Assembly: GCA_025041175.1 (NCBI GenBank)
Contig: JAKCFJ010000001.1
Location: forward strand, 434,001 to 498,000
Source: Halobacteriales archaeon YIM A00010
Lineage (GTDB): Archaea; Halobacteriota; Halobacteria; Halobacteriales; Haloarculaceae
DNA: 64,000 bases
Direction of reading: 5' to 3'
Shown here: piece after piece, positions 1 through 64,000 of the stretch
How positions within the stretch are numbered: position 1 is the stretch's first letter
Layout: every line of letters starts with the position of its first letter
Notes under the pieces: model-generated
The model's database searches: none
Told to the model about the DNA's origin: nothing
Seen by the model: only the letters and a program-made list of their open reading frames with translations
Made by a program: the position numbers and the translations under genes

Positions 1-1587
1 AGGACACGGCGGCGGTTTCTCGCGTTGGTCGGGGGGACGACGGCGCTGACGTTCGCCGGAGGAGCGAGGGCCGAAAGCGGGGATGGGGTTACGACGACCG
101 ACGTGACGATCGACTCCTTCGACGGAACGGAGATCGCGGCGACGCTGTACGAGCCACAGGGGGGATCCCAACCAGCAATGTTGCTGACCCACGGCTACGG
201 GCTCAACCGGACGCTCTCGCCGCTCGTCCAGGGCCGGGCAGCGATGTACGCACGCAACGGCTATGTGACGCTGACCTACGACTCGCGCGGGTTCGGTGAG
301 TCCGGCGGGCAGGTCAACATCAACGGGCCGAAAGAGGTCAAAGACGCCCAGACGCTCATCACGTGGCTAGGGGGGCGCGAGAACGTGCTGACGGACGGAC
401 CGGACGATCCCCGGATCGGGATGGACGGCACGTCCTATGGAGGCGGGATCCAGTTGAACGCGGCGGCAGCGGAGGCGCGCGGCGACGGCGTTCCCGAAAG
501 CGACGACCGACTGGACGCGCTCGTCCCCCGGTGGGCGTGGCACGATCTCACCTACTCGCTGGCACCCAACGGCGTGATCAAGCGCAACTGGGCGCTGTTG
601 CTGACGCTTGCGGGGGCCGGCGGGTCGCATCTCGTGGGGGACGACGCGCTGGATTTCATTCGGGGCCAGTCTCCGAAGCTGTACGAGATCCTCATCGAGG
701 GGTTGCTCGAAAACGAGCTGTCGACCGGCGCTAAGGCGTACCTCGACGCCCGATCACCCAGCCAGGACGTAGCGGACATCACCACGCCCGCGCTGTTCAT
801 CCACGGCTGGCCGGACACCCTCTTCACCCCGAACGAGGCGATCTGGAACGCAAACGGGCTGGGCGACACGGACCACCGGCTCGTCCTGACCGACGGGGGC
901 CACTCCCTCGAAGCAATCTCCCTGACGACGCTCGAACACGAGGAGTTTGCCGATGAGAAGGCGCTTGCGTGGATCGACACCCACCTTCGTGGCGAGGGAC
1001 AGAGCGACCTCCCACCGGTGACGTTCTACGAGATGCAGTCGAGTCAGTGGCGGACCGCTGATGGACTCCCGCCGTCGAACGCCGCCCCGAGAACGCTGTC
1101 GCTGACCGACGCCACCGAGGAGGCGACGACGTGGGTGGCAAACAGCGTGGTGCCGTCCTCCACGAGCCAGCTCTTTCCAGTGAACGGTGATTCACCGGTC
1201 GCTTCCGCGGATTTCGACTTCCCGATCACGGAGCCAACCGAACTCATGGGATCGCCCACGCTCCGGCTGGCGGTCGATCCCGCCGGCCCGGAAACGCGGC
1301 TGTTCGCAAAGCTGTACCGCGTTACGAGCGACGGGACCGAACGGCTCATCGACAACCAGGTGACCCCGCTGTTGGTCGAGGGGGACGGGGTCACTACCGC
1401 GACGGTCGAGATGGTCGCGTTCCAGCGGCGATTCGATCCGGGGGAGACCCTGCGGCTCACGGTGACGACGACCGACGCGGCGTTTCAGCCCTCACGAACG
1501 TCGGTCGGCGCGACGATCTACCACTCCGATCGTCACCCCTCGACGCTCGACGTTCCGGTTGTCGGGAACGCCGACACCGGAAACTGA
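1..1587 (+). CDS. CocE/NonD-type alpha/beta hydrolase, Tat-exported (5' end missing)
   Basis: The frame is open from base 1, so the true start lies before the window. The first residues visible (RTRRRFLALVGG, then a hydrophobic run ending ARA) are a twin-arginine signal peptide, so the enzyme is probably exported folded. An alpha/beta hydrolase domain follows with the nucleophile in GTSYGGG, an Asp in GWPDTLF and a His in DGGHS. The last ~180 residues form the beta-rich domain typical of X-Pro dipeptidyl-peptidase and CocE proteins. Family members hydrolyse peptides, esters or amides; the substrate cannot be read from sequence. It ends with TGA and no gene follows for 350 bases. Confidence 0.85.
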   Translation, partial: RTRRRFLALVGGTTALTFAGGARAESGDGVTTTDVTIDSFDGTEIAATLYEPQGGSQPAMLLTHGYGLNRTLSPLVQGRAAMYARNGYVTLTYDSRGFGESGGQVNINGPKEVKDAQTLITWLGGRENVLTDGPDDPRIGMDGTSYGGGIQLNAAAAEARGDGVPESDDRLDALVPRWAWHDLTYSLAPNGVIKRNWALLLTLAGAGGSHLVGDDALDFIRGQSPKLYEILIEGLLENELSTGAKAYLDARSPSQDVADITTPALFIHGWPDTLFTPNEAIWNANGLGDTDHRLVLTDGGHSLEAISLTTLEHEEFADEKALAWIDTHLRGEGQSDLPPVTFYEMQSSQWRTADGLPPSNAAPRTLSLTDATEEATTWVANSVVPSSTSQLFPVNGDSPVASADFDFPITEPTELMGSPTLRLAVDPAGPETRLFAKLYRVTSDGTERLIDNQVTPLLVEGDGVTTATVEMVAFQRRFDPGETLRLTVTTTDAAFQPSRTSVGATIYHSDRHPSTLDVPVVGNADTGN

Positions 1588-1937
1588 CGGCTCCTCCGAG
1601 CAGTCCGAACGCGTGTACCATTCGGAGTATACTGTCGGTCATCCGTCCGCGACTCGACAGTGACGTTTTCAGGCACATGGAGCAAGTGCCCGGCGAATAG
1701 GCCAGTGAGTGCTCGCCGAGCCATGACCGACAGCTCGCTTCTCGAAACTGGGGATTGTGCACCACCGATCGGCTGCATCCTGTCTCTGGAGAACTCGTCC
1801 TCTCACGAAATGAATGGCTGTCATATTGGGTTAGTATCTCGAATGTACGGCTCGTCACCGGACCGTTCGCGGGGACTGTACAGGAACTCAAATAAACCAG
1901 AAGAAATATAATACCGACCACTGTATTTCGGGCTGAT
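1588..1937. other. intergenic region with one small stem-loop
   Basis: I see no convincing gene here. A 7-bp inverted repeat (ACTGTCG at 1631-1637, CGACAGT at 1655-1661) lies 43 bases past the hydrolase stop and could be a terminator. Its outer bases TACTGTCGG match the end of the inverted-repeat element at 6916, so it may be a decayed copy. The last 40 bases carry the padR promoter. Confidence 0.5.
1904..1912 (+). promoter_or_regulatory. TATA box of the PadR-family gene
   Basis: An AT-rich block (AAATATAAT) stands in otherwise GC-rich DNA about 28 bases before the ATG at 1938. That spacing fits a haloarchaeal leaderless transcript. Confidence 0.6.
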
Positions 1938-2213
1938 ATGTATGATTTGACCGGGTTCCAACGGGACCTGCTGTACGTCATCGCTGGCAGCGACCAACTG
2001 TACGGGCTTGCGATCAAAGACGAACTCGAAGAGTACTACGAGACGGAGGTTCATCACGGCCGCTTATATCCGAATCTCGACACGATCGTGGAGAAGGGAT
2101 TGGTCGAGAAGGGCCAGCGCGACCGGCGGACGAACTACTACACGCTCACGCGTCGTGGCGAGCGCGAGATCGACGCCCGCGACGACTGGGAGGCTCAGTA
2201 CGTCAGTGGTTGA
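1938..2213 (+). CDS. PadR-family transcriptional regulator
   Basis: This 91-residue winged-helix protein is a short PadR regulator. It begins LTGFQRDLLYVIAGSDQLYG, followed by the recognition region HHGRLYPNLDTIVEKGLVEK and the wing (DRRTNYYTLTRRG). This is the usual length for haloarchaeal single-domain PadR proteins, which bind DNA as dimers and usually repress. The start follows a TATA box at leaderless spacing. It converges on dnaK, whose stop is only 8 bases beyond its own. The target genes are unknown. Confidence 0.85.
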   Translation: MYDLTGFQRDLLYVIAGSDQLYGLAIKDELEEYYETEVHHGRLYPNLDTIVEKGLVEKGQRDRRTNYYTLTRRGEREIDARDDWEAQYVSG

Positions 2214-2221
2214 TCGGCGGG

Positions 2222-4132
2222 TCAGGTCGACGACTCGTCCTCGACATCGTCGAAGTCGGCGTCGACGTACTCCCGATCGTCGTCCGCACCACCTGCTGCA
2301 CCAGCACCCGCTCCGGGACCGGCACCTGCTCCACCGGGACCCGCGCCGGCTCCAGCACCGCCGGGGCCTGCGCCCTCAGCGCCACCGGGCTGTTGGTACA
2401 TCTGCTTGCCGATCTCCTGTAGCTCTTCTGTGAGCTGTTCGGTGGCGTCGGTGAGTTCTTCGGTCGTGGCGTCCTCGTCCTCGAGCGTTTCTTCGAGGGA
2501 TTCGACGGCGCCCTCGATGTCGTCGCGGAGATCGTCGGAGACATCATCCTCGTTCTCTTCGAGGAGCGTTTCGGCCTGCTGAATCGTCGATTCGGCGGTG
2601 TTTCGTGCCTCGATCCGCTCGCGGCGCTTTTCGTCCTCTTCGGCGTGGGCCTCGGCGTCGTCTTTCATCTGCTCGATCTCTTCGTCGGAGAGACCCGTGC
2701 CGCCTTCGATGGTGATGGATTCGGCGTTGCCGCTCCCTTGATCCTCGGCTTCGACGTTGACGATGCCGTTCTCATCGATGTTGAACGTCACCTCGATCTG
2801 GGGCGTACCGGCGGGCGCGGGCGGGATACCGGCCAGCTGGAACGCGCCGAGGAGTTCGTTTTCGTTCGCCACTTCCCGTTCGCCCTGGAAGACGCGGACT
2901 TGAACGCTCTCTTGGTTGTCCGCGGCCGTGGTGAAAATCTTCGATTCCTTGGTCGGGATGGTGGTGTTTTTCTCGATGAGCCGTTCGAACAGACCGCCTT
3001 TGACTTCGATGCCCAGCGAGAGCGGCGTCACGTCGAGCAACACGATGTCGTCGACCTCACCGCCGAGCACGCCACCCTGAATGGCCGCGCCGAGCGCGAC
3101 CGCCTCGTCGGGGTTGACGTTTTTCTTCGGCTCCTGGCCGGTAAGTCCCTCAACCTGCTCTTGGATCATCGGCATCCGGGTCGAGCCACCGACGAGGATG
3201 ACGTCGTCGATGTCGTTTTTGGAGTACCCGGCGTCCGCCAGCGCCTGCTCAGTCGGGTCGACCGTGCGCTGGACGAGATCTTCCGTGAGCGCTTCGAACT
3301 TCGCCCGGGTGAGCTTCGTTTCGAGCGTGAGCGGACCCGAATCCGTCGTCGCAATGAAGGGAAGGTTGATGCTCGTTTCCTTGCGGCTCGAGAGTTCGAC
3401 TTTCGCGTCTTCTGCGGCGTCTTTCAACCGCTGGAGGGCTTGGCGGCCCTCGTTACGGAGATCTTTGCCGTGTTCCTCCTCGAAGTCGTCGGCCAACCAA
3501 TCGATGATTGCATGGTCCCAGTCGTCGCCACCCAGTTCGTTGTCGCCGTTCGTGGCGACAACCTCGTACACACCGTCGCCGAGATCGAGAACGGAAACGT
3601 CGAACGTCCCGCCTCCCAGATCGAACACCAGCACGGTCTGATCGGATTCGTCGTCGAGTCCGTACGCCATCGACGCCGCCGTCGGCTCGTTCACGATGCG
3701 TTCGACCTCGAAGCCGGCGATCTCGCCGGCGTCCTTGGTGGCCTGGCGCTGACTGTCAGAAAAGTACGCGGGCACGGTGATCACGGCACGCTCGATCTCG
3801 TCGCCGAGATACTCCTCGGCGTCGCGTTTGATCTTCTGGAGGATCATCGCGGAGATCTGCTCGGGCGTGTACTCCTCGCCGTCGATGTCGACCGTGTATC
3901 CGTCCTCACCGATGTGTCGTTTGATAGATTCGATCGTTCGGTCGGGGTTCTGGACGGCCTGGTTTTTCGCCGGCCCACCGATGAGACGCTCGTCGTCGGT
4001 GAACGCGACCACCGAAGGCGTCGTTCGGTCGCCTTCGGCGTTAATGATCAGTTCGGGATCGCCGCCTTCCATCACCGCGAACGCGCTGTTTGTCGTCCCA
4101 AGATCGATACCAAGAATCTTGTTACTCGCCAT
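2222..4132 (-). CDS. dnaK: molecular chaperone DnaK (Hsp70)
   Basis: This is a 636-residue cytosolic ATP-dependent chaperone. The nucleotide-binding domain opens with [15 protein letters not shown] and has [11 protein letters not shown] near residue 170 and [10 protein letters not shown] near 305. A beta-sandwich substrate domain and helical lid follow, then a Gly/Ala-rich tail ending in an acidic segment. I chose the ATG at 4132 because the family's conserved N-terminus begins there; the longer in-frame extension runs into the srp54 promoter region. Neither grpE nor dnaJ is next to it. It is divergent from srp54 across 173 bases. Confidence 0.97.
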
Positions 4133-4305
4133 GTTACTCGTCCCTATTGCTGTCGAACCGTTAAACCTTGCTGAATACAGCGTCTCACGAAGCGTTTCCA
4201 TTCTGTCGGTCTCCTGCGATCGTGGCCGTGAACACTCCAGAAACGAACGGCATCCATCCTGGGAGACGAGAAGGCCTTTACTGTCGAATCGACTACGATG
4301 GAGCA
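4133..4305. promoter_or_regulatory. divergent promoter region of dnaK and srp54
   Basis: This 173-base gap separates two divergent starts. Read on the minus strand, a GGTTTAAC block about 30 bases before the dnaK ATG is a TATA candidate. On the plus strand, a CTTTACT block about 28 bases before the srp54 ATG is a weaker one. No operator repeat is obvious. Confidence 0.45.
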
Positions 4306-5682
4306 ATGGTACTCGACAATCTCGGTAGCTCGCTCCGGGGGACGCTCTCTACGCTTCAGGGCAAATCCCGGCTGAGCGAGGAGGACGTTCAAGACGTCGT
4401 AAAGGAGATCCAACGCTCGCTGTTGCAAGCCGATGTCGACGTTAGTCTGGTGATGGATCTCTCCGATTCGATCGAGCAGCGAGCGCTCGAAGAGGACCCA
4501 CCCGCGGGCACGAGCGCTCGGGATCACGTGCTCCGGATCGTGTACGAGGAGATGGTGTCGCTCATCGGGGACAGCACGCAACTGCCGCTCGAATCCCAAA
4601 CCATTCTGCTCGCTGGACTGCAGGGATCGGGGAAAACGACGTCGTCCGCGAAGATGGCGTGGTGGTTTTCGAAAAAGGGGCTCCGACCCGCAGTGATCCA
4701 GACCGACACGTTCCGTCCCGGTGCGTACGATCAGGCGAAGCAGATGTGTGAGCGCGCGGAGGTGGAGTTCTACGGCGATCCCGACGCCGACGATCCCGTC
4801 GAAATCGCCCGGGAGGGGTTGGAGGCGACGAGCGACTGTGACGTTCACATCGTGGACACGGCGGGTCGCCACGCGCTCGAATCTGATCTGATCGAGGAGA
4901 TCGAGGAGATCGACGGTGTCGTGCAGCCCGACACCAGCCTGCTGGTTCTCGACGCGGCGATCGGACAGGGAGCCAGCGACCAGGCCCAGGAGTTCGAGCG
5001 GGCCATCGGTGTCGACGGCGTCGTTATCACCAAACTCGACGGGACGGCCAAAGGTGGCGGCGCGCTCGCGGCGGTGAACGAGACCGACTCCACGATCGCG
5101 TTCCTCGGAACGGGCGAGACGGTCCAGGACATCGAACGGTTCGAGCCAAGCGGATTCATCTCTCGGCTGCTTGGGATGGGCGATCTCAAACAGCTCTCCG
5201 AACGGGTCGAGCGCGCGATGGAAGAGACCCAGGCCCAAGAGGAGGACTGGGAGCCAGAAGACCTCATGAAGGGCCAGTTCACCCTGAACGACATGCGAAA
5301 GCAGATGCAGGCGATGGACCGGATGGGACCGCTCGATCAGGTGATCGATATGATCCCGGGCTTTGGCGGCAACATCCGCGACCAGCTTCCCGACGATGCG
5401 ATGGACGTGACACAGGATCGGCTTCGAGATTTCGACATCATCATGGACTCGATGACCGACGAGGAACTCGAACAGCCCCGCTCGGTCGGCGCAGACCGCG
5501 TCAAACGCATCGCACGCGGCTCCGGACAGCCCGAAGAGCGGGTCCGAGAACTGCTCGAACAACACCGGATGATGGAACAGATGCTCAAACAGTTCCAAGG
5601 GATGGGCGACAGCGACATGCAACGAATGATGCAAAAGATGGACAACAAAGGCGGCGGACTCGGTGGTATCGGTCCGTTTTGA
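4306..5682 (+). CDS. srp54: signal recognition particle protein SRP54
   Basis: This 458-residue GTPase binds 7S RNA and hydrophobic signal sequences and delivers ribosomes to FtsY. The N domain covers about residues 1-90. The G domain shows GLQGSGKTT near 107, [16 protein letters not shown] near 185 and [11 protein letters not shown] near 245. The methionine-rich M domain (for example [12 protein letters not shown], and [13 protein letters not shown] near the end) binds RNA and signal peptide. The ATG at 4306 starts the conserved [10 protein letters not shown]; an earlier in-frame ATG would overlap the divergent promoters. Confidence 0.97.
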
Positions 5683-5732
5683 ACGGTGCTCACGCGATCG
5701 AAACGTCCCCCCTCGACAGCGTTTAATTTCTA

Positions 5733-5764
5733 CTAGACAAGAGTAGCGAAGGTTATTAGTCTAG
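5733..5764 (+). promoter_or_regulatory. paired CTAG sites before the methyltransferase gene
   Basis: Two CTAG tetramers (5733-5736 and 5761-5764) lie 50 and 22 bases before the methyltransferase ATG, beside AT-rich TTTAAT and TTATTAG blocks. CTAG is rare in haloarchaeal DNA, so the pair stands out. If the enzyme modifies CTAG, these could be self-regulatory sites. That link is inference. Confidence 0.35.
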
Positions 5765-5782
5765 GAAGAGATAGCATTGGCC

Positions 5783-6916
5783 ATGAAAACATCACACCGT
5801 GCCCGTATCGACGACGCCAGGGAGATGACGCTCGACGACGATTCGGTGGAACTCGTGGTGACGTCGCCGCCGTACCCGATGATCGAGATGTGGGATGAGC
5901 TGTTCTCGGAGCTGTCTCCGGGGGTCCGTCGGGCGCTTGCGGATGAAAACGGGGACGTTGCCTTCGAACTGATGCACGAGGAGCTGGATGAGGTGTGGGA
6001 GGAGCTCAGTCGTGTGCTCGTCGATGGGGGCATCGCGTGCATCAACGTGGGGGATGCGACCCGGAAGGTCGGAGAGGGGTTTCGCGTCTACCAGAACCAC
6101 GCTCGGATCAGCACAGCGATGAAGGAGCTCGGGTTCGAGCCGCTGCCGGACGTACTCTGGCGAAAGCCGGCGAATTCGGGGACGAAGTTCATGGGCAGCG
6201 GAATGGTTCCACCGAACGCGTACGTCACCCTCGAACACGAGTACATCCTCGTGTTCCGGAACGGGAGCCAGAGACGCCGCTTCGAGGTCGGCTCGGATCG
6301 GCGCTACCAGTCGGCGTACTTCTGGGAGGAGCGCAACCAGTGGTTTACGGACGTGTGGTCCGACATCAATGGCACGGCACAACCGCTCGAGACGGGGACC
6401 CAAGAGAGTGAAGAGGAAGCGGTTCGAGATCGATCGGGGGCGTTCCCGCTCGATATTCCGTATCGGCTGATCAACATGTACTCCGTGTACGGGGACACCG
6501 TGATCGACCCGTTCTGGGGAACCGGAACGACGTCCGTCGCTGCGATGGCCGCGGGTCGAAACTCCGTCGGCTACGAGATCGAAACCGCGTTTGCGGACGT
6601 CTTCGAGCAGCGGATCAGCGATCTGGACGTGCTGTCCGAAGAGATCGTCGACGATCGTCTCGACGATCACCGGGCGTTCATCCAGCAACGGATCGCCGAG
6701 GAGGACGAGGAGGGATACGAGGCGACTAACTACGATTTCGCCGTGATGACGAAGCAGGAAACGGAGATCCAGCTCTACTCGGTGTCGGAGATCACCAGCT
6801 CGAAATCCGGCCGGGAGACCGAATACGTGGTGACACACGAACCGGCCGGCTCGTCCGAGCCGACCATCCTCGACAGCCTCGAACGGGCAAAGATCGATTC
6901 CCTCTCCGACCCCTGA
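5783..6916 (+). CDS. zim: orphan DNA methyltransferase, probably CTAG-specific (Zim-like)
   Basis: This 377-residue amino-methyltransferase has the catalytic TSPPYPM motif near residue 28 and the AdoMet-binding block DPFWGTGTTSVAAM near residue 240. That is the beta-class order used by N4-cytosine and N6-adenine enzymes. No restriction enzyme gene is adjacent. A solitary CTAG-modifying methylase called Zim is widespread in haloarchaea, and length and motif order fit, but specificity cannot be read directly. The ATG at 5783 was chosen over an upstream TTG. The last ~60 residues, after the catalytic core, are unassigned. Confidence 0.75.
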   Translation: MKTSHRARIDDAREMTLDDDSVELVVTSPPYPMIEMWDELFSELSPGVRRALADENGDVAFELMHEELDEVWEELSRVLVDGGIACINVGDATRKVGEGFRVYQNHARISTAMKELGFEPLPDVLWRKPANSGTKFMGSGMVPPNAYVTLEHEYILVFRNGSQRRRFEVGSDRRYQSAYFWEERNQWFTDVWSDINGTAQPLETGTQESEEEAVRDRSGAFPLDIPYRLINMYSVYGDTVIDPFWGTGTTSVAAMAAGRNSVGYEIETAFADVFEQRISDLDVLSEEIVDDRLDDHRAFIQQRIAEEDEEGYEATNYDFAVMTKQETEIQLYSVSEITSSKSGRETEYVVTHEPAGSSEPTILDSLERAKIDSLSDP

Positions 6917-7012
6917 TACTGTCGGACAGATGTGATCGAATATCGGCTGCTGGTGAGCCGCTAGACAGCAGACGGATAGTCCGTCTCGGTCCGTGGCTCT
7001 GTCCGACAGTAT
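6916..7012. mobile_element. MITE-like element with 15-bp inverted repeats
   Basis: ATACTGTCGGACAGA at 6916-6930 is perfectly repeated in inverse at 6998-7012. A second hairpin (AGACGGA/TCCGTCT) lies at 6970-6986, and there is a CTAG at 6961. If the outer TA on each side is a target duplication, the repeats begin CTGTCGGACAG, as expected for a Tc1/IS630-type MITE. The left end touches the methyltransferase stop codon. A long terminator hairpin is the alternative. Confidence 0.5.
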
Positions 7013-7054
7013 GAACCGACCGTCTTTTTGTGGGCAGCGGACACCGGTTAGCGT

Positions 7055-7621
7055 ATGAGCGTCCGCGCAGTCGCCACCAGGGCTTACCGCGAGGCAGTGG
7101 GCGCCCTCAGCGCCAGCACGGTCGGGAGCCTGCTCGCGGGGATCGTTCTGAGCGGGCTAGAGGCGGAGTTCCGATTGCTTCCCGGTTTGCTCGTTCTCGT
7201 GCCTGCGCTGCTCGCTACCCGTGGAAACGTCTACGGCTCGCTCGGCGCTCGCATCGCCACTGCGCTCCACCAGGGCCTTCTCTCGCCCTCGCTGTTGACC
7301 CGGGATAAGCGGCTCGAATCGGCAGTCGCCGCCGCGCTCGCCAGCGGGTTGCTCACGAGTGCGTTCGCCGCCATCGCCGCGTTCGTGTTCCTCGCACTGC
7401 TTTCGGAACCGGCTGCCCTGCTTTCGCTGCTCGCCGTCGCGGTGCTGACAGGGCTGCTCTCGGGGATCACGCTGGCGGGCACCGTCGTCCTCGTCGTGTT
7501 CGCTGGCTACAGACGCGGCCACAATCCCGATACGCTGGTCGGCCCGATCGTGACGACCACCGGCGACATCTTCGGCGTCTTCTTTCTGTATCTCTCTGCT
7601 AAGGTGGTGCTCGCGCTGTGA
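7055..7621 (+). CDS. MgtE-type divalent cation transporter, first half
   Basis: This 188-residue membrane protein resembles the integral membrane domain of MgtE/SLC41 Mg2+ channels. It has about five hydrophobic segments and the family signature PALLATRGNVYGSLGARIAT near residue 48. The cytosolic N and CBS domains of bacterial MgtE are absent. The next gene encodes a second copy of the same domain and overlaps by 4 bases (GTGA), so the two probably form one heterodimeric pore. The cation is not shown by the sequence. Confidence 0.8.
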   Translation: MSVRAVATRAYREAVGALSASTVGSLLAGIVLSGLEAEFRLLPGLLVLVPALLATRGNVYGSLGARIATALHQGLLSPSLLTRDKRLESAVAAALASGLLTSAFAAIAAFVFLALLSEPAALLSLLAVAVLTGLLSGITLAGTVVLVVFAGYRRGHNPDTLVGPIVTTTGDIFGVFFLYLSAKVVLAL

Positions 7622-8172
7622 CGACCGACTGGACCGTCCGGGCGATCATGCGCGCAACGCTGCCCGTGTTGTTCCCGCTGACGCTCATCGAGATCGGCAG
7701 CGGGCTGGTGCTCAACGGGTTCGAGGCGACGTTGTTGCAGTATCCCACGCTGTTGGTGCTCGTTCCGGTCGTCATCGGGACAGCCGGGAATCTCGGCAGC
7801 ATACTCGCCTCGCGGCTCTCGACCGCCCTCCACCTCGGGACGCTGTCGTTCGGCGTGGACGATCTGTTGGTGGGCAACGCCGTTGCCACTGTGGCGCTCG
7901 CGCTCACCGTGTTTCCGGGCGTCGGCGCGGGGGCGTGGACGCTCACCACGCTCCTGGGCACCGCACAGCTCCCGCTTGTGACGGTCGTTCTGGTTGCGGT
8001 GTTGAGCGGCGGCGCGTTGGCCGTGATCGCGGTGGTCGTCACGGTCGTATCGACCTACGCCGCCTACCGGTTCCAAGCCGATCCCGACGACGTGGTGATC
8101 CCGGTCGTCACCAACGTCTGTGATGTCCTCGGCGTCCTCGTGCTGTTCGCCGTGGTGCAACTGGTCGTCTAA
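7618..8172 (+). CDS. MgtE-type divalent cation transporter, second half
   Basis: This 184-residue protein repeats the fold of its upstream neighbour, with the matching signature VVIGTAGNLGSILASRLSTA near residue 56 and about five membrane segments. It starts with GTG inside the stop of the first gene, which implies translational coupling and equal dosage. Its stop overlaps the end of the broken HAD gene on the other strand by 3-4 bases. Confidence 0.8.
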   Translation: MTTDWTVRAIMRATLPVLFPLTLIEIGSGLVLNGFEATLLQYPTLLVLVPVVIGTAGNLGSILASRLSTALHLGTLSFGVDDLLVGNAVATVALALTVFPGVGAGAWTLTTLLGTAQLPLVTVVLVAVLSGGALAVIAVVVTVVSTYAAYRFQADPDDVVIPVVTNVCDVLGVLVLFAVVQLVV

Positions 8173-8472
8173 CGGTGAGAATCGAGCGCAGCGATGCGCT
8201 CGATGGTGTGATCGGCGACAGTATTCTCGGTCGTGGTCTCCTCGTCGGTTCGGAGGTGGATCGTCTCGAATCCCGATTCGTGTGCACCGACGATGTCGCT
8301 GTCGTACGAATCCCCAACCATGACGTGCGTGTCGGCGTCGAGACGATTTTGGGCCGCGCGGAACAGACGGCTGTCTGGCTTGTGGACACCGACATCGGAG
8401 GAGACCACGACCGCATCGAACAGCTCTCGAAGCCCCGTGTGAGTCAACTTCTCCCGTTGGACGACGCCAACC
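8169..8472 (-). pseudogene. HAD-family phosphatase, 3' fragment
   Basis: This fragment encodes the C-terminal half of a haloacid dehalogenase-like phosphatase: VQREKLTHTGL, the motif III region VVSSDVGVHKPDSRLF with the catalytic Lys, and motif IV VMVGDSYDSDIVGA. The N-terminal half lies 2.5 kb away at 10989-11341, beyond an IS607-type element. Joining the two restores the expected TNG-VGVVQREK sequence. A short product could start at the ATG at 8447, but it would lack the nucleophile Asp. Confidence 0.85.
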
Positions 8473-8850
8473 GTTCCAATTTTCAGTAGCTTTCAGTAGC
8501 AACCCGTTGGAAGTGGGTACACTGGTGGACGGTTGGGCCGCGTCCATCGCTACCATCTGCGTTCGACTCGGGCAGGGTGACAGCGGGTGCCACATGGGCC
8601 GACCCACCACCAACGGTCACCCGTGCCTGTCCGGGGGTGTAAACGACAACGCCATGTCCGAACGTGAGCCGCGTGCCAGCGTCAGACCCGCTGTCTGACG
8701 AGGATCGCAAAGCACAGCTTTGCTCACCAGCGTCAGAGCGTGGCTCTGACGTGCATCGCGAAGCACAGCTTCGCTCAACAGCGGAACGGCCAGCTAGCAC
8801 GGTTTCGGAGGTCCCCATATAGGAGACCGTGAAACCGTGGTTGAGCTTCC
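8473..8850 (-). ncRNA. predicted omega (guide) RNA scaffold of TnpB
   Basis: In known TnpB systems the guide RNA comes from the 3' end of tnpB and continues past the element end. Here this stretch is rich in stem-loops, including a 9-bp stem (CACGGTTTC 8798-8806 with GAAACCGTG 8831-8839) and two tandem double hairpins. By that model the guide would begin with the HAD sequence just beyond 8472, on the minus strand. This is inferred from position and structure only. Confidence 0.35.
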
Positions 8851-10306
8851 CCGTTTCACTGAAGAACACGCGCGCCACATTCACAGCGCCAACGTAATCT
8901 CGGTCGCCTTCGAACCCACACCGACTGTTGTCACACCGGAAGTGCCCACCCCACCACACTTCCTCGTGGTGCTCCGGTGACGTGCAGGTGTAGCCGGTCG
9001 CTCCACAGCGGGGACACGACCGACTCGTTCCCGTTGGATACACCGGCTCTACATCGATGCCAACACAGGCGGCCCGGTATTCGATCTTCTCGATGATCTC
9101 ATGCCGTGCCCACGAGGAGAGCTCCCACGACAACCGCCCCTTACCACGCGGTGGACTGAGCGACCGGAGGTCTTCGTGAACGATCGAGTCCACGTCGTAC
9201 ACCAGCGCCAACGCGACGACCTGATTCGCCACGTCGTGGACGAGTTGTTCGCGCTTGTGCTGGATCTTGGCGTTCACTCGCTCGTACTCGCTCTGCACGT
9301 GAGCGAACGTATCGGTATGCGCGCGACTGGCACGACGAAGAGCGGCAAGGCGGTCGTTCAGCCGCTGGCGCTCGCGGTGGAGACGGCGCATTTTCCCCCG
9401 ATCGGTGAACTGTATGAAATGTGGCTGGGACAGTTGCTCGCCACAGCAGTTCACGACGACAGCTGTCATGTCCTTGCGCATCCCCGCATCGAGTGCCAAC
9501 ACGCATTCTGTCTCGTCGCTTGTTTCTGTGTGATCGATCTCAACGGGGACGGAGAGTTCGTAGTATGGGCCACCGGTTTTTCGGGTCGTAGGCCGGAACT
9601 CCGGGGCGGACAACTCGCCGTGAGAACACAGTTCGGCGAACGCGTCGTAGCCGTCAAGTTCGTATTCGGTCCACGACCAATCGCCACGTGTCTGGGGTGT
9701 GAGCGTGTCCGGCGTTTTGAGCCGCACGGTCAGGATAGTCGACTCGTCGTCGTAGTCGTACCTGACGGCCTGCCCGCTCGTGGGACCGTCGTCTGCGGAG
9801 TAGGGTAACCCCCCACTGCTGTATTCGGGACAGGCCTGCAGCTCGAAGTACGTCTCGGGGAAGTGGCCGTGGCGATCGTAGTAGCTGTTGAGTTGATCGA
9901 TGAGGATGTCCACGTACCCCGACGTGAGGTACTCGCTGTCGTCCCAGAGTTGGTGTTTGATCGCTCGACGGTGAATCCGTCGAATCTTATGGTCAGGGAT
10001 GACATGGTGGATGGAGTGGAAGACCGTGCGTCTGTCAGCCTGCGAGCGCAGCGTTTCACCGACCTTCTGGAGGATGCATCGCCGATACCGGGAGGGCAGA
10101 TACAGATCGATCGCTGCAAATGCCTCGTGTTCGTCGAAGTATTTCCACGCCTGGTATGAGAACTCCTGAACCCCGTCGAGATGTGTCGGCTGCCAGTGGG
10201 CACTGAGGACGTGGTTAGCCACAGATCGCGTGAGGGCAGCCAGCCGCTCGTAGCGCTGGTGGTCCTCATATGGCAGACGAAGTGGGAGTGAGAGGTGGTC
10301 AGCCAT
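8483..10306 (-). CDS. tnpB: TnpB, RNA-guided nuclease of an IS607-type element
   Basis: This 607-residue protein has a RuvC-like nuclease core: Asp in VLALDAGMRKD, Glu in IVHEDLRSL and the final Asp in FEGDRDYVGAVNVAR. A zinc finger (CPRCG ... CDNSRCGF) lies between the last two. Family members cut DNA guided by an RNA made from the element's own right end. All key residues are present. The start overlaps the end of tnpA by 8 bases. After the usual end near ARVFFSETGKL the frame runs on ~95 residues of Ser/Ala/Arg-rich sequence encoded by hairpins at 8680-8839, so this tail is probably RNA-shaped rather than protein-shaped. Confidence 0.9.
   Translation of the reverse strand: MADHLSLPLRLPYEDHQRYERLAALTRSVANHVLSAHWQPTHLDGVQEFSYQAWKYFDEHEAFAAIDLYLPSRYRRCILQKVGETLRSQADRRTVFHSIHHVIPDHKIRRIHRRAIKHQLWDDSEYLTSGYVDILIDQLNSYYDRHGHFPETYFELQACPEYSSGGLPYSADDGPTSGQAVRYDYDDESTILTVRLKTPDTLTPQTRGDWSWTEYELDGYDAFAELCSHGELSAPEFRPTTRKTGGPYYELSVPVEIDHTETSDETECVLALDAGMRKDMTAVVVNCCGEQLSQPHFIQFTDRGKMRRLHRERQRLNDRLAALRRASRAHTDTFAHVQSEYERVNAKIQHKREQLVHDVANQVVALALVYDVDSIVHEDLRSLSPPRGKGRLSWELSSWARHEIIEKIEYRAACVGIDVEPVYPTGTSRSCPRCGATGYTCTSPEHHEEVWWGGHFRCDNSRCGFEGDRDYVGAVNVARVFFSETGKLNHGFTVSYMGTSETVLAGRSAVERSCASRCTSEPRSDAGEQSCALRSSSDSGSDAGTRLTFGHGVVVYTPGQARVTVGGGSAHVAPAVTLPESNADGSDGRGPTVHQCTHFQRVATESY
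8680..8781. repeat. two tandem 51-bp double-hairpin units
   Basis: Each unit has an 8-bp stem with a 5-base loop, a 6-base linker, a 7-bp stem with loop ACA, and a 7-base tail (TCACCAG or TCAACAG). Unit 1: CGTCAGAC/GTCTGACG and GCAAAGC/GCTTTGC. Unit 2: CGTCAGAG/CTCTGACG and GCGAAGC/GCTTCGC. The differences between units are paired changes that keep the stems. The length, 51 bases, is a multiple of three, so tnpB stays open. Confidence 0.85.
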
Positions 10307-10925
10307 CCGTCTGCACTTCGGCTGTGACGGCATCGACCACCTGCTGTTTCTTGCTGGAACGCATCCCATATAGCTTTCCAGAGAAGCTGGCAACGAGCTT
10401 AATCAGATCGTCCACAAGCTCTTCTTGGACGGATGTGTCCGTCTCGTCGTCGATGACAGAGATAGTGACACCGTAACAATCGAAGTAGCGTTCGAGGTAA
10501 GAGAAGCCAAAGCGGGTAAGTCTGTCCTCGTAGGTGACGAGGACACGGCCATAGTCGGCAGTCTCGACCTCGTCACAGAGTGTCTGAAGGCCGCGTCGAT
10601 CTTCGTTGAGGCCGCTGCCGACATCGGTGTAAGTGTTCTCGACGCTCCACCCCTGGCCCTGAGCATACTCAGTGAGGTGGTCGAGTTGGCGATCGAGATC
10701 GCCGTTCTCTTTCTGGCCGTGACTTGAGACGCGAGCGTAGAGTGCCACCCGGTCGGTTTGGCGAGCGCTCCCAGCAAGTCGAAGTAGCTCTCGATGAGGA
10801 AGCCGTCGGTCACCGCCCGGTGTGCGCGTATAGTCCACATCGTCGTTGCGACACCAGCGTTTTACGGTCTGGGAATGCACTCCAATCTCGTCTGCGAACT
10901 CCCCGATCGAGTACGTCCGTGGCAT
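10299..10925 (-). CDS. tnpA: IS607-family serine recombinase TnpA
   Basis: This 208-residue transposase has an N-terminal MerR-like helix-turn-helix (YSIGEFADEIGVHSQTVKRW), then a resolvase catalytic domain with YARVSSHGQKENGDLDRQ; the catalytic Ser is at about residue 67. Active-site arginines are in YEDRLTRFGF. IS607 recombinases move a circular intermediate into GG dinucleotides. It ends inside the start of tnpB, so the two are co-translated. The length is normal and no defect is visible. Confidence 0.92.
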   Translation of the reverse strand: MPRTYSIGEFADEIGVHSQTVKRWCRNDDVDYTRTPGGDRRLPHRELLRLAGSARQTDRVALYARVSSHGQKENGDLDRQLDHLTEYAQGQGWSVENTYTDVGSGLNEDRRGLQTLCDEVETADYGRVLVTYEDRLTRFGFSYLERYFDCYGVTISVIDDETDTSVQEELVDDLIKLVASFSGKLYGMRSSKKQQVVDAVTAEVQTDG

Positions 10926-10988
10926 CTGATGGTACTAATCACTACTAGTAGCTACTTATAGATACTGTTTTCGTTACTGTTACGCTAC

Positions 10989-11341
10989 CCCGTTGGTGAT
11001 GACGCCCACGGAGTATTCTGGATCTGTAGCGAGACGCTCTACGAGATCGGGGGCTCCATCCATGGCGACGGTGGCGGCGATCTCGCGGTCGATCAGCGTT
11101 TCGGCTAGCCGTTCGGGATCGATGGAAAGATCGAACGACTCACACACGTCTGCCATCGCTCGCCGGTACGGTTTGCCGTCGAACGTCTCCAGATAATCGA
11201 AAAAGCACTCGTTGTACCGTGTCAGCCACGCGGGATCAGCGCGGTCGGTTCGTGTCTCGAACGCTTCCGAGAGCAGCGTCTCGTAGGATTTGGTCAGTTC
11301 GACCAGGGTGCCGCGAGATCGAACCAGACCGCGGTCGTCAC
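10989..11341 (-). pseudogene. HAD-family phosphatase, 5' fragment with frameshift
   Basis: The fragment starts at a GTG at 11341 that overlaps the stop of the upstream UPF0201 gene by 4 bases, so it was once a translationally coupled third gene of that operon. It reads TTAVWFDL, then needs one extra base to continue DGTLVELTKSYETLL: a single base is missing inside motif I, which holds the nucleophile. It runs to VGVITNG and stops at the insertion element. The gene is therefore doubly broken. The order of the two lesions is unknown. Confidence 0.8.
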
Positions 11342-11790
11342 CGGTCGTCCTCGATCGGAACGCCCTCTTCGGTCGGCGGTGCCAGATACCGGATGTACGT
11401 TTCGGGATCCGGTTCGTCGACCGTCACAGCGACCCGAACGTCGCCGAGTTCGTCGGGACTCCCGACCGCGAAGTTCACGACGCCCTCGAAGGCGGCCTGT
11501 TTTTTCAGCCGGAATTCGACCGTGCCCGTCTCGGAATCGAGGCCGTCTAGCATGGCCGACCGCGCCGTATCGAGGATCGCTTGCTGGTCAAACAGCTCCG
11601 AGAGGTGTTCGAGCGAGTGGGTCGTGGCGACGATCTCACCGGGGTCCCGTCCGTCGGCCGCATCGGACGGTGCTGGCCGCTTTTCGACGGTGGCGTCGGG
11701 AAAGAGGTTCCGGACGACATCGACCACGCGATCGGTCACTTCCGTCGGCTGTACCGCCACTTCGATCGTTGCGTCAACGCTGTAGATCAT
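11338..11790 (-). CDS. UPF0201 family protein
   Basis: This 150-residue archaeal protein belongs to UPF0201, a family with a ribosomal-protein-like, possibly RNA-binding fold. It begins MIYSVDATIEVAVQPTEVTD and contains the helical stretch SELFDQQAILDTARSAML; the C-terminal part (TVEFRLKKQAAF, PDPETYIRYLAPPTEEG) is typical. Its start overlaps the end of the kinase-like gene by 17 bases, so translation is coupled. The role is not known; conserved pairing with UPF0200 suggests a shared process. Confidence 0.85.
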   Translation of the reverse strand: MIYSVDATIEVAVQPTEVTDRVVDVVRNLFPDATVEKRPAPSDAADGRDPGEIVATTHSLEHLSELFDQQAILDTARSAMLDGLDSETGTVEFRLKKQAAFEGVVNFAVGSPDELGDVRVAVTVDEPDPETYIRYLAPPTEEGVPIEDDR

Positions 11791-12328
11791 GTTGGTCCTC
11801 TGTGAGCACGCGCCGGATCTGTTCGCGGTACGCCTCGATGGTGCTCGTGTTTTCGATCGTGACGTCGGCGTTCTCGATCGCGGTTCCCATTCCGAAGTCG
11901 AGTTCCCGTCGATCGCGTTCTCTCAGGGTCTCCGTGTCCGGATCGTCCCGGTTCCGGTCGTCGACCCGTTCTTTCCGAACGTCGAAGGGAGCCTCGATGG
12001 CGAGCAGCCGAAACTCCGAACCGAACGCCTCCACGAAGCGCTCGACCTCGACGTCCGAACGGATGCCGTCGACGAGAACAGTGTCGGTGCCGGTGTGCGC
12101 CTCGCGGATGCGTCGTAGCGAACGGTCCGCGATCGCGGTGGGACCCTCTTCCTCCCGGAGCGCAACCGCTACCTCGCCGTGGTGGTCCGCGGGATCGAGC
12201 CCGCGCGCACGACACTCCTCGCGGATGACGTTCCCCATCGTCACGACGGGGATGTCGAGTTCGCGCGCGACCTTGGCGGCTTCGCCCTTGCCGCTCCCCG
12301 GCAACCCGACGGTTCCGATGATTCCCAT
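11774..12328 (-). CDS. UPF0200 family nucleotide kinase-like ATPase
   Basis: This 184-residue P-loop protein resembles adenylate and dephospho-CoA kinases. The Walker A motif is GLPGSGKGEAAK near residue 7, followed by VVTMGNVIREECRARG and a lid-like region DDRNRDDPDTETLRERD. The substrate is unknown. The ATG at 12328 starts the family's MGIIGTVGLPGSGKG; a longer frame exists upstream but runs towards the tRNA. It leads the UPF0201-HAD operon. Confidence 0.85.
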   Translation of the reverse strand: MGIIGTVGLPGSGKGEAAKVARELDIPVVTMGNVIREECRARGLDPADHHGEVAVALREEEGPTAIADRSLRRIREAHTGTDTVLVDGIRSDVEVERFVEAFGSEFRLLAIEAPFDVRKERVDDRNRDDPDTETLRERDRRELDFGMGTAIENADVTIENTSTIEAYREQIRRVLTEDQHDLQR

Positions 12329-12429
12329 CGGTCGCAGTTCGGACCGATTCACCCTTAACGGCTGCGTTCGATCGGCCCACCGGAACGAATCCAACCGTTT
12401 TTGATGGTCGACGTAGATGATCCGAACGC

Positions 12430-12505
12430 GGGCACGTAGCTCAGCTAGGATCAGAGCGTCGGACTTCTAATCCGACGGCCGTGGGTTCAAATCCCACCGT
12501 GCTCG
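12430..12505 (+). tRNA. tRNA-Arg (anticodon TCT)
   Basis: The cloverleaf is complete: acceptor GGGCACG pairs with CGTGCTC (one G-U), the anticodon stem TCGGA/TCCGA encloses CTTCTAA with anticodon TCT (reads AGA), and the T arm is GTGGG-TTCAAAT-CCCAC. Discriminator base is G at 12505. No intron. The 3' third is duplicated 120 bases downstream. Confidence 0.95.
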
Positions 12506-12627
12506 TACAGCGAGGTTCGAAGCTGCGAGCGAACCGGCACGCAGGGGATTTGAATCCTACCAGTCGCAGCGCCCGAGTGAAACGAGGGCGACCGTCTGGT
12601 TCCGGTTCAAATCCCACCGTGCTCGTA
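12484..12627. repeat. duplicated tRNA-Arg 3' end, probable integration scar
   Basis: The 24 bases at 12484-12507 (T arm to acceptor end) recur exactly at 12604-12627. The 120 bases between contain GGATTTGAATCCTACC, an imperfect palindrome also echoing a T arm. The pattern fits an integrated element that used the tRNA 3' end as attachment site and has since been lost almost completely. No integrase gene remains here. Confidence 0.6.
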
Positions 12628-12773
12628 GAAAGCGAGGTGCGACCGTAGGAAAGCGCCTCGGTGTCGTGCGGCGGAGCCGCAAGACGGCGAGCGAACCATC
12701 GTACTCGTTCTCGTGGCGGTACGCTAACGGCAATGCGGTACGCTAATGGCGACCCCTGACGAAGCCACGCCCA

Positions 12774-13178
12774 ATGAAATCGACGGAGCATGCGATCGTC
12801 GGCGCGGTCGTCAGTGCGCTCGGTGTCCGCGCTGTGGGTGCGCGGCTGTCCCGCCCGTGGAAAGCGGCGCTCTGGTGTTACGGGCTGTGTTTGAGCGTCT
12901 TCATCGATCTCGATCACTTTGTGCTCGCCCGGTGCTACACGGGCAGTTGGGAGGCGCTGCTTGAGGCGTTCACGGACCCAAAGCGGGCGTTCACGGCCCC
13001 GAAATGGCTGTTCAGCGACGTTGCAATGCGGACGGAACGGCTGTTGAGCCACGTGATCCTCGGCGGGGTTCTCACCCTCGGATCGTTCCTCATCGCGCCG
13101 TTTCTCGCCGGCTTTACCGCTCTCGTCGTTTATGCGCACGTCCTCTGTGATCTGCTCAGGGACACGAAAACGATCTAA
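12774..13178 (+). CDS. small membrane protein, YdjM/DUF457-like putative hydrolase
   Basis: This 134-residue protein has three to four hydrophobic segments and conserved-looking His/Asp motifs at membrane borders: STEHAIVGAVVS at the start, FIDLDHFVLA near residue 46, LSHVILGG near 95 and YAHVLCDLL near 122. These match membrane-bound metal-dependent hydrolases of the YdjM type, although the protein is short. It follows the tRNA-Arg scar and may be cargo or host. Function not established. Confidence 0.6.
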   Translation: MKSTEHAIVGAVVSALGVRAVGARLSRPWKAALWCYGLCLSVFIDLDHFVLARCYTGSWEALLEAFTDPKRAFTAPKWLFSDVAMRTERLLSHVILGGVLTLGSFLIAPFLAGFTALVVYAHVLCDLLRDTKTI

Positions 13179-13241
13179 TATATAATTGGATTGAAGTTGG
13201 CGTGATGGAATTGGGTTGCAGAACGTACCGACATCCATCGT

Positions 13242-13592
13242 TCACTTATCACCGAGAGGCATCCGAAGCCCGTACAAGATACACCCCAATCCAATGATCC
13301 GGCTCACTTCACCCGCGAACGTGAACGCGGTATCTACCGTTTCTTTCATCCCGGGGGCGAACTGTCCAACCGTTCCAATAACAACGAAACTACAGAGCAA
13401 AAGCACAGGTGTCCAGAAGACAAGTAAAAACCCAGTGGCAACGAACAACATCGGGAGGCTTCGGTTTTGTTGATAGCCCCGGAACGCGATGTATCCGACA
13501 GTCAGCCCCAGAACCGAGGATATGAGGGTAAGTATGAATGACACTGTTTCCACGCTGTGAATGTTGAATTGGGTAAGTGTGTCAATCATCAC
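13242..13592 (-). CDS. haloarchaeal membrane protein (DUF7521-like)
   Basis: This 116-residue protein has three hydrophobic segments (about residues 15-37, 47-72 and 88-108). It follows a winged-helix regulator with a 4-base ATGA overlap, the usual arrangement of this haloarchaeal pair, so they are co-translated. Such pairs may sense the membrane and control transcription; no direct evidence is visible here. Confidence 0.65.
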   Translation of the reverse strand: MMIDTLTQFNIHSVETVSFILTLISSVLGLTVGYIAFRGYQQNRSLPMLFVATGFLLVFWTPVLLLCSFVVIGTVGQFAPGMKETVDTAFTFAGEVSRIIGLGCILYGLRMPLGDK

Positions 13593-13939
13593 ATATCCTC
13601 GATGAATCGCGTGAATCGGTCGGCCATGCGCTCGCGTCGGGTGAGGTGGAGCACAAATCCGTCTTCTGTGAGATCAATCGTGAGGTGATCAAGGGTTGCG
13701 GTGTACACCTTGTGGTGGTGCCCGTCTGTGGACGGGTTGGTTTGTTCGCTAACGAGATCAAGATCCCGAAGGGTTTCCAATCGTCGATAGACGGTCGGTG
13801 TGGACACATCACAACGGTGGCTGAGCTCTTTTGCTGACAGTGGCTGCACGACGGTTTCTTCGAGAATGGTCCGCGAACATTCATCACCAAGAAGCGTAGC
13901 AATGGTGGCTGTGTCGCAGTCGTCATCCACATTTATCAC
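13589..13939 (-). CDS. winged-helix transcriptional regulator (ArsR-like)
   Basis: This 116-residue protein has a winged helix over residues 10-80: CSRTILEETVVQPLSAKELSHR, then recognition helix DVSTPTVYRRLETLRDLDLV and wing region HHHKVYTATL. The C-terminal part (HLTRRERMADRFTRFIEDM) is a short helical tail. It is the first gene of a two-gene operon with the overlapping membrane protein. Targets are unknown, and autoregulation is plausible but unproven. Confidence 0.8.
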   Translation of the reverse strand: MINVDDDCDTATIATLLGDECSRTILEETVVQPLSAKELSHRCDVSTPTVYRRLETLRDLDLVSEQTNPSTDGHHHKVYTATLDHLTIDLTEDGFVLHLTRRERMADRFTRFIEDM

Positions 13940-14033
13940 CTCTTATCCACCAATATCAATCCCGAGACACTGCTTCAACTGTTGAAGCCGGAGATCTATT
14001 CTTATGTCGTTGGGTCGCATAGACTGAATCACT

Positions 14034-14186
14034 ATGGTGGCTATCAACGAAACGACCATTGGGATGACGTTCGCAGTCCTCGGGGTTGTGTTCTCGATCG
14101 TGTGGTTACTGCTGGGTCTGTACGGAATTAACTCCCTTCGTGAGATCAGAGAGCAACTCCAAGGGCGTGATTCCACCGATAATTGA
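14034..14186 (+). CDS. small single-span membrane protein (50 residues)
   Basis: ATG at 14034 begins MVAINETTIGMTFAVLGVV, a hydrophobic helix over about residues 10-34, followed by a charged tail SLREIREQLQGRD. It is divergent from the ArsR-like regulator, 94 bases away, which suggests a shared control region. No family recognised. Confidence 0.5.
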   Translation: MVAINETTIGMTFAVLGVVFSIVWLLLGLYGINSLREIREQLQGRDSTDN

Positions 14187-14271
14187 TCTTCCTACCACAC
14201 ACCAGTTGTATCGATCGAGAAATCGACAGTCCGTACGGAACGAGTGGATATTGGTAGTTTTCCGATGTCGC

Positions 14272-15366
14272 TCACGCCGATTCGAACCCGTCCTCGAAGA
14301 CGAACCGCCCGTTGCGCTGGACGACCTCGCCGTCGAGTTCGATGAACGATTCCTCGCTCATATCGACGATCATATCGACGTGGACAGCGCTGTCGTTGCG
14401 CTCGCGGTTCGGGCCGACCGTGTCGCCGTAGGCGTTGCCCACGGCCATGTGGACGGTGTCGCCCATCTTCTCGTCGAACAGCATGTTGTACGTGAACCGA
14501 TCGATATCGCGGTTCATGCCGATACCAAGCTCACCCAGCCGCCTGGCTCCTTCATCGGTTTCGAGCACGCCGGTCAGCACGTCCTCGTTCGCATCGGCGC
14601 TGTGTTCGACGACTCGTCCGTCTTCGAAGACGAGGTGGACGCCCGTGACCTCCCGACCCTGGTGGTACAACGGCATGTCGAACAGCACCTCGCCCGCCAC
14701 GGAGTCGGGAACGGGGGCGGTGAACACCTCACCGCCCGGAAGGTTGTGGTGGGCGTCGTCGTTTTGGGTCACCATTCCGTCGACGGACATCGTCACGTCG
14801 GTCGTGTCGCCGCTGACGATCCGGACCTCGCTGGCCGGATCCAGCCGCTCGACCATCTGGCGCTGGTGCTCGCGCTGGGCCGCCCAGTCCTTATCGATCG
14901 CGTCCCACACGAAGTTCTCGTAGGCTTCGGTGCTCATCTCGGCCAGTTGGGCGTAGCTCGTGCTCGGGAACTGGGTGAGACACCACTGCTTTGACAGCGC
15001 GGTCTCCTGAACAGGCTTGTAGATCCGCTTGTTCGCGGCCATCGTCTCGGGTGACACGTCGCTTTCCTCCGTTGCGTTCTCACCACCACGCACCCGGATG
15101 AGCGCGTCCGAAGCCTCGTACAGCGCCAGCTCGTGGTCGGGCGTCTCCATGTCGTCCGCATCTGCTGCCCGCAGGTAGGCCCGCTCGGCCCGGTCACTGC
15201 TGTCGAGATACACGGGGGTGCCGCCCGCGTCCCCGACTGCCTCGTGGAGCGCGACAGCGAAATCTCTCGCGTCCGATGGGGCAGCGATAACAACGTTGTC
15301 GCCCGGCTGGAGATCCACCGAGTGGTTCACGACGATCGACGCGTGCCGACGGATTCGTGCGTCCAT
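14272..15366 (-). CDS. aminopeptidase, M29-like metallopeptidase
   Basis: This 364-residue cytosolic enzyme resembles aminopeptidases of the AmpS/AmpT (M29) family. Characteristic parts are the N-terminal VVNHSVDLQPGDNVVIAAP, LPGGEVFTAPVPDSVAGEV near residue 212 with a metal-ligand Glu, and the C-terminal metal-site segments LGELGIGMN and HMAVGNAYGDT. The family removes N-terminal residues from peptides using a two-metal centre. ATG 15366 was chosen because MDARIRRHASIVVNHS matches the family start, while the upstream extension lies in AT-rich promoter DNA. Confidence 0.85.
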   Translation of the reverse strand: MDARIRRHASIVVNHSVDLQPGDNVVIAAPSDARDFAVALHEAVGDAGGTPVYLDSSDRAERAYLRAADADDMETPDHELALYEASDALIRVRGGENATEESDVSPETMAANKRIYKPVQETALSKQWCLTQFPSTSYAQLAEMSTEAYENFVWDAIDKDWAAQREHQRQMVERLDPASEVRIVSGDTTDVTMSVDGMVTQNDDAHHNLPGGEVFTAPVPDSVAGEVLFDMPLYHQGREVTGVHLVFEDGRVVEHSADANEDVLTGVLETDEGARRLGELGIGMNRDIDRFTYNMLFDEKMGDTVHMAVGNAYGDTVGPNRERNDSAVHVDMIVDMSEESFIELDGEVVQRNGRFVFEDGFESA

Positions 15367-15807
15367 GGCTGGTGACTGTTTTTGCCGGAAAAACAACTTA
15401 CGAACCACCTTTTTTGCGTTCGGGTGCGCTCCGCGCACCGCTCACGCAAAAAACGTGGGCGAAAAAAGGCCGCTCACTTCGTTCGCGGTGGGTGTATTCA
15501 CCTCCACCGCACCGCTCCGCTATCGCACGTGGAGTAAGCAGACACTTCCCTGTCGGCAGGGTGGGCTGGTTGACGTTGCTCGGTTGCGTGAATCTATACA
15601 AACATGCAACTAAGCTTACGATCGGAATCGTCCTGATAGTATGGGCAGTTCGAAGACTTCGTCAGTGATGGGTAGTGATCACTTCGCTGGCTGTCGATTG
15701 TACCTCTCTTACTTTTCTGAGCCTATCATGGAATCCATTACACATCATTCTCGGATATAACGACGGTCACAGTTGTAGCGAAGTGTCGTCCACGGCGGTG
15801 CCAGTCG
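15367..15807. other. intergenic region, 441 bases, with hairpins
   Basis: No convincing gene. TGTTTTTGCCGGAAAAACA (15370-15390 region) is a 7-bp stem before the aminopeptidase start. GGTGCGC-TCC-GCGCACC at 15423-15439 is a perfect 7-3-7 hairpin with the same geometry as units in cofC. Nearby CGCTCAC-TTC-GTTCGCG looks like a decayed partner. The rest shows no open frame with coding character. Confidence 0.5.
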
Positions 15808-17094
15808 TTAGTCCGTCGTCGCCACGCCGACCTCCTGAGCGGTACTGGCGTCTTGGAGCTTACCGATCTGCCAGCGGAGGACGAGGACCGTGACGAGTCC
15901 GACGATGAGGGCGAGGTTCATGACGTACAGTCCATTCCTATAGTTTCCCGTCGATTCGAGAACGAACGAGGCGAGCTGTGGGCCGGCGACCCCGGCGACG
16001 CCCCACGCCGTGAGGGAGTAGCCGTGGATCGCGCTGACCTCCTCCGTGCCGAAGAGGTCACTGAGGTACGCCGGGAGGCAAGAGAATCCGCCGCCGTAGC
16101 ACGTGATGACGAGGAATATGGTCCCCGCCAAGATCCAGACACCCGTGAGCTGAGGCATCACGAAGAAGGCGGCGATCTGGATGACCATGAACGCCGTGTA
16201 CGTTGTCGTCCGGCCGATGTAATCCGACAGAGTGGCCCAGAAGATACGCCCCCCACCGTTGAAGATGCCGATGTAGCCGGTAATAAACGCGGCGGTCGTG
16301 GCTGTCGCGCCACCGATCTGCTGGAGCATCGGCGACGCAAACGCGAGCAGCATGATGCCCGCGGAGACGTTGATGAAGATGATAAGCCACACCATCCAGA
16401 AGCGCGGCGTCGTGCGCGCTTCCACCGCGGTGAGGTTGTTGAGTCCCGCCAGTGCACTCGTTGCCTTCTCATGTGCATCCTCCTCATGTCCCATCCCTTT
16501 GGGAAGCCAGCCGTCCGTGGGCTTGGCAAGGTAGCTCGCGCCAAGCGACATCAAGACGAAGTACAGGCCACCTAAGGCGTAGAATGCCATCGCGACGCCG
16601 AAATTCTGAATCAGGTAGTTGCCCAGCGGCCCGGTGAGCAGCGCGCCGGCACCGAAGCCCATAACCGCGAGGCCTGTCGCCATCCCGCGCCTGTCGGGAA
16701 ACCACTCGACGAGCGTTCCGATGGGGGAGATGTATCCCAGCCCGAGTCCCATCCCGCCGATGACGCCGAACATGGCAAGGAACATGGGGAGACTCCCGAA
16801 TTGGACGCTAATTCCCGATCCAACCATCCCGAGACCGTACAGGACGCCTGCGGCCAGACCGGCTTTCCGTGGGCCATACTTCTCGACGTATTTACCGAGG
16901 AAGGCGGCAGTGATTCCGAGCACGAATATCGCGATGGAGAACGCGAGCGTAACGCTCGAGGTACTCCAGCCCTGTGCCTCGTTCAAGGGAATCTGGTAGA
17001 TACTGTACGCGTAGATACTCCCAATCGACAGGTGGATCGCAACGGCCGATGCCGCGATCAACCACCGGTTCTTATTAGCTTCTATGGGTGACAC
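15808..17094 (-). CDS. MFS transporter, OFA (oxalate/formate antiporter-like) family
   Basis: This 428-residue protein has twelve hydrophobic segments and the OFA-family start WLIAASAVAIHLSIGSIYAYSIYQ. The loop 2-3 motif is LGKYVEKYGPRKAG, and GLGLGYISPIGTLVEWFPDRRGMATG near residue 120-145 is the family hallmark. OFA carriers move small carboxylates such as oxalate, formate or lactate; the substrate here is unknown. It has its own upstream AT-rich promoter (ATTAAAC about 25-30 bases before the ATG). No metabolic partner gene is adjacent. Confidence 0.85.
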   Translation of the reverse strand: MSPIEANKNRWLIAASAVAIHLSIGSIYAYSIYQIPLNEAQGWSTSSVTLAFSIAIFVLGITAAFLGKYVEKYGPRKAGLAAGVLYGLGMVGSGISVQFGSLPMFLAMFGVIGGMGLGLGYISPIGTLVEWFPDRRGMATGLAVMGFGAGALLTGPLGNYLIQNFGVAMAFYALGGLYFVLMSLGASYLAKPTDGWLPKGMGHEEDAHEKATSALAGLNNLTAVEARTTPRFWMVWLIIFINVSAGIMLLAFASPMLQQIGGATATTAAFITGYIGIFNGGGRIFWATLSDYIGRTTTYTAFMVIQIAAFFVMPQLTGVWILAGTIFLVITCYGGGFSCLPAYLSDLFGTEEVSAIHGYSLTAWGVAGVAGPQLASFVLESTGNYRNGLYVMNLALIVGLVTVLVLRWQIGKLQDASTAQEVGVATTD

Positions 17095-17444
17095 TATCTA
17101 TCATGTGTAACAGTTCCAATTAAACACTAGTTTAGAAACGTGTTTATCTGGTACCCAAAAATTCATAAAAGTGTTATTGCTATCTCACCTCTTTGGGGGA
17201 TCTCCAACGACGTTGAGGCAACACCTAATCGATCACACCGAGCATGGTGGAGGTAAGCGATTGATGTGACTGACTACTGCTGATTTGCCTTAATCACTAC
17301 CTCCATCATTTATGATATTAGTGCGGCATCGAGGCCGACGAGGAAGGGACGCTCCGCGAATGTATGTATTGTGGCATACCAGCCGTCGGTCGGAGTGCGT
17401 ATTTGTACACAAACGTGAACTCGTAGTGGTATGTGTTCTCGTGT
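17095..17444. other. intergenic region, 350 bases, AT-rich promoter and no gene
   Basis: The first ~90 bases are AT-rich and hold the OFA transporter promoter, including an inverted repeat AAACAC/GTGTTT around 17122-17145. Downstream, one frame reads CGIEADEEGTLRECMYCG, which looks like a zinc-finger remnant, but an upstream TAG and no start argue against a living gene. Confidence 0.5.
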
Positions 17445-18273
17445 CTACGAAGAAGCGAGGAACTCACGGAGCGACGAGACCACGAACTCGGGATTGTCGA
17501 CGGTAGAAACATGGCCGGCATCCGGTACTTGACCTGCTTCGGCGTGAGGAATGACGTCCTCCATATACTCCGCATGACGGTGAATCAGCGGTATCTCATA
17601 TTCTCCATATAAAATCAGCGATGGAACAACAATCGATAAGTAGTCGATAGATTCCAAAGAGTATGACTCTAGTGCTTTACGGATTTTCGTTGACTCTTTC
17701 TCCGAAGGTTCCGGAACGTCTTCCCCATGGCGTTGCAGAATACGCTCAATTTCTTCCATATCGCCAGCACCCCTTGGGTCGTACCGCCACTCATTGAATC
17801 GGTGTATTACTGCCATGAGTCGACCGCGGTCAACGACCATGGACAACGCATTGATGAGTTTGCGTTTCGGTATCTGCCACTCAAGCCACTCCCCACGTGT
17901 CTGAGCTTCCGGCGTTTCCGCCCCTAACGTACAAAGAGCACTAATAGTATCCGGGTGTATAGCTGCATATGTTAGCGCAATGAATCCTCCCATTGACCTC
18001 CCACAGATTGCTGGTTTATGGAGGTTGAGAGCCGTAATGAGCGCATTGAGATCCTCGACGTACAATCGTATTGTGTAGGAGTCGATATCAGAGCCGCCGG
18101 TTCGGCCATGTCCTCGGAGATCGTATACTATGATACGTACTCCGTGGCGAGTGATTGGATTTGTTCAGCCCAGAGACGATGATCACCCCTTGCACCGTGA
18201 AGAAATACAATCGGTGGCCCCTCTCCGTATTCTTCGTAATACGTTTGGTTCCATTTGTCTCGACAGTTGGCAC
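17445..18273 (-). pseudogene. alpha/beta hydrolase with two single-base deletions
   Basis: Three frames together make one hydrolase: PTVETNGTK in the first, TYYEEYGEGPPIVFLHGARG in the second, and RIIVYDLRGHGRTGGSD through GRSMGGFIAL to PDAGHVSTVDNPE in the third. One base is missing near 18246 and another near 18128; restoring both gives a continuous ~276-residue protein. The nucleophile motif GRSMGG and the final His survive. Its GC content is lower than the neighbours. Sequencing error is possible, but two errors in one gene is less likely than decay. Confidence 0.7.
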
Positions 18274-19008
18274 AGAGAAAGTGGTTAACAATCGGTTGTT
18301 TGTCTTTCGATCTTTTCTCGTTCGGTTCCAAACACGCAATCTGAGTATCGGTGAGTTCGGCAGTTCCGATCCTGCTCGGCCATTTGATGGGTGCTGTCGC
18401 GCGCTGAACACACCTGTAAGCAGTCACTTCCTTCATTGCAGGGTGTAACGAACCTCGATTCTTTTTATGGTCGAAGGGATGTAACTGAGAGTGACCTACT
18501 GAGGCTCGATAATCACGCGCGTCTCGTCGGTGTCAATGTGCAACCGATCGCTGTCGTTGAGCTACGAATCGGCCTGTTGATGAAGCGAGCGGGTCGAATA
18601 GAACCGGTCTTCAGTAAGCTGTCTTGGGGTGGACTCACGCTGACCGCACTGCGACTGTACGCAGGGAAGCTTCTTGCTCACCACAGCGCTGTGGTGCAGC
18701 TCCGTTCGGATCGCTTCGGCGCTGGCAGCACTGACGTGATCCTTGAGGAGAAATTCACTGCTATCAGTCTGTCCCGGCCGGTAGCAACGCCCGATACCGG
18801 TGGCTCGTTGCTACGCTCCGAGGAACCGCCGACAGAACAAGATGTTAGTACGATATAACATTGTTCGTTCCATCAGTACCTTTATGTGTGATGGGGAAGC
18901 CAACGATAGATGAGAACGCCGGTGGCGCCGTGAGGGCGTGTGCGTTCGTGTTGAACGCGCCGGGTGTATAGGCACCCGACGCTGGGGTTCTCGCAAGCAC
19001 TCGAACCC
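18274..19008. other. 735 bases without a convincing gene
   Basis: A 155-codon open frame (18391-18858, plus strand) lacks recognisable domains and has poor composition, so I do not call it. On the minus strand, RLHIDTDETRVIIEPQ followed by a stop near 18499 could be the end of a decayed HalOD1-type domain. CACCACAGCGCTGTGGTG near 18679 is a perfect 18-base palindrome. GGGTG/CACCC (18962-18976) forms a hairpin just before the next gene. Confidence 0.4.
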
Positions 19009-19158
19009 ATGACTGGGAATGAATCAGAGACATGTAACGGTGTCGCATCGTATCAGGAATGCAATGAACAGCGCCAGCGCTGCCCGGTGTGTGGCCGGCC
19101 GGTTCGTACGCGCCTCGAACACCGGATGGGGTGTCCGTTGGGGCGGTGGTGGCGATGA
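19009..19158 (+). CDS. small zinc-finger-like protein (49 residues)
   Basis: The product MTGNESETCNGVASYQECNE continues with RCPVCGRPVRTRLEHRMGCP, giving a CxxC knuckle and a later His/Cys pair that could bind zinc. Small proteins of this kind are common in haloarchaea. Its stop overlaps the start of the next gene in ATGA, so the pair is translationally coupled. Confidence 0.55.
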   Translation: MTGNESETCNGVASYQECNEQRQRCPVCGRPVRTRLEHRMGCPLGRWWR

Positions 19159-19712
19159 CGCTGCCGTTGTTCCAGTTCCGGGATCAGCGTGGGGAGGTCG
19201 TGAACCTCTCGGCCGCCACGGATCGGGCGGAGATCGTGACGGCCGAGCTATACCACAGTATCGACGTAGGCGAAGGACTGTGGTGCCGGCCCTGCCAGTC
19301 GACTGGCTGCGCCCACGCGACCCAGATCGAACAGATACTGGCGACGGCGGGGCTTGGTAGGACCCAAACGGGCGGGTACGACGAACTGCCGGGCATCGCG
19401 CGGTTCACCCGCTACTGCGCTACCGGTGAGACGATCATCGAATGCTGGTTCGACAACGGCGCATGCGTCCGATTCCACGAGCAGCGCGATGGCGACGTGA
19501 TGCAGTCCGTGTTTAGCCCCGACGACTCGCACGAACCGGCCGCCATGACCGAGAAACCCGACGCAGAAAGCGCTCCGGCCTGTCTGGTCGCAACACTCGT
19601 GAGGTACTGTGAGTATCGACAGCGCGGCGATCTCACGGGCTTACGGGAGCGCTACCCCGAGCTGGCGCGCGTCGTTGGAGAGGCCGCCGCTGCACCCACC
19701 ACCGACGACTGA
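19155..19712 (+). CDS. hypothetical protein, coupled to a small zinc-finger gene
   Basis: This 185-residue acidic protein is not one I recognise. It starts MTLPLFQFRDQRGEVVNL at the ATG overlapping the upstream stop. It has several cysteines (GLWCRPCQSTGC near residue 41), a likely metal or redox centre, and an alpha-helical C-terminus (LVRYCEYRQRGDLTGLRERYPELA). The overlap with a zinc-knuckle gene suggests the two proteins act together. No membrane segments or signal peptide. Confidence 0.6.
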   Translation: MTLPLFQFRDQRGEVVNLSAATDRAEIVTAELYHSIDVGEGLWCRPCQSTGCAHATQIEQILATAGLGRTQTGGYDELPGIARFTRYCATGETIIECWFDNGACVRFHEQRDGDVMQSVFSPDDSHEPAAMTEKPDAESAPACLVATLVRYCEYRQRGDLTGLRERYPELARVVGEAAAAPTTDD

Positions 19713-19736
19713 CAGGGAACCGCAGCGAGCGCAGTC

Positions 19737-19763
19737 GTTCGCAAGAGCGTCGGTCTTGCGAAC
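19737..19763. terminator. bidirectional stem-loop between convergent genes
   Basis: GTTCGCAAGA and TCTTGCGAAC form a perfect 10-bp stem with a 7-base loop, between convergent genes ending at 19712 and 19771. Position favours a terminator for both strands. No T-run follows. Confidence 0.45.
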
Positions 19764-19770
19764 CACCTCC

Positions 19771-19983
19771 TCACCGCTGACAGCTATCGACGCCAAGCAC
19801 CGCGTTCGCTCCGCACCAACCCGTAACGACGTTGAACAGCAGTCCCGTACTTGCGATACCCGCAGCGAACGCTTTCGCGCGCTGGTCGTCGAAAACAGCG
19901 CTGACCGCAACTGCGAGTAGCCAGGTTCCAAGCACGCCACGAACGATCCGGTCGGTCCCGCCGACGTTGCGCTCGAACGCCAT
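19771..19983 (-). CDS. DUF2892 family small membrane protein
   Basis: This 70-residue protein begins MAFERNVGGTDRIVRGVLGT, matching the conserved N-terminus of YgaP-like DUF2892 proteins, and has two hydrophobic segments (about 13-32 and 40-62) with GWCGANAVLG near the end. In bacteria the domain is often fused to rhodanese; here it stands alone. ATG 19983 fits the family start. Role unknown. Confidence 0.8.
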   Translation of the reverse strand: MAFERNVGGTDRIVRGVLGTWLLAVAVSAVFDDQRAKAFAAGIASTGLLFNVVTGWCGANAVLGVDSCQR

Positions 19984-20140
19984 TATCGGCTCTCGAATCC
20001 ACACCGGTTTAGGAATTTGGTTCCCGATCGGTTCGCACGATCGGCGTCGTAGAGCGTCGAGGAGCACCGTACCGTCCCCAGTAGTCGTGCGATGGGAATA
20101 GACACTACTCATTACGACGGAGACGATAACACGACGTATC

Positions 20141-21148
20141 ATGATCGATCTTCGGAGCGACACGGTGACCCGACCGAGCGATGCGATGCGCGAGAGCGCG
20201 CGGGACGCGGAGGTCGGTGACGACGTGTACCGGGAAGATCCGACCATCAACGAACTCGAACGGCGTGCAGCCGAGCGGCTCGGCATGGAGGCGGCGCTGT
20301 TCGTTCCCTCGGGAACGATGGGCAACCAGGTCGCCGCGCGGACACACACGGAACGCGGCCAGGAGATCATTCTCGAACGCGACAGCCACATCTACCGGTG
20401 GGAGCTGGCTGGACTCGCCCAGCACGGGGCGCTCCAAACGCGACCCATCGATGGCAACGAGCGCGGCGCGCTCTCGGCCGACGCCGTCCGTGCTGGGGTC
20501 GTCTCAGCCGACGACCACCGCCCCGGAACGGGGCTGCTCGCGCTCGAAAACACCCACAACGCCGCGGGCGGCACCGCCATCGCCCCTGACACCATCGACG
20601 CGCCGGCACGGGCCGCCCACGAGCTGGGTGTGCCCGTCCACCTCGACGGCGCGCGGCTCGGAAACGCTGCCGTCGCACACGACGTGCCACTCGCCCGGAT
20701 GACCCGAGAAGTCGACTCGGTGATGATGTGCCTCTCGAAAGGACTCGGCGCGCCCGTCGGCTCGGTGCTCGCGGGATCCCAGGCGTTCATCGAGCGTGCC
20801 CGGCGGGTCAGAAAGCTACTCGGGGGCGGTCTCCGGCAGGCGGGCATCGTCGCAGCACCCGGGCTGCTCGCGCTGGAGAACGTCGATCGCCTCGCGGTGG
20901 ACCACGACAACGCCCGCCTGCTGGCGGCGTCGCTCGCCGAGCTGCCCGGGCTTTCAGTTCACGAACCGGAGACGAACATCGTGCTCGTAGAAACCGAACG
21001 CACCGCAGAGGCGTTCCTCGACCGGTGTTCGGACGCGGGCGTCGGTGGTGTCGCGTTCGATGACCACCTCGTGCGCTTTACTACCCATTGGGATGTCGAC
21101 CGAGAAGCAATCGAAACGGCGGCCGAGCGGATCGCCGGTGTGTGCTAA
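20141..21148 (+). CDS. ltaE: low-specificity L-threonine aldolase
   Basis: This 335-residue PLP enzyme splits threonine (and allo-threonine) into glycine and acetaldehyde. It starts MIDLRSDTVTRPSDAM, the family hallmark. PSGTMGNQVA near residue 65 binds phosphate, HLDGARLGNAA near 167 has the Asp that contacts the PLP nitrogen, and the Schiff-base lysine is in CLSKGLGAPVGS at about residue 200. Length is normal and the fold complete. It starts 157 bases from the divergent DUF2892 gene. Confidence 0.93.
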   Translation: MIDLRSDTVTRPSDAMRESARDAEVGDDVYREDPTINELERRAAERLGMEAALFVPSGTMGNQVAARTHTERGQEIILERDSHIYRWELAGLAQHGALQTRPIDGNERGALSADAVRAGVVSADDHRPGTGLLALENTHNAAGGTAIAPDTIDAPARAAHELGVPVHLDGARLGNAAVAHDVPLARMTREVDSVMMCLSKGLGAPVGSVLAGSQAFIERARRVRKLLGGGLRQAGIVAAPGLLALENVDRLAVDHDNARLLAASLAELPGLSVHEPETNIVLVETERTAEAFLDRCSDAGVGGVAFDDHLVRFTTHWDVDREAIETAAERIAGVC

Positions 21149-21151
21149 CGG

Positions 21152-21289
21152 CTATCGCCGGTTCTCGTCGTCGACGCCCTCCTGAAACGCCAGCACCGTC
21201 CGCCGAAACATCAGGTACAACGCGAGAAGGAACAGTACGACGACGGTGAGAACGATGACGAGGAGTGGATCGTTGAGAGCGGACGCCAT
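21152..21289 (-). CDS. small single-span membrane protein (45 residues)
   Basis: MASALNDPLLVIVLTVVVLF starts an N-terminal membrane helix (residues 8-26), followed by YLMFRRTVLAFQEGVDDENR, a charged tail. Similar tiny proteins are widespread in haloarchaea. It follows the phosphoesterase gene on the same strand after 47 bases and may share its transcript. Function unknown. Confidence 0.6.
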   Translation of the reverse strand: MASALNDPLLVIVLTVVVLFLLALYLMFRRTVLAFQEGVDDENRR

Positions 21290-21336
21290 ACCCCCACTCA
21301 CGACCCGGCCACCAAAATCGTTTCGTCCACTCCGTC

Positions 21337-21849
21337 TCACGCCGATCGTACCGCGAACGTCTCGAAGACGGTTCCATCGAGCGCACGGAGCCGACCGGTG
21401 AATCCGGTGTCGGTCGCCGTGAGCGTCGCGTACGCCGGCCGGTGTCCACGCGGCTCGGCGTGGCTGCCCGGATTGAGGAGCGTGTACTCGCCGGTCGAAC
21501 GAACCGTCGGAGCGTGTGAGTGGCCGACGACGAGGAGGTCGGCGCGTTCCTGGCGCGCGAACAGCGAGCGCGATGTTTCGCTGTGGTCGTGGCCGTGTGC
21601 GATCGCAATCCGGAGTCCCCGGTGCTCGACGGTTTGCGTCGCCGGGAGCCGTGTTCGAACTGGCGGCGCGTCGCTGTTGCCGGCGACACCGACAAACCGC
21701 GTGCTCTTGGTCTCGAACGCCTCGAGCACGGACTCAGTGGTGAAATCACCGGCGTGAACCACCAGATCCGCCTCACGGACGGCCGTAAGTGCCTGTCCCG
21801 ACAGCCGGTGGGTGTCCCGCCCGTGGGTGTCCGAAACGACAGTGATCAT
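21337..21849 (-). CDS. YfcE/MJ0936-type metallophosphoesterase
   Basis: This 170-residue enzyme has the complete motif series of calcineurin-like phosphoesterases: DTHGR near residue 7, HAGDF near 32, GNSD near 57, HGHD near 84 and VGHSHAP near 107. These residues bind two metals. The short single-domain MJ0936 class cleaves phosphodiesters in vitro; the native substrate is not established. Length and start are standard. Confidence 0.9.
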   Translation of the reverse strand: MITVVSDTHGRDTHRLSGQALTAVREADLVVHAGDFTTESVLEAFETKSTRFVGVAGNSDAPPVRTRLPATQTVEHRGLRIAIAHGHDHSETSRSLFARQERADLLVVGHSHAPTVRSTGEYTLLNPGSHAEPRGHRPAYATLTATDTGFTGRLRALDGTVFETFAVRSA

Positions 21850-21927
21850 GAGTAGAAACCAATCACGATCCGACTGAGACAGCCACGAACGGTAGACATT
21901 TCGGTCATCGGTTGGTTCGGAAGTGTA

Positions 21928-22869
21928 ATGGCGACCAGCAAATCCGTCGTCCTCGCGGCCCTAATCGCAAACGCAGCGATCACTGTGTTGAAATTCCTCG
22001 GCTTTCTGCTGACCGGCAGCGCGGCCATGCTTTCGGAGACGTATCACTCGATCTCCGATACGGGCAACCAGGTGTTTCTCCTGTTCGGGATACGCTACAG
22101 CGGGCGAGATCCGAGCCAGAAACACCCCTTCGGCTACGGCAAAGCCCAGTTTTTCTACTCGTTTCTGGTCGCCGTGCTCCTGTTCGGGATCGCCGGCTGG
22201 GAGAGCCTCAACCACGGCGTCCACGCGTTCACACACCCCGAGCCAGTTCGGACCACCACGGAAACGCTGCTTGGCTACCGATTTCCCTCCCACTGGATCA
22301 ACTACGGCGTCCTCGTCGGAGCGATCGCCTTCGAGAGCTACGCGCTCAAAACGGCCTACGACGGGCTGACCCGCCAGATGCACGAGCACGGCTGGGAAAC
22401 CATTCCGGAGGCGTTCAAGAAAACTAGCGACGCAACGACGCTGACGGCGTTCACGGAGGACTCCATCGCCGTTGCCGGTGCCGGGGTCGCGCTGTTTGGC
22501 GTCTATCTCTCCCGCGTTACGGGCAACCCACGGTACGACGCCGCCGCGTCGATCCTCATCGGCGTCCTGTTGATGGGGTTTGCGCTGGCGCTCGCGTGGG
22601 AGAACAAACGTCTCCTGCTCGGTGAAAGCCTCCCCTTGGAGGACCAACGCCTGTTGAAAGAGTTGATCACCGACGCCGATGGCGTCTCCCACGTGGACGA
22701 CCTCCGAACGGTGTTTTTCGGACCGGAACACCTGCTCGTTGCCGCAGACGTTAGCTTCGACACCGAACTCCACACCGAATCGATCGACAACCGGATCTCC
22801 GCGATCGAAGATTCCCTCATCCGACACGATCCCCAGATCAAAAAAGTGTACATCGAGCCGGAACTATGA
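21928..22869 (+). CDS. cation diffusion facilitator family transporter
   Basis: This 313-residue membrane protein is a CDF metal exporter. It has six predicted helices; the metal-site motifs are SETYHSISDTGNQ in helix 2 and FTEDSIAVAGAG in helix 5. A long insertion between helices 3 and 4 (about residues 100-130) resembles the SLC30A9-like branch. The C-terminal cytoplasmic ferredoxin-like domain begins near residue 235 (ITDADGVSHVDDLRTVFFG). Likely exports Zn2+ or a similar ion by proton antiport; the metal is not determined. Confidence 0.88.
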   Translation: MATSKSVVLAALIANAAITVLKFLGFLLTGSAAMLSETYHSISDTGNQVFLLFGIRYSGRDPSQKHPFGYGKAQFFYSFLVAVLLFGIAGWESLNHGVHAFTHPEPVRTTTETLLGYRFPSHWINYGVLVGAIAFESYALKTAYDGLTRQMHEHGWETIPEAFKKTSDATTLTAFTEDSIAVAGAGVALFGVYLSRVTGNPRYDAAASILIGVLLMGFALALAWENKRLLLGESLPLEDQRLLKELITDADGVSHVDDLRTVFFGPEHLLVAADVSFDTELHTESIDNRISAIEDSLIRHDPQIKKVYIEPEL

Positions 22870-23104
22870 TATTTCACGACTGTCGGATACATAAACACCT
22901 TTCACATACAGGTGAACAGTTATTACCCATCGCTGAGATGAACACGGATGAATACGTCCACTAGCGATAATCGGGCGTGGCCGGCTGTGCGAGGAGGACA
23001 GGCATCGAAAGCGACGAGAACTCGGGGATGACATTCCCCGCGGATCGTGAAACCATCGTGCATAACAGTCCGAGACCGCCTATCCGGATGAGACGGAGGG
23101 GAGC

Positions 23105-24631
23105 ATGACGAACCAGTGGGTCAGCAGAGACCGGTTGTGGCGGTGGGTGAGTGCTGTAATTATCGGCGGCTGTGGGGCGGTCACGGGCCTAGTTCACGCC
23201 TACCACTTCGCTACAGACAATCCAGGTTCGTTTTCGGCGGTCCTGTACGGCATCGTTCTCCCGTTCTGTTTGTCAATGGGGTTGGTTGGTGCAGGGTTGT
23301 GGATCAGCAGAAGAGACCTCACAGCGCCGTACACGCTCAGAATCGCCGGGTGGAGCATTGCTGGAGGTGCCGTCTTCACTGTCTCCGGCGGGATGATGAT
23401 CAGATACCAGCAGTCGGTGGGTGTCGTGCTGAGCGAACAGCTGTTCGTCCTCATGGACGTGGTAACTGGTGGGATGGCCATCGGCTTCGCGTTCGGGCTG
23501 TACGCGATTCGGATCGAACGTCAGGCCGCGCAGTTGGATCGGTATCAACGCCGACTGCAACGCGAGCGCGATCAGTTCGCCACGCTGTTCGACAACCTCC
23601 CAAACCCGGCCGTTCAGTACGAACACGCGGACGGAACGGCGGTGATAAGCGTCACGAACCGGGCGTTCGAACGACTGTTCGACGTGGATAGCACCGCTAC
23701 ACCCGGAACCCCCGTCGCGGAGCGCATCGTCCCCTCCAATCTCGAACAGTCCGCCATCGATCTCGACGCCGCGCTCGATGCTGATACCGTGGTACAGGAG
23801 GAGGAGCGACTCAAAACGACGGTCGGGATACGTGATTTCCATCTGCTCGTCATCCCGCCACAGATCGCCACCGAACAGACCGGCCACATCATCGCTACCG
23901 ACGTTACCGACCGGAACCAGTACGTACGCAGGCTAGAAGTTCTCAACCGAGTGTTGAGACACGACCTCCGCAACGACGCGGGCATCATCATCGGAAGCGC
24001 CGATCTGCTCAGCGAGCGGCTCGAGGATACCACAGAGGTCGAAACGATACACGAAACGGCGCTCGATCTCGTTGACCTCAGTGATACGGTTCGGAACATA
24101 GAACGCGCACTGGACAGTGAACGACGGACCAACGGCCCGATCGCGCTGCGCGAGGTGCTTTCGTCGTGTGTCGATCGCGCCGTCACGGAGTATCCCGACG
24201 CCGACGTTCGGATGGATCTCCGTGTCAACGGACGCATCCCCGTCATCGCAAACGATCGGATCGACGTCGCACTCGACAACGTGATCGAAAACGCCATCGA
24301 ACACAACGACTCGGAAACGCCGATCGTTTCGGTCACTGTCACCGACGAGATCCCCGATTTCGTTTCGATCGAAATCGCTGACAATGGCCCTGGTCTTCCA
24401 CAACGAGAGCGGAAAGTGCTCGAGGAGGGGTCAGAATCACAACAACAACACTCGCTCGGATTGGGGTTGTGGTTCGTCAACTGGATCGTCGTCGATTCCG
24501 GCGGAAACGTGACCTTCGACGACAACGATCCGCGCGGAAGCATCGTTACCGTCCACTTACCGAGCGCCACGCTGAACCAACAGCCGCCCGACGACCGGTC
24601 GGCCGTCCCCGAAGATCGAGACCGCGCGTGA
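23105..24631 (+). CDS. membrane sensor histidine kinase with PAS domain
   Basis: This 508-residue kinase has four hydrophobic segments (residues 13-140), a short coiled coil (QRRLQRERDQFATL), a PAS domain (about 160-275), then the dimerisation helix with phospho-acceptor His in NRVLRHDLRND near 283. The ATPase domain shows NVIENAIEHND near 397, IADNGPGLP near 424 and a glycine motif GLGLWFVNWIV near 460. No response regulator is adjacent, as is common in haloarchaea. The membrane part may be the sensor; the signal is unknown. Confidence 0.88.
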   Translation: MTNQWVSRDRLWRWVSAVIIGGCGAVTGLVHAYHFATDNPGSFSAVLYGIVLPFCLSMGLVGAGLWISRRDLTAPYTLRIAGWSIAGGAVFTVSGGMMIRYQQSVGVVLSEQLFVLMDVVTGGMAIGFAFGLYAIRIERQAAQLDRYQRRLQRERDQFATLFDNLPNPAVQYEHADGTAVISVTNRAFERLFDVDSTATPGTPVAERIVPSNLEQSAIDLDAALDADTVVQEEERLKTTVGIRDFHLLVIPPQIATEQTGHIIATDVTDRNQYVRRLEVLNRVLRHDLRNDAGIIIGSADLLSERLEDTTEVETIHETALDLVDLSDTVRNIERALDSERRTNGPIALREVLSSCVDRAVTEYPDADVRMDLRVNGRIPVIANDRIDVALDNVIENAIEHNDSETPIVSVTVTDEIPDFVSIEIADNGPGLPQRERKVLEEGSESQQQHSLGLGLWFVNWIVVDSGGNVTFDDNDPRGSIVTVHLPSATLNQQPPDDRSAVPEDRDRA

Positions 24632-24706
24632 AATCGCTAGCGTCGACCGCCACGATATATTTGATACGGTGAATTTTTATACGCAGAAACAGACGTTGGG
24701 GCAGTT

Positions 24707-26380
24707 ATGTCGCTCGAGACGATAAACGCAGGTGTTTGGACGCTTGTTCCGCCCCTGCTTGCGATCGGGTTGGCGTGGTATATCCGCGACGCGCTCGTCG
24801 GGTTGTTCGTCGGTATTGTCGGGGCAGGGATCGTCTACGGGGCACACGTGCCGACTGCAGTGGGTGTACCCGAGGGGCTTGCCGGTGGAATCTCTGGGAT
24901 CGTTCTCGGCGGGGTGATGGGGCTGACGGCGGTGCCGACGCTGATAGCGACGGCCACCCTGTTCAATGATCCGTGGAACGTCGAGAACGTGTTGGTCGCC
25001 CTGTTCATGATCGGTGGCATGATCGGGCTGATGATCCGTTCGGGGGCAATCCGGGGCGTTCTCGAAGCGCTGGCCGCGCGCGTCGATTCGCCGGCCGAGG
25101 CCGAACGGGCGTCGTTTTTGGCCGGGATGATCATCCACATCGACGATTATTTCAACTGCCTGGTGGTCGGGTCGATGATGCGCCCGCTCACGGACAAATA
25201 CAACGTATCGCGGGCCAAGCTCGCCTACTACGTCGACAGCGCCGGGAGTCCGGCGGCGCGGCTGGCGTTCTACTCGACGTGGGGGGTCGCGCTCATCGGG
25301 TTCATCGGGGATGGTGTCGTCCAGGCGCAAAGCGGGGGAATGCTTCCATCGGGAATGGGGAGTCTCGTTTCGGGAACCGGTCAGGAGGCGAGCGCGGTCA
25401 CGGAAGCGCTGTGGCCGTTGTTTTTCAACAGTTTGTTGTTTGGCTTTTACTCGTGGATCGCGCTGGCTCTCGCGGCGCTGGTCGCGTGGCAGGTGGTTCC
25501 GAACTTCGGTCCGATGAAGCGCGAGGAAGAACGCGCGCGCGCCGGTGAGGGCGTGGTCGGTCCGGACGCCAGCCCGATGATCTCCGAAGAAATAGATCGG
25601 TACGAGATGGCCGACACGGCCACCCCCGACTGGCGCAACTTCGCCATTCCCATCGGGACGATGATCCTCCTCGCGTTCGCGGCGATGTTCTGGCGTCCTG
25701 AGCCGGTAATTCAGGCCCCGGAGATGTCGACGCTGTTCTCCATTGGAGGGTATTCGCTGATCGTTCCCGACGGCGGGCAGTGGGCGTTCAACATCGGTGA
25801 CGTCAGGCTCGGACTGGCTGCCACCGGCGGAATGGTCGTCGCGTTCGTGTTGTACCGGCTGCGTGGCGACATTCCGTCGAACTCCGACGCCGCAGACGCC
25901 GCAGTCCACGGGTTCAAAGGCATTCTGCTCGCCGCCGCCATCCTCACGCTGGCGAGTTCGATCCAAAACAGCGTCACGACGCTCGGGATCTCTTCGTTCG
26001 TCACCAACTGGTTCGCGGGCGTCCCGCCCGCGATCATTCCCGTGTCGCTCTTTCTCGTGACCGCGTTCATCAGCTTCTCCGATGGGAGCTCGTGGGCGAC
26101 GTATGGCATCATGCTCCCGATCGCTATGCCCATCGCGTTTACGACGGGCACGAATCTTCCGCTCGTCATCGGAGCGGTGTTCAGCGGCGGTATCTTCGGT
26201 GACCACTGCTCGCCGATCAGCGACACGACTGTCCTCTCTTCGAGCACGAGCGGCAGCGACCACATGGTCCACGTCCGGACCCAGATCCCCTACGCGCTGC
26301 TCACCGCTGCGATCACGGCGGCGCTGTTCGCTATCTTCGGCTTTTTGATCCCACAAGGGTTCAGGTTCATCCCGTACTGA
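24707..26380 (+). CDS. NhaC-family Na+/H+ antiporter
   Basis: This 557-residue protein has about eleven to twelve membrane segments. Signature stretches include IIHIDDYFNCLVVGSMMRPL near residue 142, with Asp residues in the membrane, and FISFSDGSSWATYGIMLPIA near 458, followed by FGDHCSPISDTTVLSS near 504. These are typical of NhaC antiporters, which export Na+ for H+ and are often present in several copies in haloarchaea. It follows the histidine kinase after 75 bases on the same strand, but functional linkage is not shown. Confidence 0.87.
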   Translation: MSLETINAGVWTLVPPLLAIGLAWYIRDALVGLFVGIVGAGIVYGAHVPTAVGVPEGLAGGISGIVLGGVMGLTAVPTLIATATLFNDPWNVENVLVALFMIGGMIGLMIRSGAIRGVLEALAARVDSPAEAERASFLAGMIIHIDDYFNCLVVGSMMRPLTDKYNVSRAKLAYYVDSAGSPAARLAFYSTWGVALIGFIGDGVVQAQSGGMLPSGMGSLVSGTGQEASAVTEALWPLFFNSLLFGFYSWIALALAALVAWQVVPNFGPMKREEERARAGEGVVGPDASPMISEEIDRYEMADTATPDWRNFAIPIGTMILLAFAAMFWRPEPVIQAPEMSTLFSIGGYSLIVPDGGQWAFNIGDVRLGLAATGGMVVAFVLYRLRGDIPSNSDAADAAVHGFKGILLAAAILTLASSIQNSVTTLGISSFVTNWFAGVPPAIIPVSLFLVTAFISFSDGSSWATYGIMLPIAMPIAFTTGTNLPLVIGAVFSGGIFGDHCSPISDTTVLSSSTSGSDHMVHVRTQIPYALLTAAITAALFAIFGFLIPQGFRFIPY

Positions 26381-26455
26381 GTCCGGAGATATTCCTGCCC
26401 TGTTGGCTCACTACTGACCGCGATCGTTTTACGCACGAGCCGGGTATCGTGGGTA

Positions 26456-27526
26456 ATGAGTACGCCTGATCCCGACGTGTACGAGCAGGGCCGCGGGATG
26501 GACGCGCACAACCAGGTGATGCGCGGGATCCGCGCCCGCAACCAGCAGACGTACGACCCGCACGAGCCGACCCGCGTCTGGCTCGACGAGGACAACACGC
26601 CCGATGGCGTCCGTCAATCGTTGACGATCATCCTCAACACCGGCGGCTGTCGGTGGGCGCGCGCCGGCGGCTGTACGATGTGTGGCTACGTCGCCGAATC
26701 GGTCGATGGCGGAACGGTCCCCCACGACGCGTTGCTCGACCAGATCGAGGCGTGTCTCGAACACGAGCGCGAACACGCCGACGCGCCGTCGGAGCTCGTC
26801 AAGATCTACACCTCCGGCTCCTTCCTCGACGAACGGGAAGTACCAGCCGAGACGCGCCGAGCCATCGCGTCGACGTTCGCCGACCGCGAGCGCATCGTCG
26901 TCGAAAGCCTCCCGGATTTCGTCGAGCGGGAAGCGATCGAGGACTTCACCGAGGCCGGTCTCGACGCGGACGTTGCGGTCGGTCTCGAAACGGCGACCGA
27001 CCGCGTTCGACACGACTGCATCAACAAGTATTTCGACTTCGAGGAGTTCCGCACCGCGAGCGAAACCGCTAGTGCCGTCGGCGCGGGGATCAAGGCGTAC
27101 CTCCTCATGAAACCCCCGTTTCTCACCGAAGCCGAGGCCGTCGCGGACATGAAACGCTCGGTCCGTCGGTGTGCGGAGTACGCCCACACCGTCTCGATGA
27201 ACCCCACGAACGTCCAGCGCCACACGATGGTCGAGGAGCTGTACCACGACGGCGGCTACCGACCCCCGTGGCTCTGGTCGGTCGCAAACGTCCTCCGGGA
27301 AACGGCGGACGCCGACGCCATTGTCGTCTCCGATCCCGTCGGTCACGGCAGCGACCGGGGACCACACAACTGCGGTGAGTGTGACGATCGGGTCCAAACC
27401 GCCATCAAGGATTTCGACCTCCGACAGGACCCCTCTGTGTTCGACCAAGTGTCATGTAGTTGTCAACGAACGTGGAACGCCGTGATGGAACGCGAAACGA
27501 GCTACGGGCAACCGTTGTCTCACTGA
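26456..27526 (+). CDS. raSEA: archaeosine synthesis radical SAM protein RaSEA
   Basis: This 356-residue radical SAM enzyme matches RaSEA, the partner of ArcS that converts lysine-modified preQ0 at tRNA position 15 into archaeosine. Cysteines of the iron-sulfur site are in GGCRWARAGGCTMCGY near residue 62-75. AYLLMKPPFLTEAEAV follows near 215, and a Cys-rich C-terminus (HNCGECDD, SCSCQRTW) is typical of this family. The partner genes tgtA and arcS lie 20 kb away in this window. Start ATG is 75 bases after the antiporter stop. Confidence 0.88.
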   Translation: MSTPDPDVYEQGRGMDAHNQVMRGIRARNQQTYDPHEPTRVWLDEDNTPDGVRQSLTIILNTGGCRWARAGGCTMCGYVAESVDGGTVPHDALLDQIEACLEHEREHADAPSELVKIYTSGSFLDEREVPAETRRAIASTFADRERIVVESLPDFVEREAIEDFTEAGLDADVAVGLETATDRVRHDCINKYFDFEEFRTASETASAVGAGIKAYLLMKPPFLTEAEAVADMKRSVRRCAEYAHTVSMNPTNVQRHTMVEELYHDGGYRPPWLWSVANVLRETADADAIVVSDPVGHGSDRGPHNCGECDDRVQTAIKDFDLRQDPSVFDQVSCSCQRTWNAVMERETSYGQPLSH

Positions 27527-27582
27527 CAGCCATGCAGCGGAACGTTCGGGTTTAAGGGTTCTCGCAAAAATTTTTTTGTAGA

Positions 27583-30500
27583 ATGGTCTCGTCCGTCGGA
27601 TCAGACGATGCGTTTGTTCGGCTGCTCGATCGACGGATAGGCTTCTTACAGTGCCTTGAATCGTCGCCCTGCCGAAAGCCGGATCTCGTCGATCGTCTCG
27701 GCTGGTCGCGTTCGACCGTCGACCGCGCGATTCGGGAGCTTCAGCAGGCAGGACTCGTCGAGCGAGCCGCGGAGGGGTACACGACGACGCTCGCCGGACG
27801 CCTCGCTGCAACCACGTACACCGAGTTTATCGAGACGATAGCCGACATTCACACCGGCTCGCCGCTGCTACAGACGCTCGGCCGGGACAGTCCCGTGTCC
27901 GTGGAGTCAGTTCGGGATATCGAACGCGTGCCGATCGACGACTACACGCCGTACGATATTCCATCGGCGCTTCGAGAATCGATCGAATCGGCCCACACGC
28001 TCACAGCGCTCGTGCCGATCCTCGCTGACCCGTTACTGTTGGAGTTGTGCCGATCGCAGGCAGTGAAGGGATCGTTGAATCTCGATCTCGTCGTCGGGCC
28101 GAAGCTGTACCAGGCGCTCCAACGGCGATCCCCGGACACGCTTTCGGTGTTGTCCCGCCACAGCCAGCGGTTCCTACGCGCTGACCAATCGCCGCCACAC
28201 ACCGTGTTCCTCGTCGAACGTTCCTCGGACGAGAACGAGGGGTTCGCCATCGTGTACGACGACGGGACCCCATCCGCGATGTTTCGAAACAACCGTTCCG
28301 AGGCGTTCGAGACCGCAGAGGCGTACATCACGTCGGTCGCCGAGACGGCGACGGACGTCGCAGACGCCACAACCGAGCCGGGGGAACGACAGCGTTCCCC
28401 GTCGGTCTCCCGAGGGACGCGGATCGACGGCACCGGGGGTAACAGACGGACCCAGGGCGTTCTCGAACGAGAGGGGTTCGTCGAGCTGACCGACGCCGCC
28501 ATCGAGTCGCACGAACCGGCTGTGCCGACGACGAGTTGGCGCACCGGGATCGACTTCGCCGGAATCGCCGCCGGTCACGCCGTCGAACGCACGTATGACA
28601 GCGACTGCAACGCGAGCACTGGGTCGGAGAGCGACACGCAGACCGACGGCGACACCGAGGTGGACACCGCCAGCGGGCGTACATCGCTCGTGGCGGAGCT
28701 TCTCGACGGACTCGGTTCGGGGGACGATCACGCGCTGGTAGGACTGCCAGGATCCGGAAAGAGCACGGTCTGTAAGATGGTGGCCTACCGGTGGCACGAA
28801 ACCGATCGCGGGACTGTGCTCTACCGGGAGGGCGGTGCTGGTCGGACGTTCACCAGCACGGCGGCGCTTCGTGCCCGGCTACGCGAGTGTGAGGGTCACG
28901 CGCTGATCGTCATCGAGGACGTCCTCTCACCCGAGGCCAAGGCCGTCTTTCGTGTGATGGCCGACTACCGCGACGATCCGACGGTGACGTTTCTCGTGGA
29001 GTCGCGCGAGCACGCGTGGGCCAACCCATCGGCGTCCTCTTCGGGGTTGGCGTCCCGGCTCGACAGCTACCGGACCGAAGCGATCGAACGCGTTCGGATG
29101 CCGGCGCTCGACGCGGCCGAATGTGAACGACTCATCCGCCACCTCGAAGCGATGAGTGGGCGCCGGCTCACGATCGAAGCCTCGGATCTGCTCGACTGCC
29201 CCGACCAAGACAGCGACCCTGCCACGCTGCTCGTCGTGCTCCACCGGCTCGTGCTGTCGGTCGACCCGCTGGCTTCGGTTCGGGACACGACCCCAACGAC
29301 GCTCACGGAGGACGTTCGACGGACGTTCGACGATCTGCGAGCGGTCGGTGACCGCGCGCTCGACGTTGGCGTGCTCGTTTCGCTGCTCAACGCCGCCGAC
29401 ATCGGCGTGTACCCGGAACTCGTGTACGCACTCGCGTCGGAAACGACCGAGGTGATCGAGGAGACCCTGGCGCTGCTCGAGGGGCGTGTCGTCTTCGAAC
29501 GAGCCGACGGCGAGGAGGAGAACGAAAACGACAGCCCGAAACCATCGTACCGGTCGGTTCACAAGTCGTGGTCCGTGGCATTTCTCAGGCAGCTTCACGA
29601 GCGAGCGAACGGGAGCGAGGAGCTGCGTGCAGTAAAGCGCCGGTTCGGCCGGATCGTTACAGCCCTGCTGTCGCTGGCCGACGAGAAGACTCACCGGGCG
29701 TGTATCGACTGGCGAGTTGCCGGCTCGTCGACGATCATCAAAGAGATCTCCGCCGATCCCCAAGCGTGGGCCGACGAGACCACAGAACGGCTGTTCTCTC
29801 TCGGTCTCACCCATTCGTCGCTCGTCCCGTTGTTCGGAACGAGCACGGACTCGTGGATACAACTGCCCGATGCGTGTTCGGCCAAAATGTCGGTTCGATG
29901 CACGGAGTGGCGCGGAAAAATGGCTCTGCAGGCGGGCTCGCCCGACAGGGCAGCCACGGAGTTCGAACGGCTCGCTTCGCTCGCAGACGACCCCCCCGAC
30001 CCGATCGATGCCGACCGCCTCGGTGCCCGGAGTTTGAAATACCGCGGCACGGTCGCGTTCCGACGGAGCGAGTACGACCGGGCGGAGTCGTTTTACGAAC
30101 GAAGCCGGCGGGCCTATCGCACGGCCGGCGACGAGCGGGGTGAAGCCGACGTGGTCAACAATCTCGGAATCGTCGCGTGGTCGCGTGGTGAACTCGCGTC
30201 GGCAAAAGAACGGCTCCAGTGGAGCCTCGATCAGTACTGTGAATTGGGCGATCGCGTCGCCGCAGCCGACGCCAGGTTCAACCGTGCGATGGTGCTCGAT
30301 GTGGAGGGCGACACCGACACCGCGATCGAACAGTATCAGATCTGCCTCGACCGGTACCGATCGGTGGGTAACAGACGGTCGGAGGCGAACGCGCTCAACA
30401 ACCTCGGCATTCTCGAGCGCAAGGGTGGCGATCTGAACGCCACAGAGCGACACCTCTCACGAGCGTTCGACACGTACCGCGACATCGGTGACGAACTCGG

Positions 30501-31308
30501 GCAGGCGAGCAGCCTCCACGAACTGGGGTATCTCGCCCAGATTCGCGGCAACTTCGACCGAGCGATCGAGTGTTACGAACGCAGCCTCCACCGCTACCGC
30601 GACGCCAGCGACACGGATGGGGTAGCACGCTGTCTCCACGACCGCGCTGCCATCGATCGCCGGCAGGGGAAGCTCGACGCCGCCAAACGACGGTACGAGC
30701 GAAGCTACGACCTCCGCGTCGATATCGGAGACCAACGCGGGATCGCGGCGTGTCTCATCGGTCTCGGTCGGGTTTCCCGACGCACAGGCGGGATCCAGCG
30801 CGGTCTGGATCGCGCGCAGTGTGGTCTCGATCGCTACCAACAGCACGGCGACGTGCGCGGGGAAGCCGCTGCGCTGCGACTTCTCGGGGCGCTCAACCGC
30901 GAGACCGGACGGATCGAGCGGGCCGAGGACTGTCTCAGTACCAGCCTCGAACGGACGCGAGAGAGCAACCACCGACTCGGTGAAGCACGAACGCTGTGTG
31001 AGATGGGCCGGCTCGCGGAGGCGCGAAACGACCTCGAACGGGCCAAAGATCGGCACGAATCCGCGCTGTCGATGTTCACCGACATCGGCGCGCGTCCTGA
31101 CGCCGTCGAGACGCACCACGAGCTCGCGGCCGTCTGTGCGATGCTCGAAGCGCCCGAAGCAGCCACCCACCGCGAAACAGCACTCGAGCTCGCGCGCGAC
31201 GTCGGACTCGATCCCGAACGGCTGAATCGTCGATCGACCGATACCGGTCGATCAGGGCCAGAACACGTGGTCTCCACGAATGGGACCGGAAGCGGCTATA
31301 GGGAGTAG
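27583..31308 (+). CDS. HTH-FilR1-like regulator fused to a STAND-type ATPase and TPR array
   Basis: This 1241-residue protein joins three parts. Residues 1-75 are a winged helix (CRKPDLVDRLGWSRSTVDRA). Residues 110-255 resemble the FilR1 ligand domain of haloarchaeal regulators (IPSALRESIESAHTLTALVP). Residues 380-700 are a P-loop ATPase with Walker A GLPGSGKST at 387-395 and Walker B HALIVIEDV at 439-447. From about 815 to 1200 there are some nine 40-residue tetratricopeptide repeats. The order is a mirror of MalT, whose DNA-binding domain is C-terminal. A TATA-like TTTAAGG lies about 30 bases before the ATG. Target and ligand are unknown. Its last codons lie inside an inverted-repeat element. 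Confidence 0.75.
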   Translation: MVSSVGSDDAFVRLLDRRIGFLQCLESSPCRKPDLVDRLGWSRSTVDRAIRELQQAGLVERAAEGYTTTLAGRLAATTYTEFIETIADIHTGSPLLQTLGRDSPVSVESVRDIERVPIDDYTPYDIPSALRESIESAHTLTALVPILADPLLLELCRSQAVKGSLNLDLVVGPKLYQALQRRSPDTLSVLSRHSQRFLRADQSPPHTVFLVERSSDENEGFAIVYDDGTPSAMFRNNRSEAFETAEAYITSVAETATDVADATTEPGERQRSPSVSRGTRIDGTGGNRRTQGVLEREGFVELTDAAIESHEPAVPTTSWRTGIDFAGIAAGHAVERTYDSDCNASTGSESDTQTDGDTEVDTASGRTSLVAELLDGLGSGDDHALVGLPGSGKSTVCKMVAYRWHETDRGTVLYREGGAGRTFTSTAALRARLRECEGHALIVIEDVLSPEAKAVFRVMADYRDDPTVTFLVESREHAWANPSASSSGLASRLDSYRTEAIERVRMPALDAAECERLIRHLEAMSGRRLTIEASDLLDCPDQDSDPATLLVVLHRLVLSVDPLASVRDTTPTTLTEDVRRTFDDLRAVGDRALDVGVLVSLLNAADIGVYPELVYALASETTEVIEETLALLEGRVVFERADGEEENENDSPKPSYRSVHKSWSVAFLRQLHERANGSEELRAVKRRFGRIVTALLSLADEKTHRACIDWRVAGSSTIIKEISADPQAWADETTERLFSLGLTHSSLVPLFGTSTDSWIQLPDACSAKMSVRCTEWRGKMALQAGSPDRAATEFERLASLADDPPDPIDADRLGARSLKYRGTVAFRRSEYDRAESFYERSRRAYRTAGDERGEADVVNNLGIVAWSRGELASAKERLQWSLDQYCELGDRVAAADARFNRAMVLDVEGDTDTAIEQYQICLDRYRSVGNRRSEANALNNLGILERKGGDLNATERHLSRAFDTYRDIGDELGQASSLHELGYLAQIRGNFDRAIECYERSLHRYRDASDTDGVARCLHDRAAIDRRQGKLDAAKRRYERSYDLRVDIGDQRGIAACLIGLGRVSRRTGGIQRGLDRAQCGLDRYQQHGDVRGEAAALRLLGALNRETGRIERAEDCLSTSLERTRESNHRLGEARTLCEMGRLAEARNDLERAKDRHESALSMFTDIGARPDAVETHHELAAVCAMLEAPEAATHRETALELARDVGLDPERLNRRSTDTGRSGPEHVVSTNGTGSGYRE

Positions 31309-31400
31309 CAGTCTGACTCATACATTCTTCCGCCAGTCGATTTCCGCTGCTATCATTTTCGACGAACGGATATCCGAACATCGCTGCTACTCCCTATAGC
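31295..31400. mobile_element. MITE-like element with 17-bp inverted repeats
   Basis: GCTATAGGGAGTAGCAG at 31295-31311 is perfectly inverted at 31384-31400. Taking TA as a target duplication, the repeats start GGGAGTAGCAG. The 72-base core has no gene. It supplies the stop codon (TAG at 31306-31308) of the upstream TPR protein and ends 11 bases from the purQ stop. The spacing is too wide for a simple terminator, although termination of both convergent genes is possible. Confidence 0.5.
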
Positions 31401-31410
31401 ATCGATCGTA

Positions 31411-32100
31411 TTATCGACCTCGCCCGGCGGCGAACCCTTCGAGGATGCCGTGGCCGTCCGTTCCGTCGGAGAGATACGGAAGCGTGGCCCGCTCGGGGTG
31501 GGGCATCAACACCGCTGTGGTGTCGCGCTCGCCGCTCACGCCAGCGACGTTGTCCGTCGATCCGTTCGGATTCGCTGCCTCGGTTGTTTCCCCCGTGGCG
31601 TCACAGTAGCGAAAGAGGATCCGGTTTTCGGCCTCGAGATCCGCCAGTTTCTCCTCTGCGATCTCGAACCGGCCTTCTCCGTGGGCGATCGGAAGAGAAA
31701 TGATCTCGCCTGCCTCGTAGGTGGGCGTCCACGGCGTGTTCGCGTTCTCGACCCTGAGATGGACGTGCTCGCACTGAAACCGCGCGCTCCGGTTCGTGGT
31801 GAACGCGCCGGGCGTGAGCCGGGCCTCACAGCCGATCTGTGCACCGTTGCACACACCAAGCACGGGCACCCCCTCTTCGGCGCGCGCTCGAACGTCGGCC
31901 ATCACTGGAGATCTGGCGGCCATCGCGCCGGCCCGGAGGTAATCGCCGTAGGAAAACCCACCCGGCAGGAGAATCCCGTCGGTGTCTGCCGGCAGACCGT
32001 CCTCGTGCCAGACGCGCCGGGCGTCCAACCCGAGGTGATCGAGAGCACGAACGGCATCCCGATCGCAGTTGCTCCCACCGAACTGCACGACTGCGATCAT
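31411..32100 (-). CDS. purQ: phosphoribosylformylglycinamidine synthase, glutaminase subunit PurQ
   Basis: This 229-residue class I glutamine amidotransferase supplies ammonia to PurL for step four of purine synthesis. It starts MIAVVQFGGSNCDRDAVRAL. The nucleophile Cys is in GVCNGAQIG near residue 84, and the His-Glu pair is in MPHPERAT near 209. Its start overlaps the purS stop by 4 bases, giving a coupled purS-purQ pair. purL is not in the window. Confidence 0.95.
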   Translation of the reverse strand: MIAVVQFGGSNCDRDAVRALDHLGLDARRVWHEDGLPADTDGILLPGGFSYGDYLRAGAMAARSPVMADVRARAEEGVPVLGVCNGAQIGCEARLTPGAFTTNRSARFQCEHVHLRVENANTPWTPTYEAGEIISLPIAHGEGRFEIAEEKLADLEAENRILFRYCDATGETTEAANPNGSTDNVAGVSGERDTTAVLMPHPERATLPYLSDGTDGHGILEGFAAGRGR

Positions 32101-32348
32101 CGGTCAGTGACCACGACCTCGTAGTCGTGAATGGTCGGGTTCGCGAGGAGACGCTCGGCCATCTCCTCGGCGCGTTCAGCGGCTGCCTCGTTCGAGTCGG
32201 CGTCGAGATCGATCTCGTACCGATCGGCAGAACGCAAGGCACCCACCTCGAATCCCAGCCGCGAGAGCGCGCGCTGTGTCGTCTCTGCCTCCGGATCGAG
32301 AACGCCCCGCTTCAGACGGACGGTCACTGTCGCCGTGTACGCGGTCAT
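32097..32348 (-). CDS. purS: phosphoribosylformylglycinamidine synthase subunit PurS
   Basis: This 83-residue subunit bridges PurQ and PurL in the multi-protein synthase. It has the family's beta-alpha-beta pattern: TATVTVRLKRGVLDPEAETT, then RALSRLGFEVGALRSADRYE and the C-terminal AERLLANPTIHDYEVVV. Length is standard. It is the first gene of the purSQ unit, and its end overlaps the purQ start. Confidence 0.94.
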   Translation of the reverse strand: MTAYTATVTVRLKRGVLDPEAETTQRALSRLGFEVGALRSADRYEIDLDADSNEAAAERAEEMAERLLANPTIHDYEVVVTDR

Positions 32349-32654
32349 TGGTCCCAGTTGGGAGGCGACGAGCCAAATGGGTTACCATCTCGTTCATCCA
32401 CACCAGCACCGACGCGACTGAACATGAATGTCTGAATATTGTTGTGTTCGTCCTACTGAAGAGCGCACGACGTGTGATTATAGTGCCATCTCAATACGGT
32501 CGATGTAGATATCGGCGGTAAGACGGGGTTATTCCACTCTTTTGATCGGTTGATTTTCTTTTGCGTGTCGGCTTTGAGATAGTCCATGAGTTAGGTAATT
32601 TACAAAAAAATATAACTATCCCTATCATAAAGGAACCATACGGGACAGAGTACC
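32349..32654 (+). promoter_or_regulatory. 306-base gap holding the promoter of the B3/4 gene
   Basis: The GC content drops sharply here. AAATATAAC at 32608-32616 is a TATA box about 40 bases before the ATG at 32655, with AAGGA (near 32630) as a possible ribosome-binding site. The purS promoter must lie near its left end. No gene seen. Confidence 0.55.
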
Positions 32655-33353
32655 ATGGATAGCGTTACTAAAATAATCGTCCGCAACGACGCCCGTGAGT
32701 TGGGAATCACGAATCCTGTTGGATGTATCGTAAGCGGACTCGATGTACAGTCAGAGGCGCCCGAATTAGACGAAGATGTTGCTTCCATCGAACAGTTAGC
32801 TGCCGGCTCTCCGGATCGGATACTGGAGACAGAAGTCGTAGATGGGTCACGGGAAATTTACGCCCGGATGGGATATCCAGGGGTGGTCCCGGACGGAGAA
32901 ATGCGGTTTAATCTCATTGGCCGACGAGGTCTCAATAGGCATAACAACGTCGTGGATGCGTACAACATCGCAGGAGCCGAATACGGGTTAGGGCTTGGCA
33001 TGCACGACGCCGCGCAGTTAGACGGGGACATCATCATTCGGCGTGCCAACGGTGGTGAGCGGATGGTTCCACTGTTTAGAGAGAGTCATCGAGAGGCACA
33101 AACGGGGGACCTGATGTACGGAACGGATCGTCACACGCTGTGGATCGCAGGAGAGATCGGTAGGGACTCTGATGCGTTCAAAGTGACCGCATCGACAGAT
33201 ACAGCACTACTGCTAGCAGTGGGGAATCACAAAACCTCCGAAGAATACAATCGCACCGTGTGTCGACGGGCCTACGACCTGATTTCCAAAACCTGTCCTG
33301 ATGCGACGCTAGAGTTCCTCGATGTCGTCGATGAGACGATGGTGGTCGCCTAG
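32655..33353 (+). CDS. stand-alone B3/B4 tRNA-binding domain protein
   Basis: This 232-residue protein matches the B3/4 domain of phenylalanyl-tRNA synthetase beta, found alone in many prokaryotes (COG3382 type). Key stretches are MRFNLIGRRGLNRHNNVVDAYN, NIAGAEYGLGLGMHDAAQLDG and YGTDRHTLWIAGEIGRDSD. Such proteins may edit mischarged tRNA or bind nucleic acid; none is assigned firmly. Codon use is more AT-rich than in the neighbours. It converges on the XRE regulator with a 4-base stop overlap, and both look acquired together. Confidence 0.75.
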   Translation: MDSVTKIIVRNDARELGITNPVGCIVSGLDVQSEAPELDEDVASIEQLAAGSPDRILETEVVDGSREIYARMGYPGVVPDGEMRFNLIGRRGLNRHNNVVDAYNIAGAEYGLGLGMHDAAQLDGDIIIRRANGGERMVPLFRESHREAQTGDLMYGTDRHTLWIAGEIGRDSDAFKVTASTDTALLLAVGNHKTSEEYNRTVCRRAYDLISKTCPDATLEFLDVVDETMVVA

Positions 33354-34276
33354 ATAGGGTCGGCGTTTTCCCACAGATCGTCGAACCACCTGTTCGCTGT
33401 AGACAAATATTTGTCGTCCATTAGAGCATCAGCACGACCGTTTATTGACGGTGGTGCAACGTATCCAAACCGCCCGGATATGTCGATGTGATCGTGCTCA
33501 GACAGAAACTCGTACAGAATCTTATTCTCATCCCTAAACTGTTCTACGTCCAAATCATACAGACCAAAGCCAACAACAATAGGATCATCGGTCACCCTGA
33601 ATTCACAATTGCTTCGGACGATAACGCTGTTACCCGTGTGTTCATTCAGCAGTCCTTTAAATTCGTGAACGGTCGCTTCCCAGTCGACACCGACGTCGTT
33701 CGGAAACAGATATTGGTATTTTCGATCACGGCTAAGGTTGTCGACGACTGTCATAAAGAACTGTCCGGGCGTTTCCGCCTCGGATTTCGCTAGGTTATAG
33801 TCAAAATTTCTCAGTGCTAGTTTGGTTTTCCGGCTGTGTTCTTCTAAAGACAACGTTTCTACATCAGAGATGACTCCTGCGTGGTATTGTCGTGAGGGAT
33901 CAGATAAATATTTTTCAATTTCATCGTCGAGATTTTCAGAGATGTATCTCCCAACACGGGCCACCAACGACGTGTGTTGCGCTGTTCGGACCTGCATATC
34001 CTGTAGCGATTGATCCATATATCGGACGATAGGATCAACATCAAGGTTCTCCTCCTCGTTCTGTTCACCAAATACTAAATAATCCAAGCTGACATCGAAC
34101 ACGTTGGAGAGAGCAACGAGATTATCCAAACTCGGTCTGGACTGTCCCTTTCGATACTGAGCAATCGAAGAGGTAGAGACACCTATTTCATTTGCAACTT
34201 CACTGTAGCTTTTACCTGACACAGCCAGTAGTTCTGACAATTTTTCTTCAATTTTAATCTCTGGTTCTTCTTTCAT
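33350..34276 (-). CDS. XRE-family regulator with unknown C-terminal domain
   Basis: This 308-residue protein has a classic Cro/CI helix-turn-helix at residues 10-68 (SYSEVANEIGVSTSSIAQYRKG, SLDNLVALSNVFDVSLDYLV). The remaining 230 residues are acidic and not recognised; they include LSLEEHSRKTKLALRNFDYN and EHDHIDISGRFGYVAPPS. GC is low compared with the core genome, which suggests transfer. Its AT-rich upstream region (34277-34498) can hold a promoter and operator. It converges with the B3/4 gene with overlapping stops. Confidence 0.75.
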   Translation of the reverse strand: MKEEPEIKIEEKLSELLAVSGKSYSEVANEIGVSTSSIAQYRKGQSRPSLDNLVALSNVFDVSLDYLVFGEQNEEENLDVDPIVRYMDQSLQDMQVRTAQHTSLVARVGRYISENLDDEIEKYLSDPSRQYHAGVISDVETLSLEEHSRKTKLALRNFDYNLAKSEAETPGQFFMTVVDNLSRDRKYQYLFPNDVGVDWEATVHEFKGLLNEHTGNSVIVRSNCEFRVTDDPIVVGFGLYDLDVEQFRDENKILYEFLSEHDHIDISGRFGYVAPPSINGRADALMDDKYLSTANRWFDDLWENADPI

Positions 34277-34498
34277 AGTTCCTCTTTATAGAAGCATAGA
34301 TCAAAAAGTTTTTGAGCTGATATTGGCTGCTAGCAGTGAATATACTCAATACATACTGTATAAACTCTCATGTATAAGTGCTCGTAGTCTGTGGGAAGAG
34401 ATGTACGAAGGTAACAAAAGCTAGGGCACATGACAATCATATAGTCGGAGATAGCACAGTAGTAACACAGAGTAAATACCACATGGATAGCTGCTGGT

Positions 34499-35017
34499 AT
34501 GAAAACAGAACAATCAAATAAACGGGCAATGTCGACACAGAAATCATCGTCAGAAATCGACTGGGAGTACGTCTGCACGAACTGCCGTCGTGGCTTCGAC
34601 GCCTCGATGGCCCACCAGATCGACCTATTGAACGAGACCGAGGCCGAGCTGATGTGCTCGTGGTGTAAGCATGCGGACACCTACGAGCCACCGGTTGCCG
34701 ACGAGATCGAGCGACCGCCAGCGGTAGTTAATCACGTGACAGGAGAGAACAGCGATGGACACCCCATTGCACGGCTGTTTTTCGAGGGCGGTGCGTGGCT
34801 GCAGTACCGCAAAGCGCCGGGCGAATGGGTGTACGAGGAGATGTTCACCACAGCCGGAGAGAAAGTAGCCTCGTTCAAAGCCGAATTCGAACGGGACGAC
34901 TGCAACGCTCCCCGGGAGTACATCCACCGAGAGAGAGAGCGCTACGAGAAATACACGGTACGCGGAGTGGGGATCCAGCGTCCCCACATTGCCGCCGTTC
35001 TCATTGACGACTACTGA
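34499..35017 (+). CDS. zinc-ribbon-like hypothetical protein
   Basis: This 172-residue protein is not recognised. Residues 24-60 form a likely zinc ribbon (EYVCTNCRRGFDA then ELMCSWCKHAD). The rest is a mixed alpha/beta domain with GHPIARLFFEGGAWLQYRKA and ends PHIAAVLIDDY. The first ATG at 34499 is used; an ATG ten codons later is possible. It lies in an AT-rich accessory stretch between the XRE regulator and a broken tnpB element and may be cargo. Confidence 0.55.
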   Translation: MKTEQSNKRAMSTQKSSSEIDWEYVCTNCRRGFDASMAHQIDLLNETEAELMCSWCKHADTYEPPVADEIERPPAVVNHVTGENSDGHPIARLFFEGGAWLQYRKAPGEWVYEEMFTTAGEKVASFKAEFERDDCNAPREYIHRERERYEKYTVRGVGIQRPHIAAVLIDDY

Positions 35018-35098
35018 TCCACCGCGAACGACGCGGTGTCTTCACCAACCGACTACTGCTCTGTCACCCAAAATACAGCGCGGATGCCCCTTCTTCTC

Positions 35099-35144
35099 AC
35101 GGGCGAAGCCCGTTCGAATGGTCCGTGAGACTGGAGGTCTCACG
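35099..35144. repeat. double-hairpin unit upstream of tnpB
   Basis: ACGGGC-GAA-GCCCGT (35099-35113) is followed after 10 bases by CGTGAGAC-TGGAG-GTCTCACG (35124-35144). The second hairpin has the same 8-5-8 geometry as those in the IS607 tnpB. It lies in the 294-base non-coding gap before the tnpB, which holds no gene. Confidence 0.6.
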
Positions 35145-35282
35145 CTATCCTCAACGAGCGGCGGAACTGCGCCGAACGGCGGAGTGAAGCCGCGAGTAGG
35201 GAGGGGAGGAGCGTGTGCGCTGTCCTGCGCTCCGCAGTGTTCTGTACTCAACACCTACGTTGACAGTCCGACTCCCGACCGC

Positions 35283-35290
35283 TATATTTA
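35283..35290 (+). promoter_or_regulatory. TATA box of the tnpB gene
   Basis: TATATTTA lies about 30 bases before the ATG codons at 35315/35318, a leaderless arrangement. Confidence 0.55.
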
Positions 35291-35569
35291 AACATCCCTC
35301 AATCGTCATGTGTGATGATGGAGGTTCGTCGCACCGCACCCGTCAAACTCGTCGTTCCCGATGAGCGCCGCGATGACCTCCACGCAACTAAAGAACAATT
35401 CCTGCACTGTGCGAATCGTGCTGCTGAATTCTGTTGGGATAACTATGACCACGACGACTGCGTGACATCGAAGTCCGAAGCGGAGCGAGCGTTGTACGAC
35501 TCGCTCCGCGACGAAACCGACGACCTCCATGCCAACCTCGTCCAGAAAGCAATCGGTCGCGCCGTCGAA

Positions 35570-35622
35570 GTGGCAAGGACGTGTGCGTCCTTGCTGATCA
35601 GCCAGAACTTCGTTCTGGCGAA
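35570..35622. repeat. 53-bp double-hairpin insert in tnpB (first)
   Basis: GCAAGGAC-GTGTGC-GTCCTTGC, linker TGATCA, then GCCAGAAC-TTC-GTTCTGGC: two perfect 8-bp stems. The insert lies between the codons for GRAVE and AVKSG and is flanked by CGAA on both sides. It shifts the reading frame by 2. Confidence 0.85.
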
Positions 35623-35993
35623 GCCGTCAAGAGCGGCGTGGACCGCTGGAAGAAGGGGAAACGCACGAACCAACCACACTTTGACTCGTGGAGCGTGGTT
35701 TACGACAAGCGCGCAGCGACCATCCACGACGACCGAGTGTCGCTTGCGACACCCGACGGGCGTGTCGAATGCGAGTACGTCCCCCCGAACGATGAAACCC
35801 GCGAGACGCCCTACTCGAAGTACGTGGTGGGCGACGACTTCGAGTTCCGTACGAGTACACTCCAGTACGATGCGGCTATGCAGGAGTTCTACTTCCACGT
35901 CGGAACGCGACGGTACGACAGCGAGACTGATGACGACGCCGACGGTACGGCAGATACCGAGCACCAGACGGTCCTCGGTATCGACCTCGGCGT

Positions 35994-36048
35994 TCACAAG
36001 ACCAGAGGTCTTGTTAGCCAACCAGAACGCTCCGCGTTCTGGTGACGT
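35994..36048. repeat. 55-bp double-hairpin insert in tnpB (second)
   Basis: ACAAGACC-AGA-GGTCTTGT, linker TAGCCA, then a 10-bp stem ACCAGAACGC-TCC-GCGTTCTGGT. It interrupts GVNSLAV and is flanked by CGT on both sides. CCAGAAC/GTTCTGG is shared with the first insert, so the two are related. It shifts the frame by 1. Confidence 0.85.
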
Positions 36049-36758
36049 GAACAGTCTCGCTGTTGCTTCGACAGGCACGTTCTGGCAGGGCGACGATTAC
36101 GACCACTGGGTGAGAGAGTTCGAGAACCGCCGGGCGTCGATGCAACAGCGCGGTGGGCAAGCCGCCCACCTCGCCATGCTCCGTCTGGGCAAGCGTGAAC
36201 GCGCATGGCGCAAGCAGTACATACACACTATCGCCAACGAACTCGTCACGGAAGCGGTCGAAACCGACTGCGACGTTATCGTGTTCGAGGACTTGACCGA
36301 CATCCGCGAACGGGTGCCGTTCGCGGACTGGCACCACATCTGGGCGTTTCGTCGCCTGCACGAGTACGTCAAGTACAAAGCGCCCGAACGTGGTGTCTCG
36401 GTCGAAACGGTGAAGCCGAACCACACAAGCCAGCGCTGCTCTCGCATCGGCTGTGGCTTCACCCACGAGGACAACCGCGATGGTGAGCACTTCAGTTGTC
36501 GGAAGTGCGAGTACGAAGTCAACGCAGACTACAACGCAGCGAAGAACATCGGGCTACGCTACGCCCGGAAACGACAACACAGACTGCGTTCGTCGTCCAC
36601 GTCGGCGAACGCAGACGCACCCGTAGATGTGCGTATACATGGTGGGATGTTGAACAGCAACGGTCCCCGGCAAGAAGCCGGGGACTGATTGCCGGGAGTC
36701 CACATCAAAGCCCCTCCCTCAGGGAGCGAGCGTAAGCGAGCGAGCTGGGAGGGGTTAT

Positions 36759-37580
36759 TTACTCGTAGATGTTGTAGTAGTCCAGTATCCCGCGCGTGAT
36801 CGTCTTCTGCCAGCGAACCCGCGCGTCTTCGTTCACGCCGTCGTAGGTTTCGACGATGAACGAGTGGATTCCTGCGTCGTAGTCGGCCTTCTCCGACAGC
36901 AGCCCGGTCGGCGCTTTGTTCGGTCCGCTGATCCGTCCGTGACCGAACCGAAAGCGCTTGTCACCGATCGTCTTGTTGGCCCGCCTGATACCCATCCGGG
37001 CGGCGTCGTAGGTGGTGGATCTCCCCCGGTGGAACACCGTCTGACCGAGGCCCGACGGCGTCCCGTTGAGGATCCCTTTCGACTCGTGGAGCGAGATGAG
37101 CACATCCGGCTCCGAGGTGGTAACTGCACCCCAGATCAACTGTGCCAACGCCGACGTTGGTTTCGATCCCACGGTGAACTTCCGATTCAGGTTTCCGAAC
37201 GCGTTCTCCCGTCTGTGCTGTTTGATGGCCGCCGGGTTCGCTTCGGGAAGCACCGCTAACTGTCCATAATCCGGCGTCCACTCCGCGATGTCGTGGGCAG
37301 CGATGATCCCGGCCCGCTCGTCGCCGTGGATCCCACCGACGATGAACCCCGTCGGTCCGTCGGTCCTACTGTCAACCGTACTCACATCAAGGGTATCTGG
37401 TGCGTTCGGAGTTTCGATCGACGCTGGAGAATCCGGGTTGTCTGTATCACGACGGGAACACGCGTTTTTCGTTCCATCGCCACCGTTTCCCGCTGCCGAT
37501 GCCTGGCCAATACACGCAACGCTAGCGCTAACCGTTGTCATCGCGGCCAAAAACGATCGTCTTCCTCGTCCCCCTTGCAT
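36759..37580 (-). CDS. Tat-exported succinylglutamate desuccinylase/aspartoacylase-like protein
   Basis: This 273-residue protein begins MQGGRGRRSFLAAM, a twin-arginine signal peptide ending near ASA, so it acts outside the membrane. The mature part is a zinc carboxypeptidase-like (M14) deacylase: the metal ligands are His and Glu in GGIHGDERAG near residue 90, and His in LISLHESKG near 165. The catalytic Glu is probably in SFIVETYDG near the end. Substrate unknown. Its stop abuts the IS1341-type right end. Confidence 0.75.
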   Translation of the reverse strand: MQGGRGRRSFLAAMTTVSASVACIGQASAAGNGGDGTKNACSRRDTDNPDSPASIETPNAPDTLDVSTVDSRTDGPTGFIVGGIHGDERAGIIAAHDIAEWTPDYGQLAVLPEANPAAIKQHRRENAFGNLNRKFTVGSKPTSALAQLIWGAVTTSEPDVLISLHESKGILNGTPSGLGQTVFHRGRSTTYDAARMGIRRANKTIGDKRFRFGHGRISGPNKAPTGLLSEKADYDAGIHSFIVETYDGVNEDARVRWQKTITRGILDYYNIYE

Positions 37581-37740
37581 AAAGATGAGATTCGATTAAC
37601 TCGGCAATAAAACTTTTCTAAGTTGTATGTGAATGATTATCAAACAGCAACTAATCAACGGGTGACAATAAAGAATAACATCACCACAGCTGTTCGTTTT
37701 CGCTCTCTTTCGTCGGGTTGCTCCCCGAGGTGTCGTTGCG

Positions 37741-38760
37741 CTACAGCTCTTCGACCGCGCTGACAGCGTCTTCGAGAGGCGGTACATCGAACAGCTCCTG
37801 TTCGATGTAGGTGTTCGTGCCCGCGGTGTACAGGTCTGACACCGCGCTGACCACCTCCCGATCGAGCGGTTGTGGATCGGCGTCACAGAGCGTTCGCCAA
37901 TCGGCGATATCTTGCTCTTTGGCGTTTTGTTTGGCCTGTTGGACGCTTTCTACCCACTCGGACTGTGTCCGTTTGTGGTACTGTCGGAGCAGTTCTTTCG
38001 ACACCTGTTGTCCGTCGTATGAGAACCGGTTCTCATCGAAGGTGCCAACCACGTCCGCGACGCGGACGTTGCCGTCGGAGTAGAGACACTCGATCTTACC
38101 ATCCTCGTGGTGTAATCCCACGTTGTCCGCCCGTTGTGTGATGAGCTGGTTCACCGATTCCGCGAGCGATTCGAGGTCGTCGACATCGGCTTGGCCGGCG
38201 ATCTCGTCCGCTTGCTCGCGCGAAAGCAGCCGATCGGACTCCTCGTATTTGCTCGTGAACTCGATCACCGGCTCGGGCAGCTCGACGGGTTCCCCGGGCC
38301 ACTCCTCCGCCTCGAGACCGACATCTTCGGGCTCGACCCGCGATCGGAGGCTCGATCCGACGGGAACCCGGTTCCGGTAGACGATTTCGAGCGGAATGAG
38401 GTAGTTGTCTCCCGCAGCCGAATGGAACGCCTCGTAGTCGTAGTTCCGCCCCTCGTGCGGGAGTTCTGGAACGCGGGTGAGATCGATCACCATCTCCTGT
38501 GGCGGAAGCGTCACGGCGTCGAGGCTCGTCGCGTCCCCCTTATCCATGACGCCACGGTAGTGGGTGTCGATGCCGTTATCCTCGAGGAGTTCGAAGGTAG
38601 CAGCGCCCATCGCACACAGACTCGCTCCCTTTTCGGGAATCGAATCGGGCATCTTCCCCCAATCGAACACCGAGTAGTCGTCGGTAAAGAGAAATCGGCC
38701 TCGGCCGAGTCGATCCGGTGTTGGCGCCTTCTCGACGTGGATCTCTTTGACGCTCGTCAT
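37741..38760 (-). CDS. purC: SAICAR synthetase PurC
   Basis: This 339-residue enzyme joins CAIR and aspartate in purine synthesis. It has the haloarchaeal form of the family: GRGRFLFTDDYSVFDWGKMPD near residue 18 (phosphate and substrate loop), IPLEIVYRNRVPVGSS near 120 and VADVVGTFDENRF near 240. It is longer than the bacterial enzyme by about 100 residues. The start at 38760 gives the conserved MTSVKEIHVE. It is divergent from the Hsp70-like gene. Confidence 0.9.
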   Translation of the reverse strand: MTSVKEIHVEKAPTPDRLGRGRFLFTDDYSVFDWGKMPDSIPEKGASLCAMGAATFELLEDNGIDTHYRGVMDKGDATSLDAVTLPPQEMVIDLTRVPELPHEGRNYDYEAFHSAAGDNYLIPLEIVYRNRVPVGSSLRSRVEPEDVGLEAEEWPGEPVELPEPVIEFTSKYEESDRLLSREQADEIAGQADVDDLESLAESVNQLITQRADNVGLHHEDGKIECLYSDGNVRVADVVGTFDENRFSYDGQQVSKELLRQYHKRTQSEWVESVQQAKQNAKEQDIADWRTLCDADPQPLDREVVSAVSDLYTAGTNTYIEQELFDVPPLEDAVSAVEEL

Positions 38761-39106
38761 ACACCATTCTTCCGCGGGTCGCACTAATCGATTTCTATCG
38801 ACGCGAGAGAACGAACCTGCTCCGACAATACGTTGGTTCCATACTGTGAAGCGACGAGACGGGGGTCATCCTGGGAGCATATCTCGCCGCCTCCCAGATG
38901 GCACACTATCTTCGAGGCGGTGAGAGCGAACGACGAACAGCCGCACGTGGAGAGCGGGCCGCACGGCCCGCCGGCGGTCACCGAAACGAACCGTCTAGTG
39001 AACCGAAACCATCTCTTGGTCAATCAGTTAGCAATTGGTTTATCAGAGTGGCAAATCAATCGATTAACGTAACGGCCGAGGAGAACGCGAACAGCACGGG
39101 GAGACG
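38761..39106. other. 346-base divergent intergenic region
   Basis: No gene seen. GCGGGCC-GCAC-GGCCCGC (38954-38971) is a 7-bp stem. AT-rich stretches near 39025-39070 (GGTTTATC, CGATTAACG) are promoter candidates for the Hsp70-like gene, which has a 5' leader containing GAGGAG. Confidence 0.4.
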
Positions 39107-40744
39107 ATGGGGACACCGAACGTTGGCATCGACATCGGAACGACGACTAGCGCGCTGGCGACGGTGGACGACGAGGCGACGGTTTCGGAGGGAGAGTGTG
39201 TGTCCGTCCCCACCGTTATCTCGTTCGAAGGAGAGCACGCAGTGGTGGGCGAGTCGGCGCGCGAGCGGGCAGTTAGCGATCCCTTTCGCACCGTTCGGTC
39301 GTTCAAACGGCTTCTAGGTACCGACGAGCGCGTCTCCGTCGTCGTCGACGGGCAGACCCAAGAATACACGCCCGAAGAGCTGACGGCGTTGGTGCTCACG
39401 AAACTCCAGCGAGCCGCTGCAGCCGAAACTGGGAGCGATCACCGGCTCGATGGGGCCGTGGTCACGGTTCCGGCGGCGTTCACCGCTCGCCAGCGTCGGG
39501 CGCTGTGTCACGCCTGTGAGATCGCGGGGATCGACGTCGCTCGCCTCATGGCCGAGCCGACGGCAGCGGCGCTTGCCCACGGAGCACAGACCGGGCTCGA
39601 CGGGACGATCCTCGTGTACGATCTGGGTGGTGGTGGGTTCGACGCAGCGCTCATCAACGTCACCGATGGGGTGTTCGACGTTCTGGGCACACACGGGGAT
39701 CCCTGGGTCGGTGGCGATGCGTTCGACGCCGAGATCGTGGAGTGGTTGGATCTCCACCTCGAACGGAAGCACGGCATTCGTCTCGACAGCGATCCGATCG
39801 CCACAGAGCGGCTGTTCGTGGCGGCTCGAACGGCAAAACACGCGTTGGTATCCCACACGTCAACAACGATCACCGCCACTCTCGAACACGGTGGGCAGAG
39901 CTACGGGATCAGACAGCCACTCCACCGGGACCAGCTGGAGCGACGCACTCGTGGTCTCGTGGCGCGGACGGTCAGCGTCTGTGAGGAGCTTCTCGATGGG
40001 GTCGGATTCGACGAGGAACGGTTGGATGGACTGCTTTTTGTGGGGGGTGTGACCGAACTCCCGTTCGTTCGCGAGCGCATCACCGACCGGTTCGGACACG
40101 CAGGGAAGCGGCTCGGTGAAACAACCACCGCACTGGGTGGGGCGACCCGAGCGGCGGTCGTCGAGGAGCCTCCGGTGGCCCACAGTGGTGCCACAACGCG
40201 GTTCATCCCCCAGGAGACGGTCGTTCTCGACGCGACGCCGCACTCGATCAGCCTCGAATCCACTCGGAAAGACGGGGACGAGGACCGGCTGATCCCCAAC
40301 AACGTCACCGTTCCAACGCGGACGAAAGCGGTGATCACGACCGCAACCGATCGCCAACAGTATGTAGTCGTTCCAGTGTATTACGACCGTACGTTCGGGC
40401 CACCGCGCGAGCAACGATATCACCGAACCGGACCGGACCGGAGCACTGATCGAACCGCGACCGATCGAAGCATGGATGGGAACAGCACCTCGACTACGAG
40501 TACGCGAGCCGATGAAAGACGGGTCACGAGCGGACTGCTCGATGCGTTTCGCATCGGGCCACTGCGACCGCGCCGCGCCGGCGTCCCGTCTATCGAGGTG
40601 ACGTTCGAATTCGATCCCAACGGGATCGTACACGCACACGCCGAAGATCTCGACCGAGACGGCACGATCGAGACCACAGCCATCTATCGCCGCACGGAAA
40701 CGGAGATCAAGACGATGAAGCAGGAACAGCCGAGTGTTCGATGA
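39107..40744 (+). CDS. divergent Hsp70-like protein without lid
   Basis: This 545-residue paralogue of DnaK keeps the start VGIDIGTTTSALATV and VTVPAAFTARQRRAL, but the motif normally DLGGGTFD reads DLGGGGFDAAL near residue 174, losing the threonine that contacts ATP phosphates. The substrate domain (from about 375) is interrupted by a long Arg/Thr/Ser insert (about 440-475), and the protein ends after VTFEFDPNGIVHAHAED without the helical lid. The downstream J-domain membrane gene follows after 54 bases, so the two may form a dedicated chaperone pair. Confidence 0.8.
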   Translation: MGTPNVGIDIGTTTSALATVDDEATVSEGECVSVPTVISFEGEHAVVGESARERAVSDPFRTVRSFKRLLGTDERVSVVVDGQTQEYTPEELTALVLTKLQRAAAAETGSDHRLDGAVVTVPAAFTARQRRALCHACEIAGIDVARLMAEPTAAALAHGAQTGLDGTILVYDLGGGGFDAALINVTDGVFDVLGTHGDPWVGGDAFDAEIVEWLDLHLERKHGIRLDSDPIATERLFVAARTAKHALVSHTSTTITATLEHGGQSYGIRQPLHRDQLERRTRGLVARTVSVCEELLDGVGFDEERLDGLLFVGGVTELPFVRERITDRFGHAGKRLGETTTALGGATRAAVVEEPPVAHSGATTRFIPQETVVLDATPHSISLESTRKDGDEDRLIPNNVTVPTRTKAVITTATDRQQYVVVPVYYDRTFGPPREQRYHRTGPDRSTDRTATDRSMDGNSTSTTSTRADERRVTSGLLDAFRIGPLRPRRAGVPSIEVTFEFDPNGIVHAHAEDLDRDGTIETTAIYRRTETEIKTMKQEQPSVR

Positions 40745-40798
40745 CCGGAACCGAAACGATGGGCGGACTGCCGAACCGTCACCGATCCGAGCTGTAGC

Positions 40799-42313
40799 AT
40801 GACCGAGTCGTACTACGAACTTCTTGGCGTCGAACCGGACGCCTCCCCCGAGGAAATCGAGACCGCTTACCGAGAAACAGTCAAGCAGGTTCATCCCGAC
40901 AAGAACGACGGCCCTGATGCCGAGGAGACGTTCATGCGGGTCCAGGAGGCGCATTCGGTGTTGACAGATCCGGAACAGCGCGCGCAGTACGATCGTCGTC
41001 AATCCGCAACCGAGACCACGGAGGCCGATACCGATCCCAACGGGGCGGCCGGAGCGGATCACCGAGCACACGACGGATCGTCTCCCAACGAGCACGCTGG
41101 CCGGCAGCGAGAGCAACAGGCGGATTCCGACGAAGGGAAACGACACCGGCGTCGGAGCAGCTGGACCGATCGATCCGATCCGAACCGCTCGGCCACCCAG
41201 CGGACGTCCCGGTCTCGGGCGTCCGAACACGAATCCGGCTCCCTCCGCCGTGGGTCGGTGTGGGACACACAGCGGTCGATGATCGTGGAAGCCGTTTGGA
41301 AGGGGTGTGTGACGCTGTTGTGGGCGGTTGGAACGATGATAGCGGTGGTACGGTGTCCACGCCGGTTGGCCGTCGATCGAGCGGGTCTCCGGAACGCGGT
41401 GACGACCCCGACGGGGATACGGATCAGCGCGACGGTCGCGTTCGTGCTCGGGGCCACCATCGTCGCCGGCTACCTCGGTCACCAGCCACACGAATCGCCG
41501 GGAGTCGGGCTGACGATCGTCGTCGCCGGGTTGATCGGAAGCTACGCGGGGTACGATCTCCTGTTCCCGACACCGTATTACGAGCCAACGCGCCAGCGCT
41601 ACGACCCTCATGGCACACAACGCCTCTGGCCCATCGTGGCGACGAATCTTTTCGGGATCGGTCTCGTTGCCGTCGCACTAATCGGTGGTGCACCGACTGG
41701 AGGCATCGCGTTCACGGTGGTGGTGCTCCTGCCCGTCTCCGTCTCCCTTTTGCTCTCGGATCTCGTCCGGCCGACGACGTCGCCCGACCACTCGGCCGGT
41801 GTCAGGCATCTACTCGGCGCTCTCACGCGCTCGGTGAGCGTGCTTCCCGCGCTCGTGATCGGCCTGCTCGTGTTCACCCAGTGGGGGCTCGATGTGCCCG
41901 CGATGCTGGATAGTGGAGGATGGACGACCGCAACCCCGTGGTTTCGGCGGCTCACGCTCGGGGGGATGCACGTGGGACTCGTGCTCAACCTCGTCGTCGG
42001 CGTGTTCGTCTGTGCCTGTCTGCTCTGGAGCATGTACGCCATGTGCCTCCACCTCACCGCTGCTCCGTGGACCGATCGGTACAGCTACGGCTACCAGGTC
42101 CGCCCCGGTCCGTGGAACCTGTTGGTCGCCGGTCCATTCGTCGTCGTGGGGTGGATGATCGTCGCTGGGGTGGCCACGATCGAAATCCCGGTGGGCGTTT
42201 CGACGATCACTATCACCCAACAGGGGCTGTTGATGGCCCTGTTTTTCCTCCCCTCGGTGGTGACCGGGCTGTACATCCTTCGACGACGACTCGAACCGAT
42301 GTTCCACGTGTGA
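40799..42313 (+). CDS. J-domain membrane protein
   Basis: This 504-residue protein has an N-terminal J domain (SYYELLGVEPDASPEEIETA) with the HPD tripeptide in QVHPDKNDG at residues 32-38, able to stimulate an Hsp70 ATPase. A hydrophilic Arg/Ser/Asp linker covers about 70-160. The rest has about eight hydrophobic segments (170-500) of no family I recognise. Its place after the divergent Hsp70 suggests it recruits that protein to the membrane. It ends 2 bases before the cofG stop on the other strand. Confidence 0.8.
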   Translation: MTESYYELLGVEPDASPEEIETAYRETVKQVHPDKNDGPDAEETFMRVQEAHSVLTDPEQRAQYDRRQSATETTEADTDPNGAAGADHRAHDGSSPNEHAGRQREQQADSDEGKRHRRRSSWTDRSDPNRSATQRTSRSRASEHESGSLRRGSVWDTQRSMIVEAVWKGCVTLLWAVGTMIAVVRCPRRLAVDRAGLRNAVTTPTGIRISATVAFVLGATIVAGYLGHQPHESPGVGLTIVVAGLIGSYAGYDLLFPTPYYEPTRQRYDPHGTQRLWPIVATNLFGIGLVAVALIGGAPTGGIAFTVVVLLPVSVSLLLSDLVRPTTSPDHSAGVRHLLGALTRSVSVLPALVIGLLVFTQWGLDVPAMLDSGGWTTATPWFRRLTLGGMHVGLVLNLVVGVFVCACLLWSMYAMCLHLTAAPWTDRYSYGYQVRPGPWNLLVAGPFVVVGWMIVAGVATIEIPVGVSTITITQQGLLMALFFLPSVVTGLYILRRRLEPMFHV

Positions 42314-42315
42314 TA

Positions 42316-43596
42316 TCAGTTATTCAAAACAGATTGGTACCGTCTCCCGGCCTCGTTGTCGGCGTGGATGGCGTCGTCGATCCGGGGAGAGAGCCAGTTC
42401 TCACCGACGTACCGCTCGTAGACGGGCAGGCGTTCGGTGAGCGGGACGCCAGCCACGTCCGCGATGTCGCGCAGTTCGGCCAGCGCGGGCCACGCGTAGT
42501 CGGGGTTGATGTAGTCGTCGGTGACGGGCGAAACGCCACCCAGATCATCGACGCCACAGTCCAGCAGCTCACGAACCGGGGACAGGTTGGGCGGCACTTG
42601 GACGCTCACCGTCTCCGGAAGGGCGGCCCGGGCCATCGCAACGGCGCGGCGCGTCGTCTCCACAGGGACGGGATCCTCGCGCCACCGCTCGTTGGGAACG
42701 ACGTTCTGGACGAGCACTTCCTGGATGTGGCCGTGCCGCTCGTGCAGTCTGGCGATCGCCAGCAGGCTCACCGCCCGGTCGCGCCACGTTTCCCCGATCC
42801 CGACCAGGATGCCGGTCGTGAACGGCACGCCGAGCTCGCCCGCAACGCGGATCGTGTTCAGCCGCTGTTCGGGCGACTTCGCGCGCGGGCCGCCGTGGGC
42901 CTGCACGTCGGCCGTCGTCTCTAGCATGACGCCCATGCTCGCGTTCACGTCGGCCACCTGCTCCATCTGTGCGCGCGTCTGATCGCCGGGATTCGAGTGG
43001 GGAAGCAGCCCCTCATCGAGCGCGATCTCACACGCCTCCCGGAGGTAGGAGTGGATCGACTCGTGGCCCCATTCTGCGAGCTGCTCGTGGATCTGCGCGT
43101 ATCGCTCGTCGGGATCGTCGCCGAACGTGAACAACGCCTCCGTACAACCGGCGTCTGCCCCCATTCTGACGGACTCCCTGATCTCGTCGGGGCTCATGAG
43201 CGACGCTTGTCCTGGCGGGTCGTAGTACGTACAGTACGTGCACGTGTACCGACACGCCGTCGTGAGCGGCACGAACACGTTCCGAGCAAAACTCAGCTCC
43301 GAGGCCGCCCCCACGTCGTCGGGCGTAACGTCCAACAACTGGTTGATCTCCGATTCCGATATCGACAGCGATTCCGAGATGGCGGCCGAACTCCCACCGC
43401 TGTCCCTGTCGGCGGCGCGTCCGCCAGCCCCGTCGTCCGTCCTCGGTGATGTCACGCGCAGTGGTTCATTCCGGTAGTAAAAAAGGCTATCCTCCCGAAA
43501 GAGGACCAGCCACGGTCCCGTCTCCACGCTGTTCGGGATCGTCTCGCTTTGGCATCCATTTGCGGTGAACAGTCGCACCACGTGCGACCCCCGCAT
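42316..43596 (-). CDS. cofG: FO synthase subunit CofG (radical SAM)
   Basis: This radical SAM enzyme, with CofH, makes the deazaflavin FO of coenzyme F420. The iron-sulfur motif is CRYTCTYCTYYD near residue 114, followed by GCTEALFTFGDDPDERY. GILVGIGETWRDRA and GGVSPVTDDYINPD are typical of CofG. The open frame to 43596 gives 426 residues, but the first ~75 are low-complexity and atypical, so a non-ATG start nearer LLDVTPDDVGAA is possible. cofC lies 116 bases upstream on the same strand; cofH is not in the window. Confidence 0.9.
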   Translation of the reverse strand: MRGSHVVRLFTANGCQSETIPNSVETGPWLVLFREDSLFYYRNEPLRVTSPRTDDGAGGRAADRDSGGSSAAISESLSISESEINQLLDVTPDDVGAASELSFARNVFVPLTTACRYTCTYCTYYDPPGQASLMSPDEIRESVRMGADAGCTEALFTFGDDPDERYAQIHEQLAEWGHESIHSYLREACEIALDEGLLPHSNPGDQTRAQMEQVADVNASMGVMLETTADVQAHGGPRAKSPEQRLNTIRVAGELGVPFTTGILVGIGETWRDRAVSLLAIARLHERHGHIQEVLVQNVVPNERWREDPVPVETTRRAVAMARAALPETVSVQVPPNLSPVRELLDCGVDDLGGVSPVTDDYINPDYAWPALAELRDIADVAGVPLTERLPVYERYVGENWLSPRIDDAIHADNEAGRRYQSVLNN

Positions 43597-43712
43597 ACTG
43601 TGTTACGTTATGGCATAGTATAGTCTTTGTCCTGTCCGTGGCCATATTCGATCCGACTGCACACACGGATGGCACAGATTGTGTGGAACTCACGCCGGAT
43701 GTGCCAACCATC

Positions 43713-44453
43713 TCAGGCGCGTTCGACGCCGACCCGTCCGGTATCGGTGTCGGTACACAGCGTGAACCGGTCGCCGAGCCAGTCGGCAGCCGAACCGGTG
43801 CCGTGGACGAGCAGCTCGGGGAGATCAGCCGGCTCGTCGATGTCCGTGCCGAGCCGGTAGGAGTCCACCGTTCGGGTGCTGGCACCGATCGTTTCACAGC
43901 GGGTCAGGTGGTCGATGTACGACGCTCCGTGGTAATCCACCCGGAAGTCGGGGTGGCGCGCGAACACGGCGTTCGTTCCACCTCCCCGTCCCGGAGCGAA
44001 CACCACGTCGCCCGGCGTTTCGAGGAGCCGGGCGACCGCTGTGGGCGTTGCGAGAGCGAGATCCGCCATCACGATCGCTGTTGCCGGCCTACGGCCGGCT
44101 TCTCGAGGCGCGTAGCGCCTCTCTGTCGCCGGACTCCGTCCGGCTGCTTGTCGAACATCGTTCGACTCTGTCGCCGAGCTTCGCTCGGCTGCTTGAGGAG
44201 CTTCGCTCCTCTCTGTTTCCGGCTGGAGCTGTGCGTTTACCGCCTCGGTCAACGGTCGGTTGTCGACGATACAGTCCTCCTCCGAAAGCGGGGCCGTCGA
44301 CAACACGGTCGGAACGTACCCCGCCTCTCGAACGGCGCTGAGAACGTCTTTGAGCATCCGCCGGGACAGCTCCCGACGTTCTCCTGCGTCGAGCACGGGC
44401 GCGAGCCGCGTTTTCGGCTCGTCGACGCGGTAGGGAACCAGCACGCGCGTCAT
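43713..44453 (-). CDS. cofC: 2-phospho-L-lactate guanylyltransferase CofC with in-frame hairpin insert
   Basis: This 246-residue nucleotidyltransferase activates phospholactate (or a related acid) with GTP in F420 synthesis. It starts MTRVLVPYRVDEPKTRLAPVL, the nucleotide loop, and has the metal-site AIVMADLALATPTAV and GDVVFAPGRGGGTNA further on. Between NAQL and AIVMADL there is an extra 45-residue Ala/Arg/Ser stretch made of three 15-residue units, encoded by the hairpin array at 44083-44217. The flanking catalytic segments are intact and the frame is open, so it may still work. ATG 44453 fits the family start. Confidence 0.85.
   Translation of the reverse strand: MTRVLVPYRVDEPKTRLAPVLDAGERRELSRRMLKDVLSAVREAGYVPTVLSTAPLSEEDCIVDNRPLTEAVNAQLQPETERSEAPQAAERSSATESNDVRQAAGRSPATERRYAPREAGRRPATAIVMADLALATPTAVARLLETPGDVVFAPGRGGGTNAVFARHPDFRVDYHGASYIDHLTRCETIGASTRTVDSYRLGTDIDEPADLPELLVHGTGSAADWLGDRFTLCTDTDTGRVGVERA
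44083..44217. repeat. three tandem 45-bp double-hairpin units inside cofC
   Basis: Six perfect 17-base hairpins, each a 7-bp stem with a 3-base loop, lie at 44083, 44105, 44128, 44150, 44173 and 44195. They alternate with 5-base (TTCTC, TGCTT, TGCTT) and 6-base (TCTGTC, TCTGTC, TCTGTT) spacers, giving an exact 45-base period. Stem arms differ (GCCGGCC, GAGGCGC, GCCGGAC, GTCGAAC, GCCGAGC, GAGGAGC), but every one is paired perfectly by its partner. CTGTT lies at both outer edges. Confidence 0.95.
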
Positions 44454-44560
44454 GGCTGTGGTAAACGAATGATCGACGGTCGTTTCATACCCCGCTGTCA
44501 ACGCCCGACGGACAAAAAGCTGTCAACCGAACTGTGCAACGCTCGTGCGCCACACAGGGG

Positions 44561-45268
44561 CTACACGGCTGTGAGGAGTACATCCGAGACCCCACCAACG
44601 ACCTGATCCCAGACCGAGACCCCGGTGGACATCCCAAGCACGGCGTCCACACCGAAGAAGGCGAACATGAGCGCCCCGAGGTAGTGGATCGTTCGGACGT
44701 TAAAACGATCGGAGAACCGATGAAAGAGGTAGGCGTTCGCCAGGCTCACCGGGATGATTGCGATCATTTCGCCGAGCCAAATCGCGGATGTCGCCCCGTA
44801 CTGGACCGCCAACCCGATCGTGACGAGCTGGGTTTTGTCGCCGAACTCTCCGGCGGCCATCATCGTGAAGATGGAGCAGAACCGTCCGAGCCGGCCGTCG
44901 ATCGTGTGGCCCAGCGCTTCGAATCCCTCGACAGTTCCGGTGGATCCTATGATGCCGCCGTCGGTCTCCGGATCGGTGAGCGTCCGTGAACCGTCTGGTG
45001 CGGAGCGAAACAACACCACGGCAAACAGGAGAAACAACCCGGCCGTGATGGCATCGAGAACGAGCCCCGGAAACAGCCCCTGGATCATCTGCCCGAACAG
45101 GATTTCGAGGGCGGTCCACGCCCCGAAGGCGGCACCGGCTGCCCCGACGACGACCAGCGGCTTGTACCGCGTCGAGAGCCCGGCGATGATGAACTGGCCC
45201 TTCTCTCCCGGTAGGACGGTGAGCTGGGCGACAGCCGCGATGACGACGATGCTCAGAAACCCGGTCAT
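44561..45268 (-). CDS. GDT1/TMEM165 (UPF0016) family transporter
   Basis: This 235-residue protein has six hydrophobic segments in two halves. The second half has the family's AAGEFGDKTQLVTIG motif near residue 145, but the first half reads TVLPGEKGQFIIAG instead of the canonical E-x-G-D-K. Family members carry Mn2+ or Ca2+ against protons. The start at the ATG at 45268 (MTGFLSIV) is preferred, with one three codons upstream also possible. Confidence 0.8.
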   Translation of the reverse strand: MTGFLSIVVIAAVAQLTVLPGEKGQFIIAGLSTRYKPLVVVGAAGAAFGAWTALEILFGQMIQGLFPGLVLDAITAGLFLLFAVVLFRSAPDGSRTLTDPETDGGIIGSTGTVEGFEALGHTIDGRLGRFCSIFTMMAAGEFGDKTQLVTIGLAVQYGATSAIWLGEMIAIIPVSLANAYLFHRFSDRFNVRTIHYLGALMFAFFGVDAVLGMSTGVSVWDQVVGGVSDVLLTAV

Positions 45269-45624
45269 GTCACACACCGCCTCGGCCGGGACCAGTCGCT
45301 CGTTCCACGCACTGCCGTTACGAGCGGGTCATAGGGACTGTTGTGAGTGGTTTCGGAACGGTCGTTGACTGACGACTGCTCTAGGGTTTCACGAACCGTT
45401 CTGTGTCGCCACAGCGGTACGGAACCACAACAGTCCCTATCAATCATCCCTTCGGATGAGCATACGGATTCGAGGCACTCAGCAACGACCGAATCCTGAG
45501 TCATCTCACTATAATATTAGACTCCTCTAAGTTAGTGGTTACGCAGTATCTCGATAGCCGGATGGAACGACAGTTCACACACCGGTCCGGATAAGGACAA
45601 CCACTACGTCAGTGTGGATCGAGT
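45269..45624. other. 356-base intergenic region with an inverted-repeat element
   Basis: The only structure seen is the MITE-like element at 45331-45440. To its right, AT-rich DNA (ATAATATTAGACTCCTC near 45512) may hold a promoter for the next gene. No coding frame is convincing. Confidence 0.5.
45331..45440. mobile_element. MITE-like element with 15-bp inverted repeats
   Basis: ATAGGGACTGTTGTG at 45331-45345 is perfectly inverted at 45426-45440, with weaker pairing further in. With TA as target duplication, the ends begin GGGACTGTTGTG, close to the GGGAGTAGCAG ends of the element at 31295. Total length is 110 bases and no gene is inside. Confidence 0.55.
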
Positions 45625-45906
45625 ATGGTCCGTGGGTTGTCCGTCGGCGTTTTCGTGGTCGTATTCGGGATCGGGCTGTACGGGTACGCGGTCGTGAGCG
45701 ACGAGCCACCGGAGATGCGTCGGGCCATGCTGGCGTGCACGGTCGGATTCACGGCGACGGGACTGCGTTCGGTCGTCGTGCCAGCACTGGGTGGAGGGAC
45801 GACGATCGAACGCTTCTTTCTCGTCGGGACGGTGTTCGGATACGGACTCGGTGTGCATTATCTGATGGAACACTACGACGCCTACAGGCACGTGCTGCCC
45901 CGATGA
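45625..45906 (+). CDS. small membrane protein, unknown family
   Basis: This 93-residue protein has three hydrophobic segments: LSVGVFVVVFGIGLYGYAV (about 5-23), one near 37-55 and one near 65-82. Loops are charged (SDEPPEMRRA). The pattern resembles small uncharacterised haloarchaeal membrane proteins. It precedes the NUDIX gene by 61 bases on the same strand and may be co-transcribed. Confidence 0.6.
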   Translation: MVRGLSVGVFVVVFGIGLYGYAVVSDEPPEMRRAMLACTVGFTATGLRSVVVPALGGGTTIERFFLVGTVFGYGLGVHYLMEHYDAYRHVLPR

Positions 45907-45967
45907 GTGTTGAATCGGCGTCGATCGGACCCGGATCGTTTTTTATTGGCTCCTTCCAACCCGACGT

Positions 45968-46534
45968 ATGACAGACAACGAAGACGACGAACTGGCGTGG
46001 GAGACGCTCGACTCGCAGACGGCGTACGAGTGTCCGGGGTTTACGATCGAAAACGAGTCGGTGGTGTTGCCCGGCGGCACCGAAACGGAGTTCGACTACC
46101 TGAGCGAGCCGGCGGCCGTCGTGGTGCTCCCGTTCACCACGGAAGAGGAGGTGGTCGTGATCGAGGAGTGGCGACAGGCCGTCAAACGCGTCAACCGCGG
46201 TCTTCCCGTCGGGAGCGTCGAGTCGACAGACGGGGATCTCGCTACCGCCGCTCGCCGGGAACTCCGCGAGGAAACGGGGTACACGGCCGACCGGGTTGCA
46301 CACCTGTGTACCGTCGAACCGGCCAACGGGCTCGCCGATTCGGTCCATCACTTCTTCGTGGCGTACGGCTGTACTCCAACCGACAGCCAACAGCTGGATT
46401 TCGACGAATCGATCCGGGCCAAAACAACGACGCTTCAGGAACTCAAAGACGACATCCGAACGGGTGAGGTTCGGGACGGGCGTGCCGTGCTCGGCGTCCT
46501 CTACCACGGGGCCTTCGGAAACGACGAGGCTTAG
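45968..46534 (+). CDS. NUDIX hydrolase (ADP-ribose pyrophosphatase-like)
   Basis: This 188-residue enzyme has the Nudix box GSVESTDGDLATAARRELREETGY near residue 82-105 (with REXXEE metal ligands) and the preceding RQAVKRVNRGLPVGS typical of ADP-ribose hydrolases. The VHHFFVAYGC strand follows. It probably hydrolyses nucleoside diphosphate sugars; exact substrate unknown. It leads into tgtA after 30 bases, so it may belong to the archaeosine transcript. Confidence 0.85.
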   Translation: MTDNEDDELAWETLDSQTAYECPGFTIENESVVLPGGTETEFDYLSEPAAVVVLPFTTEEEVVVIEEWRQAVKRVNRGLPVGSVESTDGDLATAARRELREETGYTADRVAHLCTVEPANGLADSVHHFFVAYGCTPTDSQQLDFDESIRAKTTTLQELKDDIRTGEVRDGRAVLGVLYHGAFGNDEA

Positions 46535-46564
46535 GGTGCGCTCGGGAAAGGGAGAGCAACGAGC

Positions 46565-48037
46565 ATGAGTGGGCACTTCGAGACGCGGGCGTTCGACGCG
46601 GCGGGCCGGATCGGGGAGCTGACGGTTCCGCGGGCGGGCGTGACCGTCGAGACGCCGGCGCTGTTGCCCGTCGTGAACCCCCACATCGAAACGGTCGATC
46701 CCGCGGAGCTATATGCGACGTTCGGCGCGGAGCTGCTCATCACGAACAGCTACATCCTCCACCAGAGCGACGATCTCCGCGATCAGGTACTGTCGGATGG
46801 GCTGCACGCGCTGTTGGACTTTCCCGGCGCGATCATGACCGACTCCGGATCGTTCCAGCTGGCCGAGTACGGCGAGATCGACGTCACGACCGAGGAGATT
46901 CTCCAGTTTCAACACGACATCGGTTCGGACATCGGAACGCCCGTCGACATCCCGACGCCGCCCGACGCGAGCAGGGAGCAGGCAGCGGAGGAGCTTCGGA
47001 CGACACAAGAACGGATCGAGCTCGCAAAGCGAGTGCGCGGGGGGCTGAACGACGAGATGTTGATCACCGCTCCGGTGCAGGGATCGACCTACCTCGATCT
47101 CCGAGAGGAGGCCGCCCGCCACGCCGACGCGAGCGGGTTGGACGTGTTTCCGATCGGGGCGGTCGTGCCGCTGTTGAACGCCTACCGGTACGCCGACGTG
47201 GCCGACATCATCGCGGCCACAAAGCGCGGGCTGGGTGATGACGCCCCGGTTCACCTGTTCGGTGCGGGGCATCCGATGATGCTCGCGCTCGCCGTCGCGC
47301 TCGGCTGTGACCTGTTCGACTCGGCAGCGTACGCGATCTACGCGCGCGACGACCGCTATCTCACCGTCCGTGGCACCGAACACCTCTCGGAGCTGTCGTA
47401 CTTCCCCTGCTCGTGTCCGGTGTGTACCGACTACACGCCCGAGGAGTTGGGGACGATGGACGAGGATGCCCGCGAGGAGCTGCTCGCCCGCCACAACCTG
47501 CACGTCACGTTCGCAGAGCTCAGACGGGTGAAGCAAGCCATCCGGAGCGGGGACCTGCTCGAACTCGTCGATATGCGCGCGCGTGGCCACCCGAAGCTGC
47601 TGGACGGCTACCGGACGCTGCTCGATCACACCGAGCTGTTGGAGCGCTCCGATCCGGTCTCGAAGGACACCGTGTTTCACGTGTCTGCCGATTGTGCGCG
47701 CCGGCCGGAGGTGCGCCGCCACCACGACCGGCTCGAACGCCTCTCCGTTGCGGGAGACGTGTTGCTTTCTGAGGGTGGACCCAACGAGGCCTACACCGAG
47801 ACGTGGCGCGTCGTCCCCCCGTTCGGTCCGTTCCCCCGAGCGCTTTCGGACACCTACCCGCTCACCGTCGAAACCCCTGAACGGTTGGATCGGGAGAGTT
47901 ACGAATCGGCCGCGGTGGGTGTCCGCGCGCTCGTCACGGCGAACCCGAACGCCTCGTTCGCGCTGGCTCACTACGAGTGGCCCGACAGCGCTCTGGCGAA
48001 GCTGCCCGACAGGGTGGCGGTGAGCCGACTCGGCTGA
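46565..48037 (+). CDS. tgtA: archaeal tRNA-guanine(15) transglycosylase (TgtA)
   Basis: This 490-residue enzyme swaps guanine-15 of tRNA for preQ0, the first tRNA-level step to archaeosine. The catalytic barrel starts early, with [17 protein letters not shown] near residue 92 (substrate Asp), [12 protein letters not shown] near 198 and a zinc site CSCPVC near 280. After about 340 the C-terminal part is the archaea-specific extension. The next gene, arcS, follows after 62 bases. Confidence 0.95.
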
Positions 48038-48099
48038 GGCCGCGCTCTCACAAACCCGAACAAGAAACGTAGTTCCGTATCGATCTCCCAGTAGCAGCA

Positions 48100-49854
48100 A
48101 TGACCGAGTATTTCGAGGTCCACGAGCGCGATGGACCGGCCCGGCTGGGGGAGCTTCGTCTCGCTGATCCCCTCACCACGCCCGCGCTCGTCGACAGCGT
48201 GATCGAGGACGCGGGCAGCCTCTGGCCCGAGCATCGGGAGCTGCCGTCGGGTGATGAGGAGACGCTAACCGTTCTTCCCCACCGGAGCTTCCCGGCTGGT
48301 ACCGCTCGGGAAGTGCAAGAAGCGTTCGCGGTCGACTACCCATCCGTCGACTATCCGAGCGCGGCTGTCGTCTCCCACGAAACCGCAGGGGACCACGGAA
48401 GCGACGCGTACGTCCTTTCGTCTGCGCCCGGTCTCGTCGGGAACGCGGCGGCGTTCACCGAGACGATCATCGACGTTCGAGAATCGGTTCCGGCCGACAC
48501 CGCGGTGTTGCTGTCGGGCGTCGCAACGCCGGCGAACGTCGCCACCCTGGCGTACGCGGGCGTCGATCTCTTCGACAGCCATCGGGCGCACGTTCGCGGG
48601 CTAGAGGGGTTCTACCAGACCGCCGACGGCGAAGCGTTTCTCGAGGATCTTGAGGAGCTTCCGTGTGCGTGTCCCGCGTGTCAGCAGGGACGAGCAGCGT
48701 TCGACCGGGAGGACTGTGCCGAGCACAACGTGGCTGCGCTCCGAACGGAGTTAGCGCGCGTCCGCGAGCGCATTCGCGGGGGGCAACTCCGGGGGTACAT
48801 CGAGGGCCAGGCCCGCCACGAGGCGTGGCTCACGGCGCTGTTCCGGCGGCTCGATCAGCAGTACACGTATCTTGAGCAGCGGACGCCGATCATCCGTTCG
48901 GAGACGCTGCTCGCGGCGAGCGACGACAGCATGCGCCGGGTCGAGATCCAGCGCTTTGCGGAGCGGGTGTGTGCCCGGTATCGAAACCGGTTCGAGCAGC
49001 CGCTGATGCTCGTCCCCTGTTCGGCCCGCAAGCCGTACAGTTCCTCACAGAGTCACGGACAGTTCCACGACGCGATCGGATACCGCGCGCACAAGGTGTC
49101 GATGACCTCGCCCATCGGCGTCGTTCCCCAGGAGCTGGAGTACACGTACCCCGCCCAACAGTACGACAGCGTCGTGACCGGGCGCTGGTCCGAAGAGGAG
49201 ATCGAGTTCGTTGCGCGCGTCCTCTCGCGGTATCTCGACCGCAACGACTACCCGCGCCATATCGCGCACATCCCGCCCGGCGGCTACCGGTCGGTCTGTG
49301 AGCGTGTCGAAAACGAAACCGGCGTCGAGTTCGAGTACACCGTCGACGATCACCCGACGACGACCGAGTCCTTGGACGCACTGAGGGACACACTGGCGGG
49401 CGAATCGGCGTATCGCAAGCGCGAGCGCGAACACAACACGGTCCGCGCCATTGTGGACTACCAGCTCGGTCCCGACGCCGGGGCAGAGCTGTTCGGGGAG
49501 CTAACGGTCGAGGGACAGCTTCCGTCGCTGCGCGTCCACGCGGCCGACGACCACGAGCAGCTGGCGACGATCGTCCCACAGTACGGCACGCTCGCGTTCA
49601 CCCTCGCCGGTGCGCGCCGCTGGGCCGACAGCGACGTGCCGACCGGTCGCGTCGAGATCGATCCCTTCGTCCCACAGGGGAGCGTCCTCGCTCCCGGCAT
49701 CGAGACCGCGAGCGAATCGATTCGCGTGGGCGATGAGGTGTACGTCGAGGGACCCAAAGCGGTCGCCGTCGGACGCGCGGCGATGAGCGGGCCGGAAATG
49801 AACGCAAGCACGCGAGGCATCGCGGTCGAGGTCCGACACGTCGAAGAACAGTAA
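48100..49854 (+). CDS. arcS: archaeosine synthase ArcS
   Basis: This 584-residue paralogue of TgtA acts after preQ0 is in tRNA; with RaSEA it completes archaeosine. Its transglycosylase-like N-domain lacks the catalytic features of TgtA but keeps a zinc-like CACPACQ near residue 188. The ArcS signature PCSARKPYSSSQSH lies near residue 306-319. The C-terminal ~80 residues are a PUA domain (VEIDPFVPQGSVLAPGIETA) that binds tRNA. It probably shares a transcript with tgtA. Confidence 0.94.
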   Translation: MTEYFEVHERDGPARLGELRLADPLTTPALVDSVIEDAGSLWPEHRELPSGDEETLTVLPHRSFPAGTAREVQEAFAVDYPSVDYPSAAVVSHETAGDHGSDAYVLSSAPGLVGNAAAFTETIIDVRESVPADTAVLLSGVATPANVATLAYAGVDLFDSHRAHVRGLEGFYQTADGEAFLEDLEELPCACPACQQGRAAFDREDCAEHNVAALRTELARVRERIRGGQLRGYIEGQARHEAWLTALFRRLDQQYTYLEQRTPIIRSETLLAASDDSMRRVEIQRFAERVCARYRNRFEQPLMLVPCSARKPYSSSQSHGQFHDAIGYRAHKVSMTSPIGVVPQELEYTYPAQQYDSVVTGRWSEEEIEFVARVLSRYLDRNDYPRHIAHIPPGGYRSVCERVENETGVEFEYTVDDHPTTTESLDALRDTLAGESAYRKREREHNTVRAIVDYQLGPDAGAELFGELTVEGQLPSLRVHAADDHEQLATIVPQYGTLAFTLAGARRWADSDVPTGRVEIDPFVPQGSVLAPGIETASESIRVGDEVYVEGPKAVAVGRAAMSGPEMNASTRGIAVEVRHVEEQ

Positions 49855-49864
49855 CGCTCTCGTC

Positions 49865-50266
49865 TCACTCTCCGTCGTCGAACTCGAGCGCCACGGAGTT
49901 GATACAGTAGCGCTTGCCCGTCGGGTCCGGGCCGTCCTCGAAGACGTGGCCGAGGTGACCACCGCACCGCGCACAGACGACCTCCGTTCGGTCCATCCCG
50001 TGGCTGGCGTCGCGGTGGAACTCGACCGCGTCCGCTTTCGCGTCGAAGAAGCTCGGCCACCCCGTGTTCGATCCGAACTTCGTCTCCGAATCGAACAGCG
50101 CAGCGCCACACCCCCCACACCGGAATGTACCGTCCTCGTCCGTGTCGATGTGCTCCCCGCTGAACCGGGGTTCGGTCCCGCTCTCGCGGAGAATCCGGTA
50201 CTCCTCGTCGGTGAGAACGTCGCGCCACTCCGATTCGGTCTCGGGAAGAGTATCCTGCTCGGTCAT
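49865..50266 (-). CDS. msrB: peptide-methionine (R)-S-oxide reductase MsrB
   Basis: This 133-residue enzyme repairs oxidised methionine. It has the zinc cysteines CGGC near residue 47 and CARC near 96, GSNTGWPSFF near 62, and the catalytic Cys in RYCINSVALEF near 122. ATG 50266 gives the normal length; the upstream open extension crosses a tRNA-derived repeat. It converges on arcS, the stops being 10 bases apart. Confidence 0.93.
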   Translation of the reverse strand: MTEQDTLPETESEWRDVLTDEEYRILRESGTEPRFSGEHIDTDEDGTFRCGGCGAALFDSETKFGSNTGWPSFFDAKADAVEFHRDASHGMDRTEVVCARCGGHLGHVFEDGPDPTGKRYCINSVALEFDDGE

Positions 50267-50313
50267 ACGGAACAGTAGGAGCGCAGCGCCGTTGTGAGTT
50301 TCGGCAGAAACGA

Positions 50314-50333
50314 TGGGCCGACACGGATTTGAA
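50314..50333 (+). repeat. copy of tRNA-Ile 3' end (outer attachment scar)
   Basis: TGGGCCGACACGGATTTGAA matches the 3' end of tRNA-Ile at 51867. A third copy lies at 51719-51740. Together they look like successive attachment sites, with this one the left edge of the outer element (50314 to 51718). Confidence 0.6.
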
Positions 50334-50378
50334 TCGGAGGGCGGGCAATAGAGTGCTATGGTTGAATCGTTCACTAAT

Positions 50379-50576
50379 TCATTTTCGCAATTCTTCCCTT
50401 GCTTGAAGAGAATACCGGTGCGCTAAAACTGTCAAAACAATAAGGAAGCCAATCGCTGAAATCCATTTGGTCATCTCTAAATTCTTGACGCCTAGTTCCC
50501 CGATCGTGATGGATATGAATAGCCCAGCAAGGATGGTAATCATTAGTGGGAGTCTTGGGTTTACTTCTTCGAACAT
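50379..50576 (-). CDS. small membrane protein, paralogue of the gene at 51348
   Basis: MFEEVNPRLPLMITILAGLF leads into two hydrophobic segments and a short charged end. It aligns by eye with the product at 51348 (MFDEFDPGLPMMVTFLAGLF) over its whole 65 residues. GC is low. An extra 16 codons upstream are open, but the shared MF start argues for 50576. It sits beside the outer attachment scar. Function unknown. Confidence 0.55.
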   Translation of the reverse strand: MFEEVNPRLPLMITILAGLFISITIGELGVKNLEMTKWISAIGFLIVLTVLAHRYSLQAREELRK

Positions 50577-50649
50577 GACTAGGGACATGAGTAAAGGATA
50601 TAAATAATTGTGGATAAGCTCCAAAATACTGGCAGTGTGTAGTCATCAC

Positions 50650-51273
50650 CTCCTCGACCGGCGTGTGGTCGTTGAGTGCTTGATTCGGTCGTTGATAATT
50701 ATAGTAGTAGACGAAGGCAGCGAGCCAGCGCTGCGCGCTGGCGCTGCTGGCGGTCCATGTGCTGTGAAACCGATCGATCCGCATCGTCAGCGACTGAAAC
50801 TCGATCATGTTCCGGTCAGCATAGTCAAGCTGACCGCCGAGATCACACCGCGCAAGGGCGGTCAGGTAGCCGAATCCATGACGAGAAACGTCGTCTCCGA
50901 GAAATCATGCTGTTGCTGTAACTCGAAGAGGAACGCCGCGGCGACAGCCGCACACCAAGGAGGACTTTCGAATCACTGTCGATGGCAGCGTACTGATGAA
51001 CCCATTGCCAGACCGCTTGATGCGATCGAGACACGCCAAAAGCCTGTGAACTACCCCGCCCTACCGCGCTCGGGGCTACTCGCCCCTCGCTTGTTGAGGA
51101 CGGGGCTTCCTGTATCCACCTAAGACCGCAGCTGTTTCACGGAGCGACAGCCCTGTCATGTGAAGGCGCACGCCGAGCGCTCTGAGGGCGCTCGGCGTGC
51201 TCCCCTCGTCCCAGCACTCGAGAGACGCTGTCTCTAATCCGTCTATGAACAGTTTCTGGAGATGCGTGCACAT
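50650..51273 (-). pseudogene. IS6-family transposase, decayed and interrupted
   Basis: Minus-strand pieces spell an IS6-type transposase: STPSALRALGVRLHMTGLSL, then SRSHQAVWQWVHQYAA, then in other frames ALARCDLGGQLDYADRNMIE and WLAAFVYYYNYQRPNQALND, ending near TPVEEV. The reading frame changes several times, and a 75-bp foreign sequence sits between the first two pieces. The DDE residues are not in one frame, so it is inactive. Confidence 0.8.
51046..51120 (-). mobile_element. solo IS1341-type right end inserted in the IS6 transposase
   Basis: On the minus strand this 75-base piece reads GGAAGCCCCGTCCTC ... TAGGGCGGGGTAGTTCAC and folds end to end. It resembles the right end of the tnpB element at 36705-36757 (AAAGCCCCTCCCTC ... 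GGGAGGGGTTA). No protein gene is included. It splits the transposase at AAVL / FGVSRSHQ. Boundaries are good to a few bases. Confidence 0.55.
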
Positions 51274-51347
51274 TGATCCAGGAACTACTCACTCTTTGAA
51301 TAGACGGTACCAAAGTACTTTTATATTCCATCCCAGAACAACAGATT

Positions 51348-51566
51348 ATGTTTGATGAATTTGATCCTGGCCTCCCGATGATGGTTACATTCCTTGCAGG
51401 TTTATTTCTTACAATTGTGTGGGTTGATTTACAACCAAAGACGCATTTCGCCCTATCTTTTGCTTCTATCATTGGTTTCTATATCATATTAGGAGTCATA
51501 TCTTTCAGGTATCACTGCGTGGCAAAGGATGCTATCCTTTCGGATCAAACAACTAAAGGAGATTAA
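51348..51566 (+). CDS. small membrane protein, paralogue of the gene at 50379
   Basis: This 72-residue protein has two hydrophobic segments and a polar end (AILSDQTTKGD). It is AT-rich and has AT-rich upstream DNA with TTTTATATT about 25 bases before the ATG, a good promoter. It is the mirror of the gene at 50379 across the decayed transposase. Possibly cargo of the integrated element. Function unknown. Confidence 0.55.
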   Translation: MFDEFDPGLPMMVTFLAGLFLTIVWVDLQPKTHFALSFASIIGFYIILGVISFRYHCVAKDAILSDQTTKGD

Positions 51567-51718
51567 ATTCATCCTTTCATACTTCGCAGAATAATATGTA
51601 GATGGTACCTGACGGGGAGCAGCGCGAGTCGGGCTACCACGAAATAGATTCCAAAACAACAGGACAAATCACTGTACTGCAGTACCCTGTGTCGAACGAA
51701 AATCGTCCAGCAAAAACA

Positions 51719-51740
51719 TGGGCCGACACGGATTTGAACC
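51719..51740 (+). repeat. copy of tRNA-Ile 3' end (inner attachment scar)
   Basis: These 22 bases are identical to the 3' end of tRNA-Ile (51867-51888). The 148 bases from here to the tRNA would be the remains of a second, more recent or partly deleted insertion. Confidence 0.6.
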
Positions 51741-51866
51741 CCAGTCACACGGTCCTGCTCGCTTCGCTGCGCGGGCTGCGTGCTCCTTGCTTCAAATCCG
51801 CTTACTCCAACGATATGTACATACCATCGGGAGGAATACAGCAAATAGTAATGAATTGTGAAAGTA

Positions 51867-51940
51867 TGGGCCGACACGGATTTGAACCGCGGACCTCCCG
51901 GTTATCAGCCGAGCGCTCAACCTAACTGAGCTATCGGCCC
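51867..51940 (-). tRNA. tRNA-Ile (anticodon GAT)
   Basis: On the minus strand GGGCCGA pairs with TCGGCCC across a full cloverleaf: D arm GCTCAGTTAGGTTGAGC, anticodon stem CTCGG/CCGGG enclosing CTGATAA (anticodon GAT), T arm GCGG-TTCAAAT-CCGT, discriminator A. No intron. It is the target of the attachment repeats to its left. Confidence 0.93.
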
Positions 51941-52223
51941 GAACGCATTCTCCCGTACTGCCCTGTCGTGTTTAAACTTTACCAAAGAAGATTCCCGCCC
52001 AAGGCCGAAGCCGACAGCCACCCATAGCCCGGCGTTCACCGCAGCGACCGATACGAGTCGTGACGGTACCAACAGTAGCGGAGCCACAGACAAAAGTCTG
52101 GTATGAACTGCTGAAATCGTCAGCAGTTGGCAGAACGAACCCAAACCGGTTTCGTTTCTTGGAGCCCGAGCCATCGGTAGCGCTATCTCGGCCGGAACGT
52201 TCTGGAGTCGGCCGATATACGGA

Positions 52224-52868
52224 CTAGCCGATCCGTTCCCGGTTCGAACCGGCCAAGAACCACTTGAGTAACCGGGCTTCACCCCGGCGAAGCACCTCGC
52301 TCGCAGTCGATTTGTCGATACCGACCCCCTCCGCGAGTGCCGCGAGCGTACAGTCTCGGGGGACTTCGAAATACCCCTGTTGGACTGCGATTTCGAGCAG
52401 TTCACGCTGCCGATCGGTCAGTAGTCGCCGTTCCCGATCAGTGCCAACGAGCGAGAGGAGTTCGTATGCTTGCCCGGAGTCGGTGAGCGCTGCTCTGAAC
52501 CGATCGAACTCCATGCGTGTGCCGGTGAGATCGAACTCGTAGCATCCGTTTCGAACGACAATTGGGAACTCCGGTGGCAGCGAGAGCTGCTCGACGAAAT
52601 CGTAGAGATCAACATCGGTTGTCGTGTATTTCGAGAGGACCCGGTCATCGGAAACGACTAATCGCTCATACTGAAGCACTGACTGATGGGAATTCGTCGC
52701 GCGTGCGACCGCTTCGGGAGCGTCGGTAAGCGCCTCCCCGAGTTCGACAGCAGTGTCTCCGGTTCGAATTCCTGAGAGGAGTCTAAACGTCGCTTCGGGA
52801 AACGATCGTGAGACCTGACCGATCCACATCTGCTCCGGAAGGACGATTCGAAACCGTGCGATAATCAT
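52224..52868 (-). CDS. Bat-type HTH-10 transcriptional regulator
   Basis: This 214-residue haloarchaeal regulator has an N-terminal sensor-like region (MIIARFRIVLPEQMWIGQVS, about 1-140) and a C-terminal HTH_10 domain: LTDRQRELLEIAVQQGYFEV, then TLAALAEGVGIDKSTASEVLRR. The membrane gene at 52997 is divergent across 128 bases, so it may be a target. Ligand unknown. Confidence 0.85.
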   Translation of the reverse strand: MIIARFRIVLPEQMWIGQVSRSFPEATFRLLSGIRTGDTAVELGEALTDAPEAVARATNSHQSVLQYERLVVSDDRVLSKYTTTDVDLYDFVEQLSLPPEFPIVVRNGCYEFDLTGTRMEFDRFRAALTDSGQAYELLSLVGTDRERRLLTDRQRELLEIAVQQGYFEVPRDCTLAALAEGVGIDKSTASEVLRRGEARLLKWFLAGSNRERIG

Positions 52869-52996
52869 TCGGTCACCAGTTCTCGCTCAGTCGAGAAACA
52901 CACCAACATATTGGGTTCATCGTTAAGCAAGTGTCGCCTTAATGGTAGTGTAATGATAAAAATCAAAACGTCGGAGGGGGCGAACGGGCTGGAACG

Positions 52997-53503
52997 ATGA
53001 TCGGGATCGTGAACTCAGCGCACGATTTACTCATCAGCGTCCACGCGATCGCTGCTGGTCTCTGTTTTCTTGCCGGTAGTATCGTACTCTATTCACGGGG
53101 ATACAGATTCGACAGAGGGCTCTGTCGATTCTATCTCTGGTCGCTCGGTGGTATGGTTGTCTTCCTCGCTCTGGCGATGCTCGCGGAGTGGACGGCCTAT
53201 TCCGGTACTGAACGAGCGGTGTACGCCGGCTTGCTCGGGTTGGGGATATACATGTTGTATCGTGGGGTCAGTGCTCGCACGGTGCTGGAAACGCGGACGG
53301 ATGAGTGGAGTAAAGCGTTCGTCAATCACGTCGGATTCACTCTCATTGCTCTCTTTGAGGGCTTCGTTATCGTGAGCGCACTGAACGCCGGAGCTCCCGT
53401 GTGGCTCGTCGGAACAGTAGCTGTCATCGGCATCGTGGTCGGTCGTCGGATGGTCGATGCCGCCGTTGAACTGGAGACCAGAGGAGAGGTTCCCCCGAGC
53501 TGA
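52997..53503 (+). CDS. five-span membrane protein, unknown
   Basis: This 168-residue protein has five hydrophobic segments (about 10-32, 45-65, 72-92, 112-132, 137-155) and His in the first (SAHDLLISVHAIAAGLC). The layout resembles small DUF2306-like heme or quinone membrane proteins, but identity is not certain. It is divergent from the Bat-type regulator. A TGGAACG is near the ATG, and the upstream DNA is AT-rich. Confidence 0.6.
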   Translation: MIGIVNSAHDLLISVHAIAAGLCFLAGSIVLYSRGYRFDRGLCRFYLWSLGGMVVFLALAMLAEWTAYSGTERAVYAGLLGLGIYMLYRGVSARTVLETRTDEWSKAFVNHVGFTLIALFEGFVIVSALNAGAPVWLVGTVAVIGIVVGRRMVDAAVELETRGEVPPS

Positions 53504-53646
53504 TCCTCAGTAAACACTCCCTCCCCTCGGGCTTGGCCCTCGGCTTGCGATTCATCCTATCAACCGAATACGGATGCACGACTCTCGATCGTTTTGTTCG
53601 ACAGTATCCTCCTATTACTTATCGTATCTCCGAGTGTAACGGACGT

Positions 53647-54078
53647 ATGGTCCGAGGCGAAATGGATGTCACTGAGCAGGTGATTTACACCGTTGCGGAA
53701 GTTCACGGTAAAGATCCCGTAGAGCTTCCACAGCTCGAAGAAACGATCAGCAGCGACGCGCTGAACGACCTCTTCCACAGAGAGAACCACCCGCCCGGCA
53801 CGTACATAGCCTTTCCATATTGTGATGTTTGGGTGCTGATTCATAGCAATCGGACCATCGATGTCTTCAAGGAGCACGCAGCGACGAGTGCCCTCGAGGA
53901 CTTCCCCGACACGGTCGAGGACCTAACGGCCGACGAACCCATGGCCGTACTGCACGCGGAAAACGACCGGCACACGTTCTCCAAAGACGAATTAGAGACG
54001 GTCCACGAGATCGTCGAGGAGGCCGAGGACGGGAAAGAAGCGTGGGAGAACACGCTCGACTACGCCGAGCGACGGTAG
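53647..54078 (+). CDS. HalOD1 output domain protein
   Basis: This 143-residue protein begins with a HalOD1 domain: QVIYTVAEVHGKDPVELPQL and SDALNDLFHRE, then the strands YIAFPYCDVWVLIHSN. The rest (about 80-143) is acidic and helical. HalOD1 is a haloarchaeal output or signalling domain of unknown mechanism. ATG 53647 was chosen because the domain begins directly after it and upstream sequence is non-coding. Confidence 0.75.
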   Translation: MVRGEMDVTEQVIYTVAEVHGKDPVELPQLEETISSDALNDLFHRENHPPGTYIAFPYCDVWVLIHSNRTIDVFKEHAATSALEDFPDTVEDLTADEPMAVLHAENDRHTFSKDELETVHEIVEEAEDGKEAWENTLDYAERR

Positions 54079-54128
54079 TCCGTCGCCATCCACCCGACAG
54101 TGCCCGCGGGATCGCCCGACCGCGTGTG

Positions 54129-54551
54129 TCACGCCAGCTCGGGCGGTTCGTCTTGAAACGCGACGACGGCATCCCGGAAGTCGTCAGGTACTCGGGTCGG
54201 GGTGCCGGTCTCATCGACCGCGACGTGGGTGACGCTGCCCTCGACGAGCACGGTGTCGTCGTCCTTGCGCCGCGCCCGATACGCGAACGTGATGCTGGTG
54301 TGGCCGATCGACTCGACCCGGATGGTGTTGACGATCTCGTCCTCGAAGCGCGCCGGGGCGCGATAATCCAGATCCACGTGAGCGACGTGAACGTCCCATT
54401 CCCGCTCGGACAGCGTCGTGTAGTCGTAGCCGATCGCCCGCAGGAACGCTGTCATCGCCTCGTCCTGGTAGGTGACGTACTCGCCGTAGAACACGACACC
54501 CTGTTGGTCGGTCTCTGCAAACCGAACCCGGTTCTCGTACACCTCGTGCAT
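54129..54551 (-). CDS. acyl-CoA thioesterase (4HBT hot-dog family)
   Basis: This 140-residue enzyme begins MHEVYENRVRFAETDQQGVV, the 4-hydroxybenzoyl-CoA thioesterase motif with the catalytic Asp in ETDQQGVVFYGEY. VHVAHVDLDYRAPARFEDE and TITFAYRARR complete the hot-dog fold. It hydrolyses acyl-CoA esters; the chain preference is not visible. Length is standard. It converges on the HalOD1 gene. Confidence 0.88.
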   Translation of the reverse strand: MHEVYENRVRFAETDQQGVVFYGEYVTYQDEAMTAFLRAIGYDYTTLSEREWDVHVAHVDLDYRAPARFEDEIVNTIRVESIGHTSITFAYRARRKDDDTVLVEGSVTHVAVDETGTPTRVPDDFRDAVVAFQDEPPELA

Positions 54552-54766
54552 CACTACCACCTGAGCACGCAACGGGCTTGTACCCAGGGACACGCGCGCT
54601 GTCTCGCCCGGCGCTCGGCCACGCCGTCGACAACCGATCGCTCGAACGAACCAAAACCGAGTGCCAGCCCTCCGCGCCGATCACCGATCCGAAAGATCGC
54701 TGCCGACGAGTCGGGGTTCCGTTCGGCAGCCCCAGCGCGAGCGTCTGGCCGGGAAACCAACACAGC

Positions 54767-55261
54767 TCAGTCTTCGCTCCGCTCGCCGTCGATGGTGTAC
54801 TCGTCCTCACCGAGGTCGTACGTCGTGGTTTTCTGATCGCCTCCGTCGGGAAAGCCCCCGGTGTAGACGGTGCCGGTGACGAAGCCGTCGGATCTGTCGT
54901 CGAGATACGGGGTGATGACGTACTTCTTTAGCAACAGCCTGATAGGATACCGCGTCGGCCCCAGCACGAGGACCAGTCCGGTGAGATCAGTGACCAGGCC
55001 GGGGGTGAGGAAAAAGGCTCCCGCGGCGATGAGTAACGCCCCATCGATGAGTTCGTTCTCGGGGGTTTCGCCCTGGGTCAGCTTGCGGTTGATCCGCCGG
55101 ACGGTGTGGCGACCCTCCGCCCGGACGAGCAACATCCCGATGAGCGCCGTCAGTACGACCAATAGAACCGTCGCAACCGGCCCGATCAGCTCTGCCACCC
55201 CGACGAGAAGGACGATGTCCGCGAGCGGAATGAGCAACAGCAGGGCGATGATCCGCTTCAT
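54767..55261 (-). CDS. FxsA family membrane protein
   Basis: This 164-residue protein matches FxsA: an N-terminal helix (LLLLIPLADIVLLVGVAELI), a second (VLLVVLTALIGMLLVRAEG), then LTQGETPENELIDGALLIAA and FFLTPGLVTDLTGLVLVLG, with an acidic soluble tail. In E. coli FxsA affects phage exclusion; the function in archaea is unknown. ATG 55261 is the conserved start. Confidence 0.85.
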   Translation of the reverse strand: MKRIIALLLLIPLADIVLLVGVAELIGPVATVLLVVLTALIGMLLVRAEGRHTVRRINRKLTQGETPENELIDGALLIAAGAFFLTPGLVTDLTGLVLVLGPTRYPIRLLLKKYVITPYLDDRSDGFVTGTVYTGGFPDGGDQKTTTYDLGEDEYTIDGERSED

Positions 55262-55361
55262 AAGCGGCCTATGACCTCCGGGGGCAAACGTGTTGTGCTC
55301 CGATTTGTGACCGGATGCGTCGTCGGGTATCACCCCGATCCGCCGTGTCGACTCGCTCGGA

Positions 55362-56369
55362 TTATTCGGTGGTCGGCTCGTCGAGTTCTTCGCCCTCGAT
55401 CTCCTCGACGATCTCGTCGGCGTCCACGTCGACGTCTTCGAGCGCCTCTTCGATGTCACCGCCGCCGGCCCCGCCGCCCATCATTCCGGGCATCCCCATC
55501 CCGCCCATCGGGCTGTCGTCGATGATTTCCTGAACGACGACGCGGTCGATGCCGGTCTGGTCGATGAGCTGTTGGGCGATCTGTTGTTTTTGGAACATCC
55601 ACTGCTGGTTCATCGCCAGCTGCGGCGTCGATTCGATGTACAACGACTCCTTCTCGACGGTGACCGTCTCGAATTCGGGTTCTTCCTCGGCTTCCTCCTC
55701 GGTCTCTTCGTCGTCGCTTTCGACCGGCTGTTCTTCTTCGACCTCGTCGGTTTGGAGCTCCATATCGAGATCGATGTCGAAGAACATGTCCATCAGTCCC
55801 TCCGCGCGCTCGAGATCGTCCTCCACGGTGTCGACAATCTCGTAGTCGTACTCGATGTCCTCGCCGGCGAGCGGGTGGTTGAAGTCGACGCGGGCGCGGC
55901 CACCGATGATGGTTTCGAGGTAGCCCTGTTCTTGCTCGATCTGTACCTGTGCGCCGGGATAGCGGTCGTCTTCGGGGATCTTCTCCGCGCTCACGGTGCG
56001 CACCTCCTCCTGGTCGTACTCCCCGAAGGCCTCTTCAGTGGGGATGGTGACCGAACCGCTGTCACCGGCGGATTTGCCGGTAATAGCGTCTTCGACGCCC
56101 GGGAAGATGTGTTCGGACCCCAGCACGATGACGCGCGGCTCGAAGGTCCCCTCCTCCGCAACCCCCTCCTCTTCTGCGACTTCCTCGTCGGTCGTGTCGA
56201 CCAACGAGCCGTCCTCGACCGTTCGGGCGGTGTACGCGATCCGAACGAAATCGTCCTCCTGAAGCCCTTCGCTGTTCTGTTCGGTCGATTCCGCTTCTTG
56301 CTCGGCCGACGCCTCTGCCTCGGTCTCAGCGTCAGATTCTGCGTTCGTCTCTTCTGGTTCGCCAGTCAT
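55362..56369 (-). CDS. FKBP-type peptidyl-prolyl cis-trans isomerase (SlyD-like)
   Basis: This 335-residue protein starts with an acidic Glu-rich tract (about 1-35), followed by a SlyD-type FKBP domain: VRIAYTARTVEDGSLVDTTD, HIFPGVEDAITGKSAGDSG and the insert-in-flap region with FNHPLAGEDIEYDYEIV. The C-terminal part (from about 200) is acidic and helical, with a Met/Gly-rich loop. It acts as a folding helper in the cytosol. ATG 56369 fits the domain; the upstream open frame is not coding-like. Confidence 0.88.
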   Translation of the reverse strand: MTGEPEETNAESDAETEAEASAEQEAESTEQNSEGLQEDDFVRIAYTARTVEDGSLVDTTDEEVAEEEGVAEEGTFEPRVIVLGSEHIFPGVEDAITGKSAGDSGSVTIPTEEAFGEYDQEEVRTVSAEKIPEDDRYPGAQVQIEQEQGYLETIIGGRARVDFNHPLAGEDIEYDYEIVDTVEDDLERAEGLMDMFFDIDLDMELQTDEVEEEQPVESDDEETEEEAEEEPEFETVTVEKESLYIESTPQLAMNQQWMFQKQQIAQQLIDQTGIDRVVVQEIIDDSPMGGMGMPGMMGGGAGGGDIEEALEDVDVDADEIVEEIEGEELDEPTTE

Positions 56370-56478
56370 ATGGAATACGTCTTCCGATACACCCTTAACC
56401 GTCACGTTTCCATTGACCGAGTGTGCTCGACTGCCACGCCCACAACCACAACATTTCCGAACGCGATCCACAGCAACA

Positions 56479-57036
56479 ATGTACGAAGTCGAGGTGAAGG
56501 TGAAAGTGTCCCACGAGCCGGTCCGATCCCGACTGGCAGAATCTGACGCCACGCACACGGACACTGTCGAACAGACCGATACCTACTACGACGCGCCCCA
56601 CCGAGAGTTCGAGACGACCGACGAAGCGCTCCGCATCAGAACCGAGCGCACGCCCGACGCCGAGACCGCGACGCTCCTCACCTACAAGGGTCCTCGCATT
56701 GACGACGCCTCGAAAACCCGAACGGAGATCGAAACGGGAGTGACGAGTCGCACACGGCTGAACGAGATCCTCGAGAACCTCGGCTTCTCCCCCGCGGCGA
56801 CCGTGGAGAAAACCCGCGAACGGTACGCGATCGGCGACTACACCGTTACGCTCGACGCTGTCACCGGTCTCGGAGCGTTCGTCGAGGTCGAAACTGAGGT
56901 CGAAGCCCCGGACCCCGAACGCGCCGACGCGATCGAAACCGCGCGCGAGGGCGCGTTCTCGATCCTCCGCGATCTGGGTCTCGATCCGGACGACCAGATC
57001 CGCACCGCCTACCTCGGTCTCCTATTGAATAACTAA
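56479..57036 (+). CDS. class IV adenylate cyclase-like CYTH protein
   Basis: This 185-residue protein begins MYEVEVKVKV, the ExExK metal-binding motif of CYTH enzymes, followed by QTDTYYDAP and LRIRTERTPD. It forms the eight-stranded tunnel fold that acts on triphosphates, whether as CyaB cyclase or triphosphatase is not clear. It is divergent from the FKBP gene and precedes the SAM synthetase by 66 bases. Confidence 0.85.
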   Translation: MYEVEVKVKVSHEPVRSRLAESDATHTDTVEQTDTYYDAPHREFETTDEALRIRTERTPDAETATLLTYKGPRIDDASKTRTEIETGVTSRTRLNEILENLGFSPAATVEKTRERYAIGDYTVTLDAVTGLGAFVEVETEVEAPDPERADAIETAREGAFSILRDLGLDPDDQIRTAYLGLLLNN

Positions 57037-57102
57037 GAGTAATCAAATTGAACTCGAAGGTTTCCGTAAGTTATAGAACGAATCCGGGCCAACAGCGTAG
57101 AA

Positions 57103-58308
57103 ATGAGCAGTCGGAACATTCAGGTCGAGCCGATGGCACGGCAGGCCGTCGAGGATCAGGCCGTCGAGATCGTAGAACGCAAGGGGATCGGGCATCCGGA
57201 TTCTATCTGTGACGGGGTGGCAGAGCACGTTTCCGAGGCGCTCGCGCGCGAGTATCTCGATCGCGTCGGGACGGTGCTTCACTACAACACCGACGAGACC
57301 CAGCTCGTGGCGGGGTCTGCTGCGCCGGCGTTCGGCGGCGGTGAAGTGACCACTCCGATCCACATTCTCATCGTGGGCCGGGCGACGCGGGAGTACGACG
57401 GAACGACGGTTCCGACCGAAACGATCGCGCTGGAGGCCGCGCGGGAGTATCTGGGAACACAGCTCCCGGAGCTGGATTTCGGCAGCGACGTCGTTGTCGA
57501 CGTGGAGCTCGGTGAGGGCAGCGGCGATCTCCGGGAGGTGTTCGGTGACTCGGGACGGCAGGTGCCGATGGCAAACGACACGAGCTTCGGTGTCGGGCAC
57601 GCGCCGCTCACCGAGACCGAGCAGATCGTCAGATCGACCGAGCGCCGCCTGAACGCCGAGTACGCCACGACCCACCCCGAAGTCGGGACCGACATCAAGG
57701 TGATGGGGAAACGAGAGGGCGACCGGATCGACGTTACGGTGGCAGCGGCGATGGTCGACGCGCATCTCGACGGCATGGACGACTACCGACAGTCCGTCCG
57801 CGATGTCAGGGAGTACGTCCACGAGCTGGCGAGTGGGCTAACGGATCGATCGGTCACGGTGCACATCAACACCGCCGACGACTACGAGGAGGGCGCGATC
57901 TACCTCACGACGACCGGTACGAGCGCAGAACAGGGCGATGACGGATCGGTCGGACGGGGGAACCGCGCCAACGGGTTGATAACCCCGAACCGATCGATGA
58001 GCATGGAGGCGACCAGCGGGAAGAACCCCGTGAACCACATCGGCAAGATCTACAACCTGCTTTCGACGGAGATCGCACACCGCGTCGTGGACGAGGTCGA
58101 GGGGATCCGGGAGATCCGCATCCGGCTGCTCTCACAGATAGGGAAGCCGATCGACCACCCACACGTCGCCGACGCTGCGGTCGTCACCGAATCGGGCGTG
58201 TCGTTGGGCGACATCGAAGACGACATCACCGCGATCATCGACGAAGAGCTGGCGAACATCACCGACCTCACCGAACTCGTTATCGCCGGGGAGCTGACGA
58301 CGTTCTGA
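57103..58308 (+). CDS. mat: archaeal S-adenosylmethionine synthetase
   Basis: This 401-residue enzyme makes SAM from methionine and ATP. It is of the archaeal type, distant from bacterial Met[22 protein letters not shown] near residue 22, [13 protein letters not shown] near 62, [14 protein letters not shown] near 195, and [20 protein letters not shown] near 297. Complete and standard length. It supplies the methyltransferases and radical SAM enzymes of this window. Confidence 0.94.
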
Positions 58309-58348
58309 GAACGGAAACCGCTTTAGGTGCTGTCGTGAATCTCATTTC

Positions 58349-58819
58349 ATGACCCGGGTTTGTCTCGTTGGGAGCCCCGATCACGATCTCCGCACCGAGT
58401 TGTTGTCCCGGCAGACCGCCCGCGAGGCGCTCACAACGTACTACCTCGAACGCCCGTACGCCAACACTGTGGCGATCGAGACGATCAGCCTCGGGGTTGC
58501 AGTCTCGTTTTGTAACGATCTGAGCTGGTATCTCGCCCGCTTTGCCGACGCCGCGCTCGTGCTCGAACCCTCTATCAGCGAGACGGAGTGGCTCTCACAG
58601 GAGCTTGCGACCGCCGTTCGGGACGGGAACATCTCGCCCGAGGAGAGCACATCCCACCTCGTGGTGTACGGGATCGAGGACGGCGAGAACGGCGAAAAAT
58701 CCCGACTCGTCGAACCGATGTACACCACCCGAACCAATGGAACAGTTCCGGCGTACGATCTCCGCGACGTCGAGGAGACGCTCGTCGTGCGCGTCACCGA
58801 ATCGGAGTGTCGGGGATAG
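58349..58819 (+). CDS. haloarchaeal protein, DUF5804-like
   Basis: This 156-residue protein starts MTRVCLVGSPDHDLRTELLS and continues as an alpha/beta fold with SFCNDLSWYLARFADAALVL. It lacks membrane helices and known catalytic motifs. Similar proteins are haloarchaeal and of unknown function. It lies 40 bases after the SAM synthetase and 41 bases before a hydrolase on the same strand. Confidence 0.6.
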   Translation: MTRVCLVGSPDHDLRTELLSRQTAREALTTYYLERPYANTVAIETISLGVAVSFCNDLSWYLARFADAALVLEPSISETEWLSQELATAVRDGNISPEESTSHLVVYGIEDGENGEKSRLVEPMYTTRTNGTVPAYDLRDVEETLVVRVTESECRG

Positions 58820-58860
58820 CACGGTCGAACCGTTTTGTGCCAGCGTGGCGTGGTCGTGGT

Positions 58861-59727
58861 ATGCACCGAGCGCACAGGGAGACGGTCCACGCGGATGAAA
58901 CGGCCGTTGCCTACACTGTCGCGGGCGATCCGGACGCGCCGCCGATCGTCCTTCTACACGGTGGTGGGTTCGACGCTGCTATGGTTTCGTGGCGAGACGT
59001 TCGTCCCCTGCTTGCCGAATCGTTTCGGGTGTACGCGCTCGACTGGCCCGGATACGGGGAAAGCGAACCGCCCGAACGGTCGCCGACGACCGAGTATTAC
59101 ATCGGGGTACTCGATGGGTTTCTCGACGCTGTCGGCGTCGAGCGTCCCTCGCTCGTTGGCGTTTCGCTCGGCGGGGCCATTGCGATCGGATACGCGCTCT
59201 CTCGTCCCGAACGTGTCCACCGCCTCGTCGCCATCGATAGCTACGGGCTTGGTGGCTCGGTTCCGGGTGGCTCGGCTGCGGCGGCAGTCGTTCGCTCTCC
59301 CCTGTTGGGAGCGCTGTGGTGGGCCATCCGGAACAGTCGGCTGTTGGCGTTTCTGTGCCTCCGCGCCGCAGTGCACCCGCCCAATCTCACTGACGAGCTG
59401 TACAACGACGTGCTCCGCCAGCTCCACCGACCGAACGCGACCGCGGCGTGGCAGGCGTTCCAGCGCGCGGAGATCCGCTCGGAGGGACTGCGGACGAACT
59501 ACGCCGGGAAGCTCTCCGATCTCTTGGTGCCGACGCTGTTCGTCCACGGCGAACACGACGCGCTCATTCCCGTCGCCCGGGCCGTCAGGGCCGCGACGGT
59601 CGCCCGGTCCGCCGAGCTCCGGGTCGTTCCGTCGTGTGGTCACTGGGTGCCACGTGAGCGCCCCGAAGAACTCGTCGCCACCATTACTCCGTTTCTCGGG
59701 CGCACAGAGAACGAGCGCGGAGAGTAA
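58861..59727 (+). CDS. alpha/beta fold hydrolase
   Basis: This 288-residue enzyme has the usual order: oxyanion HGGGFDAAM near residue 38, [14 protein letters not shown] near 60, nucleophile [12 protein letters not shown] near 100, Asp in [10 protein letters not shown] near 235 and His in SCGHWVPRE near 261. It could be an esterase, epoxide hydrolase or peptidase. ATG 58861 is favoured; the open frame extends upstream through the previous gene and is a shadow. Confidence 0.85.
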
Positions 59728-59758
59728 GTGTTTATCCACCGGAGGCAGGAGTTCGGGT

Positions 59759-60928
59759 ATGAAATCGAAGCGGGACGCTGATCGTGTGTCGGAGACGGAC
59801 CAGACGCCGTCGGAGGACGATGCGGTGGCGGATCTCGGCTCGGCCGAGGCGTTCGATCGGCTCGGGACGATCGGCATCGAAGAGGAGTTCTTCGTCGTCG
59901 ACGACCGTGGCCGACCCACGTCGGGCACGGACGATCTCGTCTACGAGAGCACCCCTCCGGAGATACTTCACGATCGGTTAGATCACGAGCTGTTCAAATG
60001 CGTTATCGAAACCCAAACGCCGGAGATCGACCGGCTCGACGACGCCGGGGACTCGCTCCGCGCGGTCCGGACCGCGCTGCTCGACCACGCTGAGGCGCAC
60101 GGCTACGGCATCGCGGCCGCCGGACTCCACCCGGCCGCGAAGTGGCGCGAACTCGAACACGCACAGAAACCCCGGTATCGCTCCCAGCTCGACCGCATCC
60201 AGTACCCACAACACCGCAACACCACGACCGGTTTGCACGTCCACATCGGGGTCGACGACGCGGACAAAGCGACGTGGATCGCAAACGAGATGCGCTGGCA
60301 CCTTCCGGTCATGCTCGCACTGTCGGCGAACTCCCCGTTCTGGAACGGGTACGACACTGGACTCGCGTCTGCGCGCGCGAGGATCTTCGAAGCGCTCCCG
60401 AACACGGGGATGCCGACGGCGTTCGATTCGTTCGAGGAGTTTCTCGATCTCGAACGGCTGATGCTCGAATCCGGCTCGATTCAGGACCGAGGCGAGCTGT
60501 GGTACGATGTGCGGCCCCATTCCGTCCACGGCACTGTCGAGGTCCGTACGCCCGACGCACAGGCCGATCCAGAGCGTGTGCTCGCGTTCGTGGAGTACAC
60601 CCACGCGCTCGTCATGGACTACGCAGCACGCTATGAGGACGCCGAACGCTCCCCGACGACGGCCACAAACGCGATGACGCCCCATCATCGGCGGGAAACG
60701 CTCGACGAGAACAAGTGGCGGGCGATCCGCCACGGCCACGACGCCTCGTTCATCGATCGGGAGTGCTCTGGGGTCGTGGATCTCGGGGAACTCGTCGAAC
60801 GCGAGTGTGAACGGCTCGGTATCGCCGGGCTTCGACGGCTGTACGACGACGAAAGCGGTGCCCAACGACAGCGGCGAATCCATCGAGAACGCGGTCTCGA
60901 CGAGCTCTGTACGGCGTTACGGTTGTGA
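59759..60928 (+). CDS. gshA: glutamate-cysteine ligase GshA, haloarchaeal type
   Basis: This 389-residue ligase makes gamma-glutamylcysteine, the main thiol of haloarchaea. The GCS2-type core starts at [16 protein letters not shown] near residue 38, with [17 protein letters not shown] near 154, and ends at DECTALRL-like sequence. The first ~35 residues are an acidic extension. The ATG at 59759 follows GGAGG at 59741. It comes 31 bases after the hydrolase. Confidence 0.9.
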
Positions 60929-60954
60929 TACATCGGTCGGCAGCCACGACGTGG

Positions 60955-61824
60955 TCAGTCGTAGGTGAGGGTCATGCCGCCGTCGAACAGCAGATCGCCG
61001 CCGTTCAGGTGCGCGGCGTGCTCCGAAAAGCCGAACACGAACAGGTTTGCAACGTCGATCGGCTCCATCATCTCCGGCGTTCGTGCCTGTCCGAGCATCA
61101 CGTCCTCGACCACCTCGTCGACGGAGATGCCGCGCTGGGCGGCCGTATCGGGGATTTGCTCCGTGACGAGGGGCGTCTTCACGTAGCCCGTGCTGATCGA
61201 GAACGAGCGCAGCGGTCCGTTCCCTTCGGCCGCGATCGATTGTGTCAGCCCACGGAGACCGAACTTCGAAACGTTGTACGCGACTTTGTCGGCGGTGACG
61301 TAGTGGCCGTGCACCGAACACATGTTTCCGATACAGCCGACGCCGTCGTCGGTCGAGCGAACGTGTGGCAGACACAGCCTCGTGAGATAGAGCGGTGCCC
61401 TGAGCATGATCCGGTGCATCGCGTCGTAGGTCTCCATCGGAAACTCCTCGATCGAATCGATGTGTTGGGTCCCGGCGACGTTGGCGAGATACCGGATCGA
61501 ACCGCGTTCGGCCGCCGAGGCGACGATGCGCTCGAGATCCTCGTCGCTGGTGAGATCAGCGACAACGGACTCGAAGGAACCGTCGAGATCGAGCGCAGCC
61601 ACCTGGTCGGCGGTTTCCTCGAGACCCGCCCTGTCCACGTCGGTTCCGACCACTGTCATCCCGTTGCCCGCCAGCGCAACGGCGGTCGCCCGTCCGATTC
61701 CGGACCCGGACCCAGTCACGATACAGACGGTGTCCTCGGTGAAGTGCTCGTCGTCGGGGCGGAGAATATCCTCGGACGATATCGTCGGCGGGGCAACGCG
61801 GCTCTCGCTGGCTGAATCGGTCAT
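60955..61824 (-). CDS. short-chain dehydrogenase/reductase
   Basis: This 289-residue oxidoreductase has a nucleotide motif VTGSGSGIGRATAV near residue 35, DVDRAG near 60 for the cofactor, LANVAGTQHI (NAG variant) near 112, and the catalytic Ser-Tyr-Lys: SVHGHYVTADKVAYNVSK. The overall pattern is similar to 3-hydroxybutyrate dehydrogenases. An acidic N-terminal extension of 30 residues is unusual. It is divergent from an HTH-10 regulator across 109 bases and may be its target. Confidence 0.87.
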   Translation of the reverse strand: MTDSASESRVAPPTISSEDILRPDDEHFTEDTVCIVTGSGSGIGRATAVALAGNGMTVVGTDVDRAGLEETADQVAALDLDGSFESVVADLTSDEDLERIVASAAERGSIRYLANVAGTQHIDSIEEFPMETYDAMHRIMLRAPLYLTRLCLPHVRSTDDGVGCIGNMCSVHGHYVTADKVAYNVSKFGLRGLTQSIAAEGNGPLRSFSISTGYVKTPLVTEQIPDTAAQRGISVDEVVEDVMLGQARTPEMMEPIDVANLFVFGFSEHAAHLNGGDLLFDGGMTLTYD

Positions 61825-61933
61825 CGCAACGTCGTCTGAGGGGGGCGTCGGGCGAAAAACGCCGGGTTCACATGTGAACGCTTATGCCGCCGATGACAAT
61901 CCTTATTGTTCACGATTGGTAACGGGAAACGAT

Positions 61934-62659
61934 ATGATCTCGGTAACAATGGACATGGTGCAGTACGACTGCCCGTACATCGACGTGACCGACACCACCG
62001 ACGTGTCGTTTCACACGATGCACTGGGATTTCAACACTGCCCAACAGGAGCTGGAAACTCGGATCCTCGTCACCGGCGCGGATCGCGGCGCGCTGACCAA
62101 CGGTTTCGAGGCGTTGCAACGCCACGACGGGATGATGGGGTTCGAGTTGCTCTCCCGGCGCGGGGAGACGGCCGTGATCAAATCGTCCATCGGCGAGACG
62201 AACGCGATGGGGACGATCCGGAAACACGACGGCTACATCACCGGTCCGTTCCAGATCCGCGACGGAAGCGAGCGCTGGAGCGTCGGATTCGACACCGATT
62301 CGGCCGCTGACGCCGCCCTGTCCGCCCTATCGACAAAGAACGATTTCAGGGTGGAGACCCGAAGCGACGCGTCGTTCGAGGAGTATCTCGACGTGATCCA
62401 GCACATCGACGCAGCGAAAGGGTTTCTAGACGGGTGTCGAGAGCTTTCCGACACCGAGCGCCGGACGCTCCGAACGGCCGTGGAGATGGGGTACTTTCGA
62501 ACCCCGCGCGATGCGACGCTCGAAACGCTGACCGAGGTGTTCGACATTTCCAAAACGGGGGTTTCGAAGAACCTGCGACGCGCCGAGCGGAAGCTCCTCG
62601 AACGGACCGTTTCTCTCTTTCCGTCCGTCGAGGAGGACGACCGGTCCCGTCGGGAGTAA
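61934..62659 (+). CDS. Bat-type HTH-10 transcriptional regulator
   Basis: This 241-residue protein has an N-terminal beta-rich sensor region (MISVTMDMVQYDCPYIDVTD) and a C-terminal HTH_10: LSDTERRTLRTAVEMGYFRT, then TLETLTEVFDISKTGVSKNLRR. It is divergent from the SDR gene, making that gene a likely target. The intergenic region is AT-rich (AATCCTTATTG) in the expected TATA zone. Inducer unknown. Confidence 0.86.
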   Translation: MISVTMDMVQYDCPYIDVTDTTDVSFHTMHWDFNTAQQELETRILVTGADRGALTNGFEALQRHDGMMGFELLSRRGETAVIKSSIGETNAMGTIRKHDGYITGPFQIRDGSERWSVGFDTDSAADAALSALSTKNDFRVETRSDASFEEYLDVIQHIDAAKGFLDGCRELSDTERRTLRTAVEMGYFRTPRDATLETLTEVFDISKTGVSKNLRRAERKLLERTVSLFPSVEEDDRSRRE

Positions 62660-62715
62660 CACACGGACTGAGCAGGAAACCGAGATCAGACCAATCCGGT
62701 TCACACCGGATCGAA

Positions 62716-63168
62716 TCAGGGTAGCCGCGTCGTTTCGACCGCGATATCGATGTGGGAAAGCGCTGGTTCCTCCCGGAGTGCTCGGACGATGTCGGCGTGT
62801 GACTCCTGGGACCGCGTGCCGTACAGTTCGACCGACGTGGCGTCGTTTTCCTGCCACGCCACGGTCAGGCCGGCGCGCCGGAGCCGGGAGCCCTCTCGAA
62901 GACGAACGCAGCGAATCGAATCGAGCGCGACCTCGAAGTTCCGATCGGCAAGCGTTAGCGCTCGCTCGGGGGTCGCGCGATCGACCTCCCGACGACCGCG
63001 TTCGCCGGTGTCCGCTCGCAGGAGGAGCGATTTGAACGACTCACCGACGAAACACCAGACGACACGGCTGTCGGTTACCACCAGCTCCCAGAACTCCAAC
63101 GACGTCGGCCGTCGCCGGAACCATCCCGTGAACCGCGCGAGGTCAGTTTCGTTCGAGTCCATCGTCAC
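62716..63168 (-). CDS. hypothetical protein coupled to a symporter
   Basis: This 150-residue protein is not recognised. It has no membrane helix; strands such as SLEFWELVVTDSRVVWCFVG suggest a PH-like or beta-barrel fold. It starts at GTG 63168, overlapping the stop of the symporter (GTGA), or at ATG 63162. The overlap means it is translated with the transporter and may help regulate it. No enzyme motif is seen. Confidence 0.65.
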   Translation of the reverse strand: MTMDSNETDLARFTGWFRRRPTSLEFWELVVTDSRVVWCFVGESFKSLLLRADTGERGRREVDRATPERALTLADRNFEVALDSIRCVRLREGSRLRRAGLTVAWQENDATSVELYGTRSQESHADIVRALREEPALSHIDIAVETTRLP

Positions 63169-64000
63169 CGTTCGATGAGGACAGCGATGTCAGCCGGAAC
63201 CGACCGACCGTCCTGGGTCGCCAACGACACGACGACGAAGAGGACGACGGTTACGAGCAGCGCGACCGTCCCGACGGGGAACGGAGCGGGGAACGGATAC
63301 AGCCCTGCGATCGTGTCAGCGACTCCCTCGAAACCGGCCGTCTCGGCGATTCGGGGCACAGCGCTGTAGAAGAGGTTGACCGCTAATCCGCCCAACAGCG
63401 CGACGATTGCGCCCTCTTTGGTTGCGCCCGTCCAGTTCAATCCGAGCGCCGCGATGGCGAAAAACGCCGCTGCGAAGAACCCCCACCCGATGGTGCCGAG
63501 GATGCCGACCAGCGTTTCCGAGAAGTAGACGATGAGCGTCGAGACGACGGTGATGCTGGCCAGGGCGGCCTGGGTCACTCGGAGTTCGGTCGTGTCGTTC
63601 TCGATCGGCCGTCCCAGCGCGCGCGGGAGATCCCGGGAGATGGCCGCCGCGCCGATGTTGAGAAACGAGTCGCTCGTGCTCATGATCGCCGCCAACAGCG
63701 CTGCCAGAATGAGTCCGGCCACGACGCCGGGCGTGTGTTCGAGCACGAACACCGGCCCGACGACGGAGGCGCTTTTCGGAGCCGCGGTCTGTCCGGCCTC
63801 GACCATCGCGCGCATCGACAGCCCGGCCGAAAACGCGATCAAACTCGAGATCGCGTACGTCACCGCGGCGATCGGTGCGCCCCACCGGAGGATGCGCAGG
63901 TTCCGGCTCATGTAGAACTTGGTTATCAGGTGTGGCTGTCCGGCCGTACCGATAGAGAACAGTATCCACCAGCCGAGCGCCGTGAAGATGGTCGCGGCCG
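63165..64000 (-). CDS. sodium:solute symporter, C-terminal part (cut by window)
   Basis: The frame is open to the window edge, so the N-terminus is missing. About 278 residues are visible, with eight hydrophobic segments. IGTAGQPHLITKFYMSRN near the start and LLAAIMSTSDSFLNIGAAAI further on are hallmarks of SSSF (PutP/ActP-like) symporters; the Ser/Thr of the second form the Na+ site. The substrate cannot be told. Its stop overlaps the start of the hypothetical gene. Confidence 0.88.
   Translation of the reverse strand, partial: AATIFTALGWWILFSIGTAGQPHLITKFYMSRNLRILRWGAPIAAVTYAISSLIAFSAGLSMRAMVEAGQTAAPKSASVVGPVFVLEHTPGVVAGLILAALLAAIMSTSDSFLNIGAAAISRDLPRALGRPIENDTTELRVTQAALASITVVSTLIVYFSETLVGILGTIGWGFFAAAFFAIAALGLNWTGATKEGAIVALLGGLAVNLFYSAVPRIAETAGFEGVADTIAGLYPFPAPFPVGTVALLVTVVLFVVVSLATQDGRSVPADIAVLIER

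Follow-up and report, generated by a model that had tools for sequence, protein, structure and literature searches.

The hairpin array within cofC of this haloarchaeon consists of three copies of a short repeat that is dispersed across Halobacteriales. We consider it likely, on balance, that these copies are non-autonomous mobile repeats, inserted one after another and moved in trans via a folded single strand. With this family, archaea would have their own counterpart of the in-frame palindromic elements, order-wide in distribution and lodged inside conserved enzymes as well as in the end hairpin of tnpB.

The window, i.e., the whole 64,000-nucleotide stretch that was analyzed, carries the cofC open reading frame on its minus strand (43713-44501; 2-phospho-L-lactate guanylyltransferase; TIGR03552, 144 bits). 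This host gene holds an insert of 135 bp (44083-44217) made up of three 45-bp two-hairpin units, which add 45 residues in frame. All six hairpins are perfect, each with a 7-bp stem and a 3-nt loop. Read on the plus strand, unit 1 (44083-44127) is formed by H1 (44083-44099), the spacer TTCTC, H2 (44105-44121), and TCTGTC; unit 2 (44128-44172) by H1 (44128-44144), TGCTT, H2 (44150-44166), and TCTGTC; and unit 3 (44173-44217) by H1 (44173-44189), TGCTT, H2 (44195-44211), and TCTGTT. Successive hairpins start 22, 23, 22, 23, and 22 bases apart, and this alternation makes up the exact 45-base period that an earlier note on this DNA had described. The six self-complementary hairpins claimed there are likewise all present. 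Two spacers differ from those given there: TGCTT recurs in units 2 and 3 and TCTGTC after units 1 and 2, whereas the first inner spacer is TTCTC and the last outer one TCTGTT. As DNA, the array folds with -48.1 kcal/mol against a mean of -24.9 for shuffled sequences (z = -8.8), and its folding as RNA is also far stronger than that of shuffled sequences (z = -7.9). When ten 20-kb pieces were picked arbitrarily from this genome, hairpins with 3-nt loops showed no excess in them (38 versus 22 to 44 for other loop lengths); therefore, the excess is confined to the arrays.

Further copies with the same geometry, for which the earlier note had proposed a covariance search, are numerous. The array used as a BLAST query hit 41 places in the same genome, and 864 kb of that genome, chosen mostly around such places, contained 33 arrays with a minimum of three hairpins each. 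The two-hairpin unit was then cast as a covariance model, which gave at least 99 matches in this genome, that of a Halocatena species; genome-wide unit counts, taken from model matches and sampled pieces, are lower bounds. The model also matched 47 of the 59 genomes in the search of relatives (own genome included) and had no match in 69 genomes of the same phylum outside the order. When the exact consensus pattern was run against 84,980 species genomes, it returned 36 stretches, all titled haloarchaeal. The basic element spans 45 bp and reads H1 (7-bp stem, 3-nt loop), TGCYY, H2 (7-bp stem, 3-nt loop), and KCTGT.

Comparison with relatives provides filled and empty versions of the cofC site. 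The same flanks enclose 192 bp in the window and 57 bp in Halocatena pleomorpha and other genomes of the genus; the insert thus measures exactly 135 bp (3 x 45), in agreement with the claimed in-frame addition of 45 residues in this minus-strand gene. Halocatena salina carries an array at the same cofC site, partly decayed and with unpaired changes; the loop of the first hairpin is GTA there and TAC in the window. Related CofC proteins mostly run almost directly from the VNA..L helix into the VMADL strand with no insert, and the alignment check suggested earlier thus revealed a lineage-restricted segment. Structure prediction, also suggested to see whether the insert is a surface loop, returned a low-confidence, loop-like segment (about residues 78 to 122) with a pLDDT of ~50 versus >90 for most other CofC residues, and the sequence alignment with the solved homologue 2i5e leaves a short gap at this position. 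The model therefore places the insert in a predicted loop of CofC. This loop tolerates additions, since low-complexity insertions of unrelated sequence are present there in some other haloarchaeal CofC proteins. We find it highly implausible that selection maintains the 45 residues as a functional peptide of CofC. Such a peptide would be in keeping with the filled site in two Halocatena species and with the other additions to the same loop, but the insert is missing from most CofC proteins, its predicted conformation is poorly defined, and the unit yields unrelated peptides where different genes read it in different frames.

The borders of the insert suggest a target rule. CTGTT marks its left border (44078-44082, plus strand) and recurs at its end (44213-44217), CTGTC lies at the inner junctions, and the empty cofC site of H. 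pleomorpha has a single CTGTT. Filled/empty pairs are available for cofC, the CCA-adding enzyme, and the tnpB terminal hairpin. Together with a tnpB gene in the window, which was compared with the usual motif rather than with a sequenced empty site, the four comparisons (cofC, CCA enzyme, tnpB hairpin tip, and window tnpB) are consistent with insertion behind a Y-G-T or C-G-T, and the last bases of the element are likewise Y-G-T. Empty sites disclose no clear target duplication; as the element end resembles the target, a short duplication would be hidden, indistinguishable from the element's own end. The 5' flanks of the units are mostly CTGTC, TCGTC, and CCGTC, with CTGTC at 68 and NCGTC at about 27 of 123 units.

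The impact of the family extends to various proteins with Pfam domains, and in several enzymes the units stand inside the domain itself. Units occur within the open frames of PEP carboxylase, acyl-CoA synthetase, a heavy-metal P-type ATPase, the CCA-adding enzyme, PurD, ValRS, molybdopterin oxidoreductase, pyridine nucleotide oxidoreductase, and glucose/sorbosone dehydrogenase. Six-frame reading of 42 units found two frames always open and most of the others usually so. Since 45 bp make 15 whole codons and open frames predominate, a unit often stands in frame in conserved genes, as a hydrophilic linker. The units may bear on how new disordered linkers enter proteins. The window also contains a hairpin pair of ~55 bp (35994-36048; stems CAAGACC and ACCAGAACGC, target GGCGT) inside the RuvC-I motif of a tnpB gene, where it is out of frame and adds a stop; by our own reading, this insertion is not silent.

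A preferred site lies at the end of tnpB. A plain hairpin, e.g., CCGCGCCGT-TC-ACGGCGCGG, terminates most copies of one IS605 tnpB family; in six copies, which come from several genera, the loop tip of this terminal hairpin bears the unit and the hairpin stays unbroken. One Halorientalis strain harbors two TnpB elements, 92% identical, one with the unit at the hairpin tip and the other without it. These alignments suggest independent insertions at a single preferred site. The known layout of IS605 elements is the basis for placing the 3' end of the omegaRNA at the terminal hairpin, and on this analogy the hairpin is probably that 3' end. Haloarchaeal omegaRNAs (PMC12558985) were also used for this reading. 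We considered whether the unit had arisen from the terminal hairpin of tnpB and rejected this, because most copies in the family have the hairpin without the unit. A general preference for palindrome tips found no support either, outer stems flanking few units. Just downstream of the zinc-ribbon region of another tnpB, the window shows an array of four hairpins (8682-8774) that differ from the unit in stem and spacer type.

The make-up of the arrays is informative about their origin. Units differ at a mean of 10.46 positions within one array and 10.35 between arrays; neighbors being no more alike than random units, the arrays look built by repeated insertion rather than by duplication and drift. 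Furthermore, the first cofC unit equals a unit elsewhere in the genome (locus L012, 9985-10034) at all 34 stem and loop positions. The idea in the earlier note of sequence drift with maintained pairing inside the array finds no support in these two observations or in the unpaired decay of the H. salina array. They also speak against growth in place, in which one hairpin pair would have been duplicated in tandem and the copies would have drifted, their arms held complementary by repair templated on the hairpin (quasi-palindrome correction, template switching). We regard this explanation as unlikely, even though several loci fit it. At one of them (L136), H. salina has two near-identical tandem units, H. 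pleomorpha one, and this genome none, which documents a tandem duplication; at a site shared by H. pleomorpha and this genome (L011/L145), both carry arrays whose stems differ on both arms; and the same stems are found with loops in both orientations.

Pairing itself is nearly complete. Across 42 units, 99.5% of stem cells are paired, G-T accounts for 3 of 588 cells, and two-sided stem changes number 109 versus at most 7 in slid controls. A sample collected by spacers only comprised 156 perfect hairpins out of 190, and those of its hairpins with up to three mismatches held 19 G-T and 8 A-C mismatches. The scarcity of G-T pairs, along with the two-sided changes, favors copying or recognition of folded DNA over selection on RNA, with the mild excess of G-T over A-C leaving some room for the latter. 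Selection on mRNA stability, termination, or regulatory structures as the force that keeps the hairpins is nonetheless very unlikely in our judgment. It could draw on the strong predicted RNA folding and on the acceptance of units at the unbroken tnpB hairpin tip, besides the G-T excess; yet the units lie in both orientations along the chromosome and deep within unrelated catalytic domains, the aligned stems hold few G-T pairs, and the Rfam search of the cofC region gave no match above threshold, a sub-threshold microRNA being the single hit. The earlier interpretation is supported in part: the dispersed copies and filled/empty sites fit a mobile element, and selection at the RNA level is not favored.

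Returning to repeats mobilized in trans, we envisage a series of steps. With CTGT at the end of the element, every copy would present a new target at its edge, and successive insertions of different copies would generate arrays with a 45-bp period. In transit, units would be single-stranded and folded into hairpins, and recognition may rely on hairpin geometry and the short spacers, not on the sequence of the stems. Units that are copied, or have mismatches corrected, while folded could keep their arms complementary and flip loops, whereas inserted copies would decay like ordinary DNA. An enzyme acting in trans, perhaps a Y1 transposase of the IS200/IS605 type, would move the units; this is the weakest step. 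The genome has four PF01797 and 33 PF07282 matches, and a scan of the edges of four tnpA (Y1 transposase) loci found no 45-bp GC-rich unit. In known IS200/IS605 ends, the cleavage site stands farther from the hairpin. No strand or replication bias of the units was seen along the chromosome. A structure-recognizing tyrosine recombinase that moves units as folded single strands, by analogy with integron attC sites, would also account for conserved structure with variable sequence and for insertion at a short core with no clear duplication. We deem it quite unlikely, since the units carry no gene and also occur singly inside genes. A more far-reaching version of folded-strand mobilization can be put forward tentatively: a hairpin-geometry system acting on folded ssDNA might renew perfect palindromes at each move, spreading a stop-poor 15-codon linker into conserved genes and the tnpB terminal (guide-RNA) hairpin. 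Since stem sequence varies while pairing stays perfect, the family provides a natural test of mobile-DNA recognition by folded shape.

An A/T-rich two-hairpin unit (spacers TGTC, TGCTC, and GATGTC) lies at the end of one Y1 transposase gene of this genome (L163, ~1830-1868), and A/T-rich hairpins lie near other tnpA/tnpB genes.

Among known systems, the haloarchaeal unit resembles the Rickettsia palindromic elements (RPE) and the CGTC-tagged REPs in behavior and deviates from GTAG REPs and SMR-A in some features that were tested. The likeness to RPE that had been pointed out earlier holds for dispersed palindromic copies standing in frame within genes of unrelated function. With RPE and the CGTC-tagged REPs (PMC3733652, PMC10969869), the units have in common that they are short dispersed palindromic repeats, many of them in frame in unrelated conserved genes, with no dedicated transposase known. 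They differ from both in their restriction to haloarchaea, their 45-bp layout of two fixed 7-bp/3-nt hairpins, their variable stems with pairing kept, their arrangement in arrays, and perhaps their left flank, which is more often CTGTC than CGTC. A search of openly accessible literature found no earlier archaeal in-frame palindromic element or RPE counterpart.

SMR-A of Haloquadratum (PMC3119063) shares with the unit the condition of a transposase-free haloarchaeal repeat with no target duplication that sits within near-terminal palindromes of IS605-type elements, a trait seen in the six copies at the tnpB hairpin tip. Its mobilization was called "enigmatic" by its authors (PMC3119063). SMR-A is about 110 bp long, conserved in sequence, and bounded by terminal inverted repeats (PMC3119063), whereas the unit has 45 bp, is conserved in structure, and is common in ordinary genes; its two palindromes each fold into a hairpin of their own and do not form a pair of terminal repeats. 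A search for SMR-like relatives comparing R1 with the Haloquadratum plasmid PL47 gave no significant match. The PATE elements of Haloquadratum have no coding capacity, palindromes near both ends, no inverted terminal repeats, and no target duplication, and exist in 52-bp terminal-only forms (PMC3119063). The unit might belong with them, as its palindromes and the lack of a clear duplication would fit. PATE palindromes resemble IS605 ends in sequence (PMC3119063); in the tnpB family, the unit has been added to the end hairpin and is not homologous to it. GTAG REP/BIME repeats with RAYT are similarly dispersed, structure-rich, paired hairpins, but the flank counts reveal no GTAG tag next to the hairpins, and the 45-bp GC-rich unit is absent from both sides of the four tnpA loci. 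CRISPR arrays have the reverse organization, i.e., identical repeats and unique spacers, in contrast to the conserved spacers and variable hairpins described here.

Other repeats surfaced in the sampled loci. In the window, a stretch of ~0.9 kb (18803-19712) has ~70%-identical copies in many sampled loci of this genome and H. salina; the open reading frame inside it (19089-19712) had no significant Pfam match. Some arrays (e.g., L025, 9594-9798; L010, 9893-10011) mix the 45-bp unit with a hairpin type of longer stem (ACCAGAAATC, CAAGAGC), joined by the related spacers TGCTA and GATGTC. In another family (L222-L241; G053, G124, G037), the unit is embedded in a longer, high-copy interspersed repeat, e.g., with CTCAAAGGGGCAGTC flanks, in which the stems are identical and the loops change, including TCC versus GGA.
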